Under the pieces are notes generated by a model, which did not search any database, was not told where the DNA came from, and saw only the letters and a program-made list of their open reading frames with translations. Below, piece after piece: positions 1 to 64,000 of a stretch of 64,000 nucleotides of DNA. The translations under genes and the position numbers were made by a program. The stretch's first letter is position 1. Each line of letters opens with the position of its first letter. Source of the stretch: Methylobacterium sp. J-088 (lineage in GTDB: Bacteria; Pseudomonadota; Alphaproteobacteria; Rhizobiales; Beijerinckiaceae); the NCBI RefSeq assembly GCF_022829295.1, contig NZ_JAKSYH010000260.1, positions 62,001 to 126,000 of the forward strand. The letters are read 5' to 3'.

Positions 1-8
1 CGCTGCTC

Positions 9-1070
9 TCAGGCCTCCCAGACCTGACCAGGCCTGAGGGCCAGGAACCGCTCCGGCGGGAGGCCGGCGGCCCCGAGCGCTGCATTCAACGCCTCCACGG
101 GCCGCTCAATGCCCTCATCGGTGAGCTGGAACGTGCCCCAATGGTGTCCGAGCGCCTGCTCGGCGCCGAGGAGGCGGAAGGCCTGCACGGCCTCGGCAGG
201 GTCGACGTGTTGCGCGCGCATGAACCAGCGAGGCTCGTAGGCGCCGATCGGCAGGGTCGCCAGCCGCGGCGGCCCGAAGCGGGCGCGGATGTCCCGGAAC
301 AGGGCCCCATCGCCGAAGCCCGTGTCACCGACGTGATAATGCACGCCCCGGGACGAGGTGATCACGAAGGCGCACCACAGGGCCATCCGCCGATCCCGGA
401 CGCCCCGGGCCGACCAGTGGTTGGCCGGGGTCAGGTGAACCTGCAGCCCGTCGCCGAGATCGACCGACTGGCCCCAGTCGCGGGTCTCGACATGCATCGT
501 ATCGTCGAAGCCGCGCAGGATCGCGTCGTTGCCGAGCGGCGCGACGATGAGCGGCTGATGCGCCTGCCAGATTCGCGCGACGCTCGGCCCGTCGAGATGG
601 TCGTAATGGTTGTGGGTGATCAGCACCGCATCGATCGGCGGCAGGTCGGCGAAGGCGATGCCCGGCGGATTGACCCGCTTCGGTCCAGCGAAACGGACCG
701 GACTCGCGCGCTTGGCGAAGACCGGATCGATCAGGATATTCCGGCCCGCGACCTGGACGAGGTAGCTCGCGTGGCCGATCAGCACGACCCGCAGGCCGCC
801 GACGCGCTCGGGCGGCCGCTCCGCCGGAAAGGGGCTTGGGAAGTTCGTCGGCCAGGGCTCCCGGGCGCGCTTGGCCTGCCAGCGGATCACGTCGGGCAGC
901 GACTTGTCGGTCGCCTGGTCCGGCAGGAAGAAGCGCAGCCCGTCGAAATGGTCCGAGACCGGGCCGCGATAATAGGGGTTCCGTCCACGCCGGTGGGCGG
1001 CATAGCCGACGCCGCCGAGCGTCATCACCGTGGCCGCGCTCGCGACCGTAAGCAGGCTTCGCCGTTTCAT
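9..1070 (-). CDS. MBL-fold metallo-hydrolase (UlaG/NAPE-PLD-like), membrane- or Tat-anchored
   Basis: This 353-aa protein has the zinc-binding signature HNHYDHLD at residues 153-160. It is preceded by a GHASYLVQ strand near residue 100 and an ILIDPVF strand near 112, and a HVGDTGF segment follows near residue 246. This order is typical of the metallo-beta-lactamase family branch containing UlaG and N-acyl-phosphatidylethanolamine phospholipase D, which hydrolyse phosphodiester or lactone bonds. The first 25 residues (MKRRSLLTVASAATVMTLGG) form a basic, then hydrophobic export or anchor sequence, so the enzyme probably acts in the periplasm. The substrate cannot be named from sequence. The gene stands alone on the minus strand, 60 nt downstream of a DUF6894 gene. 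Confidence 0.85.
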   Translation of the reverse strand: MKRRSLLTVASAATVMTLGGVGYAAHRRGRNPYYRGPVSDHFDGLRFFLPDQATDKSLPDVIRWQAKRAREPWPTNFPSPFPAERPPERVGGLRVVLIGHASYLVQVAGRNILIDPVFAKRASPVRFAGPKRVNPPGIAFADLPPIDAVLITHNHYDHLDGPSVARIWQAHQPLIVAPLGNDAILRGFDDTMHVETRDWGQSVDLGDGLQVHLTPANHWSARGVRDRRMALWCAFVITSSRGVHYHVGDTGFGDGALFRDIRARFGPPRLATLPIGAYEPRWFMRAQHVDPAEAVQAFRLLGAEQALGHHWGTFQLTDEGIERPVEALNAALGAAGLPPERFLALRPGQVWEA

Positions 1071-1130
1071 ACCCCCGGAAATGGCGGGTGGCGCGCGCCG
1101 GTCAAGTTCTCCGCCTTGCGACGGCGAGCC

Positions 1131-1367
1131 TCAGTCCACCGCCTCGGCGGCCAGCGACAGGCGCGCCCGGAAGACGACCTTGCCGACGCCGTCGCGCACG
1201 CAGGCCACGTAATCCTGGCGCTCGACATCGGGCAGCATGTCGCGGGCGATGGCCGACATGATCCGGGTGACCTTGGCGCGGGCGGCCGGCAGGTCCGGCA
1301 GCTCGAAGCCGACGTCATCGCGGATCGGCTGCGAGCCGTCGTGAAGATCGATGAAGAAGCGAGGCAT
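1131..1367 (-). CDS. DUF6894 family small protein
   Basis: This 78-aa protein begins MPRFFIDLHDG, the start typical of the DUF6894 family, which is abundant and multi-copy in Methylobacterium and Bradyrhizobium. The fold is predicted to be small alpha/beta: a strand-like start, a D-D/E-xGFELPDL segment, and a helix rich in Ala and Arg that ends near residue 45. No catalytic residues are apparent and the function is unknown. The AT-rich tract at about 1405-1460 just upstream probably contains its promoter. Identification rests on the N-terminal pattern and length. Confidence 0.75.
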   Translation of the reverse strand: MPRFFIDLHDGSQPIRDDVGFELPDLPAARAKVTRIMSAIARDMLPDVERQDYVACVRDGVGKVVFRARLSLAAEAVD

Positions 1368-1689
1368 CGGCGCGAAGCGTCTCGAAAAGAGGTACTGCGC
1401 GGATATTACTGCTCTGTGTATGGTTAATAGGATCTTAAATTTGGATCTCGATTGATCTTACCGCGCATCCAATCCGCGGCTCGCCTTCACCTCGCGATGG
1501 GTTCTCAGATCCCCATAACCGGCTCGGATATGACGCGGGTTCAGTCGATTGCGGTCCGCGCGCCCTCCCCCGCAACGCGGGCTGCGGGCTTCACAGCTTT
1601 GCTGTCTCGCCAGAGCGCGCACGCCAGCCTGGAACTGCGCGGGTCCGTTCTCCGGTGCGAGAGATAAGGGGTGCCGGCCCGCGACGCGC
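1368..1689. other. Intergenic region, no gene supported
   Basis: These 322 nt lie between the DUF6894 gene and the Rieske oxygenase gene. The part at 1405-1460 is clearly more AT-rich than its surroundings and is the likely promoter region of the DUF6894 gene. The remainder contains short GC-rich self-complementary stretches near 1565-1610 but no convincing terminator and no open frame with coding character on either strand. Confidence 0.5.
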
Positions 1690-2790
1690 TCAGGAGCGCC
1701 AGCGCAGCTCCCTGCGCTCCAGCGGGTTCGTGAACGCGCGGTCGTCGCGACTCGCTTCCAGCGCTTCGCGCTTCAGGCGGAAATACCATTGCGACGGCAG
1801 GTCGCCCTGGCCGAACAGCACCATGGTCGGCTTGCGGTCGAGGCCGTCCTGCGCGTGCTGGAGCACCTGCTGGTCCTGGGTCAGGAACTGCCGCATCAAC
1901 GGGCGGGCGACCGGCTTGAGCAGGTTCAGCGTCGGCATGCTCCAGTAGAGGGCGTTGGTGAGCAGCGTCCGGTCCGGTGTCAGCGGCGTCGCGAAAGTGT
2001 AGTTCGCCACGCGCTTCTCGCCGGCACGGATCCGCTCAAGGCGCACGCCCGGCAGGCGGAACTCGATCTCGACCTCCGGCACGCCGCCGAGCAACCGGTA
2101 GACCGGGGAACTCGTCGTGGTGGCATGGCTCGTCATGACGAAGCCGTGGGGCACCGGCTGGAAGGTCTTCACCTTCTCGCGGAGCTGCTTCGAGGGCCGG
2201 AACCACCACGAATCGTGGACGAAGGCGACGTGGCCGGGATCGACGAGGCTCAGGGTCGTGAGATCGAAGGAAGCTTGGACCACGAGTTCGACCACCAGGG
2301 ATCCGGCGGGCGTGAAATCAAGCTCGGGCACAGCCGCGATATCGCGGCCAGCCGGGCCGATATGGGGGTTGACCCACAGGAAGCCGGCGCTCTCGCGGAT
2401 CGGGAAGCGCTGGACCTGGATGCGCGAGTAATCCGCGACGTCATGCTCCGACAGGGTCGGAACGTCGCGGCAGCGCCCATCCGTGCCGAAACGCCAGCCG
2501 TGGAACGGGCACATGAGCGTGTCGCCGTCGAACCGGCCCTTGGACAGGGCCATGCCACGGTGGGGGCAGCGATCCCGCAGCGCGAAGGCGGCACCGTCCG
2601 GAGCGCGGCCGAGCACGATCTGCTCGCCGTTCAGCTCCACCGCACGCAGACCCGCCTTGCCGCCGGCCTTGCTGAGGTTGCGGGACTGGCCGACGCAGTA
2701 CCACGCGTTCCCGAGCGGCTGGCGCATCGCGTCAGGATCGAGGGCGGCTTCGTCGGCGGGACGCAGCGGGTTGGTGAAGGGCGCGTTCAA
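1690..2790 (-). CDS. Rieske [2Fe-2S] aromatic ring-hydroxylating / demethylating oxygenase
   Basis: This 366-aa protein carries an N-terminal Rieske domain with ligands Cys75-x-His77 (CPHRG) and Cys94-x2-His97 (CPFHGW). The catalytic domain shows a VDPGHVAFVH segment of the H-x4-H type that ligates mononuclear iron. Length and layout fit the oxygenase subunit of vanillate O-demethylase-like or phenoxybenzoate dioxygenase-like enzymes. These act in the cytoplasm and need a separate ferredoxin or flavoprotein reductase. No reductase is next to it, so the electron donor must be encoded elsewhere. The substrate cannot be assigned. Confidence 0.88.
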   Translation of the reverse strand: MNAPFTNPLRPADEAALDPDAMRQPLGNAWYCVGQSRNLSKAGGKAGLRAVELNGEQIVLGRAPDGAAFALRDRCPHRGMALSKGRFDGDTLMCPFHGWRFGTDGRCRDVPTLSEHDVADYSRIQVQRFPIRESAGFLWVNPHIGPAGRDIAAVPELDFTPAGSLVVELVVQASFDLTTLSLVDPGHVAFVHDSWWFRPSKQLREKVKTFQPVPHGFVMTSHATTTSSPVYRLLGGVPEVEIEFRLPGVRLERIRAGEKRVANYTFATPLTPDRTLLTNALYWSMPTLNLLKPVARPLMRQFLTQDQQVLQHAQDGLDRKPTMVLFGQGDLPSQWYFRLKREALEASRDDRAFTNPLERRELRWRS

Positions 2791-2952
2791 GGCGGCTCGG
2801 GCTGCGGGCGTGACAACCCCGTCTTACGCCCGCCGGCCGGTGCGGGAAAGTACGGGCCCGTAAAGCCCAGATTTCGGGAGGACAAACGGGCGCAGGCGCG
2901 GGGCTTCACAAGCCGCCTCGCACCGCCTACCTTCCGTTCATCCGCAACCAAC

Positions 2953-2969
2953 GAAAGGAGGTGATCCAG
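2953..2969 (+). promoter_or_regulatory. Extended 17-nt Shine-Dalgarno sequence
   Basis: The sequence GAAAGGAGGTGATCCAG is the exact reverse complement of the conserved end of alphaproteobacterial 16S rRNA (CTGGATCACCTCCTTTC). Its last G is the first base of the GTG start codon at 2969. An ordinary ribosome-binding site matches 4-7 of these bases, so this is exceptional. Very strong pairing of this kind usually slows initiation. It is the defining mark of the rreB-type tiny genes reported in alphaproteobacteria. Confidence 0.85.
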
Positions 2970-3040
2970 TGTCTCATTGTCATCAGCCGTGTGTCTCGGC
3001 TCATCGGACCTGGACCGTCGCCTCCGGCGTGTCGTTCTAA
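2969..3040 (+). CDS. Tiny 23-codon gene with extended SD (rreB/rreR-like)
   Basis: A GTG codon fused to the 17-nt Shine-Dalgarno opens a 23-codon frame ending in TAA at 3038-3040. The peptide begins (V)SHCHQPC and is rich in His, Cys and Ser. A strong hairpin terminator follows 60 nt later, so the unit would give a transcript of about 190 nt. A weak CTTCAC-17 nt-CTACCT box pair lies just upstream of 2940. This matches the architecture of rreB (Bradyrhizobiaceae) and rreR (Rhodobacterales), described as short mRNAs with GTG starts whose stability and weak translation are set by ribosome binding. The peptide function is unknown, and homology was judged by architecture, not alignment. Confidence 0.7.
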   Translation: MSHCHQPCVSAHRTWTVASGVSF

Positions 3041-3099
3041 GACGCGCTAGAGACCCGATCATCGGGACAGTTCCGCCGGACGACATGGTTCGGCAATGG

Positions 3100-3134
3100 A
3101 AGGGCCACCCTCGCGGGTGGCCCTTCGGCTTTTC
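3100..3134 (+). terminator. Rho-independent terminator of the tiny gene
   Basis: An 11-bp perfect stem (3100-3110 with 3115-3125) closes on the tetraloop TCGC and is followed by CGGCTTTTC. It lies 60 nt after the stop codon of the tiny gene and just before the convergent coiled-coil gene, whose stop codon starts at 3140. Confidence 0.85.
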
Positions 3135-3139
3135 AGGGC

Positions 3140-3706
3140 TCAGCGCTTCTGCATCTGGAACAGCGGCTGGGCCAAAGCTTCGGTCCGGGCACGCCACACG
3201 TCGCGCTCCTCCCGCAGGGCGTCACGCTCGGCCATCAGGGCGGAACGCTCGCCCGCGGCCCGCTCGCGCTCAGCCTGCGTCGCTGCGCGCTCGGTCTTGA
3301 AGCGCTCGCGCTCCGCGCGGATCTCCGCCTGTTCCGCCCGCAGATCGTCGAGGGAGCCGATCTCGTCCTGGATATGCGCGCGCAGGGTGCGGATCTCCTC
3401 GGCGAGGAGCGCCTGCAGCTGGTCCTGGTGCTCGGCCTCCAGGCGGAGCTTGGCCTTCAGCATCAGGTTCTCGGCCATCAGCTCGGAGATGTCGGCATCC
3501 TCGGTCTCGGCTGCCTGCGACGGCCCAGCGGGCGCCACGACCCGCGGCGACCACGCGGTCTCGGCGGCACCGGGGCCGGCCTTCTGGTCCGGGCGCGCTG
3601 CGTCAGCCGGGCTGTGGGTCTTCATCGCCGAGAGCCAGTCCCGAAGCGGCCCGGGCGCGGGGCGGCCGCTGGACTCGGGCGGCAGGGAGCGGGCGGGTTC
3701 CGACAT
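3140..3706 (-). CDS. Coiled-coil protein of unknown function
   Basis: I place the start at the ATG at 3706 (MSEPARSLPPES), which has AGGAC about nine bases upstream. The longer open frame to 3901 has no coding character there. The 188-aa product has a Pro/Ala-rich first third (residues 1-75). From about residue 78 to 175 it is a nearly continuous charged heptad region rich in Glu, Arg and Ala, predicted to form a long coiled coil. There is no signal peptide or membrane segment. It may be a structural or scaffolding protein, but no family is recognised. Confidence 0.65.
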   Translation of the reverse strand: MSEPARSLPPESSGRPAPGPLRDWLSAMKTHSPADAARPDQKAGPGAAETAWSPRVVAPAGPSQAAETEDADISELMAENLMLKAKLRLEAEHQDQLQALLAEEIRTLRAHIQDEIGSLDDLRAEQAEIRAERERFKTERAATQAERERAAGERSALMAERDALREERDVWRARTEALAQPLFQMQKR

Positions 3707-3984
3707 GGGGCGGCGTCCTGAACGAATTCGCCTCGTAGACAATCGGAACATGCTTAACGATCGGTAAAGGTGGCAGTGGCCACGACGGGAGCCGCAACCC
3801 GGAAATTGACTTTCCGCGCCATCGCGGCTACGCCACGCGCTCCCGATCCTTCGCAGATCGACCGATGCCAAGCCGACCGGTCCCGTGAGACCGGAGGTCA
3901 ACGCCCGACAGCGCGTGTGCGCCCTCGGGCGCGATAGGTGTTGGCCGATGTGCGGTGACGGGATCCGCCGGCCGAGGCACCCCC

Positions 3985-4203
3985 ATGACGCGAGATCAAG
4001 AAGCGTTGAAGATCGAGGACGCGATCAACGAGATCTGCCCGTGGTCGGGCAAGCCGATCTCGGCCGACTCGTTGACGCTCTACAACGGTGCCGTGGTGGG
4101 CTTCTGCAACCCGGATTGCCGAGACAAATTCGCCAAGGCTGTCCGCGGCTTCGAGGCCGATCTCCAGGCGCGCCGGGTCGAGCGCGCCGGGCTCGAACAG
4201 TAA
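3985..4203 (+). CDS. Small Cys-rich YHS/TRASH-like metal-binding protein
   Basis: This 72-aa protein contains CPWSGKPIS and, about 20 residues later, FCNPDCRDKFAKAV. That spacing is typical of the small YHS/TRASH-like zinc or heavy-metal binding folds. The ATG at 3985 is preceded by GAGG at a suitable distance, while a GTG-type start at 3955 would add ten residues without coding character. It lies 15 nt upstream of ffh and may be cotranscribed with it. Related small proteins are sometimes annotated as glutathione S-transferase, which the length does not support. Confidence 0.65.
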   Translation: MTRDQEALKIEDAINEICPWSGKPISADSLTLYNGAVVGFCNPDCRDKFAKAVRGFEADLQARRVERAGLEQ

Positions 4204-4218
4204 GCGCGGGTTCAGAGC

Positions 4219-5796
4219 ATGTTCGAAGGCCTGTCCGATCGCCTCTCCGGCATCCTCTCGGGGCTCACCCGCCGCGGTGCGCTCACCGAGGCCGACGTCA
4301 CCGCCGCCATGCGCGAGGTGCGCCGTGCCCTGCTGGAGGCCGACGTCGCCCTCGAAGTGGTGCGCGGCTTCACCGACAAGGTGAAGGAAAAGGCGGTCGG
4401 CGCCGTCGTGCTCAAATCGGTGACGCCCGGCCAGATGGTCGTGAAGATCGTCAACGACGAGCTGGTGGCGATGCTCGGTACCGATGCCGAGACCGTCGAC
4501 CTCAACGCCCCCGCCCCGGTGCCGATCCTGATGGTCGGCCTGCAGGGCTCGGGCAAGACCACCACCACCGCCAAGATCGCCCGGCGCCTCTCCGATCGCG
4601 AGAAGCGCAAGGTGCTGCTCGCCTCCCTCGACACGCGCCGCCCAGCCGCGATGGAGCAGCTCGCGGTGCTGGCCAAGCAGGTCGGCGTCGAGAGCCTACC
4701 GATCGTGGCCGGTCAGTCCGCGGTGCAGATCGCCAAGCGCGCCATGGAGGCGGCCCGACTCGGCGGCTTCGACGTGGTCATGCTCGACACCGCCGGCCGC
4801 ACCACCGTGGACGAGGCCCTGATGGCCGAGGCCGCCGAGGTGAAGGCCGCGACGCGGCCCCACGAGGTGCTGCTGGTCGCCGACGCGCTCACCGGCCAGG
4901 ACGCGGTCAACACCGCTCGGGCCTTCGACGAGCGGCTGGGTGTCACCGGCATCGTACTGACCCGGATGGACGGCGATTCTCGCGGCGGCGCGGCGCTCTC
5001 CATGCGCGCCGTCACCGGCAAGCCGATCAAGCTCGTCGGCGTCGGCGAGAAGGTCGACGCGCTCGAGGAGTTCCACCCGTCCCGCGTCGCCAACCGCATC
5101 CTCGGCATGGGCGACATCGTCTCGCTGGTCGAGAAGGCGGCCGAGACCATCGACCACGAGCAGGCGCTCCGCACCGCGGAGAAGATGCGCAAGGGCAAGT
5201 TCGATCTCGAAGACCTGTCCATGCAGCTCGCCCAGATGGAGAAGATGGGCGGCATCGGCGGCCTGATGGGTATGCTGCCCGGGATGGGCGCGATCAAGAA
5301 GCAGGTCGAGGGCGCCAACCTCGACGAGAAGATGTTCAAGCGCCAGCGGGCGATCATCTCGTCCATGACTCCGCAGGAGCGCAAGAACCCCGATCTGCTC
5401 AAGAACAGCCGCAAGAAGCGCATCGCGGCGGGCTCGGGCGTCGACGTCTCGGAGATCAACAAGCTCCTGAAGATGCACCGGACCATGGCCGACATGATGA
5501 AGGCGATGGGCTCCGGAAAACGCGGGATCGGGCAGGCGCTCGGCTCGATGTTCGGGCTCGGTGGTGGCGGGATGGGCGGTGGCGGGATGGGCGGCGGCAT
5601 GCCCGGCCTGCCCCCCGGCATGCCGGAGCCGACGCCGGAGCAGATCGCCCAGATCGAGAAGCAGTTCGGCGGCAAGCTGCCGCCGATGCCGCCGGGCCTC
5701 GGCGGGGGCGGCATGCCCAAGATGCCGGGGCTTCCGGGCCTGGGCGGTCCGAAGCTGCCGGGTCTCGGTGGGTTCATGCCTGGGAAGAAGAAATGA
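4219..5796 (+). CDS. ffh: Signal recognition particle protein Ffh (SRP54)
   Basis: This 525-aa GTPase binds signal sequences of nascent membrane proteins together with SRP RNA and delivers them to FtsY. The N domain occupies residues 1-90. The G domain has the P-loop GLQGSGKTTTT at 108-118, then DTRRPAA, DTAGR and TRMDGD motifs. The M domain follows from about 300 with the RKNPDLLKNSRKKRIAAGSG segment that binds 4.5S RNA. The last 75 residues form a Gly/Met/Pro-rich tail, longer than in many homologues but common in Methylobacterium. The stop overlaps the next start (ATGA). Confidence 0.97.
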   Translation: MFEGLSDRLSGILSGLTRRGALTEADVTAAMREVRRALLEADVALEVVRGFTDKVKEKAVGAVVLKSVTPGQMVVKIVNDELVAMLGTDAETVDLNAPAPVPILMVGLQGSGKTTTTAKIARRLSDREKRKVLLASLDTRRPAAMEQLAVLAKQVGVESLPIVAGQSAVQIAKRAMEAARLGGFDVVMLDTAGRTTVDEALMAEAAEVKAATRPHEVLLVADALTGQDAVNTARAFDERLGVTGIVLTRMDGDSRGGAALSMRAVTGKPIKLVGVGEKVDALEEFHPSRVANRILGMGDIVSLVEKAAETIDHEQALRTAEKMRKGKFDLEDLSMQLAQMEKMGGIGGLMGMLPGMGAIKKQVEGANLDEKMFKRQRAIISSMTPQERKNPDLLKNSRKKRIAAGSGVDVSEINKLLKMHRTMADMMKAMGSGKRGIGQALGSMFGLGGGGMGGGGMGGGMPGLPPGMPEPTPEQIAQIEKQFGGKLPPMPPGLGGGGMPKMPGLPGLGGPKLPGLGGFMPGKKK

Positions 5797-6125
5797 ACGT
5801 GCTCGCGGCGCAAGCCGTCGATCCCGAACTCGCGCGCCTGCGCGACAGCATCGACAACTTCGATGCCGCGCTCATCCATCTTCTCGCGGAGCGCTTCCGC
5901 TGCACGCAGCGGGTCGGCGAGCTCAAGGCCCGAAAGGGGATCCCCCCTTCCGATCCGGACCGGGAGGCCCGTCAGGTCGCCCGGCTCCGCAAACTCGCGG
6001 TCGATGCCAATCTCGACCCCGATTTCGCCGAGAAGTTTCTGGCCTTCGTGGTCAAGGAAGTCATCCGGCACCACCAATCGATCAAGGCGGACCACGAATC
6101 CCAGATCGAACAACAGCGAAAGTAG
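5793..6125 (+). CDS. Chorismate mutase (AroQ type)
   Basis: This 110-aa all-helical protein converts chorismate to prephenate for Phe/Tyr synthesis. It shows the AroQ pattern: an N-terminal helix with [20 protein letters not shown], then [10 protein letters not shown] and a C-terminal helix ending KEVIRHH. The ATG at 5793 overlaps the ffh stop by four bases, so translation is probably coupled. The length matches monofunctional AroQ proteins. pheA, the next step for phenylalanine, is at 41737 in this window. Confidence 0.9.
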
Positions 6126-6132
6126 TCAGACC

Positions 6133-6495
6133 ATGGCCCTCAAGATCCGTCTCACCCGCGGCGGCGCCAAGAAGCGCCCCTACTACCGCATCGTCGTCGC
6201 CGACGCCCGCGCCCCGCGCGATGGCCGCTTCATCGACAAGGTCGGCGCCTACGACCCGATGAAGGCCAAGGACGATCCGGCCCGCATCGTGCTCGACAAC
6301 GAGAAGATCCAGAGCTGGCTCGCCAAGGGCGCGCAGCCGACCGACCGGGTCCTGCGCTTCCTCGATCAGGCCGGCCTTGCCAAGCGCCCGACGCGCAACA
6401 ACCCGCAAAAGGCGGAGCCGGGCGAGAAGGCCAAGGAGCGCGCCGCCAAGCGTGCCGAGAAGGCCGCCGCACCCGCCGAGGACGCTGCGGCGTAA
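6133..6495 (+). CDS. rpsP: 30S ribosomal protein S16
   Basis: This 120-aa protein begins [20 protein letters not shown] and contains [18 protein letters not shown] and a QPTDRV segment, all typical of S16. The first 85 residues form the conserved core. The last 35 are a Lys/Ala/Glu-rich extension of a kind common in alphaproteobacterial S16. It follows chorismate mutase by 7 nt and precedes rimM by 11 nt, as part of the ffh-rpsP-rimM transcription unit. The ATG at 6133 is the only start that preserves the S16 N-terminus. Confidence 0.97.
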
Positions 6496-6506
6496 GGCGC
6501 TTCACC

Positions 6507-7196
6507 ATGGCGCGCCGCCCCGCAGGTCCCTCCCCCCGCGACGGCGGCCGCCGGAGCCGCGTAAACGCGGCGATCGGCGCGATTGCGCTCGACGCCGCGA
6601 CTTCGCCCAAGGCGCCGGCCGCGAAGCCGGCCGCCCCGCCCGATGATTCGAACCTCGTCCTGTTGGGCGAGTTCGGGCGGGCACATGGGCTCACCGGTGA
6701 GGTCCGCCTCAAATCCTACACGGCCGAGCCGCGGGCGATCGCCAGCTATGGCGCTCTGCTGACCGCGGACGGGCGCAGCCTGACGCTCGCCGAGGTGCGC
6801 ATCGCCCCCGGCACATCCCCCGACATGCTGATTGCCCGGGTGACGGGTGTTTCCGGCCGGACTGCGGCCGAGGCGCTGAATCGCGTCGCCCTGTTCATTC
6901 CGCGCGATCGCCTGAGCGCCCCCGAGGACGAGGACGAGGTCTATGCCGCCGATCTGATCGGCGCCACGGCTTTGGACGAAGCCGGCACAGTCATCGGGAC
7001 AATCGTGGCCGTCCCGAATTACGGCGGCGGCGACCTTCTGGAATTGCGCCCGCCGAACGGCGGCGCGACGGCGCTCCTCCCCTTCACCAAGGCATTCGTG
7101 CCGGTGCTCGACGTGGCGCAACGCCGCGTCACCGTGGTGGCGCCGGACGATCTGTTCGCGCCGCCGGGCGAGAAGCCGACCGACGATCCGGGCTGA
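6507..7196 (+). CDS. rimM: 16S rRNA processing protein RimM
   Basis: RimM assists maturation of the 30S head and binds S19. The domain begins near residue 48 ([20 protein letters not shown]) and is followed by a C-terminal PRC-barrel containing [11 protein letters not shown] and [16 protein letters not shown] 45-residue Ala/Pro/Arg-rich leader precedes the domain. The start at 6507 has AAGG about ten bases upstream, but an internal GTG at about 6558 is also possible. The gene lies directly after rpsP. The usual next gene, trmD, is displaced by two genes on the opposite strand. Confidence 0.92.
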
Positions 7197-7249
7197 TCTC
7201 GCAGCAGGTGTTCCGTCGAAAAACCGGCAGCCACTCCCGCGGACCCTGC

Positions 7250-8041
7250 TCAGGGCGCCGGCGCCACCACGGCGGCCCGGGCGATCACCAGCGGCTCTGC
7301 GCTCATCGCCAGCGGCCCGTCGAAGGGGCGCTCGTGCAGGGCGATCAGGCCGAGGGTGGTGACCATCGCCAACGAGAAGGTCGTCAGCACCGTCGCCTGG
7401 GCGGCCGGGTGCTCCGTGTGGACGAGCCCCAGGGCCACCAGGGTGAGCGCCGCCAGGATCAGCAGGGTAAGCCACTTGGTGCCGTCGCTCGCGGTCTGGC
7501 TCAGCGCCAGCCGTTCGCCGCGGTCACCCCGCAGAGCCATGGCGGCGCTGAGAAGGGCAGCATGGGTCGGCGCGCCCGCCTCCGTGGTGATCTTCGGATC
7601 GGACACCGTCTCCAAGAGCCGCCGCAACCCGGCCCCGGCTTCCGGGGCGTAGCCGCCCTCGCTCATCCGTGGCCATTCCCGCTCGATCACCGCGTCGAGA
7701 TAGGCCGCCAGCGCCGACCGGATGTTGCGCATGTCGGAGGCCGAGGCGAGGCTGAGATCGTAGAGCGCCAGGGCGTCGGCGCGCTCGGCCTGGAGGGCGC
7801 GGGAGGCCGCGCGCTGACGCTCCCAGGCATCGTTGGCCACGAAGCCGGTCAATAGGGCGAGCAGGGTCGCGAGCGCGGTGAAGTAGGTGGGCACCATGCC
7901 GGCACCGAGGCGGCGCATCATCGGACGCGTGCGGCGCAGGTGCGAGAGCCCGTACAGGATCACGCCGAGGACGCCGAACAGCAGGGCCAGCACCGCGAAG
8001 ATCGCCCAGAGGGGTTGGTCGAGCCAGAGTCCGAGGAGCAT
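7250..8041 (-). CDS. DUF4239 (bestrophin-like domain) membrane protein
   Basis: This 263-aa protein starting MLLGLWLDQPLWAIF has four hydrophobic segments at about residues 8-30, 44-66, 190-208 and 214-235. A soluble helical region containing NDAWERQRAAS and RNIRSALAAYLD lies between the pairs. This is the DUF4239 pattern, a bestrophin-like domain of unknown function possibly related to ion conductance. I chose the ATG at 8041 because the upstream frame encodes the tail of the neighbouring methyltransferase. It sits convergently against rimM (53-nt gap) and interrupts the rimM-trmD order. Confidence 0.8.
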   Translation of the reverse strand: MLLGLWLDQPLWAIFAVLALLFGVLGVILYGLSHLRRTRPMMRRLGAGMVPTYFTALATLLALLTGFVANDAWERQRAASRALQAERADALALYDLSLASASDMRNIRSALAAYLDAVIEREWPRMSEGGYAPEAGAGLRRLLETVSDPKITTEAGAPTHAALLSAAMALRGDRGERLALSQTASDGTKWLTLLILAALTLVALGLVHTEHPAAQATVLTTFSLAMVTTLGLIALHERPFDGPLAMSAEPLVIARAAVVAPAP

Positions 8042-8883
8042 GCGGCGGCCTGCATCATGGGCGACGGGGCCGCGATGCTGACAACCTTGGGCTGAGAAAG
8101 CGTGAAGGCCTGCGCCGTACGCGTCCCAAGACAGCGATCCCCCGGCAGCCGCCACCGCCGCGTCGCCCCGTCCCGGCAGGGCCGGATCGTCTCCGGTGAC
8201 GGTCGCTGGTCGGCCGGGGGCGCCGCAAACACCGCGAGGTAGGCGCCATCCTTCAACGGATGGAACCCGGTCTCGCGATACCCAGCGGCGGTGAGTTCGC
8301 AGCGCAGGAGCGCCGGAGGAGTGCCGTGGCGGGACGGGATATCGTCGGCGTCGACGATGCCGACGCGACCGCCCGGGCGCATCGCCGCGGCGAGATTGTA
8401 GAGCAGGCCGAAGGGCTGGGTGATCTCGTGGTACATGTGCACGAGGATCGCGGCATCCACGGAGGCTGGAGGCAGGCGCGGATCATGCGGCTCGCCCCGC
8501 ACGACGGTCACGTTGGCGAGGCCCTTCACACGCGTTTCCAGGGCGGCGAGGTAATCCGGCGTGACATCCTCGGCGAGCACCCGGCCGCCCGGGCCGACCA
8601 GTGGGCTTAGCCGGACCACGTCGTAGCCGCTGCCCGCCCCGATATCCGCCACCGTCTCACCCGGGGCGAAGCCCATGCCCCGGGCGACCTCGGCGAACTC
8701 GCCGGCCTTGTCGCGCGCGGCTTCCGAGGACCAGCGCGGCGCGACGATCTCGGCCACCGGCCGGTCGGGCTTCGGGAAGGCGTCGGCCGGAGCACCCGCA
8801 GGCGCCAGCGGCTCGGCCGCGCAGACCGGCCCGGCGAGGACGACGGCCAACACGGCGGGGATGAGGGTCGGGATCCGGATCAT
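7960..8883 (-). CDS. Exported class I SAM-dependent methyltransferase
   Basis: The 307-aa frame begins with a signal peptide (cleavage after about residue 22, VCAAEP). Residues 75-220 form a Rossmann methyltransferase fold with the SAM motif VADIGAGSGYD and an ILVHMYHEI segment. Similar exported methyltransferases exist in other alphaproteobacteria, with unknown substrates. The last 75 or so residues are Arg/Ser/Pro-rich, lack family character, and overlap the DUF4239 start by 82 nt. Either the stop codon has drifted downstream or a small frameshift near 8200 changed the end. The core would normally finish around residue 225. Confidence 0.78.
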   Translation of the reverse strand: MIRIPTLIPAVLAVVLAGPVCAAEPLAPAGAPADAFPKPDRPVAEIVAPRWSSEAARDKAGEFAEVARGMGFAPGETVADIGAGSGYDVVRLSPLVGPGGRVLAEDVTPDYLAALETRVKGLANVTVVRGEPHDPRLPPASVDAAILVHMYHEITQPFGLLYNLAAAMRPGGRVGIVDADDIPSRHGTPPALLRCELTAAGYRETGFHPLKDGAYLAVFAAPPADQRPSPETIRPCRDGATRRWRLPGDRCLGTRTAQAFTLSQPKVVSIAAPSPMMQAAACSSDSGSTNPSGRSSRCWPCCSASSA

Positions 8884-8958
8884 GGCCGGTAACAGCCCGC
8901 GGGCCGGATTGGTGCCGGTGGCGTTGACCGTGCCGCACCCGGCGCGCGATCAAGCGCC

Positions 8959-9699
8959 ATGACGCACACGGACACGCCCTGGCGGGCCACGATCCTCACC
9001 CTATACCCGGAGATGTTCCCAGGCCCGCTGGGCATCTCGCTTTCGGGCGATGCTCTGACCCGCGGCACTTGGAGCCTGGAGGCGCGCAACATCCGCGAGC
9101 ACGGGCTCGGCCGCCACCGGGCGGTGGACGATACCCCGGCCGGGGGCGGCGCCGGCATGGTGCTGCGCTGCGATGTCCTGGCCGCCGCCATTGACGCCGC
9201 GAGCCCGCCCGACGACCCGCGCCCACGCCTGCTGATGTCCCCCCGCGGCCGGCCGCTGACCCAGGCGCGGGTTCGCACCCTCGCGGAAGGCCCTGGCGCG
9301 CTGATCGTCTGCGGCCGGTTCGAGGGCGTGGACGAGCGGGTGATCGCCGGACGCGGCCTGGAGGAGGTCTCGATCGGCGATTACGTGCTCTCAGGGGGCG
9401 AGATCGCCGCCCTGGTGGTGCTCGACGCCTGCGTGCGGCTCCTGCCCGGCGTGATGGGCAAGGTGCAATCCGGTATCGAGGAAAGCTTCGAGGGCGGACT
9501 CCTCGAATACCCGCACTACACGCGGCCTCGGGACTGGGAGGGCCGCGCGATCCCCGACGTGCTCTCCGGCGGCAACCACGCCGCCATCGCCCGCTGGCGG
9601 CGGGAACAGGCCGAGCGCCTCACCGCAGAGCGGCGGCCGGACCTCGACGGCGCGGGTCAGGCCGCCTCAAGATCGATCACAGGACCGTCCCGGTCGTAA
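8959..9699 (+). CDS. trmD: tRNA (guanine37-N1)-methyltransferase TrmD
   Basis: TrmD methylates G37 of tRNAs to prevent frameshifting. The 246-aa protein has [12 protein letters not shown] near the start and the substrate-binding [13 protein letters not shown]. The trefoil-knot SAM site is at [20 protein letters not shown], followed by EYPHYTRP and [10 protein letters not shown]. The last 43 nt overlap a small minus-strand gene. trmD normally follows rimM and precedes rplS. Here two reverse-strand genes separate it from rimM, and serC rather than rplS is the next gene on the same strand. Confidence 0.96.
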
Positions 9700-9836
9700 T
9701 CCAACGGATCGATCTGCAGCGTCTGCGGCATCGGACGTCGCAGGCGATACGGGAGCGCGATGTGGGCCGTTAAGGCTCCAATAACCACAAGCAGAGCGGA
9801 CCAGATCGCCACTATCGCGGCGCTGTGCATAGACAT
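9657..9836 (-). CDS. Small single-pass membrane protein (59 aa)
   Basis: This short gene starts at the ATG at 9836 with GAGG eight bases upstream. The product [20 protein letters not shown]... has one membrane helix at residues 6-26. A basic stop-transfer patch (YRLRRP) follows, then an acidic cytoplasmic tail ([15 protein letters not shown]). The stop at 9657 lies inside the 3' end of trmD, a 43-nt convergent overlap. Signal-anchor topology, a proper ribosome-binding site and a coherent C-terminus support a real gene. The function is unknown, and such proteins often modulate a larger membrane complex. Confidence 0.6.
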
Positions 9837-9866
9837 CGATGTACCTCAAACGCTACGCGGCACAGC

Positions 9867-9892
9867 ATTAAGCCTAACGGGTCAGGCTTAAT
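9867..9892. promoter_or_regulatory. 9-bp inverted repeat between divergent genes
   Basis: ATTAAGCCT and AGGCTTAAT form a perfect inverted repeat with an 8-nt centre. It lies 31 nt upstream of the small membrane protein start and 158 nt upstream of serC. It could be an operator serving either direction or a hairpin in the serC leader. The two halves are more AT-rich than the surroundings. Confidence 0.45.
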
Positions 9893-10004
9893 CGACTGTT
9901 CCGCGCTCCCGGACTGCCTGTCCCGCCCGGGGCCACCCCGTGGGGATCGCAACGCTGGCCGACGCTTGCCAGACGCCGGGTTTCGGCGCATGCGCGAGTT
10001 CGGG

Positions 10005-10034
10005 ACCTCCTCCCTGCGAGGAATGCCCCTCTGC
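10005..10034 (+). promoter_or_regulatory. Possible alternative hairpins in the serC leader
   Basis: In the serC leader the central GAGG (10018-10021) can pair with an upstream CCTC or with the downstream CCTC that follows ATGCC. Two mutually exclusive short hairpins can therefore form just before the ribosome-binding site AGGAT. A structured serC-leader RNA motif is known in Alphaproteobacteria. I cannot confirm that this is the same motif. Confidence 0.3.
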
Positions 10035-10049
10035 CAGGATGGATTCGCG

Positions 10050-11219
10050 ATGACCACCCGCCCCACGCAGCGCCCGCGCGTGCCCCATTTCTCCTCCGGC
10101 CCCTGCGCCAAGCGTCCGGGCTGGACCCCGGCCGCCCTGGCCGACGCCGCGCTCGGCCGGTCGCACCGGTCGCCGATTGGCAAGGCCAAGCTCGCCCGGG
10201 CGATCGACCTGACGCGCTCCGTCCTTCAGGTGCCCGCCGACTATCGGATCGGCATCGTGCCGGCCTCGGACACCGGCGCCGTCGAGATGGCGATGTGGAC
10301 GATGCTCGGGCCAAGGCCCGTCGAGGTCGCGGCCTGGGAAGCTTTCGGCAAGGAGTGGGTCACGGACGCGCTGAAGCAGCTCAAGATCGCGCCACGCATC
10401 CACCAGACGCCCTACGGCGTGCTGCCCGACCTCGCGGCGATCGATACCCGGCACAGCGACGTCGTCTTCACCTGGAACGGCACCGCGGCCGGCGTGAAGG
10501 TGCCGAACGGCGACTGGATCGCCGCCGACCGCGAGGGCCTGACGATCTGCGACGCCACCTCGGCAGCCTTCGCGCAGCCGCTGACCTGGGACAAGCTCGA
10601 TGTCGTGACCTTCTCCTGGCAGAAGGTGATGGGCGGCGAGGCCGCGCACGGCATGCTGATCCTGTCGCCACGCGCCGTGGCCCGCCTGGAGAGCCACACC
10701 CCGTCCTGGCCGCTGCCGAAGGTGTTCCGCCTGACCAAGGACGGAAAGCTGATCGAGGGCATCTTCAAGGGCGACACGATCAATACGCCCTCCATGCTGG
10801 CGGTGGAGGATTACCTCGATACGCTCACCTGGGCTGAGGGGATCGGTGGTCTCTCGGCGCTGCACGCGCGGGCGGACGCCAACGCCAAGGCGATCTACGA
10901 TTGGGTGGCGCGCACCCCCTGGATCGCGCCGCTGGCGGTCGATCCGGCGACCTACTCGAACACGGGCGTCTGCCTCGTGATCGCCGATCCGGACGTGCTC
11001 GCCCGGGGCGACGCGGCGGTCTCGGCCATTGCGGCGGGGATCGTCGAGCGGCTGGAGCGGGAGGGCGTCGCCCTCGACATCGGAGCCTACCGCGACGCCC
11101 CCGCGGGCCTGCGGATCTGGTGCGGCGCCACGGTGGAGACGTCGGATCTCGAGACGCTGACGCCCTGGCTCGACTGGGCTTTTTCCGAGGAGAAGGCGGC
11201 GCTGACGCAGGCGGCGTGA
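10050..11219 (+). CDS. serC: Phosphoserine aminotransferase
   Basis: SerC transaminates 3-phosphohydroxypyruvate to phosphoserine with glutamate and PLP. The 389-aa protein begins [20 protein letters not shown]. It has the PLP lysine in [13 protein letters not shown] near residue 190, and the ending is typical of the alphaproteobacterial (SerC type 2) branch. The ATG at 10050 has AGGAT nine bases upstream. The frame continues open to 9825, but that stretch is leader. serA, commonly the next gene, is absent, and a toxin-antitoxin-like pair follows instead. In a serine-cycle methylotroph it works alongside serine-consuming C1 assimilation. Confidence 0.93.
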
Positions 11220-11314
11220 GCGGGGCCGCACCTCTCCTCTGTGGGCGAGGCGATGCAGCCTTGCCCCAATGACGGGATCGCGCGATGTCTCGATACAAGC
11301 CTCGGAGTTCCGCG

Positions 11315-11704
11315 ATGAGCCGCCACGCCGTTGTTCGCTGCGCCTGGGATGCGGACGCAGCCGTCTGGTACGTCTCGGACAGCGATGTTCCAGGGCTCGC
11401 GACAGAGGCGCCTTCGCTCGAAGCGTTGCGGCGGAAGCTCCCCGGGATGATCCAGGATCTTCTCGAAGACGATCAGAGCGAAGGCATCGAGGTCGATCTC
11501 ATCGCCTACGCGCATGATCGGCTGCGCGTGGGAGCCGCGTGCCCGACTTCACACCGCCGCTCAAGAAGCTCCTGCAGGCTCAGGGGTATCGCTTCTTTCG
11601 CAGTGGCCGGGATGATCACGAGATCTGGCGCCATAACGAGACTGGCCGAAAGGTCGTCGTCGATTCCAGCATCAAATCCCGCCAGACGGCCAACGCCGTG
11701 TTGA
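11315..11704 (+). CDS. DUF1902/HicB-like antitoxin with run-on C-terminus
   Basis: The first 75 or so residues (MSRHAVVRCAWDADAAVWYV onward) are a DUF1902/HicB-type partial RNase H fold with SDVPGLATEAPSLEAL. They reach the usual family end at VDLIAYAHDRLRVGAA. Instead of the expected stop, the frame runs on for about 55 residues through the hicA gene in another frame, giving 129 aa. A stop overlapping the hicA start would be the normal arrangement. The ATG at 11315 has GGAG nine bases upstream, and an ATG at 11285 is an alternative. Confidence 0.7.
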   Translation: MSRHAVVRCAWDADAAVWYVSDSDVPGLATEAPSLEALRRKLPGMIQDLLEDDQSEGIEVDLIAYAHDRLRVGAACPTSHRRSRSSCRLRGIASFAVAGMITRSGAITRLAERSSSIPASNPARRPTPC

Positions 11705-11733
11705 AGCAGGCCGGTTTGCCCAAATCCTTCTGA
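11539..11733 (+). CDS. HicA-like mRNA interferase toxin
   Basis: This 64-aa protein (GTG start at 11539) has the HicA/YcfA double-stranded-RNA-binding-like fold. It shows LKKLLQAQGYRFFRSGRDDH, in which the His of DHEIW would be the catalytic residue, and a C-terminal LKQAGLPKSF. Family members cleave mRNA and are neutralised by the HicB-type protein encoded just upstream. The gene lies wholly inside the run-on part of the antitoxin frame up to 11704. The toxin-antitoxin assignment is by family and gene order only. Confidence 0.72.
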   Translation: MPDFTPPLKKLLQAQGYRFFRSGRDDHEIWRHNETGRKVVVDSSIKSRQTANAVLKQAGLPKSF

Positions 11734-11767
11734 GGCGAGCCGACCCCAGCGGCCAAATCGCCAAAGA

Positions 11768-11798
11768 AAAACCCCGGCCCACGCGGAGCCGGGGTTTT
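11768..11798. terminator. Bidirectional rho-independent terminator
   Basis: An 11-bp perfect stem (AAAACCCCGGC with GCCGGGGTTTT) and a 9-nt loop lie between the HicA-like gene and the convergent amt gene. With an A-run on one side and a T-run on the other, it can terminate transcription in both directions. Confidence 0.9.
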
Positions 11799-11839
11799 CC
11801 ATTCCGGAGGCGCGGCCCCGCAAGGCCGCGCCACACGTC

Positions 11840-13345
11840 TCAGTAGTTGTAGGCGCGCTCGCCGTGATCGGCGATGTCGAGGCCCTCGCGCTCCTCTTCC
11901 TGGGTCACCCGCAGGCCGATCGTCAGGTCGACGAGCTTGTAGAGGATCGCCGAGCCGATGCCCGACCACAGCAGGGTCAGGCCGACCGCTTCAGCCTGGA
12001 TGATGAGCTGGCCCATCATGTCGTAGGCACCGACCGCCAGCTCGCCCGGCTTGGAGGTGTAGTCGGGGATGCCGACGCCGCCGAGGTTCGGGTCGACCAG
12101 GATGCCGGTCGCCAGCGCGCCCAGGATGCCGCCGATGCAGTGCACGCCGAACACGTCGAGCGAGTCGTCGTAGCCGAGCGCGTTCTTCACCGTCGAGCAC
12201 ATCACGAAGCAGACCACGCCGGCGACGAGGCCAAGCACGATCGAGCCCATCGGGCCGGCAAAGCCGGAGGCCGGGGTGACGGCCACGAGGCCGGCGATCG
12301 CGCCCGAGAGCATGCCCAGCAGAGACGGCTTGCCTTTGAGTGCCCACTCGGCGAACAGCCACGCCACGGCGGCGCCGCAGGTCGCCACGAAGGTGTTCAG
12401 CATGGCCAGCGCCGCCGTGCCGTTGGACTCGAGGTTCGAGCCGGCGTTGAAGCCGAACCAGCCGACCCACAGCAGCGAGGCGCCGATCATGGTCATGGTC
12501 AGCGAGTGCGGGGCGAGCAGATCGCGGCCGTAGCCGATGCGCTTACCCATGATCAGGCAGCCGACGAAGCCCGCGATGCCGGCGTTGATGTGCACCACGG
12601 TGCCGCCGGCGAAGTCGAGGGCGCCCTTCTGGAACAGGAAGCCGGCATCCTTGTTGACCGCGTCTAGCGCCGCCTGAGCGGTGGCCTTCGACGCGTCGTC
12701 CGTTGCGGCAGCGAGCGCCTTCGCGGCGTTGCCGACCGCATCCGGGCCGCCCCAGTACCAGACCATGTGGGCCATCGGGAAGTAGATGAGCGTGACCCAG
12801 AGGATCGTGAACACCACCAGGGCGGAGAACTTCATCCGCTCCGCGAAGGCGCCAACGATCAGCGCGGGGGTGATCATCGCGAAGGTCATCTGGAAGCACA
12901 GATAGACGTATTCGGGGATCACGACGCCGTTGGAGAAGGTCGCCACGGTGGAGTTGGCGTCGATCCCCTTGAGGAAGGCCTTCGAGAAGCCGCCAACGAA
13001 GTCGTTGATACCGCCGCCGTTGGTGAAGGCGAGGCTGTAGCCATAGAACACCCACAGCAGGCCGACGATCGACACGATCGCGAAGACCTGGGTCAGCACC
13101 GAGAGCATGTTCTTGGTGCGCACCAGGCCGCCGTAGAACAGTGCGAGGCCCGGCACCGCCATCATCAGCACGAGGGCCGAGGATATCAACATCCAGGCGG
13201 TGTCGCCCTTGTTGGGGATCGGGGACGGCGGCGGCGAGGCGGCTTCCGGCGTCGGCGTCTGTGCAAGCGACGGCTCGATCAGGATGGCGGCGATGGCCGC
13301 CCCTCCCAAACCGAGCATGAGGGCGTGACGAAGTTTCATGGGCAC
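11840..13345 (-). CDS. amt: Ammonium transporter
   Basis: This 501-aa protein is an Amt/MEP/Rh-family channel. It has an N-terminal signal peptide (residues 1-28, ending near PSLAQT) and eleven expected membrane helices. Family motifs include FYGGLVRTKNMLSVL, FQMTFAMITPALI, DFAGGTVVHINAGIAG and DDSLDVFGVHCIGGILGALATG. It imports ammonium into the cytoplasm and is closed by GlnK binding. It lies 74 nt downstream of glnK on the same strand, and the pair is presumably cotranscribed from the sigma-54-type promoter upstream of glnK. Confidence 0.96.
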   Translation of the reverse strand: MPMKLRHALMLGLGGAAIAAILIEPSLAQTPTPEAASPPPSPIPNKGDTAWMLISSALVLMMAVPGLALFYGGLVRTKNMLSVLTQVFAIVSIVGLLWVFYGYSLAFTNGGGINDFVGGFSKAFLKGIDANSTVATFSNGVVIPEYVYLCFQMTFAMITPALIVGAFAERMKFSALVVFTILWVTLIYFPMAHMVWYWGGPDAVGNAAKALAAATDDASKATAQAALDAVNKDAGFLFQKGALDFAGGTVVHINAGIAGFVGCLIMGKRIGYGRDLLAPHSLTMTMIGASLLWVGWFGFNAGSNLESNGTAALAMLNTFVATCGAAVAWLFAEWALKGKPSLLGMLSGAIAGLVAVTPASGFAGPMGSIVLGLVAGVVCFVMCSTVKNALGYDDSLDVFGVHCIGGILGALATGILVDPNLGGVGIPDYTSKPGELAVGAYDMMGQLIIQAEAVGLTLLWSGIGSAILYKLVDLTIGLRVTQEEEREGLDIADHGERAYNY

Positions 13346-13419
13346 GTGGCTCCCGGTCTCAAATTCGTATCGTTTCAGAAAGTCTGGACTCTGCGGGCCC
13401 GGGCGCGCCGGGCCACGGA

Positions 13420-13758
13420 TCAGAGCGCGTCGGCGTCGGTCTCGCCGGTCCGGATGCGCACGGCCTTTTCGAGCGGCATCACGAAGATCTTGCCATCACC
13501 GATCTGGCCGGTGCGGGCCGCCCCCGCGATGGCGTCGATGACGCTCGACGTCAGGTCCGAGGCGACGGCGACCTCGATCTTCAGCTTGGGCAGGAAGCTC
13601 ACCGCGTATTCCGCGCCGCGGTAGATCTCGGTGTGGCCCTTCTGCCGGCCATACCCCTTCACCTCCGTCACCGTCAGGCCGTGCACGCCGATTCCGGTGA
13701 GCGCGTCGCGCACCTCCTCCAGCTTGAACGGCTTGATGATGGCCATCACGATCTTCAT
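13420..13758 (-). CDS. glnK: Nitrogen regulatory protein P-II (GlnK)
   Basis: This 112-aa P-II signal protein begins MKIVMAIIKPFKLEEVRDAL. Its T-loop sequence GYGRQKGHTEIYRGAEYAV carries the uridylylation site Tyr51, and the C-terminal GDGKIFVMPLEKAVRIRTGE binds ATP and 2-oxoglutarate. Pairing with amt identifies it as the GlnK type, which blocks the Amt pore when nitrogen is plentiful. A -24/-12 promoter lies about 110 nt upstream of the start, so the operon is probably activated by NtrC under nitrogen limitation. Confidence 0.95.
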   Translation of the reverse strand: MKIVMAIIKPFKLEEVRDALTGIGVHGLTVTEVKGYGRQKGHTEIYRGAEYAVSFLPKLKIEVAVASDLTSSVIDAIAGAARTGQIGDGKIFVMPLEKAVRIRTGETDADAL

Positions 13759-13867
13759 GGGCGACGCCCCCTTGGAAATGCCTGGGAACCGTTGCCGTCA
13801 CCCAATCCGCAGGCGACCCGGCGGGGTCGCCCGCGGGCTCGGGATGGCCCGCGGTCGAACGCCGCTA

Positions 13868-13883
13868 TTCAAGGACTGTGCCA
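13868..13883 (-). promoter_or_regulatory. Candidate sigma-54 (-24/-12) promoter of glnK-amt
   Basis: Read on the minus strand the sequence is TGGCACAGTCCTTGAA, against the consensus TGGCACG-N4-TTGCW. The -24 half is perfect and the spacing is exact. The -12 half has TTGA in place of TTGC. It would start a transcript about 100 nt upstream of glnK. No clear paired NtrC site was seen further upstream. Confidence 0.6.
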
Positions 13884-14056
13884 GATAAGCTTAACCGGGA
13901 ACCTTTTCCACGACCTGTCATCTGCCCACGGATTGATCGACCACGACCATGCGACGTGCACTTACTGGGACGGACGTGCCTCCAATTGCGGCAATCTGCT
14001 CAACAAGCAGCATTTCCGTGAGTGACAAATCCGCAACGCACGCGCGGGAACGCGTT

Positions 14057-14956
14057 TTAATCCCGCTTCAGCCGGATAAGTCCTTCTTGCGCCACGGAGG
14101 CAACGAGGTTGCCGACGCGGTCGAAGATCTGCCCGCGGGCGAAACCGCGGGCGCCGCCGGCGACAGGGCTGTCTTGGGCGTAGAGCAGCCAGTCATCGAT
14201 CTTCACGGGACGGTGAAACCAGAGCGCGTGATCGAGGCTCGCGGCCTGGATGGCCGGATCGAACACCGAGCGCTCGTGCGGGATCAGCGAGACGTCGAGC
14301 AGGGTCATGTCGGAGGCGTAGGCCAGCACCGCCCGGTGGAGAGCCGGATCGTCCGGCAGGGTCGCGGCAGCCCGCAGCCAGACATTGAAGACCGGCTCGG
14401 GTGGCCGGCCGCCCTTCTCGGCGGCAATGTAGCGGTTCAGGTCGACCGGACGCAGGGCGATCGGCCGCTCGCGGCCGAAGTACGCGGCAATGGCTTCCGG
14501 CATGCCGCTGCAGCCGGCTGCCGCCAGCGCCTTGCCGTCGAGAAGCCCGTCCGGACCGGCCACGTCCGGCATCGCCGGATGGTGAACGAGGCCCTCTTCC
14601 GCGACCTGATACGAGACCGTCGTGGCGAAGATCGCCCGCCCGTGCTGGATCGCCTTGACCCGTCGGGTGGTGAAGCTGCGCCCGTCCCGGATCCGCTCGA
14701 CCTCGTACACGATGGGCGTGCGGGGATCGCCCGGCAGCATGAAGTAGGCGTGCAGGGAATGGACCGGACGATCGTCCGGAACGGTGCGGGTGGCGGCGAC
14801 CAGCGCCTGGGCCACCACCTGTCCGCCGAAGACCCGCCGCCAGCCGGTCTTCGGGTTCTGCCCGCGGAACAGGTCGACCTCCAGGCGTTCGAGGTCGAGG
14901 ATGGCGATCAGTTCGGCGACGGCGTCGGTCATCGCGTCGGTATTGGCGTCCGTCAT
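14057..14956 (-). CDS. tesB: Acyl-CoA thioesterase II
   Basis: This 299-aa double-hotdog protein hydrolyses acyl-CoA to free fatty acid and CoA in the cytoplasm. It shows FRGQNPKTGWRRVFGGQVVAQ in the first hotdog, HSLHAYFMLPGDP next, and in the second hotdog YASDMTLLDVSLIPH and SLDHALWFHRP. These are the TesB pattern carrying the Asp/Thr/Gln catalytic network. It is divergent from the UbiH-like gene, with a 100-nt gap that must hold both promoters. Confidence 0.93.
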   Translation of the reverse strand: MTDANTDAMTDAVAELIAILDLERLEVDLFRGQNPKTGWRRVFGGQVVAQALVAATRTVPDDRPVHSLHAYFMLPGDPRTPIVYEVERIRDGRSFTTRRVKAIQHGRAIFATTVSYQVAEEGLVHHPAMPDVAGPDGLLDGKALAAAGCSGMPEAIAAYFGRERPIALRPVDLNRYIAAEKGGRPPEPVFNVWLRAAATLPDDPALHRAVLAYASDMTLLDVSLIPHERSVFDPAIQAASLDHALWFHRPVKIDDWLLYAQDSPVAGGARGFARGQIFDRVGNLVASVAQEGLIRLKRD

Positions 14957-15057
14957 GGCGCGCGGGGTTTCCGTTCGTTGCCCGCGTGCGACATAGGCCT
15001 ATCGAACCGACCAAGCCAACGTCTCCCGCGCGGGAGTCACACCGGAGATCCGCCACG

Positions 15058-16335
15058 ATGACGGCCGAGACGCCCCGCCCCGGTAGCCGCCGCCTCCTGA
15101 TCGCCGGGGGCGGCCTGCCCAGCCTCGCCCTGGCGCTCGCGCTCAAGCAGGCCCATGGAGCCGCACTCGCCGTGACGGTGATCGATCCCTCCGGCGCCGA
15201 CCCGGCGCGCCATCGCGGCCGGGCCTACGCGGTGGCGGCAGGGGCGCGCCGGATGCTGAACCGCCTCGGTGTCTGGAACCGGCTCTCGGAGGCGGCCGAG
15301 CCCATCACCGCAATGGTGATCAGCGACAGCCGCCTCGCCGATCCGGTGCGCCCGGTCTTCCTGACCTTCGGCTGCGCGTTCGACCAGGAGGCGGAGGACG
15401 ATCGGGTCGACGGCGAGCCCTTCGCCCACATGGTGGAGGCCGAGCCCCTGGCCGAGGCTTTGGGGCAGGCCTGCCGGGAGGCCGGCGTCGCCTTCGTCTT
15501 GGCCGGCGTGATGCGCGCGACGCCCGAGGGCCCGGCGATCCGTGCGGAGCTGACCATGGGCGTGCAGCTGCGCGGCGATCTCCTGGTCGCCGCCGACGGC
15601 GCACGCTCGCGCCTGCGAGAGGCGGCCCGGATCGGCTGGGTCGGCTGGTCCTATCCGCAGGTCGGCATCGTGGCGACCATCGGCCACGCCCAACCACACG
15701 GGGGGCGAGCCATCGAGCATTTCCTGCCCGCGGGCCCGTTCGCGATCCTGCCGTTGCGGGACGGCGGAGCCCTGGGCCATCGCTCCTCGATCGTCTGGAC
15801 CGAGCGCGCCGACGCGGCCGACGCCCTGCTGTCCGGTGAGCCCGACGAGGTGCTGGCCGAGATCGAGCGCCGCTTCACCCTCGATCTCGGGACGCTCGCC
15901 CTGGAGCATGGGCCGAGCCGGCACCCCCTGGCCTTCGGCCTCGCCCGGAGTTTTTACGCGCCGCGCCTCGCCCTGCTGGGCGATGCCGCCCACGTGATCC
16001 ACCCGATCGCCGGCCAGGGACTCAACCTCGGCTTGGCGGATGCCGCCTCCCTCGCCGAGGCGGTGACCGGTGCGCTGCGCCTCGGCCTCGATCCCGGCGG
16101 CCCCGATGTCCTGCGCGATTACGAGCGCGCCCGGCGTTTCGACAGCTTCGCCATGGCGGCGGCGACCGACGGGCTGAACCGCCTGTTCTCGAACGATGCG
16201 CTGCCGCTGCGGCTCGCCCGGGATCTCGGCCTCGGGCTCGTGGACCGGCTGCCGGGGCTCAAGCGCTTCTTCATCGGCGAGGCTGCCGCCGCGCGTGGAT
16301 CGCGGCCCCGGCTGATGCGCGGGGAGGCCCTGTAG
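15058..16335 (+). CDS. UbiH/UbiF-family FAD-dependent monooxygenase
   Basis: This 425-aa flavoprotein shows the N-terminal dinucleotide-binding segment LLIAGGGLPSLALALALK and the ADGARSRLRE motif near residue 180. The FAD ribityl motif LLGDAAHVIHPIAGQGLNLG lies near residue 305. This set defines the ubiquinone-biosynthesis hydroxylases (UbiH, UbiF, UbiI, UbiL). Which ring position it hydroxylates cannot be told from sequence. The ATG at 15058 has GGAG at 11-14 bases. The longer frame from 14986 runs into the divergent promoter region. Confidence 0.88.
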   Translation: MTAETPRPGSRRLLIAGGGLPSLALALALKQAHGAALAVTVIDPSGADPARHRGRAYAVAAGARRMLNRLGVWNRLSEAAEPITAMVISDSRLADPVRPVFLTFGCAFDQEAEDDRVDGEPFAHMVEAEPLAEALGQACREAGVAFVLAGVMRATPEGPAIRAELTMGVQLRGDLLVAADGARSRLREAARIGWVGWSYPQVGIVATIGHAQPHGGRAIEHFLPAGPFAILPLRDGGALGHRSSIVWTERADAADALLSGEPDEVLAEIERRFTLDLGTLALEHGPSRHPLAFGLARSFYAPRLALLGDAAHVIHPIAGQGLNLGLADAASLAEAVTGALRLGLDPGGPDVLRDYERARRFDSFAMAAATDGLNRLFSNDALPLRLARDLGLGLVDRLPGLKRFFIGEAAAARGSRPRLMRGEAL

Positions 16336-16350
16336 TGGGCGCCCTGTTTC

Positions 16351-16473
16351 TCAGCCGACGACCAGCGTGCGGGCCCGGCGCATCCAGCGCAGCGACGCCT
16401 CGACCAGCGCCGGAACGCGAGGCGCAGTGCCCGTTGAATCGGCGACAGCACCGTCGTCTACTCCACGGGTCAT
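16351..16473 (-). CDS. Possible 40-aa protein
   Basis: A 41-codon frame on the minus strand begins MTRGVDDGAVADSTG and ends in a basic amphipathic segment (LRWMRRARTLVVG). Third-position GC rises in the second half as in real genes. No Shine-Dalgarno is visible, but TTATAA lies 11-16 nt upstream of the ATG, so a leaderless transcript is possible. I cannot identify a family, and this may be chance. Confidence 0.3.
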   Translation of the reverse strand: MTRGVDDGAVADSTGTAPRVPALVEASLRWMRRARTLVVG

Positions 16474-16709
16474 GAGAGTGGCTTTATAAGGAGTTTTACC
16501 CGCGGATCCGGCCCATTTGCTGGTCTTGCTTCATCGAATCTGGCGTCGATCTGACTTCCACCCGATCGAAATTATCCGGCGCGCGAGGACGACGCTGGCG
16601 GCGGAGCGCGACCGGCGTCCTCTCCCGTGCCAGCGACGATATTCAAACATCGGGGTTTGAAAAACCGCGACACTTCCCTCGCCCCGCTTGCGGGGAAGCG
16701 GAACCGCAA
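16474..16709. other. Intergenic region with a partial repeat arm
   Basis: No gene is supported here. A fragment of the GC-rich family-1 repeat (CCTCGCCCCGCTTGCGGGG) lies at about 16678-16696, next to the glycosyltransferase stop codon. It has lost the rest of the element seen at 49245 and 58373. Confidence 0.5.
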
Positions 16710-18239
16710 TCAGCCCTCCCGCCGCCGCTCCGTGATCCAGCGTGTCGCGTCGGCCCGGGGGGCGACCACGTCGGTATCGGTGCGCAGTTGCGGCGAGTAG
16801 GTGGGATCCTCCGCCAGTACGTCGTGCCAGCGGCGCAGGAAGCGCGCGGTCTGCGAGCCCGGGGCGAAGCTGGTCTGGCGCGACGCGCTCTCGTGGTGTG
16901 CCATCTCGGCGAACGGCGTGTAGACGATGCGGTAGCCGAGCTGGCGCATCTTCAGGCACAGATCGACGTCGTTGAAGTCGAGGGCGAAATCCTCGTCGAA
17001 ACCATTCACGGCGTCGAGCACGGCCTTGCGGGTCGCGAAGAGGGCGCCGGTCACCGCCGAGCAGTCGCGCTGGGTCAACGCCCAGTCACCATAGGTGGGC
17101 TCCGCAGCATCCCGGTTGTACCAGGGATGGGCGAACACGTCGAAGATGCCGCCGGTCATGCCGGCATGCTGGATCTTGCTATTCGGAAACAAAAGCCGGC
17201 CGCCGACGCCGCCGACACCCCGGTCGAGCGCGAAGGTCAGCAGCGCCTCGATCCAGCCGGGCCGGCGCACCACGAGGTCGTCGTTCATCAAGATGACGAT
17301 GTCGGTTTCGGCGGCCCGCCAGAGAGTGTTCATCTTGGCGGCATAGTTGAACCGCTCTCCCGGTGCCCGGGTCGTCAGCATGCGGGTCAGGGCGAAGCGG
17401 TCGGAGCGGCCGCGATAGATCGCATCGTCGGCCACGTCGTCGCCGATCAGCACCCGGATTCGGTCGGCCGGATAGGTGCTGCGGCCGAGGCTGTCGAGCA
17501 GGTTGATCACGTGCGGCTTGGCGCCCTCCACGGGGCGGCCCTGATCGTCCTTCGGGCGGCTCTGGTTGGTCGGAACCACGAGGGTGACGGACGGGCGCGG
17601 ATCGAGCGTCCGGCGGATCTCCAGCGTGTCCGGCGTCAGCCCGGGACTCGTGCGCAGCGGGACGCCCGTCATCTCGAACCAGCGGTCGAGGGCGTGAGCG
17701 CGGGCCGTGCGCGTCGCCTTCGGGCGCTCCAGCGGCGAGGCGATCAGGGTCTCGGGGATCCGATCGATCCCGATGCCGGCGGAGATCGCCCCGAGCAGGT
17801 ACCGGAACCACGCGGCACTCGGGTAGCGCTGACGGAAATCCGGGACCAGGCCCGCGAAGGCCGCAATACGGATCAGCAGCGGAGAGCCGATGTAATCGTC
17901 GGCCATCAGCAGAGCCGGGTTGAAGGCCGGCTTGCAATGGACGCTGCGGACTTGTCCGGTGCCGTCCACCACGGCGTCGTCACCGTAGAAGATGCCGATA
18001 TCGGGCCGCTCGGCCAGGGTACGCGTGAGCTGCGCGACGAGGTCCGGGCGCAGCTCCGAGGCCGCCGGGGCGACGAACACGGCCCGGCAGGACGGCAGCT
18101 GCCGGGCGGCGATCTGGCCGAGCCGGCGCTCGTCGAGGGGGCGGAACTGCGCGTCGAGGGGCAGCGGCAGGATCGCGTCCGGCCACGCGAGCGCCCCCCA
18201 GGAGGCCGACGGGGCCGGGACCGGCTTCTTCTTCAACAC
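16710..18239 (-). CDS. Family 2 glycosyltransferase
   Basis: This 509-aa enzyme transfers sugars onto a surface polysaccharide or glycan. The GT-A domain starts near residue 230 (SVTLVVPTNQS). It has an acidic metal-binding ILMNDDLVVRRPGW segment near 320 and the acceptor-side GFDEDFALDFNDVDLCLKMR near 425. The N-terminal 220 residues resemble the domain often fused to rhamnosyl-type GT2 enzymes (IGIFYGDDAVVDGTG). I place the start at the GTG at 18239 (VLKKKPVPAP), with CGGAG 11 bases upstream, 19 nt after the stop of the large glycosyltransferase gene, so the two form an operon. Confidence 0.82.
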   Translation of the reverse strand: MLKKKPVPAPSASWGALAWPDAILPLPLDAQFRPLDERRLGQIAARQLPSCRAVFVAPAASELRPDLVAQLTRTLAERPDIGIFYGDDAVVDGTGQVRSVHCKPAFNPALLMADDYIGSPLLIRIAAFAGLVPDFRQRYPSAAWFRYLLGAISAGIGIDRIPETLIASPLERPKATRTARAHALDRWFEMTGVPLRTSPGLTPDTLEIRRTLDPRPSVTLVVPTNQSRPKDDQGRPVEGAKPHVINLLDSLGRSTYPADRIRVLIGDDVADDAIYRGRSDRFALTRMLTTRAPGERFNYAAKMNTLWRAAETDIVILMNDDLVVRRPGWIEALLTFALDRGVGGVGGRLLFPNSKIQHAGMTGGIFDVFAHPWYNRDAAEPTYGDWALTQRDCSAVTGALFATRKAVLDAVNGFDEDFALDFNDVDLCLKMRQLGYRIVYTPFAEMAHHESASRQTSFAPGSQTARFLRRWHDVLAEDPTYSPQLRTDTDVVAPRADATRWITERRREG

Positions 18240-18258
18240 AGGTCGCGTCTCCGGGGAA

Positions 18259-21200
18259 TCAGGACCGTTCGGCGCGGAGGCGAGACAGGCTCGCCTCCAT
18301 GGCGGCCGCCACCGCGGCGGTGGACAGCCGCTCGCGGATGCGTGCCCGGGCAGCGGCACCGATCCGAGCCGCGTCTCCGCCCGTCACTGCCCGGGCCGCA
18401 TCGGTCAGGGCACGGGCGAGGTCGGCCTCGTCCACCTGTCCCCACTCGGCACCGCGCAGGTAGGGGCCGTAGGTCTGGTCCAGGGCGGTGACCTCGGCCT
18501 TCACGGGGAAGCCGCAGGTGGCGTCGAGGAAGTCGCGGCAGCCGCCGTAATCGGTGGCGACCACGACCTTGCCCATCTCCATCGCCTCGGCGATCGTCAG
18601 GCCGAAGCCCTCCGAGGAATGCGACGAGGCGTAGACCGCGCAGAGGTCGAACAGGGCGCCGAGCTCGTTCTGCGAGAGCGGCTGGTCGATCACCACGACA
18701 TCGCCCGAGGTGCCGACGAGGTCGAGCAGCTTCTTGCCCTCCTCGGGCAGGTCGAAGACGTGCTTGGTCTTGAGCACGAGCTGCCAGCCGGCCTGCCCGA
18801 GACCGGCCGCCCGGAACGCCCGGATCAGCGCGTGCGGATTCTTACGGGCGAGGTAGCTCGACCCGTCGAAGGCATAGAGGACCACCCGCTTGGACGGGTC
18901 GATCGCGAAAGCCTTGCGCAGATTCGCCTTCGCGGCGGCGCTCGCCGGCTCGCCGGCCTCGTTCTCGACCACGTAGGGCACGACATCGACCGGAATGTCG
19001 GTGATCTGCCGGAAGATCGCCGCGCAGAACTCGGTGGGCGCCCAGATCGCGTCGAGCCCGTCGACGGTCGGCAACCAGCCGCCCGGCACGTGGGAGGTCT
19101 CCCAGACGAACAGCCCGATCTTCAAATGCGCCTGCGCGGCTGTCGCCTGCTGTGCGTCGCTCATGAGCGAGTGCCAGCTGTCGCCGTTGAAATGCACCAG
19201 AGCGACATCCGACGGTCCCGAGAAGGTCCGGGCCTGCCAAGCCGGCGCCACCCGGGCGTGGACGTGGAACGGCCGCGCCATCGGATGGATGTTCAGAGCG
19301 AACGGCGCGCGGTGAAGCGCGCGGGCGTAGCTGCGGGCCGCGACACCGAGGCCGTTGGCGTAGTTCATCGGCGAGATGAACGACACGCGCAGCGGCCGCT
19401 CCGGCGCCTCGGGTTCGCGCAGGTCCGCCCAGATCCTGGCGCCGGGATACGTGTAGGTTACGTCGAGCCGGTCGAGGTCGAAGCCGCGTTCCGCAATCGC
19501 CTCCCGCACCGCCGTTCCGCCGATCGCGGCATGCTCGCCCAGAAGCGAGCGCTTCACGAACGGGAAGCCCTGGCTGAGCATGTTCTCCCAGTCGAACAGG
19601 GTGCGGTTGTTGCGCGGATCGTTGACCAGCGACATGTGCTTGTTCTGCGCCGAGAACAGGCTGCGCATCCCGAGCCCCGCGGCCCGCATCCGCTGCGAGA
19701 AGGTCAATTCGTACTCGGTGATCACCGAGTTCTTGTCCGGCCAGTTCGCCACCGACAGGAGGAAGTGGTTGAACGCGTACGACGACAGGCAGCGCCGCTT
19801 CAGGGCCAGGAAGAAGCTCTGCAGGTGGTGACTATAGTAGAAGTTGTCGGCGAGCCCGATTACCGCCTCCGGGAACGCATCGATCTTCGTGAGCAGCGCG
19901 GCGAAATCGTTCCCGTCGAGGGGACCGACGAGGCTGTCGTTGGCCAGATACAGCGTCTCCGAGTCGAGGAGATCGACGTCCTCCAGCAGGACATGCGCCC
20001 AGGCGGCGAAATCGAAGCCCTTGTTCTCGCGCAGATAGACCGAAGTGCAGAGATCCAGGATCGCCTGCGGCACGGCGTTCTTCCGCTGGTCGGCGGCGAT
20101 GATCAGGACGATATCGGCCCCGTTCTCCGCGAAGGCCTTCAAGTAGGGCTCGACGTGGCCGCGGATCCGGCCCTCCGGGCAATGGGTGATGAACAGGGCC
20201 GTGCGGCTGTGCCGGCGCGGCTCCCGCTTGAGGCAGGACAAGCGGGCGTCGGACGCCTCCGGCACCGCGCTTCCGGGAACGCGGCGGGTGAGCCGCCCCG
20301 CCTCCAGGCCGGTCAGCACGTAATCGACGAGCGGGTTGAGCCCGAGGGCCGCGACCTTCGGGTAGCGGGCGAGATACCATGGCGCGTCGAAGCGCGGCGA
20401 CGGGCTGGTGCTGCGTCCCCCGTCCGCGAGGAAGTGCACCAGCGGGTTCTGCGCGACATCGTCGTCGGCGAGGTAGGTCTCGGCGTACCAGCGCGTGTCG
20501 AACCAGGGGCCGGGATCCAGCCCCTCGGCGGCACCATGCTCCAAGAAATGGACCAGGGGATTGAGAGCGTCGGCCCGCACGGCGGCGGATTGGGCCGCGT
20601 ACCAATCGGGGTCGAACAGCGGATGGGGCGCATAGCGGCGATAGCCGCCCGCCATGACGTAGTGCTCCAGGGGCTCGAGCCCGCTGGTCTCGGCCTCGGG
20701 GCAGCGCGCGCGGTAGAATTCCGCGTCGAAGATCCCGGAGCGGCGGATCAGGTCCACGTGCCGCGACAACCCGGCGAACTCCTCCGGATTGCGCAGGTAG
20801 CCCTGTTTCCGGCCCGCCTCGTAATAGTGAGCGAGGGCGTTGCCGCCGGCAGCCCGGGCATCCGGGTAGCGGGACAGGTACCAAGCCGTGTCGAACAGCG
20901 GCGATGGGTCGGTGCCCGGGTTGGCCAGGAAGTGCAGGAAGGCTTGGCCGCGATGCTCTGCGCCGCCGAGATAGCGTTCGGCGTACCAGTCCGGATCGAA
21001 CAGCGGGTTGGGGCGGATCCCCGCCTCGGCACCGCGGTCACGGTAGTGGAGTACCGGGTTGATGCCCTCGGCCCGGAGCCCCGGCACGGAATCGAGGTAG
21101 AGGTCGCCGTGGAACAGCGGGTGCGGCCAGCGACCCTCGCGGCCGCCATGGACCGCGTAATGCACCGCCGGATCGATCCCCTCCCCGACCACGTCTGGAT

Positions 21201-21387
21201 AGCGCCGGGCGTACCAAGTGGGATCGAACAAGCCGGATGCCTTGACCGCCTGGATCAGGTCCGCCTGCCGGGGTTCGCCGCGGCGGCGCTTGAGCCGGCG
21301 GGTCAGCGGACGCGCGAGGGACTGCGCCGCCCCGGCGAGGCCGGCCTTTTCCGGTAATCCGGCGGCGAACACATTGCGAAGGCGCAT
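18259..21387 (-). CDS. Multidomain glycosyltransferase: WY-type repeats, RgpF-like domain, GT4
   Basis: This 1042-aa protein has three parts. Residues 52-380 contain eight imperfect units of about 40 aa, each opening with a motif like FDPTWYARRYPDV and closing with NPLxHYxxxG. Residues about 400-680 are a rhamnan-synthesis F-like domain (ALFITHCPEGRIRGHVEPYL, ENKGFDFAAW). Residues about 690-1040 are a GT4 transferase with SSHSSEGFGLTIAEAMEMG as the donor-binding motif. Such proteins assemble O-antigen or capsule rhamnans on the cytoplasmic face. The ATG at 21387 (MRLRNVFAAG) fits the domain start, while the frame upstream to 21534 is Arg/Pro-rich and unlikely. A GT2 gene follows directly. Confidence 0.85.
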   Translation of the reverse strand: MRLRNVFAAGLPEKAGLAGAAQSLARPLTRRLKRRRGEPRQADLIQAVKASGLFDPTWYARRYPDVVGEGIDPAVHYAVHGGREGRWPHPLFHGDLYLDSVPGLRAEGINPVLHYRDRGAEAGIRPNPLFDPDWYAERYLGGAEHRGQAFLHFLANPGTDPSPLFDTAWYLSRYPDARAAGGNALAHYYEAGRKQGYLRNPEEFAGLSRHVDLIRRSGIFDAEFYRARCPEAETSGLEPLEHYVMAGGYRRYAPHPLFDPDWYAAQSAAVRADALNPLVHFLEHGAAEGLDPGPWFDTRWYAETYLADDDVAQNPLVHFLADGGRSTSPSPRFDAPWYLARYPKVAALGLNPLVDYVLTGLEAGRLTRRVPGSAVPEASDARLSCLKREPRRHSRTALFITHCPEGRIRGHVEPYLKAFAENGADIVLIIAADQRKNAVPQAILDLCTSVYLRENKGFDFAAWAHVLLEDVDLLDSETLYLANDSLVGPLDGNDFAALLTKIDAFPEAVIGLADNFYYSHHLQSFFLALKRRCLSSYAFNHFLLSVANWPDKNSVITEYELTFSQRMRAAGLGMRSLFSAQNKHMSLVNDPRNNRTLFDWENMLSQGFPFVKRSLLGEHAAIGGTAVREAIAERGFDLDRLDVTYTYPGARIWADLREPEAPERPLRVSFISPMNYANGLGVAARSYARALHRAPFALNIHPMARPFHVHARVAPAWQARTFSGPSDVALVHFNGDSWHSLMSDAQQATAAQAHLKIGLFVWETSHVPGGWLPTVDGLDAIWAPTEFCAAIFRQITDIPVDVVPYVVENEAGEPASAAAKANLRKAFAIDPSKRVVLYAFDGSSYLARKNPHALIRAFRAAGLGQAGWQLVLKTKHVFDLPEEGKKLLDLVGTSGDVVVIDQPLSQNELGALFDLCAVYASSHSSEGFGLTIAEAMEMGKVVVATDYGGCRDFLDATCGFPVKAEVTALDQTYGPYLRGAEWGQVDEADLARALTDAARAVTGGDAARIGAAARARIRERLSTAAVAAAMEASLSRLRAERS

Positions 21388-21798
21388 GGTGGGGTCCGGA
21401 TACGCGAGAAGCCCGAACAGCTGCCCACGTCGCGATCCGCGAGAGACATCAGGGGGGTTCGGCCGGTCCGGCGATCGCGGGCGGGACCGCCCCGGCCTGG
21501 GCGCCTTCCTAAAGGTCCGGGTCGCCGACGCCAAGACCCGGCCGCCAAGACCCGGCCGCGGGACTGGTGACGTCGCAGCGCCCGGGGCTCAGGGGGCGGC
21601 CCCCGGAAATTCCCGCGCGTCCCTATCCCGCGGTCGCCCGCTTCGTGTACGAGCCGCGTTCACGGCAGGCGTCGGCGGCACGCGCGGCCCCGCCGGTCGA
21701 TCCGCGACCGGAGCGACCGCGGAAGCCCGGGGTCGCTCCGCGGAAAGGCGTGACGCTGCCCCGTCCGGCGCAGACCGCACACGATGGAGCCTACCGCA
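21388..21798. other. Divergent intergenic region with a tandem 14-mer
   Basis: These 411 nt separate the divergent large glycosyltransferase and Fae-paralogue genes. I find no convincing gene. An exact tandem duplication of CCAAGACCCGGCCG occupies 21531-21544 and 21545-21558. Promoters for both flanking genes should lie here but are not recognisable in such GC-rich sequence. Confidence 0.5.
21531..21558. repeat. Exact tandem 14-bp repeat (two copies)
   Basis: CCAAGACCCGGCCG occurs twice without a spacer, 241 nt upstream of the Fae-paralogue start. It may be a slipped-strand duplication or a paired binding site. Confidence 0.7.
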
Positions 21799-22347
21799 AT
21801 GAGTGAACGCATCATCCTCCGCGCCGGCGAAGCCCTGGTGGCGGGCGGTCCGCCGAACACCGCCGCCGAGCCCGAGGTCATCATCGGCGAACTCGATGGA
21901 CCGGTCGGCACCGCCCTGGCGACCCTGACGGGCGATCAGGTCGTGGGCCACAGCCGCGTCTTCGCGCTGCTCAACACCGACATCATGGTCCGCCCGGTGA
22001 CGCTCTGCGTCTCCAAGGTGAGCGTGACCGAGAGCAAGTACACGTCGATCCTGATGGGCACGGTGCAGTTCGCCATCGCCAACGGCGTGCTCGACGCGGT
22101 GCGGGCCGGGTACATCCCGAAGGAGAAGGCCAACGACCTGGGCATCATCTGCTCGGTGTGGCTGAGCCCGGGCGTGATCCAGGCCGAGACGGTCGACCAC
22201 AAGGCGCTGTTCGAGATCCAGCGCAAGGGCATGACCGAGGCGATCCGCAAGGCGATGACCAACGAGCCCTCGATCGACTGGCTCCTCGAGAACCAGGACA
22301 AGATCGTGCACAAATACTACACGATGGGCCTCCAGGGTAAGATCTGA
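21799..22347 (+). CDS. Formaldehyde-activating enzyme paralogue (Fae family)
   Basis: Fae condenses formaldehyde with tetrahydromethanopterin. This 182-aa member retains family segments such as GDQVVGHSRVFALLNTDIMV, KPVTL-like RPVTLCVSKVSV, AIANGVLDAVRAGYIPKEKA and WLSPGVIQAETVD. The catalytic His expected near the N-terminus of true Fae (within IGEALIGxGNEVAHI) is not evident here, because the segment reads GEALVAGGPPNTAAEPEVII. It therefore resembles the Fae2/Fae3 homologues of M. extorquens, whose activity is unproven. The ATG at 21799 has GGAG ten bases upstream, and an ATG at 21784 adds five residues. Confidence 0.88.
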   Translation: MSERIILRAGEALVAGGPPNTAAEPEVIIGELDGPVGTALATLTGDQVVGHSRVFALLNTDIMVRPVTLCVSKVSVTESKYTSILMGTVQFAIANGVLDAVRAGYIPKEKANDLGIICSVWLSPGVIQAETVDHKALFEIQRKGMTEAIRKAMTNEPSIDWLLENQDKIVHKYYTMGLQGKI

Positions 22348-22358
22348 CCCTGCCGCAG

Positions 22359-22388
22359 CGGCCCGCCGGAACACGTTTCCGCGGGCCG
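22359..22388 (+). terminator. GC-rich hairpin after the Fae paralogue
   Basis: CGGCCCGC and GCGGGCCG form an 8-bp stem, extended by GGA/TCC after a one-base bulge, starting 12 nt after the stop codon. There is no clear T-run, so termination would be weak or need Rho. Confidence 0.45.
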
Positions 22389-22522
22389 GACCGGGGCTCG
22401 CTTCGGCGCCCCGAATCGGCGTGCGGCGATCCCGACCTTGCCAGCCCGGTATCATCAGCCCCACACTTACGGGATTGACCGGCGGGCCTTTCCGAAGGCC
22501 CGGGCAGGAGATGGATAGCGGC

Positions 22523-23527
22523 ATGACGCAGGGGATCAGCCCGGCCACCACCCTCGACGACGGCATTGTGGCGACGGCGGAGAGCTGCCTCGCCGATGTC
22601 GGCGCGGCGCGGGACGCGATCCACGGGGTGATCTTCGGGCAGGAGAAGGTGGTCGATCTCGCCCTCGTGACCATCCTGGCGGGTGGGCACGGCCTGCTCG
22701 TCGGCCTGCCGGGCTTGGCCAAGACCAAGCTGGTGGAGACGCTCGGCACTGTGCTCGGCCTCGACGCGCGGCGCGTGCAGTTCACCCCGGACCTGATGCC
22801 CTCCGACATCCTCGGGACCGAGATCCTGGAGGAGGATGCCGAGCGCCGCCGTGCCTTCCGGTTCGTGCAGGGGCCGGTCTTCACCCAGCTGCTGATGGCC
22901 GACGAGATCAACCGCGCGAGCCCGCGCACACAGTCGGCCCTGCTTCAGGCGATGCAGGAGGGCCACGTCTCGGTAGCCGGCGCCCGCCACGACCTGCCCC
23001 GTCCGTTCCACGTGCTCGCCACCCAGAACCCGATCGAACAGGAGGGCACCTACCCGCTGCCCGAGGCGCAGCTCGACCGGTTCCTGCTGGAGATCGACGT
23101 CGGATACCCCGACCGCGCCGCCGAACGTCGGATCCTGATCGAGACCACCGGCGTCGATGAAGTGCGGCCGCGGGTCGTGATGTCCACCGAGCAGCTGCTG
23201 ACCGCCCAGCGCCTCGTGCGCCGGTTGCCGGTGGGTGAGGCCGTGGTGGAGGCGATCCTCGACCTCGTGCGCGCCGCCCGGCCGGACAGCGGCAACGCGA
23301 TCGTAAAGGACAAGCTCCTCTGGGGTCCAGGCCCCCGCGCCAGCCAGGCGCTGACGCTCGCCGCCCGCGCCAGGGCGCTGATCGAAGGCCGGGTCGCCCC
23401 CTCGGTGGCCGATGTGAAGGCCCTGGCCGAGCCCGTGCTGAAGCACCGGATGGCGCTGAGCTACGCTGCCCGCGCAGACGGCGAAACCATCGAGGGCCTG
23501 ATCGCCAAGCTCGCGGAGAAGATCTGA
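22523..23527 (+). CDS. MoxR-family AAA+ ATPase
   Basis: This 334-aa ATPase has Walker A GLPGLAKT at residues 61-68, Walker B LLMADEINRASP near 132, sensor 1 ATQNPIEQEGTYPLPEAQLDRF and a C-terminal lid domain. MoxR proteins act as chaperones for assembly or metal insertion into partner complexes and nearly always pair with DUF58 and VWA proteins, as here. The ATG at 22523 (MTQG) has GGAG 12 bases away. The ATG at 22511 would sit directly on that GGAG, so I prefer 22523. It heads a four-gene block with the DUF58, DUF4159 and VWA-like genes. Confidence 0.93.
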   Translation: MTQGISPATTLDDGIVATAESCLADVGAARDAIHGVIFGQEKVVDLALVTILAGGHGLLVGLPGLAKTKLVETLGTVLGLDARRVQFTPDLMPSDILGTEILEEDAERRRAFRFVQGPVFTQLLMADEINRASPRTQSALLQAMQEGHVSVAGARHDLPRPFHVLATQNPIEQEGTYPLPEAQLDRFLLEIDVGYPDRAAERRILIETTGVDEVRPRVVMSTEQLLTAQRLVRRLPVGEAVVEAILDLVRAARPDSGNAIVKDKLLWGPGPRASQALTLAARARALIEGRVAPSVADVKALAEPVLKHRMALSYAARADGETIEGLIAKLAEKI

Positions 23528-23534
23528 TCCGGAA

Positions 23535-23578
23535 GCATTTTCGAGTTGGGTGGATGCCGGCTAACATGAAGAAAATGC
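23535..23578. repeat. REP-like palindrome
   Basis: GCATTTTC and GAAAATGC bracket an imperfect 44-bp palindrome between the MoxR and DUF58 genes. The layout resembles the extragenic palindromes scattered in Rhizobiales genomes. In RNA it would form a hairpin inside the operon and could affect mRNA stability. Confidence 0.6.
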
Positions 23579-23630
23579 GTACCTTCGAGCCATCGTCTGC
23601 GCTGAGCTGCGCCGAAGGGCTGCGCTGACG

Positions 23631-24542
23631 ATGGTCGCGACAAACGCCCTCGACGCGGGCAGGCGCACCCCCGGCCGGCGCGAGAGCGAGGGCGCGACCG
23701 CCCTGTCGGACAAGATGCCCCGGCTCGTCCTGGAGGCACGTCGGGTGTCGAGCCTGCTGGCCCACGGCCTCCACGGCCGCCGCCGCGCTGGTCCGGGCGA
23801 GAGTTTCTGGCAGTTCCGTCCCTTCGTCACGGGCGAGGCAGCCGCGCGGGTCGATTGGCGCCGCTCGGCCCGGGACGACCGGCTCTACGTGCGCGAGCGC
23901 GAATGGGAGGCGGCCCACAACATCTGGCTGTGGATCGACCGCTCGGCCTCCATGGGCTTCGTTTCGGATCTGGCCTCGGCGCCCAAGGTCGAGCGCGCGC
24001 TCATCCTCGGGCTGGCGCTCGCCGACGCCTTCGTGGAGGGCGGCGAGCGGGTCGGTCTGCTCGGGCTGACCCGGGCCAGCGCGTCGCGAGGCATCGTCGA
24101 GCGCCTGGCCCAGGCCCTCGTGGCTGACGCAGCTGGCCTCACACAGGACCTGCCGCCCCGGGCCACCCCCGCCCGATTCGACGAGGTGGTGCTGATCGGC
24201 GATTTCCTGACCGAACCGGGCCGGATCGCCGACGCCGTTCAGAACCTCGCCGGTCGTGGTAGCCGTGGCCATCTCCTGATGGTGGTGGACCCGATCGAGG
24301 AGACCTTCCCGTTCACCGGTCAGGCCGTGCTGCACGATCTCGAAGGCAGCCTCAGCCTCGATATCGGCGATGCCGATGCCTGGGGGGCGCGCTACCGCGC
24401 CCGGATCGCCGAGCACCGGGCCGCGTTGGCGGCCATCGCCCGCGGCCAGGGCTGGACGCTGACGATCCACCGCACGGACCGGCCGGCGAGCGAGGCGGCC
24501 CTGCGCCTCGCCACGCTGATCGCCGCCCGCGGCACGGAGTGA
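23631..24542 (+). CDS. DUF58 domain protein
   Basis: This 303-aa soluble protein has the DUF58 signature FRPFVTGEAAARVDWRRSAR near residues 63-80. A degenerate VWA-type metal site IDRSASMG lies at about 102-109. DUF58 proteins are the constant partner of MoxR ATPases (MxaS in the methanol dehydrogenase cluster). They are thought to bring the ATPase to its substrate. It lies 103 nt after the MoxR gene and 7 nt before the DUF4159 gene. Confidence 0.9.
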   Translation: MVATNALDAGRRTPGRRESEGATALSDKMPRLVLEARRVSSLLAHGLHGRRRAGPGESFWQFRPFVTGEAAARVDWRRSARDDRLYVREREWEAAHNIWLWIDRSASMGFVSDLASAPKVERALILGLALADAFVEGGERVGLLGLTRASASRGIVERLAQALVADAAGLTQDLPPRATPARFDEVVLIGDFLTEPGRIADAVQNLAGRGSRGHLLMVVDPIEETFPFTGQAVLHDLEGSLSLDIGDADAWGARYRARIAEHRAALAAIARGQGWTLTIHRTDRPASEAALRLATLIAARGTE

Positions 24543-24549
24543 GGCCGTC

Positions 24550-27369
24550 ATGCTGGGTCTGACCTTCGCCGCCCCGCTCGCCCTTGCCGCCCTGATCGGC
24601 CTGCCAGCCCTGTGGTTCCTGCTGCGGGTGACCCCGCCGCGCCCGCGGCGGATCAACTTCCCGCCGCTCAAGCTCGTGGCCGACCTGATCCCGCAGCGGC
24701 AGACGCCTGCGCGCACGCCGCCTTGGCTGCTGATCCTACGCCTGCTGATCGCCGCCGCCCTGATCCTGGCAGTGGCGGGCCCGGTCTGGAATGCCGGCGG
24801 CGTCGGAGCTGGCGGCGGCCGAAGCGCGCTCCTCGTGCTCCTCGATAACGGCTTCCCCGCCGCCCACGACTGGCGCGACCGGCTGCGTGTCGCCACCGAC
24901 GCCGTAGAGGGCGCCGCCCGCGACGGCCGGCCGGTGGCGGTGATCGGGCTCGCTGACGCCCCCGCGGCGTTCGAGGCGAAGACTCCGGTCGCGGCCCTGG
25001 AACGATTGCGCGCCCTGGCGCCCCGCCCGACCCTGCCCACCCGCGACGCGCATCTCGCCACGATCGAGACCTTCCTCGACAAGAACCGGGGTGCCGGCCT
25101 CGTCTGGATCAGCGACGGCGTCGCCGGGGCGGAGGATACGCGCTTTGCCAAGGGGCTCGTGGACCTCGCCGGCGACAAGGGTGCCGCGCTCACCGTGCTG
25201 CGGGCCGACCGGCCGCCGGCCCTGGCCCTCACCGCCACGGAGAATGCGGGCAAGCTCGTCACCCATGCCCTGCGGGCGGTTCCGAACGGGCGCGATTCCG
25301 GCGTGATCCGGGCACTCGACCAGAAGGGCTTGCCGCTCGCCGAACGCGATTTCACCTTCGCGGCCGACGCCACCGAAACGGAGGCCACCTTCGAGCTGCC
25401 AGTCGAACTGCGCAACAGCATCAGCCGGTTGGAAATCGCGGGCGAGCGCTCGGCCGGCGCCGTTGTGCTGCAGGACGAGCGCGGCAAGCGGAGGCGGGTC
25501 GGGCTCGTGTTCGGCGGCACCCTGGATCAGGCCCAACCCCTTCTGGCGCCCACCTACTACCTCGCCCGGGCACTCCAGCCGTTCGCGGACGTGCAGGAGC
25601 CCCGCGGGGCCAAGGGCACGGCGGAGTCGATCAACCAGCTCCTCGACAATCAGGTCTCGGTCCTCGTGCTGGCCGATGTCGGGGCGCTGGATGAGAAGAC
25701 CACCGCGCGGATCGAGAGTTTCGTGAGGGAGGGCGGGATGCTCCTGCGCTTCGCCGGCCCGCGCCTCGCGGCCGGCAGCGATCCGCTGGTGCCGGTGCGG
25801 CTGCGCCGGGGCGGCCGGACGCTCGGCGGCAACCTGTCCTGGGACAGCCCAAAGACGCTCGCGCCGTTCCCGCCCGAGAGCCCGTTCGCCGGCCTGACGC
25901 CGCCGGCCGATATCGGCGTGCGCCGCCAGATCCTCGCCGAGCCCGACGGCGACCTGCCGAACCGAACCTGGGCCTCGCTCCAGGACGGTACCCCGATCGT
26001 CACTGCGCAGAAGCGTGGCCAGGGCACGATCGTGCTGTTCCACGTCACCGCCGACACGACATGGTCGAACCTGCCGCTCTCCGGCCTGTTCATCGACATG
26101 CTCCGGCGGGTGGTCGCCCTGGCCGGCGCCGCGGCGCCGGCTCAGGGCGAAGTACCGCGTGCGGCCGCCCCGGTCCTCGCCCCGCGGGTGACGCTGGACG
26201 GGTTCGGGGCGCTGGGCTCACCACCGGCCTCGGCCACGGCGGTATCGGCCGATTACGCCGACCTGGCGACCCTTGAGCATCCGCCGGGCTTCTACGGCCC
26301 GCCGGACGGAGGCATCAGTGTGAACGCCCTCAAGCCCGACGACCGGCTGAAGCCCCTCGATACCGCCGCCCTCGATGGCGCCCGGTTCGGCACGCTCGCC
26401 GGGGCCGAAACCGTCGATCTGCGCCCCAGCCTGTTCACCCTGGCGCTGCTGCTGCTGGCCCTCGACACCCTGGCGGGCCTCTGGCTCGGCGGGTTCCTGG
26501 GCCGCGGCGGCCTCGTGTCCCGCCTGCGCGGACGCCCGGCTGTGCTGGCGCTCGCGGGCGTCGTCCTGCTCGCGACCCTGCCGGCCGTGCCCGTTCGTGC
26601 TGAGGAGCCGGCGGTCAATCGGCCGAACGGCACCGAGTCGGCCCTCGTCACGCGGCTCGCCTACGTGATCACGGGCGACGCCGCCGTCGACGAGGCCAGC
26701 CGCACCGGCCTCACCGGCCTGACCCAGATGCTCGCTACCCGAACAGCCCTGGAGCCGGGCGAGCCAGCCGGCATCGACCCCGCCAAGGACGAACTGGCCT
26801 TCTACCCGCTGATCTACTGGCCGATCGCGCCGAACCGGCCGCAGCCCTCCGAGATCGCGATCCGCAAGATCGACGCGTTCATGCGCAACGGCGGCACCAT
26901 CCTGTTCGACACGCGCGATGCGCTGACCGCCCGGCCGGGCGGGCCGCCCTCCCCCGAGGCGACGTATCTCCGCACGATGCTGGCGACGCTCGAAGTGCCG
27001 GAGCTGGAGCCGGTGCCGCTCGACCACGTGCTCACCAAGGCGTTCTACCTCGTGGACAGCTTTCCGGGCCGCTACGCCACCGGCCAGACCTGGGTCGAGG
27101 CCCTGCCGCCGGCCGCCGAGGGTGCCGAGCGCCGCCCGGCCCGGGCCGGCGACGGGGTGAGCCCGATCGTCATCACCAGCAATGACCTCGCCGCCGCCTG
27201 GGCAGTCGGGCGTCGCGGCGAGCCGCTCTACCCGGTGGTGGGCGGCGACCAGCGCCAGCGCGAGATGGCATTCCGGGGTGGGGTGAACATCGTGATGTAC
27301 ACGCTCACCGGCAACTACAAGGCGGATCAAGTACACGTGCCCGCGTTGCTGGAGCGGCTGGGGCAGTGA
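24550..27369 (+). CDS. DUF4159 / BatA-like membrane protein
   Basis: This 939-aa protein opens with a BatA-type N-terminus: membrane helices at about 3-26 and 58-80 around PPRPRRINFPPLKL. A degenerate VWA-like domain follows, with LLDNGF in place of the metal site. Next come a class I glutamine-amidotransferase-like segment (residues 330-530), helices at 625-650 and 665-685, and a C-terminal DUF4159 domain (FYPLIYWPIAPNRP). It is anchored in the inner membrane with large soluble domains. It starts 7 nt after the DUF58 gene, so the two are coupled. The function is unknown. Confidence 0.88.
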   Translation: MLGLTFAAPLALAALIGLPALWFLLRVTPPRPRRINFPPLKLVADLIPQRQTPARTPPWLLILRLLIAAALILAVAGPVWNAGGVGAGGGRSALLVLLDNGFPAAHDWRDRLRVATDAVEGAARDGRPVAVIGLADAPAAFEAKTPVAALERLRALAPRPTLPTRDAHLATIETFLDKNRGAGLVWISDGVAGAEDTRFAKGLVDLAGDKGAALTVLRADRPPALALTATENAGKLVTHALRAVPNGRDSGVIRALDQKGLPLAERDFTFAADATETEATFELPVELRNSISRLEIAGERSAGAVVLQDERGKRRRVGLVFGGTLDQAQPLLAPTYYLARALQPFADVQEPRGAKGTAESINQLLDNQVSVLVLADVGALDEKTTARIESFVREGGMLLRFAGPRLAAGSDPLVPVRLRRGGRTLGGNLSWDSPKTLAPFPPESPFAGLTPPADIGVRRQILAEPDGDLPNRTWASLQDGTPIVTAQKRGQGTIVLFHVTADTTWSNLPLSGLFIDMLRRVVALAGAAAPAQGEVPRAAAPVLAPRVTLDGFGALGSPPASATAVSADYADLATLEHPPGFYGPPDGGISVNALKPDDRLKPLDTAALDGARFGTLAGAETVDLRPSLFTLALLLLALDTLAGLWLGGFLGRGGLVSRLRGRPAVLALAGVVLLATLPAVPVRAEEPAVNRPNGTESALVTRLAYVITGDAAVDEASRTGLTGLTQMLATRTALEPGEPAGIDPAKDELAFYPLIYWPIAPNRPQPSEIAIRKIDAFMRNGGTILFDTRDALTARPGGPPSPEATYLRTMLATLEVPELEPVPLDHVLTKAFYLVDSFPGRYATGQTWVEALPPAAEGAERRPARAGDGVSPIVITSNDLAAAWAVGRRGEPLYPVVGGDQRQREMAFRGGVNIVMYTLTGNYKADQVHVPALLERLGQ

Positions 27370-27403
27370 GTTTTTTTCGTGATGCCGCGCGCAACGCCGC
27401 TCC

Positions 27404-27584
27404 CCCTCCCCCCTCTGCGGGGGAGGGTGGCCCCCGAAGGGGGTCGGGCCGGGACGAAGTCCCGCAAGAGGGGCAGCGCGACGAGTCAGGATCTGACGCC
27501 CATCGCGACCCTTCCGGCAGCGTCGCTCCCCTCACCCGACCCGGCCTGACGGCCGGGCCACCCTCCCCCGCAGAGGGGGGAGGG
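27404..27584. mobile_element. Miniature inverted-repeat element, family 2, copy A
   Basis: The 181-bp element is bounded by perfect 29-bp terminal inverted repeats (27404-27432 and 27556-27584), each opening CCCTCCCCCCTCTGCGGGGG on its own strand. The interior carries further inverted pairs (CGGGACGAAGTCCCG and GGCCTGACGGCC) and no gene. It sits between the DUF4159 gene and the VWA-like gene of the same operon. Its right end (GGGGGGAGGG) is 14 nt from the next start codon. Confidence 0.8.
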
Positions 27585-27598
27585 ATCGATGGTGCCCC

Positions 27599-29683
27599 AT
27601 GCTGAGCCTCAGCTTCACCCCCCTCCTGCCCTGGCCGGCCATCGCCGTGCTGGGTGTGATCGTCGCCGTCCTGGCGGTGTTCGCCGTGCTGGCCCGGGGC
27701 CGCACCGCCCTGCTGCGCGTCGTCGTCCTGGCCTTGGTGCTCGCGGCGCTGACCAACCCGGCCCTGGTCCGCGAGGACCGCGAGCCCGTGAAGGACATCG
27801 CGGCGATCGTTGTCGACCGATCCGGCTCGCAGGCGCTCGGCGACCGGCCGCAGATGACCGATGCGGTCAGGGCCGAATTGCAGCGCCGCTTCGGGGCCTT
27901 GTCCAACATCGAGACCCGGTTCATCGACGTGCCGGACGCCAAGGACGGCGACGACGGCACCAAGCTGTTCACGGCGTTGGGCCAGGCGCTCGCAGACGTG
28001 CCGCCTGAGCGCTTGGCCGGCATCGTGATGCTCACGGACGGCGTAGTCCACGACATCCCGACCGCGATGGCCCAGCTCGGCATCAAGGCGCCGCTGCACG
28101 TCCTCGTCACCGGCCATCCCGATGAGCGCGACCGGCAGATCAAGCTGCTGGAGGCGCCCCGCTTCGGCATCGTCGGCAAGGATCTGACCATCCGCGCCGA
28201 GGTCATGGAGCGCGGCGGCACCGGCCACGCGGTCGTCACCATACGGCGCGACGGCGAGGAGATCGGCCGGCGGGACGTCGCCTCCGACAAGCCGTTCTCG
28301 CTGACAACCCGGATCGAGCACGGCGGCCCGAACGTCGTGGAGATCGAGGTCGAGCCGCTGCCGGGCGAGCTGACCAACGTCAACAACCGCGCGGTGCTGC
28401 CGATCGAGGGCATCCGCGAGAAGCTGCGCGTGCTCCTCGTCTCCGGCGAGCCCCACCAGGGCGAGCGGACGTGGCGCAACCTGCTGAAGTCCGACGCCAA
28501 CGTCGACCTCGTCCACTTCACCATCCTGCGCCCGCCGGAGAAGCAGGACGGCACGCCGATCTCGGAACTCTCCCTGATCGCTTTCCCGACGCGTGAGCTG
28601 TTCGTCCAGAAGATCAAGGATTTCGACCTGATCATCTTCGACCGCTACGCCAACCAGAGCGTGCTGCCACAGGCCTATTTCGACAACATCGTCCGCTATG
28701 TCCGGGAGGGCGGCGCCCTGCTCATCGCCGCCGGCCCCGAATTCGCCGGCCCGGCGAGCCTCGCCCGCACCCGGCTCGCCGGCATCCTGCCGGGCGATCC
28801 CGACGGGCGCGTGGTGGAAAAGCCCTACAAGGCGACGCCGACCCAGGTCGGCCAGCGCCACCCGGTGACCCGCGCCCTACCGGGCTCGGACGCGAACCCG
28901 CCCGCCTGGGGCGACTGGCTGCGGATCATCGAGGCCCGCACCCGCCCCGGGATCCAGCCGATCCTGTCGGGCGCAGAGGGGCTGCCGCTCCTTGCCCTCT
29001 CGCGCGAGGACAAGGGCCGCGTCGCTCTGCTGCTGTCGGACCATGCCTGGCTCTGGGCCCGGGGCTACCAGGAGGGCGGCCCCTATCTCGACCTGCTGCG
29101 CCGCCTCGGCCACTGGCTGATGAAGGAGCCGGCCCTCGAAGAGGAAGCGCTGCGCGCCCAGATGACCGGACACGGACGCGAGGTCCGGGTCGAGCGCCAG
29201 ACCATGGCGGATCAGGCCGAGCCGGTCACCGTCACGGGGCCGACCGGCAAGGTGACGACCCTGACGCTCAAGCCCCAGGAACCGGGCCTCTTCACCGCAA
29301 CCTTCGATGCCGAAAGCCTCGGACTGCACACCCTGCGGTCCGGGAACCTCGTGGCATTCGTGAGTGTCGGCCCGGCCAATCCCCGCGAGCTCGCCGACGT
29401 ATTCAGCGACACCGAGCGGCTGAAGCCGGTGGCGGACGGTTCGGGGGGGTCGATCCGCCGCGTCGCCGGGTCGGGGGGCGCCGTCGAGGTGCCGCGCCTC
29501 GCGGTCGTACGCGGCGGACGGCTCTCGGGCGCGGACTGGATCGGCTTCCGACCCAGCGACAGCGCCAACATCCGCGGCGTCGAAGTCTACCCGCTTGCGC
29601 TCGGCCTCGCAGCCCTGGCGGCCCTGGCCGCGGCCCTGCTCGCCATGTGGCTGGTGGAGGGGCGGCGGGGCCGGGCCGCGTGA
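27599..29683 (+). CDS. VWA-like / glutamine-amidotransferase-like membrane protein
   Basis: This 694-aa protein has membrane helices at about residues 10-33, 37-53 and 665-688. A VWA-like stretch begins AAIVVDRSGSQALG (D-x-S-x-S metal site) and a glutamine-amidotransferase-like fold lies in the middle (LLVSGEPHQGERTWRN, DLIIFDRYANQSV, VREGGALLIAAGPEF). It matches the large membrane component that ends MoxR-DUF58-BatA-type clusters. The start at 27599 is preceded only by the purine-rich right end of the inserted repeat, so its translation signal now comes from that element. Confidence 0.85.
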   Translation: MLSLSFTPLLPWPAIAVLGVIVAVLAVFAVLARGRTALLRVVVLALVLAALTNPALVREDREPVKDIAAIVVDRSGSQALGDRPQMTDAVRAELQRRFGALSNIETRFIDVPDAKDGDDGTKLFTALGQALADVPPERLAGIVMLTDGVVHDIPTAMAQLGIKAPLHVLVTGHPDERDRQIKLLEAPRFGIVGKDLTIRAEVMERGGTGHAVVTIRRDGEEIGRRDVASDKPFSLTTRIEHGGPNVVEIEVEPLPGELTNVNNRAVLPIEGIREKLRVLLVSGEPHQGERTWRNLLKSDANVDLVHFTILRPPEKQDGTPISELSLIAFPTRELFVQKIKDFDLIIFDRYANQSVLPQAYFDNIVRYVREGGALLIAAGPEFAGPASLARTRLAGILPGDPDGRVVEKPYKATPTQVGQRHPVTRALPGSDANPPAWGDWLRIIEARTRPGIQPILSGAEGLPLLALSREDKGRVALLLSDHAWLWARGYQEGGPYLDLLRRLGHWLMKEPALEEEALRAQMTGHGREVRVERQTMADQAEPVTVTGPTGKVTTLTLKPQEPGLFTATFDAESLGLHTLRSGNLVAFVSVGPANPRELADVFSDTERLKPVADGSGGSIRRVAGSGGAVEVPRLAVVRGGRLSGADWIGFRPSDSANIRGVEVYPLALGLAALAALAAALLAMWLVEGRRGRAA

Positions 29684-30010
29684 GGCAGCTGTCGCGCGTT
29701 ATCGGCGGATCCCCTCCCCCTTCTGCGGGGGAGGATGGGCCGGCCGTCAGGCCGGGTCGGGAAAGGGGAACCAGCGTTCAGGAATGGGCGCAGCCTTCAT
29801 GAAGGCCAGCGTTTCATCCGGCACCGTCGCTCCCCTTCTCCCGCCCCCTCCGGGGGCCACCCTCCCTTGCAGAGGGGGAAGGGAGAACCCACGCGTTGTC
29901 CTGCAATGCGGTGCGTGCGCAAGCGCTCGACGCCCGGGGCACGTCCAGCCTATGAGCCTCGCTGACCGCCCGCGACCCACGCCGATCCTAACACCGGAGA
30001 CAGCCTGCCC
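29684..30010. other. Intergenic region holding family-2 repeat copy B
   Basis: Apart from the repeat at 29711-29883 these 327 nt contain no supported gene. The 127 nt after the repeat should carry the promoter and ribosome-binding site of the yejA-like operon; ACCGGAGAC about 15 nt before the GTG start is the only likely SD. Confidence 0.5.
29711..29883. mobile_element. Miniature inverted-repeat element, family 2, copy B (degenerate)
   Basis: This copy keeps both arms (CCCTCCCCCTTCTGCGGGGG on the left; the complementary arm ends at 29883) but with several substitutions. It also has a different interior containing TTCATGAAGGCC. It follows the last gene of the MoxR block. Confidence 0.7.
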
Positions 30011-31924
30011 GTGACTGCGCAGACCGTGACTGGACGCCTCCTCGCCGCGACGCTCCTCGTCGCCTGCCTGCAGCTCGCTCCCGCCGCTGCGCAGGAACCG
30101 GCCGCTATGCCGTCCGATCCGCCCTCAATACCCGCCGCGACCGGCCAGTGGACCCATGCGCTGACGCTGATGGGCCAGCCGAAATACGGGCCCGATTTCA
30201 GGCATTTCGACTATGCCGACCCCGCCGCCCCCAAGGGCGGGATGGTCCGCCTCGGGACTCAGGGCGGGTTCGACAACTTCAACATCATCGTGTCCGGCCT
30301 GAAGGGCGATCTCGAGAACGGCATCCAGCAGATCTACGATCCGCTGATGACCCAGTCGTCCGACGAGCCATTCACTTCCTACGGACTGATCGCCGAAGCG
30401 GTGCGGGTGGCACCCGATCTCGGCTCGGTCTCCTATCGCCTGCGCGAGAACGCCCGCTGGCACGACGGCATGCCGATTACCCCCGAGGACGTGGTCTGGT
30501 CCTTCGACATCCTGAAGGCCAACAGCCCGTTCTACGCGGCCTATTACCAGACGGTGGCGAAGGCCGAGGCGACCGGGCCGCACGAGGTGACCTTCACCTT
30601 CTCGGAGACCGGCAATCGCGAGCTACCGCAGGTGATCGGGCAATTGCGAATCCTGCCCAAACACTGGTGGATGGCCAAGGACGCCAACGGCAAGCAACGC
30701 AATCCGACCGAGACCACGCTCGAGCCGCCGCTCGGCTCCGGTCCCTACCGGCTGGCCAAGTTCGATCCCGGCCGCAGCGCCACCTACAGCCGCGTGCCCG
30801 ACTACTGGGGCAAGGACCTGCCGGCCAATGCCGGGCACTACAACTTCGACACCGAGCGCTTCGAGTATTTTCGCGACGGGACCGTGCTGGTCGAGGCGCT
30901 GAAGGGCGATCTCTACGATTTCCGCAACGAGAACATCGCCCGGAACTGGGCCACCGCCTACGACGATTTCCCGGCCGTGAAGGAGGGCCGCCTGATCAAG
31001 GAGGCCTTCCCCGACCGGGGCATGGGCATCATGCAGGCCTTCGTGTTCAACACCCGGAAGGACAAGTTCAAGGATCCGCGCGTGCGCCGGGCCTTCAACC
31101 TCGCGATGAACTACGAGGAGATGAACAAGGCCCTGTTCTACGGGCTCTATAACCGCATCAACTCCTACTTCTTCGGCTCGGAGCTGGCCTCCTCCGGCCT
31201 GCCGGAGGGCGACGAGAAGGCGATCCTCGAGAGCGTCAAGGACAAGATCCCGGCGTCGGTCTTCACCACGCCCTACACCAACCCGGTGAACGACGGCCCG
31301 GAGGCCGTGCGCAAGAACCTGCGCGAGGCGGTCGGCCTGCTGCGCGAGGCGGGCTACGAGCAGCGCGGCGGCAAGATGGTCAACAAGGCGACCGGCGAGC
31401 CGCTCACCGTCGAGTTCCTGGAATTCCAGAACACCTTCGAGCGGGTGATCCTGCCCTTCTCGGCGCAGCTGAAGCTGATCGGGATCGACGCCACCCTGCG
31501 GGTGATCGACCCGGCGCAGTATCAAAACCGGATCCGCAACTTCGACTTCGAGATCACCACGTCGAACTGGGGCGAGTCGCTCTCCCCCGGCAACGAGCAG
31601 CGGGAATACTGGGGCTCGGCGGCGGCCGACAAGACTGGTTCGCGCAACCTGATCGGCATCAAGGATCCCGGGATCGACGCGCTGATCGAGAAGGTTATTT
31701 TTGCGAAAGACCGGCCGACCGTTATCGCCGCCACCCGGGCGCTCGACCGGGTGCTGCTCGCCCACGATTACGTCGTGCCGCAATGGTCCTCGAACCAGCA
31801 GCGGACCCTGCGCTGGAACCGGTTCGGCCACCCGGCGATCCTGCCGCTCTACGCCAGCTCCGGCTTCCCGACGACGTGGTGGTACGATCAGGCGCTCGCA
31901 GCCAAGACCGGGGCGCCCCGTTGA
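30011..31924 (+). CDS. Extracellular solute-binding protein family 5 (YejA-like), first copy
   Basis: This 637-aa periplasmic binding protein has a signal peptide ending near residue 27 (APAAAQEP). The SBP_bac_5 fold is marked by YAEP-like DYADPAAPKGGMVRLGTQGGFDN and ARWHDGMPITPEDVVWSFD. The layout is that of YejA, the receptor of a microcin C/oligopeptide ABC importer. The start is GTG at 30011, with GGAGAC at 12 bases. The stop overlaps the next start (TTGA). Confidence 0.9.
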   Translation: MTAQTVTGRLLAATLLVACLQLAPAAAQEPAAMPSDPPSIPAATGQWTHALTLMGQPKYGPDFRHFDYADPAAPKGGMVRLGTQGGFDNFNIIVSGLKGDLENGIQQIYDPLMTQSSDEPFTSYGLIAEAVRVAPDLGSVSYRLRENARWHDGMPITPEDVVWSFDILKANSPFYAAYYQTVAKAEATGPHEVTFTFSETGNRELPQVIGQLRILPKHWWMAKDANGKQRNPTETTLEPPLGSGPYRLAKFDPGRSATYSRVPDYWGKDLPANAGHYNFDTERFEYFRDGTVLVEALKGDLYDFRNENIARNWATAYDDFPAVKEGRLIKEAFPDRGMGIMQAFVFNTRKDKFKDPRVRRAFNLAMNYEEMNKALFYGLYNRINSYFFGSELASSGLPEGDEKAILESVKDKIPASVFTTPYTNPVNDGPEAVRKNLREAVGLLREAGYEQRGGKMVNKATGEPLTVEFLEFQNTFERVILPFSAQLKLIGIDATLRVIDPAQYQNRIRNFDFEITTSNWGESLSPGNEQREYWGSAAADKTGSRNLIGIKDPGIDALIEKVIFAKDRPTVIAATRALDRVLLAHDYVVPQWSSNQQRTLRWNRFGHPAILPLYASSGFPTTWWYDQALAAKTGAPR

Positions 31925-33774
31925 CGGGCCGCCGCTGGGCACCCACTCGGCGCGGCGTCGTCTGCGGCGCCGGCGCCCTCGTGCTGACCCGGCCGGTGAT
32001 GGCCGAGGAGGCGGAGCGCCACGGCCTCTCGAGCTTCGGCGAGTTGAAATATCCGCCCGCCTTCGAGCATTTCGACTACGTGAACCCGATCGCCCCGCGC
32101 GGAGGCCGCTTCTCGGCGACGCTCTCCGGCACGACCGGCAACCAGGCGTTCAACACCTTCAACACGCTCAACATCTTCGTGCTGCGCGGCGAAGGCGCCG
32201 CCGGCATGACTCTGACCTTCGACAGCCTGATGGTCCGGGCCCTCGATGAGCCGGATGCGATTTACGGCCTGCTGGCGCGCGCCGTTACGGTCAGCCCGGA
32301 CGGGTTGACCTACACGTTCTGGCTGCGCCCACAGGCCCGGTTCCATGACGGCTCGCGGCTCACTGCGCGGGATGCCGCCTTCAGCCTCAAGCTGTTGCGC
32401 GACAAGGGCCACCCGGAGATCTCCGAGGTCATTCGCCCGATGACGGACGCCCGGGCGGAGGGCGACGACCGTCTCATCGTGACCTTCGAGACCGGCCGAG
32501 CCCGGGACCTGCCGCTGTTCGTGGCGCAGCTGCCGATCTTCTCCGCGGCCTATTACGGCGCCCGCGACTTCGAGGCCTCGACCCTGGAACCGCCGCTCGG
32601 CTCAGGCCCCTACCGGGTCGGCACGGTCGATGTCGGCCGCTCCATTGGGCTGGAGCGGGTACAGGATTACTGGGCCGCCGACCTCCCGGTGAATGTCGGC
32701 CAGAACAATTTCGACACGATCCGCTACGAGTATTTCCGCGATCGCACCGTGGCGTTCGAGGCGTTCAAGAGCGGCGCCTTCACGTTCCGGGAGGAATTCA
32801 CCGCCCGGGTCTGGGCCACCGGCTACGACTTCCCGGCTCGCGCCGAGGGCCGCGTGACTCTCGAGACCGTTCCCGACGCGCGGCCAAGCGGCACCCAAGG
32901 TTGGTGGATCAACACCCGCCGGGACGCGTTCCGCGATCCGCGGGTGCGCGAGGCGATCGGCCTGTGTTTCGACTTCGAATGGTCGAACCGCAACCTGATG
33001 TACGGCGCCTACACGCGCGCCGCCTCGTACTTCGAGAACTCCGACCTCAAGGCGACAGGCAAGCCCTCGGCCGCGGAACTCGCCCTGCTGGAGCCGCTGA
33101 AGGACTTGCCCCCGGAGGTGTTCGGCGAGGCCTGGACGCCGCCGGTCTCGGATGGGTCCGGCCAGGACCGGGCACTGCTCAAGCGTGCCGACGCGCTGCT
33201 GCGGGAGGCAGGCTGCACGCGCTCCGGCGGCAGCCTCCTGCTGCCCGGCGGACGTCCGCTGACGATCGAGTTCCTGGACGACGATCCGGTCTTCGATGCG
33301 GTGACGCAGCCGTTCATCCGCAACCTCGGGCTGCTCGGCATCAAGGCCAGCCTGCGCGTGGTCGATCCTTCGCAATACCAGGCCCGGCTCAAGGATTTCG
33401 ACTTCGACATCACGCCGCGCCGCTACAGCAGCGGCCCGACACCCGGCGCGGAGCTGCGCGAGACCTACGGCTCCCGTGCGGCCAAGACGGCGGGCTCGAA
33501 CAATCTGTCGGGGATCGCGGATCCCGCCATCGATGCGCTCCTCACCGCCATTGCCGACGCCAAGTCCCGGGCGGATCTGACCGCCGCCTGTCGGGCCCTC
33601 GACCGGGTGCTGCGCGCCGGGCGCTACTGGGTGCCGATGTGGTACGCCTCGACCCACCGCCTCGCCCTTTGGGACGTCTACGGCCGCCCAACGAACCCGC
33701 CGAAATACGACCTCGGCGCGCCGTCCACGTGGTGGTTCGACGCCGACAAGGCCAAGCGAATCGGGCGGGAATGA
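31921..33774 (+). CDS. Extracellular solute-binding protein family 5 (YejA-like), second copy
   Basis: This 617-aa paralogue of the preceding protein shares PPAFEHFDYVNPIAPRGGRF, ARFHDGSRLTARDAAFS and LEPPLGSGPYRVG. A twin-arginine-like leader (RRGVVCGAGALVLTR) ends at about residue 28. The only good start is TTG at 31921, overlapping the previous stop by three bases, so translation is coupled. Two tandem YejA genes before yejB occur in other Rhizobiales. The pair may differ in peptide preference. Confidence 0.88.
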   Translation: MTGRRWAPTRRGVVCGAGALVLTRPVMAEEAERHGLSSFGELKYPPAFEHFDYVNPIAPRGGRFSATLSGTTGNQAFNTFNTLNIFVLRGEGAAGMTLTFDSLMVRALDEPDAIYGLLARAVTVSPDGLTYTFWLRPQARFHDGSRLTARDAAFSLKLLRDKGHPEISEVIRPMTDARAEGDDRLIVTFETGRARDLPLFVAQLPIFSAAYYGARDFEASTLEPPLGSGPYRVGTVDVGRSIGLERVQDYWAADLPVNVGQNNFDTIRYEYFRDRTVAFEAFKSGAFTFREEFTARVWATGYDFPARAEGRVTLETVPDARPSGTQGWWINTRRDAFRDPRVREAIGLCFDFEWSNRNLMYGAYTRAASYFENSDLKATGKPSAAELALLEPLKDLPPEVFGEAWTPPVSDGSGQDRALLKRADALLREAGCTRSGGSLLLPGGRPLTIEFLDDDPVFDAVTQPFIRNLGLLGIKASLRVVDPSQYQARLKDFDFDITPRRYSSGPTPGAELRETYGSRAAKTAGSNNLSGIADPAIDALLTAIADAKSRADLTAACRALDRVLRAGRYWVPMWYASTHRLALWDVYGRPTNPPKYDLGAPSTWWFDADKAKRIGRE

Positions 33775-33778
33775 CGCG

Positions 33779-34885
33779 ATGATCGCCTACATCCTGCGCC
33801 GCATCGGCCTCATGATCCCGACCCTGCTGGGGATCATGCTGATCACCTTCACGATCATCCAGTTCGCCCCCGGCGGCCCGGTGGAACGGGTGCTGTCGCA
33901 GCTCCAGGGCCAGCGCGACGGGGCGATGTCCCGCGTGACCGGCGGCGGCGGCGATCTCGGCGGCGGCAGCCGGCCCGCGGGCGGTAGCGGCGAGGCGAGT
34001 TCGCGCTATCGCGGCGCACAGGGCTTGAGCCCGGAATTCATCGCCAAGCTGGAAAAACAGTTCGGCTTCGACAAGCCGGCGCCCGAGCGCTTCGCCAAGA
34101 TGATCTGGGACTATGTCCGGTTCGATTTCGGCCGCAGCTATTTTCGCGACGTGACGGTGATCCAGCTCATCAAGGAGCGTCTGCCGGTCTCGATCTCGCT
34201 AGGCCTGTGGATGACGCTGCTGTCCTACGCGATCTCGATCCCGCTCGGCATCCGCAAGGCCGTGAAGGACGGCGAGCGGTTCGACCGCTGGACCTCCTTC
34301 GTGGTGATCATCGGCTATGCGATCCCAGGCTTCATGTTCGGGCTGATGCTGATCATCCTGTTCGCGGGCGGCTCGTTCTATCAGTGGTTCCCGCTGCGCG
34401 GCCTGACCAGCGAGGGCTGGGAGAGTATTTCGACTTGGCACAAGGTGACGGATTACGCGTGGCACATGGTGCTGCCGCTGACCGCACTCGTGATTGGCGC
34501 CTTCGCGACCTCGACGCTGCTGACCAAGAACTCGTTCCTCGACGAGATCCGCAAGCAATACGTGCTGACCGCGCGTATGAAGGGGCTGTCGGAACGGCGG
34601 GTGCTTTACGGACACGTCTTCCGCAACGCGATGCTGATCGTGATCGCGGGGTTCCCAGGAGCGTTCATCTCGGCCTTCTTCACCGGCTCGCTGCTGATCG
34701 AGACGATTTTTTCGCTCGACGGGCTCGGGGAACTGTCGTTCCGGGCGATCGTCGGACGCGACTACCCGGTGGTGTTCGCCACGCTCTACATCTTCTCCCT
34801 GCTCGGGCTGGCGGTGAACCTGCTGTCCGACCTGATCTATGTCTGGATCGACCCGCGGATCGACTTTTCCGCGCGGGCGACCTGA
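33779..34885 (+). CDS. yejB: YejB-type ABC peptide importer permease
   Basis: This 368-aa inner-membrane permease begins MIAYILRRIGLMIPTLLGIM and has about six helices. It carries the DppB/YejB C-terminal signature (KNSFLDEIRKQYVLTARMKGLSERRVLYGHVFRNA region with the EAA loop). A Gly/Ser-rich periplasmic insert lies at residues 56-80. It should partner with permease YejE and ATPase YejF, but neither follows. The next gene is a reverse-strand NIPSNAP gene only 7 nt away. Confidence 0.9.
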   Translation: MIAYILRRIGLMIPTLLGIMLITFTIIQFAPGGPVERVLSQLQGQRDGAMSRVTGGGGDLGGGSRPAGGSGEASSRYRGAQGLSPEFIAKLEKQFGFDKPAPERFAKMIWDYVRFDFGRSYFRDVTVIQLIKERLPVSISLGLWMTLLSYAISIPLGIRKAVKDGERFDRWTSFVVIIGYAIPGFMFGLMLIILFAGGSFYQWFPLRGLTSEGWESISTWHKVTDYAWHMVLPLTALVIGAFATSTLLTKNSFLDEIRKQYVLTARMKGLSERRVLYGHVFRNAMLIVIAGFPGAFISAFFTGSLLIETIFSLDGLGELSFRAIVGRDYPVVFATLYIFSLLGLAVNLLSDLIYVWIDPRIDFSARAT

Positions 34886-34892
34886 GGCCGCG

Positions 34893-35504
34893 TCACGACA
34901 GGGGCGAGCCCGGATCCGGCAGTGCGATGGTCGAAGTCGCTTCGAGGATCTGGTCCGGCCCGCCCTTCGGCGGCCAGATCCCGGCGGCGTAGGCATCCCC
35001 GCGGAGCCTCGCCCGCTCCTCCAGACTGGAGAAGGCCCAGATGTGCGTGATCCGCGGCGGCCCGTCGAGGGCGTAGAGGTTGGTCACGAGGTGGTCGGTA
35101 TAGGTCCGGGCCGGCTCGATCGCCGCCTCCCAGGCGGCCAGAGTCGGCACGAGGCCGCCGGGCCGGAGCCTGTAGGTGCGGATCTCGTAGACGCCGCCGC
35201 GCGATCCGGTCCGCAGCGGCGGCAGGAACGGGAACGGTGCATAGCTCTCCATCGCGAAGGCCGTGAGTAGGTCGCGACCCTGGAACGGCGCAGTGCTCAT
35301 CAGGGCGCGCCGCCGCTCGGCCGTCATGGCCTCCGGGGTGTCGAAGCCCCGCAGGACCAGCACCCGCCCGAGGGTGCCGATATCGGTCCGCCAGCACCCG
35401 AGCAGCGTTCCAGCCTCCGCGTCCTCGGTCCAGGCCCGCGCCCGCGCGCAGACGTCCCCGAGCGCCAGCAGGGGACACGATAGGGTTGCGAGTTCGTAGA
35501 GCAT
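34893..35504 (-). CDS. NIPSNAP family protein
   Basis: This 203-aa protein has two ferredoxin-like repeats. The second contains GVYEIRTYRLRPGGLVPTL and ITHIWAFSSLEERARLR, the signature of NIPSNAP dimeric alpha/beta barrel proteins. No catalytic residues are known for the family. The first repeat (LYELATLSCPLLALGDV) is more divergent. It ends 7 nt from the stop of yejB on the opposite strand, where yejE would be expected. Confidence 0.85.
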   Translation of the reverse strand: MLYELATLSCPLLALGDVCARARAWTEDAEAGTLLGCWRTDIGTLGRVLVLRGFDTPEAMTAERRRALMSTAPFQGRDLLTAFAMESYAPFPFLPPLRTGSRGGVYEIRTYRLRPGGLVPTLAAWEAAIEPARTYTDHLVTNLYALDGPPRITHIWAFSSLEERARLRGDAYAAGIWPPKGGPDQILEATSTIALPDPGSPLS

Positions 35505-35589
35505 GGCCTGTTCCCGCTTTCGGTCGACGCCTGCGCGGTCCCGCCCGCTCCGTCATCAGCGAAGCGGGCGCCGCGTCTCGCGGAGAAAG

Positions 35590-36408
35590 TTAGATCGCGC
35601 CACGGGCCGGGCCAGGATCCTCGGTCGCCCGCCGTGGCCCCTCAAGAACCCGCGCCACCGTCAGGCGCAGGGCCTGGGCGCTGCGGTAGCCTACCGCCGC
35701 CGCCACCGCCCGCGGCGCCCGTCCCTCGGCGGTGAGTGCCAGCGCGCGGATCACCCGGGCGCGGGCCCGCCAATCGCCGAAGCTCAGGCCCGTTTCCATG
35801 CGAAAGCCCCGGGTCAGCGTGCGCCGGCTCGCCCCGGCGCGGTCGGCCCAGGCGTCGAGGTCGTCCTCCGAGGCCGGATCCTCGATCAGACCCAGGCAGA
35901 CGCGGCGCAGGCGCGGATCGCGCGGCAGCGGCAGCGTGAGTGGCGTCGCAGGCGCGCGGGCAATCTCGTCGACCACCAGGGCCGCGAGATGGCCGCCGCG
36001 GCCGTCCTCCGCGTAGAGCACCGGCTCCTCGGCCAGGGCGACCAGGGCGGCCGACAGGAGCGGCGACACCGCGATGACCCGACAGGTCTCCGGAAACGTC
36101 GCGACAGCGGCCCGGTCGAGATAGGCGGTGCACAGGGCGACCGGACCGTGGGTGACGGTGGTGTGCGGAAGGCGTGCCGGGATCCAGAGCGCGTGGCCCT
36201 CCGGCACGACCCAGGCCCCGTCCTCGGCCGAGGCCGACATCAGCCCCGCTGTGGCGTAGAGAAGTTGCGCACGGATGTGATGGTGCAGCCCCGTCTTGCT
36301 CCCCGCCGTCAGCGGCTTTCGGACCACTGCGATCGAGCGCGGGATGGCTTGGTAATCGGCCGCCGCGGTCGATCGTGGCGGCGACACGTTTGGCCCGTTC
36401 CCATCCAT
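35590..36408 (-). CDS. AraC family transcriptional regulator
   Basis: This 272-aa protein has an N-terminal cupin-like sensor (LHHHIRAQLLYATAGLMSA near residues 41-60, then PEGHALWIPARLPHTT). The C-terminal double helix-turn-helix contains DRAGASRRTLTRGFRMETGLSF and AVAAAVGYRSAQALRLTV. It is divergent from the MFS transporter at 36471 with a 62-nt gap, so it probably regulates that exporter. The inducer is unknown. Confidence 0.9.
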   Translation of the reverse strand: MDGNGPNVSPPRSTAAADYQAIPRSIAVVRKPLTAGSKTGLHHHIRAQLLYATAGLMSASAEDGAWVVPEGHALWIPARLPHTTVTHGPVALCTAYLDRAAVATFPETCRVIAVSPLLSAALVALAEEPVLYAEDGRGGHLAALVVDEIARAPATPLTLPLPRDPRLRRVCLGLIEDPASEDDLDAWADRAGASRRTLTRGFRMETGLSFGDWRARARVIRALALTAEGRAPRAVAAAVGYRSAQALRLTVARVLEGPRRATEDPGPARGAI

Positions 36409-36470
36409 ATCCGGCCCGACACCGCCATCGGGTCAGGCTATCAGGGTCCGATCCTGGAGGATACGCCGCG

Positions 36471-37667
36471 ATGGATTCGGATACCCTGTCCCGCCGCACC
36501 CTGCGCTTCGTCAACGTCGCGCATGCCCTCGACCACTTCGTGCTGCTGATCTACCCGACCGCCGTGATCGCCATCGCGAGCCAGACCGGGCTCGGCTACG
36601 GCGAGCTGATCGGGCTTGCCACCGGCGCCTTTGTGGCCTTCGGCCTGTGCTCGCTGCCGATGGGATCGCTGGCCGACCGGTTCGGCCGCCGCACCATGCT
36701 GGCGGTGTTCTTCTTCGGCTACGGCCTGTCGTGCCTTGGCGTCGCCACTGCATCGACGCCGCTCGCCTTCGCGCTCTGGCTCTGCGTCCTCGGGGTGGCC
36801 TCGGCGATCTATCACCCGGTCGGCTCGGCCATGCTGGTGACCCATGCCCGGCGCCTCGGGCGCGACCTCGGCCTCAACGGCGTCTGGGGGAATTTCGGCG
36901 CGGCCTCTGCCTCCGGCGTCACGGCCCTGCTCGCCGCGACCGTCGGTTGGCGCGCGGCCTTCGTGGTGCCGGGCCTGATCTGTCTCGCCTGCGGGGCGGC
37001 GTTCCTGGCGCTGGTGCCGGGCGACGGCGACGCGGCGGGGAAGAAGGCCGGCGGCGGCGCTGCGATCTCCGTGACCCGCCCCTGGGCCCTGATGGCGATG
37101 TTCGCCCTGGCGATCTTCGCGGGCGGCCTGACCTTCAACCTGACCACGATCAGCCTGCCCAAGGTGATCGACGAGGGGGTCGGCCACGCCCTGCCGCTGG
37201 CGCTCACCGGGTCGCTGGCCACGGTGGTGTTCCTGTTCGGCGCGCTGATGCAGCTTGCCATGGGCCGCCTGATCGACCGCTACAGCCTGCCGACGCTGTT
37301 CGTGACGCTCTCGGTTCTGCAACCGCTCGGACTCGGGATCGCGGCGTTCAACACCGGCCTGCCGCTCCTCGCGGGGCTCGTGATCGCCATGACGTCGATC
37401 TACGGGCAGGTGGTGATCAACGACGCGATGATCGCCCGCTACGTGCCCCCGGCCTATCGGACGCGGGCCTACAGCGTGCGCTACTTCGTGGGCTTCACGG
37501 CGAGCGGCTTCGTGGTGCCGGCGATCGCGCTGCTGCACGACCGCGGCGGCTTCGGGCTGGTGCTGGGCGTAGCCTCCGCCTGCGGCGCGGTGATCTGGCT
37601 TTCGGCGATCGGCTTCCTGAAGCTGACGCAGGCAGCCGATCAGCCCGCCCTGGCCGCCGCCGAGTAA
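36471..37667 (+). CDS. MFS transporter (fosmidomycin-resistance-like)
   Basis: This 398-aa protein has twelve predicted helices. The MFS loop motif MGSLADRFGRRTML follows helix 2, and the N-terminal VNVAHALDHFVLLIYPTA pattern is found in the Fsr subgroup. It most likely exports small hydrophobic or toxic molecules across the inner membrane. The ATG at 36471 has TGGAGG ten bases upstream. The divergent AraC gene next to it is the probable regulator. Confidence 0.87.
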   Translation: MDSDTLSRRTLRFVNVAHALDHFVLLIYPTAVIAIASQTGLGYGELIGLATGAFVAFGLCSLPMGSLADRFGRRTMLAVFFFGYGLSCLGVATASTPLAFALWLCVLGVASAIYHPVGSAMLVTHARRLGRDLGLNGVWGNFGAASASGVTALLAATVGWRAAFVVPGLICLACGAAFLALVPGDGDAAGKKAGGGAAISVTRPWALMAMFALAIFAGGLTFNLTTISLPKVIDEGVGHALPLALTGSLATVVFLFGALMQLAMGRLIDRYSLPTLFVTLSVLQPLGLGIAAFNTGLPLLAGLVIAMTSIYGQVVINDAMIARYVPPAYRTRAYSVRYFVGFTASGFVVPAIALLHDRGGFGLVLGVASACGAVIWLSAIGFLKLTQAADQPALAAAE

Positions 37668-37732
37668 CCCCGGCGGTTTGCGGGTCGCGCCCTGCGCTGA
37701 TACGCGGCGCCCATCCGCCCCGAGAGCGTATC

Positions 37733-38236
37733 GTGACCGCATTGTCCCTCGTCATCCGGCCCGAGTGGCCGGAGGACGCCCCCGCCATCGAGCGTCTTCA
37801 GGCCCGGGCCTTCGGCCCCGGCCGTTTCGCCCGAACCGCTTATCGGCTGCGCGAAGGTGCGGCCGCGCGGCTCGATCTCGGCGTCACCGCGTGGGTGGGC
37901 AGCTTCCTGGTGGGCTCCGTGCGGATGGGCCCGTTGCAAGCCGGGACCACACCGTTCGTGATGCTCGGGCCGCTCGCGGTCGATCCGAGCTTCGAAGGCC
38001 GCGGCATCGGCGGCACCCTCACCCGCGCGGCGATCGAGGCGGCGCGGCAGGCAGGAGACGGTCTTGTGATGCTAGTAGGGGATGCGCCCTATTACAGCCG
38101 CTTCGGCTTCAGTCCGATCCCGCCCGGACGGCTGACCCTGCCGGGTCCGGTCAATCCGGCACGCCTGCTGTGGCTGGAGCTGACCGACGAGTTCAGCGAC
38201 CGTGTCTCCGGCTTGGTCGAGGCGATCCCAGCCTGA
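37733..38236 (+). CDS. GNAT N-acetyltransferase (YhbS-like)
   Basis: This 167-aa enzyme has the acetyl-CoA-binding motif VDPSFEGRGIGGTLTRAAIE near residues 83-102. The YhbS-type segment VGDAPYYSRFGFSPI lies near 118. The substrate is unknown. The start is GTG at 37733 with GAGAG at nine bases. It lies 65 nt after the MFS gene. Confidence 0.85.
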   Translation: MTALSLVIRPEWPEDAPAIERLQARAFGPGRFARTAYRLREGAAARLDLGVTAWVGSFLVGSVRMGPLQAGTTPFVMLGPLAVDPSFEGRGIGGTLTRAAIEAARQAGDGLVMLVGDAPYYSRFGFSPIPPGRLTLPGPVNPARLLWLELTDEFSDRVSGLVEAIPA

Positions 38237-38361
38237 CAACGGGATTCCAAAGGGCCGAGGCCCTGTGGCGGATCGTCAGGGCAGCGCCCTGACAGGTCTT
38301 CGCCGGGCTAAGTCCTTCACCCGCGAAGCGTCTCGACCTTTCGAGACCAGGATCGGGTACC

Positions 38362-39543
38362 TCACGCGCGCCGCAGCGCGAGGGCGGCGATCAGCCCGGC
38401 CGAGAGCAGCGCCAGCGCCACCGGCGTCGCCGAGGTCGCGGGCCACGCGGAGGCGGCCGCCGTGAAGATCGCCCCGAAGGTCATCTGGGTGAAGCCGTAG
38501 AGGCTAGAAGCCGAGCCCGCCGCGTGCGGATCGACGTTCATCAGCCCGGCCACCGCGTTGGGGCTGAGCAGGCCGACGCCGACCGCGTAGGCGAAAAGCG
38601 GCACGATCAGGCTGACGACGCCGAGCATCCCGGCCCGGTCCACCACCAGCAGGGTCAGGGCCGCCGCGATGCAGAGAAGGTTGCCGCGCCGCGCCGCTGT
38701 CCGGATCGGCACCCGCGCAGCGAGCCGGCTGGCCAGCACCGCGCCGCCGACCATGCCGAACACCACGATCAGGCAATCGAACCCGACCTCCTGCGACGAG
38801 CGTCCGAGGCGGTCCACGAGCAGGAACGGCGCCACCGCCAGGAAGGCGTAGAGGCTGGTGCCGCCGCAGGCCCCCGCCACGAGATAGGCGCGGAAGACCG
38901 GGACTCGCACGAGCCGCAGGTAGCCGGCCAACACCGCGACGAAGCCGGGCAGCGCCACCTTGTGCCGGTTGGTCTCGGGCAGGGTGAACACCACCAGCGC
39001 GCCGAGCACCGCCACGAGGCCGGCCAGCACCACGAACACCGCCCGCCAGCCGAAGGCCTCATTGACCACACCGCCGATGGCGGGCGCCAGCGCAGGGGTG
39101 AGCGTCATCGCGGTGGTGAGGATCGCCAGTTTGCGGGCGGCATCCTCCCGGGTCGAGACGTCGCGCACCATGGCGCGGCCGATCACCAGCGAGCCGCAGG
39201 CGCCGAGCGACTGGAGCACCCGCGCCAAGAGCAGCACGCCGATGTTCGGCGCCGGGATCGCGAGCAGCAGCCCGGCGAGGTAGAGGCCGAGCCCGCCGAT
39301 CAGGATCGGCCGCCGTCCGTACCGGTCCGAGAGCGGGCCATAGAGGAGCTGACCGCCCGCGAGCCCGATCAAGTAGACCGTGATGGTGAGCTGCGCACCG
39401 GCCGCGTTGGTGCCGAGATCGACCGCGACGGCGGCCAGCGCTGGCACGAAAATGTGCAGCGCCACCGTCCCGGTCATGGTCACGGCAACGAGCAGCGGGA
39501 GGGGCGCCCGGCGCTCCCGTCCATCGGGACTTCGGTCAGCCAA
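38362..39543 (-). CDS. MFS transporter, Bcr/CflA drug-efflux type
   Basis: This 393-aa protein has twelve predicted helices. It shows the Bcr/CflA segments FVPALAAVAVDLG, LIGLAGGQLLYGPLSDRYGR (helix 2-3 motif) and LQSLGACGSLVIGRAMVRD. Family members export bicyclomycin, chloramphenicol, cysteine and similar compounds. No dedicated regulator is adjacent. Confidence 0.9.
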   Translation of the reverse strand: MADRSPDGRERRAPLPLLVAVTMTGTVALHIFVPALAAVAVDLGTNAAGAQLTITVYLIGLAGGQLLYGPLSDRYGRRPILIGGLGLYLAGLLLAIPAPNIGVLLLARVLQSLGACGSLVIGRAMVRDVSTREDAARKLAILTTAMTLTPALAPAIGGVVNEAFGWRAVFVVLAGLVAVLGALVVFTLPETNRHKVALPGFVAVLAGYLRLVRVPVFRAYLVAGACGGTSLYAFLAVAPFLLVDRLGRSSQEVGFDCLIVVFGMVGGAVLASRLAARVPIRTAARRGNLLCIAAALTLLVVDRAGMLGVVSLIVPLFAYAVGVGLLSPNAVAGLMNVDPHAAGSASSLYGFTQMTFGAIFTAAASAWPATSATPVALALLSAGLIAALALRRA

Positions 39544-39671
39544 GGGGTCCTACACGGGTTTCAATCCCGGCAGGACGCCGGGGCGCAGCCCCGGAGCAAG
39601 GGTTGCGCCCAACGCCATGCCGGCGGAACGCGGCTGACAGGCAGAAGCCCGGACGTGCGCGGCCGCACCCG

Positions 39672-40640
39672 TTACTCCTGCTTCGGCTGCGGCGCGTTCA
39701 TATCCTTGGTCGGAACACCGACCTCAAGGCCCTTGGCCTTGTCGACCGCCTCGGGATCGGCCTTCGCGGCCGGCTCCTTGGCGGCCGGCGCCGACGGCGC
39801 GGTCGGCTCGGCGGGGATGACGCTCGACGGCTGGCCCTGCTGGTCGCCGTCATGGGCGCCGGCGGGCGGCGACGGGGCGTTGCGGTCGCTGGATTCGCTC
39901 GGTGCACGCGGGCTGCCCGGGGACTTCTCCTCGACCGGCTTGGCGGTGCTGGTATCGGCGGGCTTCGCCGGGCTGTCTTTGCCCTCGGAGGGCTTGGAGG
40001 CGGCCGGCTGCGCAGCCGTCGGCTTGTCGGCCGGTGCGGCGGCCGGCTTCTCCTCAGGCTTCGCCGCCGCAGGGGTAGCCGCAGGGGGCGCCTCGGACTT
40101 CTCGACGGCCGGCAGCGGCTTCGGGGTCTCCGCGTTCGTGCGCAGGTAGGCGATGACGTTGGCGCGCTCCTGGGGCGAGGCGATACCGGCGAAGGCCATC
40201 TTGGTGCCCTTCACGTAGCCCTTCGGGTTCGTCAGGAACTCGTCGAGATCCGCGTAGGTCCAGGCGCCGCCCTTTTCCTTCATGGCCGAAGAATAGTCGA
40301 AGCCCGGATGCGAGCCCTTCGGCCGCTCAACCACCCCGTACAGGGCGGGGCCGACCTTGTTCGGACCGCCCTTCTCGAAGTTGTGGCAGGCATGGCAGGC
40401 CTTGGTGCCGGCCTCACCCTTCTCGACATTGGCGCTGGCGAGCCGGACCGCGATCGGCTCGACCTTGGCCTCCGGCGCAGCATTGGCGGCGGCCTCCGGC
40501 TGTGGCTCGGGCAAGTCGTAGCCGGCTTTGCCCGCCGGTTTTGGATGGTAGATCAATTCGGCGACGAAACCCGATCCGGCCGCGAACAGCAGGGCGCCGA
40601 GGACCGCGCCCAGGACTTTGTTCACCTCGAACGAGTTCAT
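39672..40640 (-). CDS. Membrane-anchored cytochrome c (CycM-like) with long Pro/Ala/Lys tail
   Basis: The start is the ATG at 40640 (MNSFEVNKVLG), with AGAAGAG just upstream. The 322-aa product has a signal anchor at residues 8-30 and a haem-binding CHACH motif (Cys82, Cys85, His86). A Met-containing KMAFAG loop near 152 supplies the sixth ligand. This matches CycM/cytochrome c552, which carries electrons from the bc1 complex to aa3 oxidase. Residues from about 178 to the end are a low-complexity Pro/Ala/Lys/Glu extension absent from short homologues. The divergent neighbours kdsB and pheA are the usual Rhizobiales context. Confidence 0.9.
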   Translation of the reverse strand: MNSFEVNKVLGAVLGALLFAAGSGFVAELIYHPKPAGKAGYDLPEPQPEAAANAAPEAKVEPIAVRLASANVEKGEAGTKACHACHNFEKGGPNKVGPALYGVVERPKGSHPGFDYSSAMKEKGGAWTYADLDEFLTNPKGYVKGTKMAFAGIASPQERANVIAYLRTNAETPKPLPAVEKSEAPPAATPAAAKPEEKPAAAPADKPTAAQPAASKPSEGKDSPAKPADTSTAKPVEEKSPGSPRAPSESSDRNAPSPPAGAHDGDQQGQPSSVIPAEPTAPSAPAAKEPAAKADPEAVDKAKGLEVGVPTKDMNAPQPKQE

Positions 40641-40970
40641 GCTCTTCTCGCGTCTCGGCCCGGCCCCGTCGCGCACCTGACATGGGCGAGCGAGTTCGAA
40701 CGCCGGACATTGGAAGATTTCGAGGTTGCCTTAGCCGTTCCGGGCGGTTCCTGACAATGCCGCCGACGACCTCCGCGTCGCTCCGGCGCAGAATTGTGCA
40801 ATCGAATCGTCAAGCTTGTCACCGGGCGGCATCTTTTTGCCGATGCGGCGTCCTGGCGAAGGGATCACGAGGGGACGACAACCGGAAGCCGGCCTGTTAA
40901 GCAGCCGGCCCGCACGCGGGCGTGGCCGTTCGACCCGCGCCACTAGTGCGAATCGTCGGGTCCGAACGCG
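40641..40970. other. Divergent promoter region between cytochrome c and kdsB
   Basis: No gene is supported in these 330 nt. GCCGGC repeats around CTGTTAAGCA at about 40893-40914 make a short inverted repeat upstream of kdsB. On the minus strand a TTGACG hexamer at about 40811-40816 could be a -35 element for the cytochrome gene. Confidence 0.4.
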
Positions 40971-41714
40971 ATGTCCGATCCCCTGGTCCTGATTCCGGCG
41001 CGCCTCGCGGCGACCCGGCTCCCCGACAAGCCACTGGCCGACATCGCCGGCGAGCCGATGATCGTCCATGTCTGGCGCCGGGCCGTCGAGGCTGGGATCG
41101 GTCCCGTGGTGGTGGCCACCGACACGGCGGAGATCGCCCGGGTCGTGGAGGCCGTAGGCGGACTCGCGGTGATGACCCGCTCCGACCACCCGTCCGGCTC
41201 CGACAGGCTCGCCGAGGCGCTGGAGATCGTCGATCCTGAGGGGCGCCACGACGTGGTCGTCAACGTGCAGGGCGATCTGCCGACCATCGATCCGGCGATC
41301 ATCGGCGCTTCGATCCTGCCGCTCGCCGACCGCACCGTCGACATCGTGACGCTCTGCGCACCGATCACCGATCCGCACGAGGCCGACAACCCGAACGTCG
41401 TGAAGCTGGTCGGCCACGCGGTCGGACCCGGGCGGCTGCGCGCCCTCTACTTCACCCGCGCCCGCGCGCCCTGGGGCGACGGGCCGCTCTGGCACCATAT
41501 CGGACTCTACGCGTACCGCCGGACCGCGCTGACCCGCTTCGTCGCCCTGCCGCCGGGCGAGCTTGAGCTCCGCGAGAAGCTGGAGCAACTCCGGGCACTG
41601 GAGGCCGGCATGCGCATCGACGCCGTCATCGTTGACGACCTGCCGCTGGGCGTCGACACCCCCGCCGACCTGGAGCGCGCCCGCGCTCTGCTCCAGGGCC
41701 GACGCCTGAACTGA
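40971..41714 (+). CDS. kdsB: 3-deoxy-manno-octulosonate cytidylyltransferase
   Basis: KdsB makes CMP-Kdo for lipopolysaccharide core synthesis. The 247-aa protein has the nucleotide-binding [18 protein letters not shown] at the start, [10 protein letters not shown] near residue 78, the metal-site [12 protein letters not shown] near 98, and HIGLYAYRR near 176. The length and motifs are normal for the family. pheA follows 22 nt later on the same strand. Confidence 0.95.
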
Positions 41715-41736
41715 TCGCCTGACGAATCTGCAAGCC

Positions 41737-42594
41737 ATGACAGACCGCACCATCGCCTATCAGGGGGAACCCGGGGCCAATTCGCACATCATCTGTGCGC
41801 AGGCCTATCCGGATTGGACGCCGCTGCCCTGCCCCAGCTTCGAGGACGCCTTCGCGGCGGTCACGGAGGGCCGGGCCCAGCGGGCCATGATTCCGATCGA
41901 GAATTCGATCGCGGGCCGGGTCGCCGATATCCACCATCTGATCCCGCTTTCGCCGCTGCACATCGTGGCCGAGCACTTCCTGCCGATCCATTTTCAGTTG
42001 ATGGTGCTGCCGGGCACGCCGATCGAGGCACTCAAGAGCGTTCACAGCCACGTCCATGCGCTGGGCCAATGCCGGCGGATCATTCGCCGCCTCGGGCTGA
42101 AGGCCGTGGTGGCGGGCGACACCGCGGGTGCGGCCCGGGAGATCAAGGAATTCGGGGATCCGAGCCGAGCGGCTCTGGCGCCGGCATTGGCCGCCGAAGT
42201 CTACGGCCTCGACATCCTGGCGCGCGACGTCGAGGACGAGGTGCACAACACCACCCGGTTCGTGGTGTTCTCCCCCGAGGCCGAGCCGGTGGCGCCCGGG
42301 ACGCAAGCCTGCGTGACGAGCTTCGTGTTCCGCGTGCGCAACATCCCGGCGGCCCTCTACAAAGCGCTGGGCGGCTTCGCGACGAACGGCGTCAACATGT
42401 CGAAGCTCGAGAGCTACATGATGGACGGCGAGTTCACCGCTACGCAGTTCTACGCGGAGGTGGACGGCCACCCCGAGGATCCCGGCCTCGCGCGGGCGCT
42501 CGACGAGCTGGGTTTCTTCTCCCGCGAGTTGCGGGTGATCGGCACCTACCCAGCCCACCCGTTCCGCGAGGCGGCACGGCCGGCGGCGGAGTGA
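41737..42594 (+). CDS. pheA: Prephenate dehydratase
   Basis: This 285-aa enzyme converts prephenate to phenylpyruvate. The catalytic domain has AYQGEPGANSH at the start, IPIENSIAGRV near residue 50 and the essential NTTRF segment near 170. A C-terminal ACT domain (FRVRNIPAALYKALGGFATN, VNMSKLESYM) binds phenylalanine for feedback control. There is no fused chorismate mutase, consistent with the separate AroQ gene at 5793. Confidence 0.94.
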   Translation: MTDRTIAYQGEPGANSHIICAQAYPDWTPLPCPSFEDAFAAVTEGRAQRAMIPIENSIAGRVADIHHLIPLSPLHIVAEHFLPIHFQLMVLPGTPIEALKSVHSHVHALGQCRRIIRRLGLKAVVAGDTAGAAREIKEFGDPSRAALAPALAAEVYGLDILARDVEDEVHNTTRFVVFSPEAEPVAPGTQACVTSFVFRVRNIPAALYKALGGFATNGVNMSKLESYMMDGEFTATQFYAEVDGHPEDPGLARALDELGFFSRELRVIGTYPAHPFREAARPAAE

Positions 42595-42603
42595 AGGGCT
42601 CGA

Positions 42604-43392
42604 CTATTCCCGCCGCAGCACCCGGTCCACCGCCACATCCGACCAGAAGCCCGGCCGGAAATCCCGCTTCAACGCCTCCGGATCGTAGATCGTCTCGACC
42701 CAGGTGAGGAAGTCGATCCCCTTCGCCTCGCCCTCGATCCGGTAACGGACGAAGAAAGCGTCGAGGATGCCGGTCTTGGCGAAGCGCAGATGGCCGTAGC
42801 GGGCCGAGAGCTGACGCGCGGCCTCGGCCACGGGGCGGCCCTCGTGCAGGATCAGGTACAGGGCCGAGGCGAGGCCGGCCCGGTCGGCGCCCGACTTGCA
42901 GTGCATCACGGCCGGGTACTCGATGCCGGCGAAGAACGCCTTGGCGGCCAGGATGGCCGCCCGGTCCGGTGCCTCCCGGGAGCGCAGCACGAACTCCACG
43001 AGCTTCAGCCCATGGCGTTCACAGGCCTCCCGCTGCAGGGGCCAGGAGCCGTGCTCGCGCCCGCCACGGAGCGAGATGACCGTGCGCACGCCCTCGGCCC
43101 GGAAGCGGGCAAGTTGGTGCGGGCCGGGCTGGGCGGAGCGCCAGAGCCTCCCAGAGCCGACCCGGTGGCGGTTGAGATAGGCGAGCCGGAACACGCCGTG
43201 ATCCATCAGCAGCATGTTGGCCCAGGCCCGCAGCCGGTCGCCGGGGCCGGCGATCGGCCGCTCGAAGCGGGCGATTCGGGCCATGCGGCGCGCGTAGCGC
43301 GTCTCGGGCTTGAGGAAGCGGTTGAACAAAGACGGGCTGCCGCGGGGAAGGAGCGCGGGCTCTATCAGCCGCCCGCCGAGCCGGCAATTCAC
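42604..43392 (-). CDS. Dual-specificity / tyrosine phosphatase-like protein
   Basis: This 262-aa protein carries the phosphatase P-loop HCKSGADRAG (C-x5-R) near residue 176. A VISLRGGREHGSWPLQRE segment lies upstream, as in bacterial PTP-like phosphatases of the DUF442/Siw14-like group. The start is GTG at 43392, and a later ATG at residue 37 (MARIARFERP) is possible and would remove a weakly conserved leader. The substrate is unknown and the enzyme is probably cytoplasmic. Confidence 0.8.
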   Translation of the reverse strand: MNCRLGGRLIEPALLPRGSPSLFNRFLKPETRYARRMARIARFERPIAGPGDRLRAWANMLLMDHGVFRLAYLNRHRVGSGRLWRSAQPGPHQLARFRAEGVRTVISLRGGREHGSWPLQREACERHGLKLVEFVLRSREAPDRAAILAAKAFFAGIEYPAVMHCKSGADRAGLASALYLILHEGRPVAEAARQLSARYGHLRFAKTGILDAFFVRYRIEGEAKGIDFLTWVETIYDPEALKRDFRPGFWSDVAVDRVLRRE

Positions 43393-43523
43393 CGCCGAAC
43401 CGACCGGCCGCCTGTCCCCATGGTGTTCGGCGCCGATCTTGCCTTCACTCCGCCCGGATCGGCATCGAACCTAGGCGGACCGCGCGGGTTCTCCGCCGGT
43501 CGGACGAGGGGAGCCCGAAGCCC

Positions 43524-44030
43524 ATGAGCACGCGCACCACGAGCATCCGCCGGGCCCGCGAGGCCGATCTCGGCGGCGTGTCGAAGGTGTTCGATGCGTC
43601 CTGGCGGGAGGCCTATCGCGGCCTCATCCCGGGCGTTGCCCTGGAGCGCCTGATCGCAGGCCGGGACCGGGCGTGGTGGCAGGGCGTCCTGCGCCGGGGC
43701 CGCCCGGTCGCGGTCATGGAGACCGCTGACCACGTGGTCGGTTACGCGTCCTACGGGCGGACGCGCAGCCGGGCGCTGGGCACCGAGGCCGAGATCGATG
43801 AGTTGTATCTCCTGCCCGAATACCAAGGCGTCGGCCTCGGTCGCCGCCTGTTCCGGGCTGTCCGCAACGATCTCGCCGATCACGGCCTGACGCATCTCGG
43901 CGTCTGGAGCCTGGAGGACAACGACCGCGCCGGCGCCTTCTACGAGGGTCTCGGCGGCAAGCCGGGCCCGCGGGTGCTGGACCGGGTGGCGGGTGTTCCG
44001 CTCCCGAAGGTTGGCTTCCTGTTCGGCTAA
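43524..44030 (+). CDS. GNAT N-acetyltransferase
   Basis: This 168-aa enzyme has the acetyl-CoA-binding segment [20 protein letters not shown] near residues 92-111. The C-terminal [20 protein letters not shown] is typical of the RimI-like group. The N-terminus ([20 protein letters not shown]) also fits. The acceptor substrate is unknown. The gene stands between the phosphatase and ppa. Confidence 0.85.
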
Positions 44031-44143
44031 CGTTTTCCCAAGCGCGTTGCGGAACCGGAGCGCCAACCGATTTGCAAGTTCGGGCCGCGCCTCTAAGAGA
44101 ACCGGGACACGATCGGCACCCCGAATCCTGGAAGCGGAACGCC

Positions 44144-44677
44144 ATGAAAATCGACGCCATCCCGCTCGGCAAGAAGCCGCCGCACGACGTCAATGTGATC
44201 GTCGAGGTGCCGCTCGGCGGCGAGCCGATCAAGTACGAAATGGACAAGGAATCTGGCGCGCTGGTCGTCGACCGGTTCTTGTATACGCCGATGTTCTATC
44301 CGGGGAATTACGGCTTCATTCCCCATACCCTATCGGGCGACGGCGATCCCTGCGATGTGCTGGTGGCCAACACGCGTGCCGTCCTGCCGGGCGCGATCAT
44401 CAGCGCGCGCCCCGTGGGCGTGATGGTGATGCAGGACGAGGGCGGTGAAGACGAGAAGATCATCGCGGTCCCCTCACGCCACCTGACCAAGCGCTACGAC
44501 CGGGTTGAGAACTATACCGACCTGCCCGAGATCACGATCCAGCAGATCCAGCACTTCTTCGAGCACTACAAGGATCTGGAGCCCGGCAAGTGGGTCAAGT
44601 TCGTCCGGTGGGGCGACAAGGAAGAAGCGCACCAGTTGATCGAACAAGCGATCGAGCGGGGCAAGGCCAAGGCCTGA
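44144..44677 (+). CDS. ppa: Inorganic pyrophosphatase
   Basis: This 177-aa family I pyrophosphatase drives biosynthesis by hydrolysing PPi. It shows [19 protein letters not shown] near residue 43 and the metal-binding DGDPCDVLV (D-x-D-P-x-D) near 64. An [12 protein letters not shown] segment near 103 and [10 protein letters not shown] near 145 complete the pattern. The ATG at 44144 gives the canonical [13 protein letters not shown] start, while the frame upstream to 44072 is non-coding in character. Confidence 0.96.
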
Positions 44678-44825
44678 TCCAACACTTTCGCGGGTCGGCG
44701 CACCGTTCCCCGTCGGGGGCGGTCGCGTGGCCGCGACGGCGATTCCCTGTCGCGGGAAAGGCACGGCGCTTCTCTGCATCGCCGATGCTACGAATGGCTG
44801 TGACTGAGGCGCTGATGGGTAGAAG

Positions 44826-45107
44826 ATGGCTCGAATCCCGGTAATCCTCGGTCTCGTCGGCGTCCTGGTGATGCAGGGCGCTGCGTCGGCGGCGGATCTG
44901 CGCGCGGTCGCGCCCCTCGGCAGTTTCCGCGCAACCTGCGAGGATCTCGGGACCGTCTGCTTCGCGGATGCCTGCGGCCGCGATCAGATCGAGGCCGCTC
45001 AGGGCTGCCGGGCGCGATGCCCGAGCGCGGCGATCATGAGCGTGACTCCAGCGACGTGTCCGCGCCTGGAGACAGAGCGATTTCCCGTCCTGCACCGGCG
45101 CGGTTGA
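44826..45107 (+). CDS. Small secreted Cys-rich protein
   Basis: This 93-aa product has a clear signal peptide (MARIPVILGLVGVLVMQGAA, cleaved after ASA near residue 22). The mature part of about 70 aa holds six cysteines, which suggests three disulfides in the periplasm. No family is recognised. GGGTAGAAG directly precedes the ATG as the likely ribosome-binding site, but the spacing is short. Confidence 0.6.
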   Translation: MARIPVILGLVGVLVMQGAASAADLRAVAPLGSFRATCEDLGTVCFADACGRDQIEAAQGCRARCPSAAIMSVTPATCPRLETERFPVLHRRG

Positions 45108-45283
45108 GCTTGGTCCGTCCTGTCTGGACCCCGCCGAGGCCGCAAACCCGCCTGTGTTAAAAAATCAAGCGCCCGCGGCAACGAAACGCGGAACGCGGCA
45201 TTGACCAAGCTCAACGTGTTCACTGACCGACATGAGGGCGCGGACAGATGCTCGCAAGTGCGCGCGATGCCCGCAGGCGAACG

Positions 45284-45460
45284 ATGCGGACGATCAATCT
45301 TCAACCGCCACGGGCGGGACTGAATTCAGACCCTGTGCTGTACGGTGTGGCTGCGGATTTGGCAGCTTTGTTCCCCCTGGTGAAGGGCGGCAACGCTTCG
45401 GCCGAGCCGACCCGCGCCGGTCCATCGACAAGAGCCAAGGGCTCCGCCGACGCTGCTTGA
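45284..45460 (+). CDS. Possible 58-aa hypothetical protein
   Basis: The frame from the ATG at 45284 (MRTINLQPPRAGLNSDPVLY) contains a short hydrophobic stretch (VLYGVAADLAALFPLV) and a Ser/Thr/Ala-rich tail. The ribosome-binding site is weak and no family is recognised. Codon use is only partly like that of the neighbours, so this could be noise. Confidence 0.3.
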   Translation: MRTINLQPPRAGLNSDPVLYGVAADLAALFPLVKGGNASAEPTRAGPSTRAKGSADAA

Positions 45461-45488
45461 TCGGGGCGTGACGTGACTGGCGGTACCG

Positions 45489-45653
45489 TCAGCACGCGAG
45501 CCGGGCCAGAAGCAGCAGCGTCGCCATCACCGGAGCGGCGGCGGCAAGCCAAAGGGCGCCGGCGTGGATACCGCCGGGCCCGGAAGAGCGCAGGCTCCGT
45601 GCCACACCGGGGCGCAGATCCGCGCCGCGCCCGATACCGATCCCGACTGGCAT
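45489..45653 (-). CDS. Small membrane protein (54 aa)
   Basis: The ATG at 45653 is preceded by GAGGAGG with six bases of spacing, the strongest ordinary ribosome-binding site in this area. The product starts MPVGIGIGRGADLRPG and ends in a membrane helix (ALWLAAAAPVMATLLLLARL) followed by a terminal Cys. A different frame on the same strand is longer but has no comparable start signal. The function is unknown. Confidence 0.5.
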   Translation of the reverse strand: MPVGIGIGRGADLRPGVARSLRSSGPGGIHAGALWLAAAAPVMATLLLLARLAC

Positions 45654-45747
45654 CCATGGCCTCCTCGATACCCAAGGAGTAGGAGCCGAAACCCGCCAAG
45701 ACCGTCTGAATCCCGGCCGGCCTTCGTGCAGCGTGGTGAACGGCTGC

Positions 45748-46260
45748 TTAAAGGGCGCGGTCGAACTTCAGCTCACCGTTCGGGCTCTTCAGGACCAGCT
45801 GGGATCCGACGAGGTCCCACACCGCCGAGGTGCGCAGGGCGACAAAGAAAGCCTGTTCCGTCGCCGCGAGACCCTTGTCACAATTCTTCTTGGTCAGCGC
45901 GAGCGGACCGACCGCGATGTGCTGCTCCTTGAGCGGAAAAGCAGTCGCCGCGAAGGTGTTGCAGCCGCCGTAGCCGCGGGCGCGGTACTGCTTGTCGATG
46001 ATGAAGCTCGGCCGGTCTCCGCCCGCGAACGGCTTGCCGTTGAGGCTGACGGCCGTCCAAGTCGAATCGAGCGGGAAGATCTTCTCGCTGGCCTTGGCCC
46101 CCGGCACGTACTGGGGCTTTTTCTCGTCTTCGCCGCCTGGACGGCGATTGCCTTTACCGAAACCCGTGGGAGACCCCATCTGGGCCTGCGCCTGCGTCGC
46201 CGCGGTCAGACCCGCAGCCAGAACCGTGCAGGCCAAGGTTGCGATCAGCACCCCTCTCAT
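45748..46260 (-). CDS. META-domain (HslJ-like) secreted protein
   Basis: This 170-aa protein has a signal peptide (residues 1-26, ending AQAQ). A META/DUF306 domain starts at about residue 63 (DSTWTAVSLNGKPF) with YGGCNTFAA near 98, LALTKKNCDKG near 120 and a final FFVAL...LVLKSPNGEL segment. The HslJ family sits in the outer membrane or periplasm and is linked to stress or antibiotic tolerance. The two cysteines may pair. Confidence 0.82.
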   Translation of the reverse strand: MRGVLIATLACTVLAAGLTAATQAQAQMGSPTGFGKGNRRPGGEDEKKPQYVPGAKASEKIFPLDSTWTAVSLNGKPFAGGDRPSFIIDKQYRARGYGGCNTFAATAFPLKEQHIAVGPLALTKKNCDKGLAATEQAFFVALRTSAVWDLVGSQLVLKSPNGELKFDRAL

Positions 46261-46441
46261 CGTTCAGTCCCCATCTCGCGCGCTCTGCGCTCAGGTCATT
46301 CCAAATCCGGACGCGCCGTCAGGCGCGCTCCGATTCCCCGCGTTGCGACGGATGCGACAGGATTTCAGCACAATTGTGGTCGAGCGCTCGATACCGAGCC
46401 CGGAAACGATCCGCGACGGCCACCGTTGTTGTTGATCGAAG

Positions 46442-46780
46442 ATGGGGAGAGTGACCTTGGTAGGATCGGACGAGGGTGCACAGAGCGGGACGGGCACGCC
46501 GGCGATGAGCCCGGCCCAATCGCGGGCGGCGCGCGGGCTGCTCGGATGGTCCGAGGCGGATCTGGCCGCGAAGGTCGGCCTCGATGAGAGGCTCGTGCGT
46601 GACTTCGAGGCGGGCTACGGCGCTTCCCCGAGCGGACAGATCGAGGCCCTGCGCAGTGCGCTCTGCGCGGCGGGAGCGGTGTTCACCGATACGCCGACGC
46701 CGGGCGTCCACTTGGCGACCGCGCCGGGGACCGACGAGGGAACCCGTCTCGGCGCGCTCACCACCGAGAACGACCGGTAG
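46442..46780 (+). CDS. XRE-type helix-turn-helix protein
   Basis: This 112-aa protein contains a Cro/CI-type helix-turn-helix at about residues 24-75 (PAQSRAARGLLGWSEADLAA, then VGLDERLVRDFEAG). The pattern matches the alphaproteobacterial short XRE regulators that begin M-x-P-x-Q-x-R-A-A-R. The last 35 residues are acidic and disordered. The start at 46442 could also be the GTG at 46454. The target genes are unknown. Confidence 0.78.
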   Translation: MGRVTLVGSDEGAQSGTGTPAMSPAQSRAARGLLGWSEADLAAKVGLDERLVRDFEAGYGASPSGQIEALRSALCAAGAVFTDTPTPGVHLATAPGTDEGTRLGALTTENDR

Positions 46781-46939
46781 CCGGCAGCACATCGAACGCG
46801 CCGCTCAGGGCACGTTCAGACGCTCGGGTCGATAGCCGGGGACAAGCACCGCACGCTGCTTGGAGCGAACCGTGACCGACCTACTCAGCCCCCCGCTCCG
46901 AGATGCCACGCGTTCCGCAACCGTCCGGAAGGCGGCTCG

Positions 46940-47680
46940 ATGATGCGGGCCGATGCCTTCCTGGCGGCGGCCGACGCCCTGCCTCTGGCGAGCCTCGACA
47001 CGCTGGTTGGGGCCGGTGGTCTGGTCATCGTGGCGCCCCATCCCGACGATGAAAGCCTCGGCTGCGGCGGTCTGATCGCCGCGGCGCGGGCGGCCGAGCG
47101 GCCGGTGCGCCTCGTGGTGGTGAGCGACGGCTGCGGCTCCCATACGCATTCCCTGCTCTACCCGCCCGAGAAGCTCCGCACCCTGCGCGAGGCCGAGACC
47201 CTGCGGGCGGTGGCGATCCTCGGGCTCGCGGCGGAGGACGTCACCTTCCTGCGCCTGCCAGACGCGCGTGTGCCGAGCCACGGGCCGGTCGCCGAGGACG
47301 CGGCGCGGGCGATGGCGCAGGCCGCCTCCGCCTGCGGCGCAAGCGCGGTGTTCGTGACTTGGCGGCATGATCCCCATTGCGACCACAAGGCCGCCGCCGC
47401 CATCGTCGGCCTCGCCCGGCCGCACATGCCGGGGGTGCGGGTCTACGAATATCCGGTCTGGGGCTGGACCCTGCCGCCCGAGACCGAGGTCGGCCCCGCG
47501 CCGACTGGCCTCCGCCTCGACGTCTCCGCGTATCGCGCTGCCAAAACCCGTGCCGTGGCAGCCCACGAATCGCAGACGACCGACCTGATCTCGGACGATC
47601 CTCAAGGATTCCGGTTGGAGACCGCTATGATCGAACGGCTCTGCGGACCCTACGAGCGCTTCGTCACGGTTTCGGCATGA
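46940..47680 (+). CDS. PIG-L/LmbE family deacetylase
   Basis: This 246-aa zinc enzyme deacetylates N-acetyl sugars. It has the zinc and catalytic motif PHPDDESLGCGG at residues 34-45 and the second zinc site HDPHCDHKAA (H-x2-H) near 143. GGAAGG lies about ten bases upstream of the start. The stop overlaps the next ATG (ATGA), which links it to the methyltransferase and glycosyltransferase that follow. Together they look like a glycan- or glycolipid-modification operon. Confidence 0.92.
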   Translation: MMRADAFLAAADALPLASLDTLVGAGGLVIVAPHPDDESLGCGGLIAAARAAERPVRLVVVSDGCGSHTHSLLYPPEKLRTLREAETLRAVAILGLAAEDVTFLRLPDARVPSHGPVAEDAARAMAQAASACGASAVFVTWRHDPHCDHKAAAAIVGLARPHMPGVRVYEYPVWGWTLPPETEVGPAPTGLRLDVSAYRAAKTRAVAAHESQTTDLISDDPQGFRLETAMIERLCGPYERFVTVSA

Positions 47681-48270
47681 CCCGGCGTACGGAAACCGTA
47701 CCGCCCGATTACTTCGCCGGCATCTATGCCAGCGACGCGGATCCCTGGCGCTTCACCAGTTCGGACTACGAGCGCGACAAGTACGCGGCGACGCTCGCCG
47801 CGCTGCCACGGGCGCGTTACCGCTCGGCCTTCGAGCCTGCCTGCTCGATCGGGGTGTTCACCCACGCCCTCGCCGGGCGCTGCGACCGGCTGTTCGCCAC
47901 CGACCTCGTTCCCTCTGCGGTGGACGCGGCCAGCGCCCGCTGCGCCGACCGACCCAATGTCGAGATCCGGCAGGGCGCCGTACCGGCCGACTGGCCCGAA
48001 GGTCGGTTCGACCTGATCGTGCTCTCCGAGTTCCTGTACTTCCTGGCGCCACCGGATCTGGCTGTCCTGGTGCTCCGGATCGGGGATGCGATCGAACCCG
48101 GCGGCGACATCGTCCTGGTGCACTGGCTCGGGGTGACCGACTATCCGCAATCCGGCGACGCGGTCGCCGAAGCCGTCATCGCGCAGGCTGCGCCGTTCGC
48201 CGGCCTGCAGCACCAGTCCCGGACGGCCGAGTATCGAATCGACGTCCTGCGCGCCGGGTCCACCACGTGA
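47677..48270 (+). CDS. NodS-like SAM-dependent methyltransferase
   Basis: This 197-aa protein begins MTRRTETVPPDYFAGIYASD and has DPWRFTSSDYERDKYAATL, the NodS-family N-terminal pattern. The SAM-binding segment is degenerate (FEPACSIGVFTHALAGRC), followed by LSEFLYFL. NodS N-methylates a deacetylated glucosamine in Nod factor. Here the upstream PIG-L deacetylase could create the free amine. The ends overlap both neighbours by four bases. Confidence 0.87.
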   Translation: MTRRTETVPPDYFAGIYASDADPWRFTSSDYERDKYAATLAALPRARYRSAFEPACSIGVFTHALAGRCDRLFATDLVPSAVDAASARCADRPNVEIRQGAVPADWPEGRFDLIVLSEFLYFLAPPDLAVLVLRIGDAIEPGGDIVLVHWLGVTDYPQSGDAVAEAVIAQAAPFAGLQHQSRTAEYRIDVLRAGSTT

Positions 48271-49118
48271 GCGCCACGGTCATCACCCTCAACAAGGGAC
48301 GGGACGCGCATCTCGCCCGCCTGCTCGAAGGGCTCGCCCGCGGGGCGCCGCCCGCGACCTGCGTCGTCGTGGAGATCGGCGATTCTCCGGCACCCCTTCC
48401 GGACCTGCCCTTCCCGGTGGAGCGCGTCCCGTTCCCCCATGCCGGCCTGCCGCTTGCGGCCGCACGCAATGCCGGCCGCCGGGCGGCCCGGACCGAAACG
48501 CTGATCTTCCTCGATGTCGACTGCATCCCCTCCGCGGGCCTTGTTGCCGGGCTGTCTCGGGCTATCGCCGAACAGGACGGTCTGATCTGCTGCGAGATCG
48601 GCTACCTGCCGGCCCGCGCCGTCGTGGATGGCTGGGACGAGGGCGATCTGGATAGGCTCGGGCAGCCGCACCCGGTGCGTGTCTTCCCAGACGCCGGAGC
48701 TGTGACGGTCGCGCCGCAACCAGGCCTCTTCTGGTCGCTGGCGTTTGCGGTGCGCGCCGGGACTTACGACCGGCTCGGCGGCTTCGACGAGTTGTTCTTG
48801 GGCTACGGCGCCGAGGACACCGACCTCGCGTTCCGGGCCGATGCGGCCGGGGTGCCGATCCTGTTCCTCGGCGGCCCGCGGGCCTACCACCAGCACCATC
48901 CGGCCTACGATCCGCCGCTGCAGCATTTTCGCGATATCGTCGCCAATGCGTCGCGGTTCCAGGCGCGGCACGGCCTCTGGCCGATGGACGGCTGGCTCGA
49001 CAGATTCGCGCGCCTCGGGCTGATCGCGGCGAGATGGCGGGAAGGAATCGTGATCCGCCGTGACCCGACGCCCGAGGAGATGGCGGCGGCGCGGCTGCCG
49101 GGCGACCGGCCGTTCTAA
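48267..49118 (+). CDS. Family 2 glycosyltransferase
   Basis: This 283-aa GT-A enzyme has a short N-terminal nucleotide-binding part (ATVITLNKGRDAHLARLLEG), the metal motif FLDVDCIPSAG near residue 91, and the acceptor segment FDELFLGYGAEDTDLAFRA near 172. The start is GTG at 48267, overlapping the methyltransferase stop. With the PIG-L and NodS-like genes it forms a three-gene coupled operon. The sugar donor is unknown. Confidence 0.88.
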   Translation: MSATVITLNKGRDAHLARLLEGLARGAPPATCVVVEIGDSPAPLPDLPFPVERVPFPHAGLPLAAARNAGRRAARTETLIFLDVDCIPSAGLVAGLSRAIAEQDGLICCEIGYLPARAVVDGWDEGDLDRLGQPHPVRVFPDAGAVTVAPQPGLFWSLAFAVRAGTYDRLGGFDELFLGYGAEDTDLAFRADAAGVPILFLGGPRAYHQHHPAYDPPLQHFRDIVANASRFQARHGLWPMDGWLDRFARLGLIAARWREGIVIRRDPTPEEMAAARLPGDRPF

Positions 49119-49482
49119 GCCGGTTTCGCAAAAGTGGCCGCCGGTTCTGCGATGAAAACCTCCGCTTAGGGATACAGCCGCCTGGAAGCAGGCCCGCCCC
49201 CCGCAAAGTTTGCGGAGAACGCACTGCGGGCCGGCATGGCTTCCCCTCACCCCGCTTGCGGGGAGAGGGATGCGACGACCCTGTCGTCGGCGCATCGAGG
49301 CGGCAGCCGAGGATGAGGGGGCGATTCAGGACGAGACCCATCCGGAATCGCCCCCTCGCCGCCGCTTCGGCTGAGTCTCCGCTTCCCGCACGGACGACGA
49401 GGTCCGTGCGGGCCTCTCCCCGCGCGCGGGGAGAGGGGGCCGTCGCGCTCCGTCTCCGGAACACCCGCCCCAGCGTTTCTCC
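49119..49482. other. Intergenic region holding family-1 repeat copy 1
   Basis: No gene is supported in these 364 nt. A degenerate REP-like palindrome (CCGGTTTCGCAAAAGTGGCC...) lies at about 49122-49165. The family-1 element occupies 49245-49438, just downstream of the mclA stop codon. Confidence 0.55.
49245..49438. repeat. Family-1 GC-rich repeat element, copy 1
   Basis: The element of about 195 bp begins CCTCACCCCGCTTGCGGGGA and ends in CCTCTCCCCGCGCGCGGGGA plus GAGGG. The ends are two related palindromes. Inside are GAGGCGGCAGCCGA and CGGACGACGAGGTCCGTG blocks. A second copy in the same orientation lies at 58373-58568, with identical blocks. No gene is encoded. Confidence 0.8.
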
Positions 49483-50454
49483 TCAACCCTTCATGGCATT
49501 CGCCTTCTCGATCAGCGCCTCGGCCATGCGGATGGAGGCGATGTCGATGAGGCGGCCGTCGAGCGAGACGGCACCGCGGCCGGCCTTGGCGGCCTCCTGC
49601 ATCGCTTCGAGGATGCGGCGGGCCTTGGTGACTTCGGCTTCCGAGGGGGTGAACACCTCGTTGGCGAGGTCGATCTGCGAGGGGTGGATCGCCCACTTGC
49701 CTTCGAAGCCCAGCGCCGCGCAGCGACGGGCCGCCGAGGTGTAGCCGTCCGGATCCGAGAAATCGCCGAACGGGCCGTCGATCGGGCGAAGGCCGTAGGC
49801 GCGGCAAGCGATCAGCATCCGGTTCTGGGCGAACAGCCACGGGTCCTGCCAATGGGTCTGGCGGTTGCCGGACTCGTCCTTGTCGGTCAGCACCGAGAAA
49901 TCCGGGTTGACGCCGCCGATCACCGTCGAGCGGGCGCGGGTCGAGGCGGCGTAATCGGCCACGCCGAACGACATCGCCTCCAGGCGCTTCGACGACTGGG
50001 CGATGGCCTCGACGTTGGCCATGCCGAGCGCGGTCTCGATCAGCACCTCGAAGCCGATCTGCTTCTCGCGCTTCTTGGCCTGCTCGATCTGGGTGACCAG
50101 CACGTCGATGGCGTAGACGTCCGCCGGCACGCCGACCTTGGGGATCAACACCATGTCGAGGCGCGGACAGGCTTCGACGATGTCGACCACGTCGCGGTAC
50201 ATGTAGTGGGTGTCGAGACCGTTGATGCGGATCATCATGGTCTTGTTGCCCCAATCCAGGTCGTTGAGCGCCTGGATGATATTGGTGCGGGCCTTCTCCT
50301 TGTCGTCGGGGGCGACGGCGTCTTCCAGGTCGAGGAAGATCACGTCGGCGGACGAGGACGCCGACTTCTCCATGAAGGTCGGGTTGGAGCCTGGGACGGC
50401 CAGCTCGGAGCGGTGCAGGCGCGGCTTGGCCTGCTGGATCAGGGTGAAGCTCAT
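49483..50454 (-). CDS. mclA: L-malyl-CoA lyase
   Basis: This 323-aa enzyme of the serine cycle splits malyl-CoA into acetyl-CoA and glyoxylate. It shows the CitE/Mcl fold with SELAVPGSNPTFMEKSA, the Mg2+-binding FLDLEDAVAPDDKEKA near residue 42, IETALGMANVEAIA near 140, and WAIHPSQIDLANE near 250. Length and sequence style match Methylobacterium MclA. AGGAGAG precedes the ATG. It is the last gene of the mtkA-mtkB-ppc-mclA run, 162 nt after ppc. Confidence 0.96.
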   Translation of the reverse strand: MSFTLIQQAKPRLHRSELAVPGSNPTFMEKSASSSADVIFLDLEDAVAPDDKEKARTNIIQALNDLDWGNKTMMIRINGLDTHYMYRDVVDIVEACPRLDMVLIPKVGVPADVYAIDVLVTQIEQAKKREKQIGFEVLIETALGMANVEAIAQSSKRLEAMSFGVADYAASTRARSTVIGGVNPDFSVLTDKDESGNRQTHWQDPWLFAQNRMLIACRAYGLRPIDGPFGDFSDPDGYTSAARRCAALGFEGKWAIHPSQIDLANEVFTPSEAEVTKARRILEAMQEAAKAGRGAVSLDGRLIDIASIRMAEALIEKANAMKG

Positions 50455-50616
50455 GGGTGTTTCTCTCTCCTGGTGACGGTTCTGATGCCGGTGCGGGGTA
50501 TCCGCTCGGCGGTGAAAGTGGCGCTCGTCAGGCTCGGCGACAGAGCGAGAGCGGATATTCGAGGACGGGCGCGTCTCCTCCCCCTTCGCGGGGAGAAAGA
50601 ACCGCGCGGGCGCTCC

Positions 50617-53367
50617 TCACCCGGTCGACCCGAAGCCGACCGCAATGCAGTTGATCGACAGCAGCAGCGCCGACTTCACCGCCTCGCGCCGGTCCTCGTC
50701 CGTCTCAGCGCGGTAGCGGGCGAGCAACTCCACCTGCTCGCTGCTCACTTGATTGATCGTGGGCAGACGGCCCTTCAGGCGGTCGCGGAACAGCGGGAAG
50801 CGTTCGGCCAGCTCCGCGCCGCCGCTCACCCGCAGCACCATCGCGCGGGTCAGCGCGTACTCGGCCTCGATCATCCCGAAAATCCGGTCGCGGATTCCCG
50901 CATCCGGGACAAGGCCCGCATAGGCCCGGGCGATGTCGAGATCGACCATCATCAGCGTCTTCTCGACCTCGTCGAGGACGAGGCGGAGGATGCGGGACTC
51001 CTGGAACAGCCGCTTCAGGGTCGCCTCGCCCTCCGGGCCGCGCACGTCGATGAGGCTCGCAAGCCCCGAACCGACACCGTACCATCCGGTGATCACGTGC
51101 CGGTTCTGCGACCACGCGAACACCCAGGGGATCGCCCGCAGGTCCGAGAGTGACCGTGCGCCGAAACGGCGGGCCGGACGAGAGCCGATGTTGAGCAGGG
51201 CGATCTCATCCAGCGGGCTCGCAGCTTGGAAGTAATCGACCAAGCCCTCGGTCTGGAGGAGTTGCACGTAGGCAGCCCGTGAGGCACCGGCGAGCGCCTC
51301 GAGGGCGTCGTCATGGCCGGGGCTGGCCCGCTCGCCGTCGCCGGCGAGTGCGTGCTCGAACACCGAGGCCGCCAGAAGCTCCATCTGGTAGGCGGCGGTG
51401 CCGCGGTTGGCGTATTTGAACGAGACGACCTCGCCCTGCTCGGTGGTGCGGAACCGGCCGCGGATCGAGCCCGGCGGCTGGGCCATGATGCCCCGGTGGG
51501 TCGGCACGCCGCCACGGCTCACCGAGCCGCCGCGCCCGTGGAAGAACGCGATGCCGATTCCGAGTTCCTGGCCGAGCCGGGTCAACTTGCTCTGCGCCTT
51601 GTAGAGTTCCCAGTTGGCGGCGACGAAGCCGCCGTCCTTGTTCGAGTCGGAATAGCCGATCATCACCTCCTGAACCCCGCCCTGCCAGCGGGTGGAGCGG
51701 CGCACCACCGGCGTGCCGAGCAGCGCCCGCATGATCGCCGGGCCGGCGCGCAGGTCGTCGATGGTCTCGAACAGGGGCACGATCGGCAGCGGGCAGATCT
51801 CGGTGCCGGCCGCGTCGAGGAACACGCCGGCCTCCTTGGCCAACAGGTAAGCGCCGAGCACGTCCTCCACCGAGCGGGTCATCGACAGCACGAAGGAACC
51901 GAAGGCCTCGCGGTCGAGGGCCTCGCGCATCTCGGCGACCAACGCGAAGGTGGCCAGCGTCTCCCGGGCGGCGTCGGGCAGATCCTCGAAGGAGCGCTCG
52001 GGATCGCGCGGCCGGGCGAGTTCCGTATCGAGCCATTGCCGCCATGCGGCCGAGCCGAGGGCCGGCGGCTCTCCGTCGCCGTTGCGCTGGCGCCAGAGGG
52101 CGTGGAGCGTGTCGGTGGTCCGGGTGGTGTTCTCGCGCAGGTCGAGCCGGACCGTCGAGAAGCGGAAGATCTCCACCATCCGGCGGACCGGGCGCACGAG
52201 ATCGCGCGCGAGCGCCCCACACTTGGCCTCGGTCAGGCCGCGCTCCAGGGTGCGCAGATCCTCGATCAGGCCGTCGGCGCTGGCGTAGTCGGGGCCGGAG
52301 GGGTGCTCGCCCTCGTTGCGCGCGATGGTCGCCTCGATCTTGCGCGAGACGCACGAAAGATACTGTCGATAGGGCTCGCCCGGATTGCGCCGGGTGATCG
52401 CCCGGGCCTGACCGCTTTCGGCGAGCTGCCGGTCGAGTTCCGCGCGGAAGCCTTCGGGCAGCGGCAGCGAGCGCTCGGTGAGCGAGAGGGTCCGGCCCAA
52501 TTCCCGCACGCCGTCGCGGTAGCGGGTCAGCGAGGCCAGCGCGTTGCGGTGCAGGGTCTGCCGGGTGACCGCCGCCGTGACGTAGGGATTGCCGTCGCGG
52601 TCGCCGCCGATCCACGAGCCGAACTGAAAGAACGGCGGAACCCTGAACTCCGTGCCCGGATAGGTCTCGGCCAGCGCCTCGTGCAGGGCCTCCAGCGTCT
52701 CGGGCAGCATCTCGAACAGGGTCTCGTCGAAGAAGTGCAGCCCCCAGGCCACCTCCCGCTCGACCGTGGCCTTCTCCAGGTGCAGCTCGCCCGTCATCCA
52801 GACCAGCTCGATCTGGTCGCGCAGCTCGTTCATGAGCCCGTTGCGCTCGCGATCGGTCCAGCGCGGCATCTCGAGTTCGCGCAGCACGAGATAGATGCGG
52901 CGAAATTTTTCCAGCACCGTCACCCGCTTGCCCTCGGTCGGGTGGGCGGTCAGCGTCGGTCGGATGCGCAGGTCGGTGAGCAGCGCCTGGATCTTCTCCG
53001 GGGGCACGCCCTGCTTGCGCGCGTCGGCAAACACCTTGGCGAAGGAGCCGCTGAGCGCGGCGCGCCCTTCGGTCCGCTCCACGTGCCGGCGGCGGCGCAT
53101 CGCGGCGTTCTGCTCGGCGATGGAGATCAGCTGGAACCAGATGCCCTGCACCTGAAGGGCGCGCGCCAGCATCTGCGGCGAGAAGCGCGAGATGTCGGCC
53201 GTGCCGTGCAGGACCGCCTCGAGATCGGGATCGTGCTGGCGGGCAACATCGAGCAGCGCCTGGAACAGGATGTCCAGCGCCTGCTCCGACGACGTGCCGA
53301 CGATCACCGGCGGCGCGAAGGCCGTGGCATCGACGAGACCTGGGGTTGCGTGAAGGGTACGGGTCAT
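50617..53367 (-). CDS. ppc: Phosphoenolpyruvate carboxylase
   Basis: This 916-aa enzyme carboxylates PEP to oxaloacetate, the CO2-fixing step of the serine cycle. Catalytic motifs are present: LTAHPTEGKR near residue 140, GSWIGGDRDGNPYV near 250, GYSDSNKDGGF near 570, and FHGRGGSVSRGGVPTHRG near 605. The usual C-terminal N-T-G is S-T-G here (VGFGSTG). In other PEP carboxylases the C-terminal Gly is essential and the Asn helps bind the feedback inhibitor. The gene follows mtkB with 218 nt occupied mostly by a repeat element. Confidence 0.97.
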   Translation of the reverse strand: MTRTLHATPGLVDATAFAPPVIVGTSSEQALDILFQALLDVARQHDPDLEAVLHGTADISRFSPQMLARALQVQGIWFQLISIAEQNAAMRRRRHVERTEGRAALSGSFAKVFADARKQGVPPEKIQALLTDLRIRPTLTAHPTEGKRVTVLEKFRRIYLVLRELEMPRWTDRERNGLMNELRDQIELVWMTGELHLEKATVEREVAWGLHFFDETLFEMLPETLEALHEALAETYPGTEFRVPPFFQFGSWIGGDRDGNPYVTAAVTRQTLHRNALASLTRYRDGVRELGRTLSLTERSLPLPEGFRAELDRQLAESGQARAITRRNPGEPYRQYLSCVSRKIEATIARNEGEHPSGPDYASADGLIEDLRTLERGLTEAKCGALARDLVRPVRRMVEIFRFSTVRLDLRENTTRTTDTLHALWRQRNGDGEPPALGSAAWRQWLDTELARPRDPERSFEDLPDAARETLATFALVAEMREALDREAFGSFVLSMTRSVEDVLGAYLLAKEAGVFLDAAGTEICPLPIVPLFETIDDLRAGPAIMRALLGTPVVRRSTRWQGGVQEVMIGYSDSNKDGGFVAANWELYKAQSKLTRLGQELGIGIAFFHGRGGSVSRGGVPTHRGIMAQPPGSIRGRFRTTEQGEVVSFKYANRGTAAYQMELLAASVFEHALAGDGERASPGHDDALEALAGASRAAYVQLLQTEGLVDYFQAASPLDEIALLNIGSRPARRFGARSLSDLRAIPWVFAWSQNRHVITGWYGVGSGLASLIDVRGPEGEATLKRLFQESRILRLVLDEVEKTLMMVDLDIARAYAGLVPDAGIRDRIFGMIEAEYALTRAMVLRVSGGAELAERFPLFRDRLKGRLPTINQVSSEQVELLARYRAETDEDRREAVKSALLLSINCIAVGFGSTG

Positions 53368-53410
53368 GGGGCCACCTCGTGGCGCAGTGTGTTCGATCGA
53401 GCGCGACGCC

Positions 53411-53574
53411 CCCTCCCCCCTCTGCGGGGGAGGGTGGCCCCTGCGTCAGCAGGGGTCGGGAGACGGGAGCACCCTTTCCGGAAAGGTCGCGACGGGAGCT
53501 GAAGCCCGCACCGTCGCGCTGCCCCTCTCCCGCCCCGCATCCGCGGGGCACCCTCCCCCGCAGAGGGGGGAGGG
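53411..53574. mobile_element. Miniature inverted-repeat element, family 2, copy C
   Basis: This 164-bp copy sits between mtkB and ppc inside the serine-cycle run. Its arms (starting CCCTCCCCCCTCTGCGGGGG at 53411 and the complementary arm ending at 53574) are nearly perfect inverted repeats. The first 53 bases are identical to the half element at 56051-56103. It may act as a transcript hairpin between the two genes. Confidence 0.8.
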
Positions 53575-53585
53575 TCGGGGCGCCG

Positions 53586-54476
53586 TTACGCCGCCCGGGC
53601 GAGCACGTCGGCCACGGTCTGGCCGAAGCTGCCCGGATCCGGCGCCACAGTCAGACCATACGAGCGCATGATGTCGGCCTTCTCGGCGGCGCTGTCGCCG
53701 GCCGCCGAGATGATCGCGCCGGCGTGCCCCATGCGGCGCCCCTTCGGCGCGGTCAGCCCGGCCACGAACCCGATCACCGGCTTCGACATGTTCTCGCGGA
53801 TCCAGGCCGAGGCTTCGGCCTCCTGCGGGCCGCCGATCTCGCCGATCATCAGCACCGCGTCGGTATCCGGATCGGTCTCGAACAAAGCAAGGTGGTCGAG
53901 GAAGGAGGAGCCGTTGATCGGGTCGCCGCCGATGCCCACCGAGGTCGAGATCCCCAGACCGAGCTCCTTGAGCTGCGAGGCGGCCTCGTAGCCGAGCGTG
54001 CCCGAGCGGGAGATCACCCCGACATTGCCGGGGAGATAGATGTGGCCGGGCATAATGCCGAGCATGGCCTTGCCCGGCGAGATGATGCCGGCGCAGTTCG
54101 GGCCGACCACCATGGTCCGCTTCTCCTTGGGGTAGCGGTACAGGTAGCGCTTCACCCGCATCATGTCCTGGGCGGGGATGCCGTCGGTGATCGAGCAGAC
54201 CAGCCGCAGGCCGGCATCGGCCGCCTCCATGATGGCATCGGCCGCGAACGGCGGCGCCACGAAGGTGATCGAGGTCGTGGCGCCGGTCGCCTCCACGGCT
54301 TCCTTGACGGTGTTGAACACCGGCAGGCCGAGATGGGTGCGCCCGCCCTTGCCGGGGGTGACGCCGCCGACGACGTTGGTGCCGTAGTCCAGCATCTCCT
54401 TGGCGTGGAACGTGCCCTTGTCGCCGGTGATGCCCTGGACGATGATCGGGGTGGTCTCGTCGATGAGGATGCTCAT
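53586..54476 (-). CDS. mtkB: Malate-CoA ligase (malate thiokinase) subunit alpha
   Basis: This 296-aa subunit carries the CoA-binding domain (ITGDKGTFHAKEMLDYGTNV, GGVTPGKGG) and the phosphohistidine loop MGHAGAIISA near residue 248. It pairs with MtkA to make malyl-CoA from malate, CoA and ATP. The sequence resembles succinyl-CoA synthetase alpha. The assignment to malate comes from the mtkA-ppc-mclA context, which is specific to the serine cycle. It starts 15 nt after the mtkA stop. Confidence 0.95.
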   Translation of the reverse strand: MSILIDETTPIIVQGITGDKGTFHAKEMLDYGTNVVGGVTPGKGGRTHLGLPVFNTVKEAVEATGATTSITFVAPPFAADAIMEAADAGLRLVCSITDGIPAQDMMRVKRYLYRYPKEKRTMVVGPNCAGIISPGKAMLGIMPGHIYLPGNVGVISRSGTLGYEAASQLKELGLGISTSVGIGGDPINGSSFLDHLALFETDPDTDAVLMIGEIGGPQEAEASAWIRENMSKPVIGFVAGLTAPKGRRMGHAGAIISAAGDSAAEKADIMRSYGLTVAPDPGSFGQTVADVLARAA

Positions 54477-54491
54477 GGCGCGGTCTCCCCT

Positions 54492-55685
54492 CTAGTGCTG
54501 CGTCTGGGCTTGGTGACCCTTGGCGGCGGCGCAGGCGTCGACCGCCTTCTTGGCCGCTTCCGCCAGGGTGTCGGCTGTGATCAGGTCGAGGCCGCTCTCG
54601 GCCAGGATCTTCTTGCCGGCCTCCACGTTCGTGCCGGCGAGCCGGACCACCAGCGGGACGTCGATCTTTACCTCGCGGGCGGCCTGAACGACGCCCTCGG
54701 CGACCCAGTCGCAGCGGTTGATGCCGGCGAAGATGTTGACCAGGATCGCCTTCACGTTGCGGTCCGACAGCACCAGCCGGAAGGCCGTCGCGACCCGCTC
54801 AGGGGAAGCACCGCCGCCCACATCCAGGAAGTTCGCCGGCTCGCCGCCCGCGTGCTTGATCATGTCCATGGTGGCCATGGCCAAGCCGGCGCCGTTGACG
54901 ATGCAGCCGATCTCGCCGTCGAGGCCAATGTAGCTGAGGTTGTGCTCCGCGGCCTGGGCCTCGCGGGGATCGCCCTGCGAGGGGTCGTGCATGTCGGCGA
55001 TGCCCGGCCGGCGGAACAGAGCGTTGTCGTCGAACGACATCTTGGCGTCGAGCGCCAGCACCCGATCATCCTTGGTGACGACCAGCGGGTTGATCTCCAG
55101 CATGGTGCCGTCGCAATCGCGGAACGCCCGATAGGCGTTCATGATCGTCTTCACCGCGGCAGAGACCTGCTTGATGTTGAGCCCGAGCTGGAAGGCGATC
55201 TCCCGTGCCTGGAACTGCTGCAGGCCCACCGCCGGCTCGACCACCACCTGGATGAGCGAATCCGGCTCATTGGCGGCGATCTCCTCGATATCCATGCCGC
55301 CGCGCTGGCTGGCGATGACGCGGACGCGCTCTGCCTTCCGGTCCAGCACGTAGCCGAGATAGAGCTCGCGCTCGAACGGGTCGGCGGTCTCGACGTAGAC
55401 CCGCTGGACCGGCTTGCCCTCGGGGCCGGTCTGATGTGTGACGAGGCGCTTACCGAGGAGATCCTTTGCGGCGTCGCGGACCTCGTTGTAGGTCCGGCAC
55501 AGCTTGATTCCGCCAGCCTTGCCGCGGGCACCCGCGTGGATCTGCGCCTTCACGGCCCAGAACGAGCCACCGAGTTCGGTCGCCGCATAGACCGCCTGAT
55601 CCGGGCTGAACGCGATGGCGCCCTTGGGGACGGCCACGCCGAAGCTCGCGAGCAGCTCCTTGGCCTGATACTCGTGAACGTCCAT
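54492..55685 (-). CDS. mtkA: Malate-CoA ligase (malate thiokinase) subunit beta
   Basis: This 397-aa ATP-grasp subunit begins [20 protein letters not shown] at the ATG at 55685, with AGGAGG seven bases upstream. The frame further upstream is not conserved. It has [20 protein letters not shown] for nucleotide binding, [20 protein letters not shown] near residue 200, and [15 protein letters not shown] near 255. It is the first gene of the serine-cycle run here. In M. extorquens AM1 it is preceded by fch, which is absent, so this copy depends on its own upstream promoter. Confidence 0.95.
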
Positions 55686-55731
55686 TCGGCGCCTCCTCCG
55701 CGGTTCGTTGCCGCCGTTGATGCGCTTCACT

Positions 55732-55761
55732 TTAGTTGAGTCGAAGGAATACGCCCGTCAA
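55732..55761 (-). promoter_or_regulatory. Candidate sigma-70 promoter of mtkA
   Basis: On the minus strand TTGACG (55761-55756) and AACTAA (55737-55732) are separated by 18 nt, in a stretch clearly richer in AT than its surroundings. Transcription would start near 55725, leaving a leader of about 40 nt before mtkA. Confidence 0.5.
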
Positions 55762-55820
55762 ATTTTTTGATCTATCGCTTCACGACGCCTTTTTCGCTGG
55801 CGCAACATCAATCGTATTTG

Positions 55821-55837
55821 ATGCCGCACTGCGGCAT
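55821..55837. promoter_or_regulatory. Perfect 17-bp palindrome upstream of mtkA
   Basis: ATGCCGCA-C-TGCGGCAT is an exact 8-bp inverted repeat around one base. It is centred about 100 nt upstream of the predicted mtkA transcription start. It is a candidate operator; the LysR-type regulator QscR controls serine-cycle genes in M. extorquens, but I cannot tell whether this is its site. Confidence 0.45.
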
Positions 55838-55849
55838 ACAGAACAACAA

Positions 55850-55879
55850 CGAGGCCGGGGCATGATGCACCCGGCCTCG
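55850..55879 (-). terminator. Terminator-like hairpin between phaC and mtkA
   Basis: CGAGGCCGGG and CCCGGCCTCG form a 10-bp perfect stem around GCATGATGCA. Read on the minus strand it is followed by TTGTTGTTCTGT. It would stop transcription coming from the phaE-phaC genes before mtkA. Confidence 0.7.
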
Positions 55880-55957
55880 ACTGTCGATCACGAATTTTGG
55901 GCCTGGGCTTGGACGCCCTGACATGTAGAGCGTAGCCGGCATAGCGACGCGCATCCA

Positions 55958-56232
55958 CCTCCCCCTCGCAGAGGCTTGCGGATTCACACATCGCATTCGG
56001 GATCATCATCCGGTTGCCAGGTTGGGCGGACCAGATATCCCGCGCGCCCGCCCTCCCCCCTCTGCGGGGGAGGGTGGCCCCTGCGTCAGCAGGGGTCGGG
56101 AGAGGGGAGCGACGCTTCAGGCAAGGGCGCTTCAGGCAAGGGCGTGACAGGCAAGGGCGCCCCATTTGGCAACCGCACGATGATCCCAAACCCGATCTGT
56201 GAATCCGCAAGCCCGCGGATAGGGGAGGGGAG
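55958..56232. mobile_element. Composite inverted-repeat element with a nested family-2 half copy
   Basis: Long inverted arms at 55974-56019 and 56167-56212 match at 40 of 46 positions and open with GCTTGCGGATTCACA. Between them lie the left half of a family-2 element (56051-56103) and three tandem 15-bp units (56114-56158). The outer borders are further GC-rich strings. No gene is encoded. The arms recur at 58308-58624 around a different interior. Confidence 0.75.
56114..56158. repeat. Three tandem 15-bp units
   Basis: GCTTCAGGCAAGGGC occurs twice exactly and once as GTGACAGGCAAGGGC, head to tail, inside the composite element. Confidence 0.8.
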
Positions 56233-56269
56233 GGGCGTTGCGCTTTGTGAGGACCGATCAGCGAGCATC

Positions 56270-57400
56270 CTACCCCCGCTCGCCCAACCAGTCGGCGATG
56301 CCCGAGCCCAGCAGCTTCTGTGCCTTGCCGCCGACGAAAACGCCCACATGCCCCCCGGGCAAACCCATCTCGGTGTAGTCGGTCGTGCCGATCTTGTCCT
56401 TCAGCGCCTGCGAGGTGGCGGGCGGGATGATGTGGTCGTCCTGGGCGAACACGTTCAGCACCGGGCAGGTGATCGCCTTGAGATTCACCGTCCGTCCGCC
56501 GAGCACGAAGGCGCTCTGGACCAGCTTGTTGTCCTGGTAGAGATCCTTCAGCCACTGCTTGGCCGCCTCGCCCGGATGATCCGGCCGGTCGGCGATCCAC
56601 TTCTCCATCCGCAAGAAATTCAAGAACTTCTTCTTGTCGTCGAGGGCGTCGAGCAGATCGAGGTTGTACTTCGTCATGGTGCGCATCGGCGTCATCATCG
56701 AGAACACCGAACCCATGAAGGCGCCGGGCAGGGAGCCCTGCGCGTCGATCAGCCGGTCGATGTCCTCCGGGGTGAGCGAGCGGGTCCAGACGTTGATGAA
56801 GCCGTGGCCGGCGCGCGCGTCGCGGGAATCGGCGTGGAAGTCGATCGGCGTGATGGTCAGCACCATCGCGTTGACGGTCTCGGGGTAGAGCGCCGCGTAG
56901 CAGGTGGTGAAGACGCCGCCCTCGCAGATGCCGAGCAGGTTCACCTTCTCCCGCTCGGCCGCCTCCTCGATGAAGGCGACGCAGTCCGCGAGGTAGCCGT
57001 CGACGTAATCGTCGATGGAGACGTAGCGGTCGGCCCGGCCCGGATTGCCCCAGTCGACCACGTAGAGGTCGAGGCCGAGGTTCAGCAGGTTGCGGACCAG
57101 CGAGCGGTCCTCCTGCAAATCGGCCATCGTGTAGCGGCCGATCAGCCCGTAGACGATCAGCACCGGCGGCAGGCCCTTGCTCTCGGCGAGCGGCCGGTAG
57201 CGGTAAAGGCTGACCTTGTCCTGGCTCCAGACCAGATCCTTGGGCGTGGTGGCGATCTCGACATCCGCGTCGCTGACATCGGCGAACAGCTTGGCGCCCT
57301 CGCTCAGGCGGCGACCGAGGCTGCCGACCTCGGCCAGCAGCTCGGCGGGGGTGAGGGCGAGCGGCGCGGCCAATCCCTTCGGGCTCTCCGGATCAGCCAT
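56270..57400 (-). CDS. phaC: Class III poly(3-hydroxyalkanoate) synthase subunit PhaC
   Basis: This 376-aa alpha/beta-hydrolase polymerises hydroxyacyl-CoA into PHA on granules. It has the nucleophile motif GICEGG (catalytic Cys) near residue 150, VVDWGNPGRADRY near 112, the Asp site FAQDDHIIPP near 310 and the His site PGGHVGVF near 340. The length of about 375 aa and the adjacent phaE mark it as class III rather than class I. The ATG at 57400 has GGGGAGA six bases upstream and overlaps the phaE end by 8 nt. Confidence 0.92.
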   Translation of the reverse strand: MADPESPKGLAAPLALTPAELLAEVGSLGRRLSEGAKLFADVSDADVEIATTPKDLVWSQDKVSLYRYRPLAESKGLPPVLIVYGLIGRYTMADLQEDRSLVRNLLNLGLDLYVVDWGNPGRADRYVSIDDYVDGYLADCVAFIEEAAEREKVNLLGICEGGVFTTCYAALYPETVNAMVLTITPIDFHADSRDARAGHGFINVWTRSLTPEDIDRLIDAQGSLPGAFMGSVFSMMTPMRTMTKYNLDLLDALDDKKKFLNFLRMEKWIADRPDHPGEAAKQWLKDLYQDNKLVQSAFVLGGRTVNLKAITCPVLNVFAQDDHIIPPATSQALKDKIGTTDYTEMGLPGGHVGVFVGGKAQKLLGSGIADWLGERG

Positions 57401-58223
57401 GGGCGTTCTCCCCGACCTGTGAACCACCCGCCTTGGAGACCTTGCCGGCCTGCCGGCGCTCGCGGCGGAGCGCCCGGACCTCCCGGCGCAGCTCGGTCAG
57501 GCTCTTGTGCACGTCGTCGAGCTCGGCCCGGGTCGGCTGGCCGTAGAACTCCGCCAGGAAGGCCGCGATATCCTGCTGGGCGAGCCGGAGATCGGTGGAG
57601 GCCCGCAGCACCGCCCGCTGCGACGTGAGAAACGTCTCCGAGCGCTGGACCTCCAGCAGGACCGCGTTGGCGGTCTCGATCCACCGGCTCATCATCGCGC
57701 GGGCGGAGGCGAAACGCTCGCCGTTTTCGGCGCGGGCATTGGCCTCTTGAGCGAAGGTCCCGGCCGCTTGGGTCCAGGCGTCGAGCATCACAGCCTGATG
57801 CTCGCTCTGCGCCCGCCGGAGGGTCGCCCAGGCGGTGAACAGCGCTGCGTAGCGCCGCTCGGTCTGCCACAGGTCGGCGAGTTGGGGCCCCTCGGCCATG
57901 CGGGTCAGCGCGGAATCGAATTCGGCCGAGCCGCCGAGCCAGGCCTGAGGATCGAAGATCTTGGCGAGCACGGCCCCGGCGGTCGGGTCCGGCGCGCCGG
58001 GGCCGCCCTGAAGCGATTTGGTGAGGGCCTCCGAGAGGGCGGTCGCGGCGTTCCAGGCCTCGGTCAGCTTGGCCTGCGCGGCGGCGAGCCCGGCGACGTC
58101 AGGCGTGGGAAGACTCGGCGCGCCGAAGCCCGGAGCGGATTGCCCGGCGCCGGGCGTGAAGAAGCCCATGCCGGCCCTAGTCCAGAACTCGCCCATCGCC
58201 CGGAACGCATCGAACTGGTCCAT
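57393..58223 (-). CDS. phaE: Class III PHA synthase subunit PhaE
   Basis: This 276-aa helical protein is the partner of class III PhaC. It has the PhaE pattern: a hydrophobic N-terminus (FDAFRAMGEFWTRAGMGFF), a central SRWIETANAVLLEVQRSETF region near residue 175, then FYGQPTRAELDDVHKSLTEL and a basic coiled-coil tail. It is translated first and overlaps phaC by 8 nt, ensuring joint synthesis. M. extorquens itself is best known for a class I synthase. Confidence 0.88.
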   Translation of the reverse strand: MDQFDAFRAMGEFWTRAGMGFFTPGAGQSAPGFGAPSLPTPDVAGLAAAQAKLTEAWNAATALSEALTKSLQGGPGAPDPTAGAVLAKIFDPQAWLGGSAEFDSALTRMAEGPQLADLWQTERRYAALFTAWATLRRAQSEHQAVMLDAWTQAAGTFAQEANARAENGERFASARAMMSRWIETANAVLLEVQRSETFLTSQRAVLRASTDLRLAQQDIAAFLAEFYGQPTRAELDDVHKSLTELRREVRALRRERRQAGKVSKAGGSQVGENAHG

Positions 58224-58307
58224 GCTGGCGTTTCTCCCGGCCTTGTGGGGCTCCGCGCGACCGCGAAGCCTGTCGTCAGCTCACACGCTCGACCGCATGA
58301 CCCGCAT

Positions 58308-58624
58308 CCTCCCCCGCAGAGGCTTGCGGATTCACACTTCGCCCGCTGCGCCGACGATGACCGCATGGCCTCCCTCGCCCCGCTTGCGGGGAGAGGGCTT
58401 CGGCGACCTCGTCGTCGCCGGAGCGAGGCGGCAGCCGACGGTGAGGGGGCGGCGCCGGACGAGACTCCTCCGGCCAAACCCCCTCACCACCGCTCCGGCT
58501 TCGCCTGCGCTTCCCGCCCGGACGACGAGGTCCGTGCGGGCCTCTCCCCGCGCGCGGGGAGAGGGGGGCGTCGCGGCCTTCAAGAGCCAATATGTGAATC
58601 CGCAAGCCCGCAGAGGGGGGAGGG
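58308..58624. mobile_element. Composite inverted-repeat element with a nested family-1 copy
   Basis: The outer arms GCTTGCGGATTCACA (58323-58337 region) and TGTGAATCCGCAAGC (58593-58607) are the same as in the element at 55958. The outermost strings are CCTCCCCCGCAGAG and its family-2-like counterpart ending at 58624. A full family-1 repeat (58373-58568) is nested inside. Thus each composite has shared arms but a different insert. Confidence 0.75.
58373..58568. repeat. Family-1 GC-rich repeat element, copy 2
   Basis: This copy matches 49245-49438 in the same orientation, with identical end palindromes. A shared stretch running from CGGACGACGAGGTCCGTGCG to the end is essentially unchanged, and the middle is more diverged. 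Confidence 0.8.
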
Positions 58625-58715
58625 CGTGCGCGCGTGAGTCGGCCGTCATTCTCATCCGTTGATGTGCCAAGCCGTATGGGATGAGGGGGAGGAAGGGACA
58701 CCTTGGATCACGCGC

Positions 58716-59891
58716 TCACGCCGACGGGCGCGCCTCCCCCAGCGCCTCAGCGTAAATCTTGAAGGCGTCGTCGTAGGTGACCGCGCGTGGGTTGTTCACG
58801 AGGAGCCGCGTCTGCTTCATCGCATCGGTGGCCATGCGCTCCAGATCCTGCCGGGCGACCCCGACCTCGGCGAGCGAAGCCGGCACCTTGCAGTCGCGGC
58901 AGATCGCGTCGAGGCTGTCCACGAAGCGTTTGGCGGCCTCAGGCTGCGGCAGGTCCGCGGCGGCGGGGTCGAGGATCGGCGCCAGCTCCGCGTAGAGCCC
59001 TTCGGCGTGCGAGAGGTTGAAGCGCATCACGCCCATCAGCACCAGGGCGTTCGAGAGCCCGTGCGGCACGTGGAAGATCGCGCCGACCGGGTAAGCCAGG
59101 GCGTGCACCGCCGCCACCGGCGCGTTGGCGAAGGCCATGCCGGCCAGCATCGAGCCGAGCAGCATGCCGGAGCGTGCGTCGAGGTTCTTGCCGTCGGTGC
59201 AGGCCGTGCGGATGTTGGCCGAGAGCAAGGCCAGGGCCTGCTTGGCGAGCTGGTCGGAGATCGGGTTCTTCTTGTTCTTGCTGGTGAAGGCCTCGATGGC
59301 ATGAACCATGGCGTCGATGCCGGTGGCCGCCGTGACATGCGCGGGCAGCCCCAGCGTCAGCTCGGGATCGAGCACCGCCCAGTCGGGCAGGAGCTTTGGC
59401 GCGACGACGCCCTTCTTCTCGGTGGTCGGCGTCGTGACGATCGAGATCGGCGTCACCTCGGAGCCGGTCCCGGCCGTGGTCGGCACCAGGATCAGCGGCA
59501 GCCGGTCGCCCTTGGCCAGGCCGACGCCGTAGATCGAATCCAGCGGCTCGTCGGATTTCGCGAGATAGGCCACGAGCTTGGCGGTATCGAGCGCCGAGCC
59601 GCCGCCGATCGACAGGACGAGGTCGGTCCCGAGCTCCCGGGCCCGCTTGGCCGCCGCCTCGATCACCGTGGAGGGCGGATCGGCCACCACATCCTCGTAG
59701 ACGTCGAGGGTGATGCCGGCCTCCGCCAGAGCCGCCTCGGCGGCCTTCGTGAGTCCGGCGCTGCGCACGCCCTTGTCGGTGACCAGCAGCACGCGCTTGG
59801 CCCCGAAGCTGCCGACGATCTCCGGCAGCTTCTTGGAGGCGCCGGCCTCGAACAGCACGTTCGGCGTGGTCTGGAAGGTGAACGGGTTCAT
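58716..59891 (-). CDS. Iron-containing (group III) alcohol dehydrogenase
   Basis: This 391-aa NAD(P)-dependent enzyme has the cofactor motif GGGSALDTAKLVAYL near residue 98. Metal ligands lie in the ATGIDAMVHAIEAFTS and AVHALAYPVGAIFHVPHG regions (His residues near 200, 265 and 280). Family members oxidise primary alcohols or reduce aldehydes and include NAD-dependent methanol dehydrogenases of Bacillus and lactaldehyde reductase. The substrate is unassigned. It lies 43 nt after the ThDP synthase gene on the same strand, so the two may be cotranscribed. Confidence 0.92.
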   Translation of the reverse strand: MNPFTFQTTPNVLFEAGASKKLPEIVGSFGAKRVLLVTDKGVRSAGLTKAAEAALAEAGITLDVYEDVVADPPSTVIEAAAKRARELGTDLVLSIGGGSALDTAKLVAYLAKSDEPLDSIYGVGLAKGDRLPLILVPTTAGTGSEVTPISIVTTPTTEKKGVVAPKLLPDWAVLDPELTLGLPAHVTAATGIDAMVHAIEAFTSKNKKNPISDQLAKQALALLSANIRTACTDGKNLDARSGMLLGSMLAGMAFANAPVAAVHALAYPVGAIFHVPHGLSNALVLMGVMRFNLSHAEGLYAELAPILDPAAADLPQPEAAKRFVDSLDAICRDCKVPASLAEVGVARQDLERMATDAMKQTRLLVNNPRAVTYDDAFKIYAEALGEARPSA

Positions 59892-59934
59892 CGCGCTGCC
59901 CTGTCTTGCTGGCCGACGATTGGTGAGACCGAGG

Positions 59935-61587
59935 TCACTCGGCCGGCTCGAAATCCTTGACCTTCTCGCGCAGCTCCTCGACCAGCACGCGGGTGTTCTC
60001 GGAATAATCGATCGGCACCGCCACGAGGTGGACGCCGCCTTCCGCGAAGGCGCGGTCCAGGGTCGGCACGAGGTCGTTCACCGCCTCGACCCGGTGGCCC
60101 TTGGCGCCGTAGGCCTGCGCGTAGAGGACGAAATCCGGATTGCCGAAGGTCATGCCGAAATCGGCGAACTTGTCGACCGCCTGCTTCCAGCGGATCATCC
60201 CGTAGGCCGAGTCGTCGAGAATCAGCACCACGAGGTTGAGCTTCAGCCGCACCGCGGTCTCCAGCTCCTGGCTGTTCATCATGAAGCCGCCGTCGCCGCA
60301 CACCGCCATCACCCGGCGGTTCGGGTAGAGCATCGCCGCCATCATGGCCGACGGCAGGCCGGCGCCCATCGTGGCGAGCGCGTTGTCGAGCAGCAGCGTG
60401 TTGGCCACGTAGGTGCGGTAGTTCCGGGCGAACCAGATCTTGTACATGCCGTTGTCGAGGCACACGATCCCGTCCTCCGGGATCACCCGGCGGACGTCGC
60501 GCACGAGGCGCTGCGGCGTCACCGGGAAGCGATCCTCGCCGGCGCGGTCGGCGATATGATCGAGGATGTGCTCGCGCAGGTGCAGCAGGGCGCCGGCATT
60601 CGGCAGCTTGCCCTCCAGCCGGTCGGCCAGGATCTTCAGGGTCGGCCCGAGATCGCCGACCACCTCGGCATCGGGATAATAGACCTGCTCGACGTTGGCC
60701 GGCATGTAGCCGATATGCAGCACCTTCTGGTCGGCCTGGCCCATGAAGAAGGGCGGCTTCTCGATCGTGTCGTGGCCGATCGCGATGATCAGGTCGGCCT
60801 TGTCGATCGCCTCGTGGACGTAATCGCGCTCGGACAGGGCTGCCGTGCCCATGTACAGGCTGGTGCCGCTGGCGACCGTGCCCTTACCCATCTGGGTGGT
60901 GAAGAACGGGATCTGGGTGCGCCGGACGAAGCCGCCGAGATCGCCCGTGGCGCGCGGCCGGCTCGCGGCGGCACCGAGCATCACCAGCGGGCGCTTGGCC
61001 TTGAGGATCATGGCGGCGGCCCGGTCGATCGCCGTCGGGTGGGCGACCGGGATGTCGATCGGGTGCGGCGGCACCAGGTTGGCCTCGGCCTCCTCGGCGG
61101 CGATGTCCTCGGGCAACTCCAACAGAACCGGGCCGGGCCGCTCCTCGGTGGCGACCCGGAAGGCGTCGCGCACGATCGCGGGGATCGACGATGCGGAGAC
61201 GATCTGGCGGGCCATCTTGGTGATCGGCTTCATCGAGCTGATCACGTCGACGATCTGGAACTTGGCCTGCCGCGCGGACAGGATGCCCTTCTGGCCGGTG
61301 ATGATGATCATCGGCATCGCACCGAGATGCGCGTAGGCCGCGCCGGTGGAGAAGTTCAGGGCGCCCGGGCCCAACGTCGAGAGGCACACGCCCGGCCGGC
61401 CGGTGAGGCGGCCATGGGTCGCCGCCATGAAGCTCGCCGCCTGCTCGTGGCGGGTCAGCACCAGCTCGATCTTGGAGGTGCGCAGGGACTCGACGACGTC
61501 GAGATTCTCCTCGCCGGGAATGCCGAAGATGCGGTCGACCCCCTCGTTCTCAAGGGCGGCGACGAGGAGATCTGAACCCTTGGGCAT
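59935..61587 (-). CDS. ThDP-dependent acetolactate-synthase-like enzyme
   Basis: This 550-aa enzyme has the three ThDP-family domains. Catalytic Glu48 lies in TRHEQAASFMAATHGRLTG, a central domain contains KRPLVMLGAAASRP, and the ThDP/Mg motif GDGGFMMNSQELETAV lies near residue 440. It resembles the acetolactate synthase large subunit, but no small regulatory subunit is adjacent, so it may be a catabolic or related carboligase/decarboxylase. The start at 61587 (MPKGSDLLVAALE) is preferred over the long non-conserved frame to 61686. An alcohol dehydrogenase gene follows. Confidence 0.88.
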   Translation of the reverse strand: MPKGSDLLVAALENEGVDRIFGIPGEENLDVVESLRTSKIELVLTRHEQAASFMAATHGRLTGRPGVCLSTLGPGALNFSTGAAYAHLGAMPMIIITGQKGILSARQAKFQIVDVISSMKPITKMARQIVSASSIPAIVRDAFRVATEERPGPVLLELPEDIAAEEAEANLVPPHPIDIPVAHPTAIDRAAAMILKAKRPLVMLGAAASRPRATGDLGGFVRRTQIPFFTTQMGKGTVASGTSLYMGTAALSERDYVHEAIDKADLIIAIGHDTIEKPPFFMGQADQKVLHIGYMPANVEQVYYPDAEVVGDLGPTLKILADRLEGKLPNAGALLHLREHILDHIADRAGEDRFPVTPQRLVRDVRRVIPEDGIVCLDNGMYKIWFARNYRTYVANTLLLDNALATMGAGLPSAMMAAMLYPNRRVMAVCGDGGFMMNSQELETAVRLKLNLVVLILDDSAYGMIRWKQAVDKFADFGMTFGNPDFVLYAQAYGAKGHRVEAVNDLVPTLDRAFAEGGVHLVAVPIDYSENTRVLVEELREKVKDFEPAE

Positions 61588-61805
61588 GCGAGGTCTCGCT
61601 GGTGCGTCGGCGTATCGGCGTCGCTCGGCGAAGAATGTCTTGGCGGCGCGTGGGGTGGTTAGAGAGCCGCCACCGGAAGTGGTCAAGACCGGTCCACGCC
61701 CGAACAGTCACAGAGGCGGCGCGATGCTATCTCCGCCAGACTTGCCGCACCCCGGAACGTCGTTGCACGGTCAAGGTTGTCGAGCGGTCAGGGAATTTTG
61801 AATCC

Positions 61806-63296
61806 ATGGAACGGATGGCCATCGAGCAGGACGCAGCGGCGGACAGTGCCGCCGGGCCGAGCGAGCCGGACACGGGTCCGGTTCTGGCGCCGATCGCGGA
61901 TTTCCCGCGCATCGACCTGCGCGTCGGCGTCGAATCGTGGGACAAGCGCCGTCAGGCCGGCAAGTCGCTCCGGGACGCGGTGCCCCACAGGGCCCAGGGC
62001 GAATGCGCGGACGATCCGGACCGGCCCGACCCGATCACCCTGATCGAGGCGGCCCATGACGGGCGCCAACCGCATCTGGTCCCGCTGCGGGTCGCCCGGA
62101 TGGCGACCTCGCCCTTCGCGTTCCTGCGCGGGGCCGCGCACGTCATGGCCTGGGACCTGTCGCGCGGGCGCCGCAGCGGCATCGACGTGGTGATGAACGG
62201 CGATGCCCACACCGACAATTTCGGTCTGTTCGGCACGCCCCAGCAGGACATCGTCCTCGATCTCAACGATTTCGACGAGGTGACGATCGGCCCGTGGGAA
62301 TGGGACCTGAAGCGCCTCGCCGCCGGTCTCGCGGTCGCGACCGCGGAAGCCGGCGCCTCGGCGCGCGATTCCCGCGCGGCGGTCATCGAGGCGGTCTGCG
62401 GCTACCAGCAGACGATGCGGCGTCTGGCGCCCCAGGGCTCTCTCGATATCTGGTATCAGACGACGCGGGTCGACACGCCCCACATTTCCGGCCTGCGCCT
62501 CGATGCCGAGGCCCGGGCGGTGGTCCGGCACGCGGTGGACAAGGCCCGGCGGCGGAACAACCGGAGCCTGCTGTCGCAGGTGGCGGAACGGCGGACCGAC
62601 GGGAGTTGGCGTCTCAAGACCGACGCGCCGATCCTGACGCCGGTCGACGACGCCACGCGGGAGAGCGTCGTCACCGGTTTGGAGCGCTACGCCGAGACCC
62701 TGCCGCGCGAGCGGCGCTTCATGCTCGATCGCTACCATGTGGTCGACGTGGCCCACCGGGTCGTCGGCGTCGGCAGCGTCGGGACCCGGGCCTATCTGGC
62801 CCTGCTGTTCGGCAATTCCGACGCGGACGCGCTGTTCCTTCAGGTCAAGGAGGCGGTCCGCCCGGCCCACGCGCCGTACCTGCCGGGAATGCCCGATCCT
62901 TACGCCCGCCACGAGGGCGAGCGGGTGATCTACGGCCAGCGCCTGCTCCAGGCGGTGGGCGATCCGCTGCTGGGCTGGACCAGCATCGCCGACCGCCCGT
63001 TCTACGTGCGCCAGATGAAGAACCTGAAGGGCGCGATTCCGCTGGCGCGGATGTCCGGCGCCTCGCTCCTGACCTTCTCGTACGCCTACGGGACGCTGCT
63101 GGCCCGCGCCCATGCCCGCACCGGGGATGCGGCGGCGATCACCGGCTATTGCGGCAGCGGCAAGAACGATCATCTCGCCGCCGCGATCGCCGACTGGGCG
63201 AGCGCCTATGCGGCGCGCAACGCCGCCGATTTCGAGCTGTTCCGCGCCGCGATCGCGAGCGGTCGCCTGGAGGCCGCGGAGGATCCCTGCCTGTAA
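61806..63296 (+). CDS. DUF2252 domain protein
   Basis: This 496-aa protein begins MERMAIEQDAAAD. It contains the DUF2252 signature MNGDAHTDNFGLFGTPQQD near residue 130 and LDLNDFDEVTIGPWEWDLKR near 152, with a final YCGSGKNDHLAAAIADWA. The fold is aminoglycoside-phosphotransferase-like (GDAHTDN resembles the catalytic loop), but no reaction is established. The gene is divergent from the ThDP synthase with a 218-nt gap. Confidence 0.88.
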   Translation: MERMAIEQDAAADSAAGPSEPDTGPVLAPIADFPRIDLRVGVESWDKRRQAGKSLRDAVPHRAQGECADDPDRPDPITLIEAAHDGRQPHLVPLRVARMATSPFAFLRGAAHVMAWDLSRGRRSGIDVVMNGDAHTDNFGLFGTPQQDIVLDLNDFDEVTIGPWEWDLKRLAAGLAVATAEAGASARDSRAAVIEAVCGYQQTMRRLAPQGSLDIWYQTTRVDTPHISGLRLDAEARAVVRHAVDKARRRNNRSLLSQVAERRTDGSWRLKTDAPILTPVDDATRESVVTGLERYAETLPRERRFMLDRYHVVDVAHRVVGVGSVGTRAYLALLFGNSDADALFLQVKEAVRPAHAPYLPGMPDPYARHEGERVIYGQRLLQAVGDPLLGWTSIADRPFYVRQMKNLKGAIPLARMSGASLLTFSYAYGTLLARAHARTGDAAAITGYCGSGKNDHLAAAIADWASAYAARNAADFELFRAAIASGRLEAAEDPCL

Positions 63297-63300
63297 AGTA

Positions 63301-63344
63301 TCATCCCGAAAGGTGGGCGCCGGCTTTCGGAAAACGGTGATGCG
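63301..63344. repeat. REP-like extragenic palindrome
   Basis: ATCATCCCGAAAG and CTTTCGGAAAACGGTGAT bracket a 44-bp imperfect palindrome just after the DUF2252 stop codon. It resembles extragenic palindromes found in many copies in Rhizobiales genomes. It can form a hairpin in both convergent transcripts. Confidence 0.65.
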
Positions 63345-63368
63345 CACACTAGGATCTTGCCCATCGCG

Positions 63369-64000
63369 TCAGATGATGCCGGGCGGCGGCGGCTCGTGGG
63401 CGAGCCGCACCAGCAGGTCCCGCAGCCAGCGATGGGCCGGATCGCGGTCGTAGGAGGCGTGCCAGAGCATCGACACGGCGACATCCTCCAGCGCGACCGG
63501 CACCGGGCTCACGCTGAGTTCCAGCGCGCTGGCGAAGGAGGTGGCAAGCCGCGCATGCATGGTGGCGATCACCGGCGCGGCCCGCACGAGGAACGGCACG
63601 ACCAGGAAACGCGGCGTGGTCACGGCGAGCGTCCGCGACCGGCCGATCTGGGCGAGCGCATCGTCCACCACTCCGTGGGCGGTCTCCCGCAGGGAGGTCA
63701 GCACGTGGGGAAACCGCAGGTAATCGTCGAGGCCGATCGGCGGCGCGAGGCCGATCAACGCGGCGTTGAACAGCACCACGTAGCTGTCCCGGTAGAGCAG
63801 GCGCTGCTTGTGGTGGATCTGCCCCTCCGAGAACAGCCCGATGGCGATATCGACCCGGTCGGCATCGAGTTCGTCGAGGATCCGCGACCGCTCGACGGAG
63901 CGCAGCAGCAGGCGGATGCCCGGTGCCTCCCGGCGAAGCTGCGCGATCAGGCGGGGCCCGAGCAGCACCTCGACGCTGTCGGGCAGGCTGATCGTGAAGG
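63369..64000 (-). CDS. LysR-type transcriptional regulator, N-terminal part outside the window
   Basis: The 210 codons present form the LysR effector-binding domain: LLGPRLIAQLRREAPGIRLL, LDADRVDIAIGLFSEG near the first third, SLRETAHGVVDDALAQIG, and a final alpha/beta lobe ending at 63369. The DNA-binding helix-turn-helix must lie beyond 64000. It is convergent with the DUF2252 gene. Its effector is unknown. Confidence 0.88.
   Translation of the reverse strand, partial: FTISLPDSVEVLLGPRLIAQLRREAPGIRLLLRSVERSRILDELDADRVDIAIGLFSEGQIHHKQRLLYRDSYVVLFNAALIGLAPPIGLDDYLRFPHVLTSLRETAHGVVDDALAQIGRSRTLAVTTPRFLVVPFLVRAAPVIATMHARLATSFASALELSVSPVPVALEDVAVSMLWHASYDRDPAHRWLRDLLVRLAHEPPPPGII

Follow-up and report, generated by a model that had tools for sequence, protein, structure and literature searches.

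What is a frame of 23 codons for when its ribosome-binding site is complementary to the 3' end of the 16S rRNA over 17 bases: its peptide, its RNA, or the passage of the ribosome? The locus lies in a 64,000-nucleotide stretch of DNA from Methylobacterium sp. J-088, analysed as a whole (the window). A reading made from the sequence only had taken it to be a Methylobacterium counterpart of rreB and rreR. In genes of that type, at least 16 nucleotides complementary to the 16S 3' end are fused to the start codon, and expression is regulated at the ribosome, with 30S co-sedimentation. The product is 14 residues long for rreB (Bradyrhizobium) and 18 for rreR (Rhodobacterales). The rreB gene of Bradyrhizobium was reportedly described by Hahn et al. 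in 2017, with a 17-nt Shine-Dalgarno sequence (SD), a fused GTG and a small frame.

The locus and its family

The extended SD, the fused start and the 23-codon frame are found in the sequence where the sequence-only reading had placed them (Table 1). The SD, GAAAGGAGGTGATCCAG, is complementary to the 16S 3' tail without a mismatch and occupies exactly positions 2953-2969 of the forward strand. Its last G (2969) doubles as the first base of the GTG codon (2969-2971), and the frame runs through 23 codons to a TAA stop. Downstream, a 12-bp stem (GAAGGGCCACCC with GGGTGGCCCTTC, 3099-3110 and 3115-3126) closes a TCGC loop and is followed by GGC and TTTT. This hairpin had been called a strong terminator: the stem stands up, but the T tract is short, and a simple terminator scan, requiring five T in eight, missed 3099-3133. 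A sigma-70 consensus scan upstream of the SD called no promoter. With its length taken from the candidate promoter and the hairpin, the element is probably a free-standing small structured mRNA of ~190 nt.

Table 1. Coordinates of the features of the element in the window
Feature	Position	Strand	Evidence
Candidate promoter: CTTCAC and CTACCTTC	2904-2909 and 2927-2934	+	Among the best-conserved blocks upstream of the SD, 82 distinct same-genus sequences
Rfam RF01867 CC2171 match, whole model (1-159)	2945-3124	+	88.5 bits, cut-off 75, E 7e-17
Extended SD, 17 nt	2953-2969	+	Complement of the 16S tail from two same-genus genomes
23-codon frame (MSHCHQPCVSAHRTWTVASGVSF)	2969-3040	+	Open in relatives, amino acids little conserved
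CATTGTC, 5' arm of the long-range helix of the Rfam model, codons 3-5	2975-2981	+	Rfam structure line; paired cells 98.3%, 49 sequences
Near-copy in cis of the 16S tail: CTGGA (3010-3014), CCG bulge, TCGCCTCC (3018-3025)	3010-3025	+	Minimum-free-energy fold, pair counts
GGCAATG, 3' arm of the long-range helix	3092-3098	+	Rfam structure line; paired cells 98.3%, 49 sequences
Terminator-like hairpin, 12 bp (3099-3126), with TTTT (3130-3133)	3099-3133	+	Stem found in sequence and fold

All 17 SD bases are complementary to CTGGATCACCTCCTTTC, read at the 16S 3' end of two same-genus genomes, and the element thereby has the rreB/rreR-type arrangement, with 17 nt fused to the start codon. The tail ...GCGGCTGGATCACCTCCTTTCTAAGG was read beside an Rfam 16S match in one same-genus genome, and the 40-base end in two. 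It was not found in the other six of the eight genomes searched, the window's own draft among them, so that the evidence for a match between the SD and the 16S of its own genome comes from close relatives. Paired with the 16S tail, the SD yields -35.0 kcal/mol. The 6.4-Mb genome holds a single copy of the 17-mer (reversed pattern: none). In the sequences listed, no part of the element varies less than the SD.

The sequence-only reading overlooked that the element already exists as an Rfam sRNA family, RF01867 (CC2171, a Caulobacter sRNA). The window matches this model over its full length at 88.5 bits and holds a single copy for the whole genome. It shares with the family the SD, the terminator-proximal CAAUGGA and the long-range helix CAUUGUC/GRCAAUG, here CATTGTC with GGCAATG. 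The model differs in being typed as an sRNA, with the frame outside it, and its structure line has only a 2-bp GG/CC mini-hairpin, without the SD pairing described below. The Rfam 15 paper counts RF01867 among the families for which covariation improved the structure (PMC11701678). A 215-nt stretch is listed for Mesorhizobium MH_s33, annotated as RF01867 (PMC5596092); the length is taken to be the RNA-seq extent, and the entry speaks for expression in a relative.

RF01867 matches all 99 sampled genomes of the genus, 97 of them above cut-off. In the class, 96 of 385 genomes match at E <=0.01 and just 14 exceed the cut-off. Of these 385 genomes, 49 contain SD+GTG when up to one mismatch is allowed (reversed pattern: none among the matches listed). 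A comparison of the two lists places 46 of the 49 at CC2171 matches, the exceptions being G105, G128 and G131. Of 259 genomes sampled from the order, 130 carry AAAGGAGGTGATCCNNTGTC, one mismatch being allowed. In a sample of the phylum, the exact pattern occurs in 34 of 249 genomes, and in none of the 182 Pseudomonadota sampled outside the class (a split counted from the listing). A scan of named genomes gave at least 119 stretches; the 80 listed are alphaproteobacterial by title, three being merely "Proteobacteria bacterium". Among these 80, the five Bradyrhizobium loci (L358, L368, L372, L376, L394) all have a 14-codon frame, and the 12 loci with a VSR/VSG...LE start, which belong to Rhodobacterales whenever the title names a lineage, all have 18 codons; these are the lengths of rreB and rreR.

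One 14-codon and one 18-codon locus match RF01867 at E 1e-5 to 2e-5, below the 75-bit cut-off, which bears out the proposed kinship with rreB/rreR-type genes. The scores below cut-off are 43.2 bits for Defluviimonas (L359), 41.7 and 28.3 (E 0.043) for two Bradyrhizobium loci (L358, L368), 41.4 for Sphingomonas (L321), 33.8 for Mesorhizobium (L322) and 30.6 (E 0.012) for Falsirhodobacter (L377), while Brevundimonas (L382, 86.1 bits) and Methylobacterium (L365, 89.9 bits) exceed it. Weak matches alone are no proof, since a control outside the alphaproteobacteria, Deinobacterium chartae, also matches below cut-off. The element has the 17-nt SD, fused GTG and small frame of rreB, which differs by its 14 codons and another peptide. 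With rreR it shares SD, start and a hairpin of the SD 3' half with the start; rreR has 18 codons, another peptide and a partner segment nearer the start. As its product has 23 residues, instead of 14 or 18, the Methylobacterium element is assigned to the same wider family and not to rreB or rreR proper. The Rfam CC2171 sRNA and the genes of rreB and rreR lengths thus appear, by sequence, to form one alphaproteobacterial family. No paper stating this was found in the open-licence literature searched, which is weak evidence of novelty. A more distant parallel is rpsU in Flavobacteriales, which carries an extended SD (PMC9976891), likewise upstream of a ribosome-tied gene, there a ribosomal-protein gene in another phylum.

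Some members depart from the common form. Two same-genus genomes have a second, diverged copy on a short contig, L100 (G400) and L142 (G398), and these copies resemble members of other families more closely. Two same-genus loci, L128 (G399) and L144 (G461), keep the SD, GTG and SHCH codons with a downstream part unlike the rest (~40 and 43 bits). The same extended SD also precedes a frame of ~55-59 codons, small-secreted-protein-like with a signal-peptide-like start, in L035, L155, L156 and L389 (Azospirillum sp. B21).

Predicted pairing between the SD and an in-frame near-copy of the 16S tail

The minimum-free-energy fold pairs positions 2957-2969 with 3010-3025, CUGGA-ccg-UCGCCUCC, inside the frame. 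This segment is a near-copy of the 16S tail CUGGAUCACCUCC: 12 of 13 bases are identical, one base is changed, and an insert of one codon's length interrupts it. The energy of the fold, -92.6 kcal/mol (z -5.17), counts the terminator hairpin in, and the unpaired probability of each SD base from 2957 to 2969 is 0.01-0.08. At least 10 of the 13 tail bases recur in 31 of 49 aligned CC2171-type sequences. In these 49, 93.3% of cells are paired over both helices (13 pairs and the Rfam helix), against 32-49% in slid controls; this register, that of the minimum-energy fold, replaced an earlier one (columns 11-12/66-67, 91.9%) after the counts had been seen. The paired percentage was reached in none of 500 shuffles, the covariation score in 90. 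As to the long-range helix in the genus, all five sequences with C at 2980 have G at 3093.

For the 18-codon group (L405 and the duplicate L311 left out of the alignment), 167 of 168 cells are paired between UCCAGUGU and AUAUUGGA-like segments, against 38-49% in slid controls; 168 of 500 shuffles match that percentage. Shuffles reach these scores, here and in the 49-sequence alignment, because the SD side is near-invariant. With so little room for variation in the SD itself, the spacer base has to supply any two-sided change. A clean case is offered by one GTDB family of 24 sequences (pattern present in 24 of 75 genomes). There the spacer pair is A-U in seven, U-A in nine, U-G in seven and C-G in one, thus paired in 24/24. 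All 168 cells are paired (slid controls 27-72%), and neither paired percentage nor covariation score is equalled in any of 500 shuffles, relatedness inflating such tests. Given the near-invariance of the SD side, the two-sided evidence is mainly one base pair in one family with related members. At the level of sequence, these comparisons show that the SD 3' half and the start codon can pair with the in-frame near-copy, and that compensatory and wobble changes keep the pairing. The sequence has both marks of a cis anti-SD element, an SD predicted to pair within the same RNA and compensatory change.

The register of the near-copy differs among lineages; in the Bradyrhizobium fold the SD partners are UCACCUC and CGCUG. 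Across the class, with one sequence taken per family, 50 of 70 families bury the UGAUCC-N-start stretch more deeply than their shuffles do (Wilcoxon p 9e-6); for GGAGG itself there is no such excess (40 of 70, p 0.23). Single folds were no more stable than shuffles in L382 (z -0.5) and L321 (z -0.3); z was -1.4 in L365. When the spacer is set against the base before GGATC, by genera or single class loci, A-T is found in 12 of 19 cases, G-C/T in 11 of 11, T-A in five of seven and C-G in one of four; the misses include f188, f114, f16 and L174 of f195. In permutations across lineages, the own spacer beat the permuted ones (0/5000, 0/20,000 and 0/10,000), weakly so in the ATG group alone (975/20,000). 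These tests are confounded and not relied upon, as mock controls also scored: reversed, z -3.1; complement without reversal, z -4.1 and -4.9, 0/10,000.

As to sampling, the 0/5000 permutation used 46 "family" representatives, six families being split in two. The complement-mock permutation and the 70-family burial test left out class loci missing from the family table. The pairing tests leave out the longer or unlike frames L035, L038, L049, L155 and L156 (for the order set also L299), and L127 and L143, which have no SD, were dropped.

Many families of type B carry a conserved late motif that on inspection resembles a local hairpin. This motif, GGRGCARCCT, had been considered as a 16S near-copy and was dropped, its stem pairs changing in L281, L282, L239 and L246 (by inspection). 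In these four and in other type B loci, a GGAG-CARC-CUCC-like stem-loop stands late in the frame, once with a GAAA loop.

When the near-copy is blocked, the predicted fold pairs the SD with CAUUGUCAUC directly after the start instead, and the Brevundimonas fold does likewise. This pairing is a candidate second masking state. To note, CAUUGUCAUC (2975-2984, forward strand) is also the complement of GGUGA..CAGUG in the SD, and its possible partners are the SD and the 3' arm at 3092-3098.

An open frame with little constraint on the peptide in the genus

The element might be a plain small-protein gene of the rreB/rreR kind, with a peptide under selection and a long SD that controls its dose. The sequence-only reading had named loss of the frame with the SD kept as the outcome that would speak against a gene; instead, the first 14 codons are free of stops in all 271 sequences, while each other frame is interrupted there in 101 and open in 170. 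The near-copy respects the frame as well. Under a strict pattern its distances from the start are 29, 35, 38, 41 and 44, all 2 mod 3, and under a looser one the three frames hold 111, 11 and 2 of 124 sequences, the 13 outside the common frame being mostly from type B families. Peptides also look well conserved among the 14-aa products of Bradyrhizobium and among the 18-aa products of the LE group and of most MSHG loci, to be set beside pN/pS figures that cover the Methylobacterium genus alone.

Those figures argue the other way. The synonymous versus non-synonymous comparison that had been proposed revealed little peptide-level constraint in the genus: pN/pS is 0.87 overall, 0.93 in codons 2-7, 0.95 in codons 8-13, 1.82 in codons 14-20 (the TW..ASG stretch) and 1.09 in codons 21-23 (computed on the 56 sequences whose 23-aa frame includes a Trp, 43 of them distinct). 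In 75 aligned same-genus sequences, a table that omits the divergent copies L100, L128, L142 and L144, identity is at least 93%, third positions included, over 2955-2989, 3009-3014, 3021-3028 and 3087-3103 (except 3093, G/A), and positions 2990-2996 and 3001-3006 vary. In the conserved stretches synonymous change is about as scarce as non-synonymous change. Furthermore, the type B motif occurs in all three frames (in 44, 5 and 3 sequences), and N-termini and lengths change with the lineage, from 14 to 59 residues. Selection on the peptide is therefore a doubtful account of the element. Conservation in the genus is, by these counts, at the RNA level, and the frame nonetheless stays open. A pN/pS near 0.9 without early stops suggests an RNA that is translated and whose peptide sequence hardly matters: the passage of the ribosome seems to count, and the amino acids hardly, at least in Methylobacterium.

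The His/Cys-rich character of the product, which had been suggested to sense metal, fares no better and is rejected: SHCH is present in eight and SHC in 19 of the 80 named loci among the matches listed, and the SHCH bases lie in an RNA helix.

Trans-acting anti-SD sRNAs exist in alphaproteobacteria. The element could be such a non-coding RNA, its SD titrating 30S subunits or its CCUCC/CUGGAUC arm binding the SDs of other mRNAs, with translation incidental. The constancy of the SD and the anti-SD-like nature of the near-copy would suit this role, which we hold to be unlikely: the frame is kept open, the near-copy is mostly in register, and in one family it co-varies with the spacer of its own SD, needless for action in trans. 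The Rfam search of the window also found no other anti-SD sRNA family, the families above cut-off being CC2171 and ffh only. The latter is the RF01793 'ffh' sRNA motif (3887-3939, forward strand, 61.9 bits), with the ffh gene lying downstream at 4219-5796. A leader or attenuator of the next gene, whose shape of leader peptide and terminator the locus has, is rejected as highly improbable: that gene (3140-3706) sits on the opposite strand and the flanking genes change, the Rieske and coiled-coil neighbours each being found at 20 of 30 same-genus loci, at one of 59 class loci (L008, itself same-genus; some places counted twice), and at three (Rieske) and one (coiled-coil) of the 80 named loci listed.

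A proposed self-masked mRNA opened by the 30S subunit

The best reading, which we consider probable, is that of a small mRNA that masks itself and is opened by 30S binding. At rest, the near-copy would mask the ribosome-binding site in cis. An incoming 30S subunit would open the site, its own 16S tail displacing the near-copy (17-18 bp, -35 kcal/mol), and the long SD/16S duplex would then keep the 30S on the RNA. Translation of ~20 codons would pass through the near-copy itself. Ribosome binding or translation, rather than the peptide, may set the stability or availability of the RNA; if so, its likely role is to report or to buffer free 30S subunits. That the site is masked in vivo, that the 30S displaces the near-copy, that free 30S is sensed or buffered, and what output follows are steps that we infer from sequence. 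A stronger form of the proposal, possible and held tentatively, would make the element a dedicated alphaproteobacterial sensor of free 30S, switching when free 16S tails outcompete the internal copy, the peptide being dispensable and the passage of the ribosome being the signal.

The RNA family is already known to Rfam, and what deserves testing is its internal near-copy of the 16S tail; the capacity of this near-copy to fold back on the SD and the conservation at the RNA level are new to us. Three things filed separately, an Rfam sRNA, rreB and rreR, are apparently one class-wide family, whose small frame cautions against a plain reading as a conserved peptide. The near-copy offers a reason for the extension of the SD, and makes the old question of the function of this RNA addressable by compensatory mutations.
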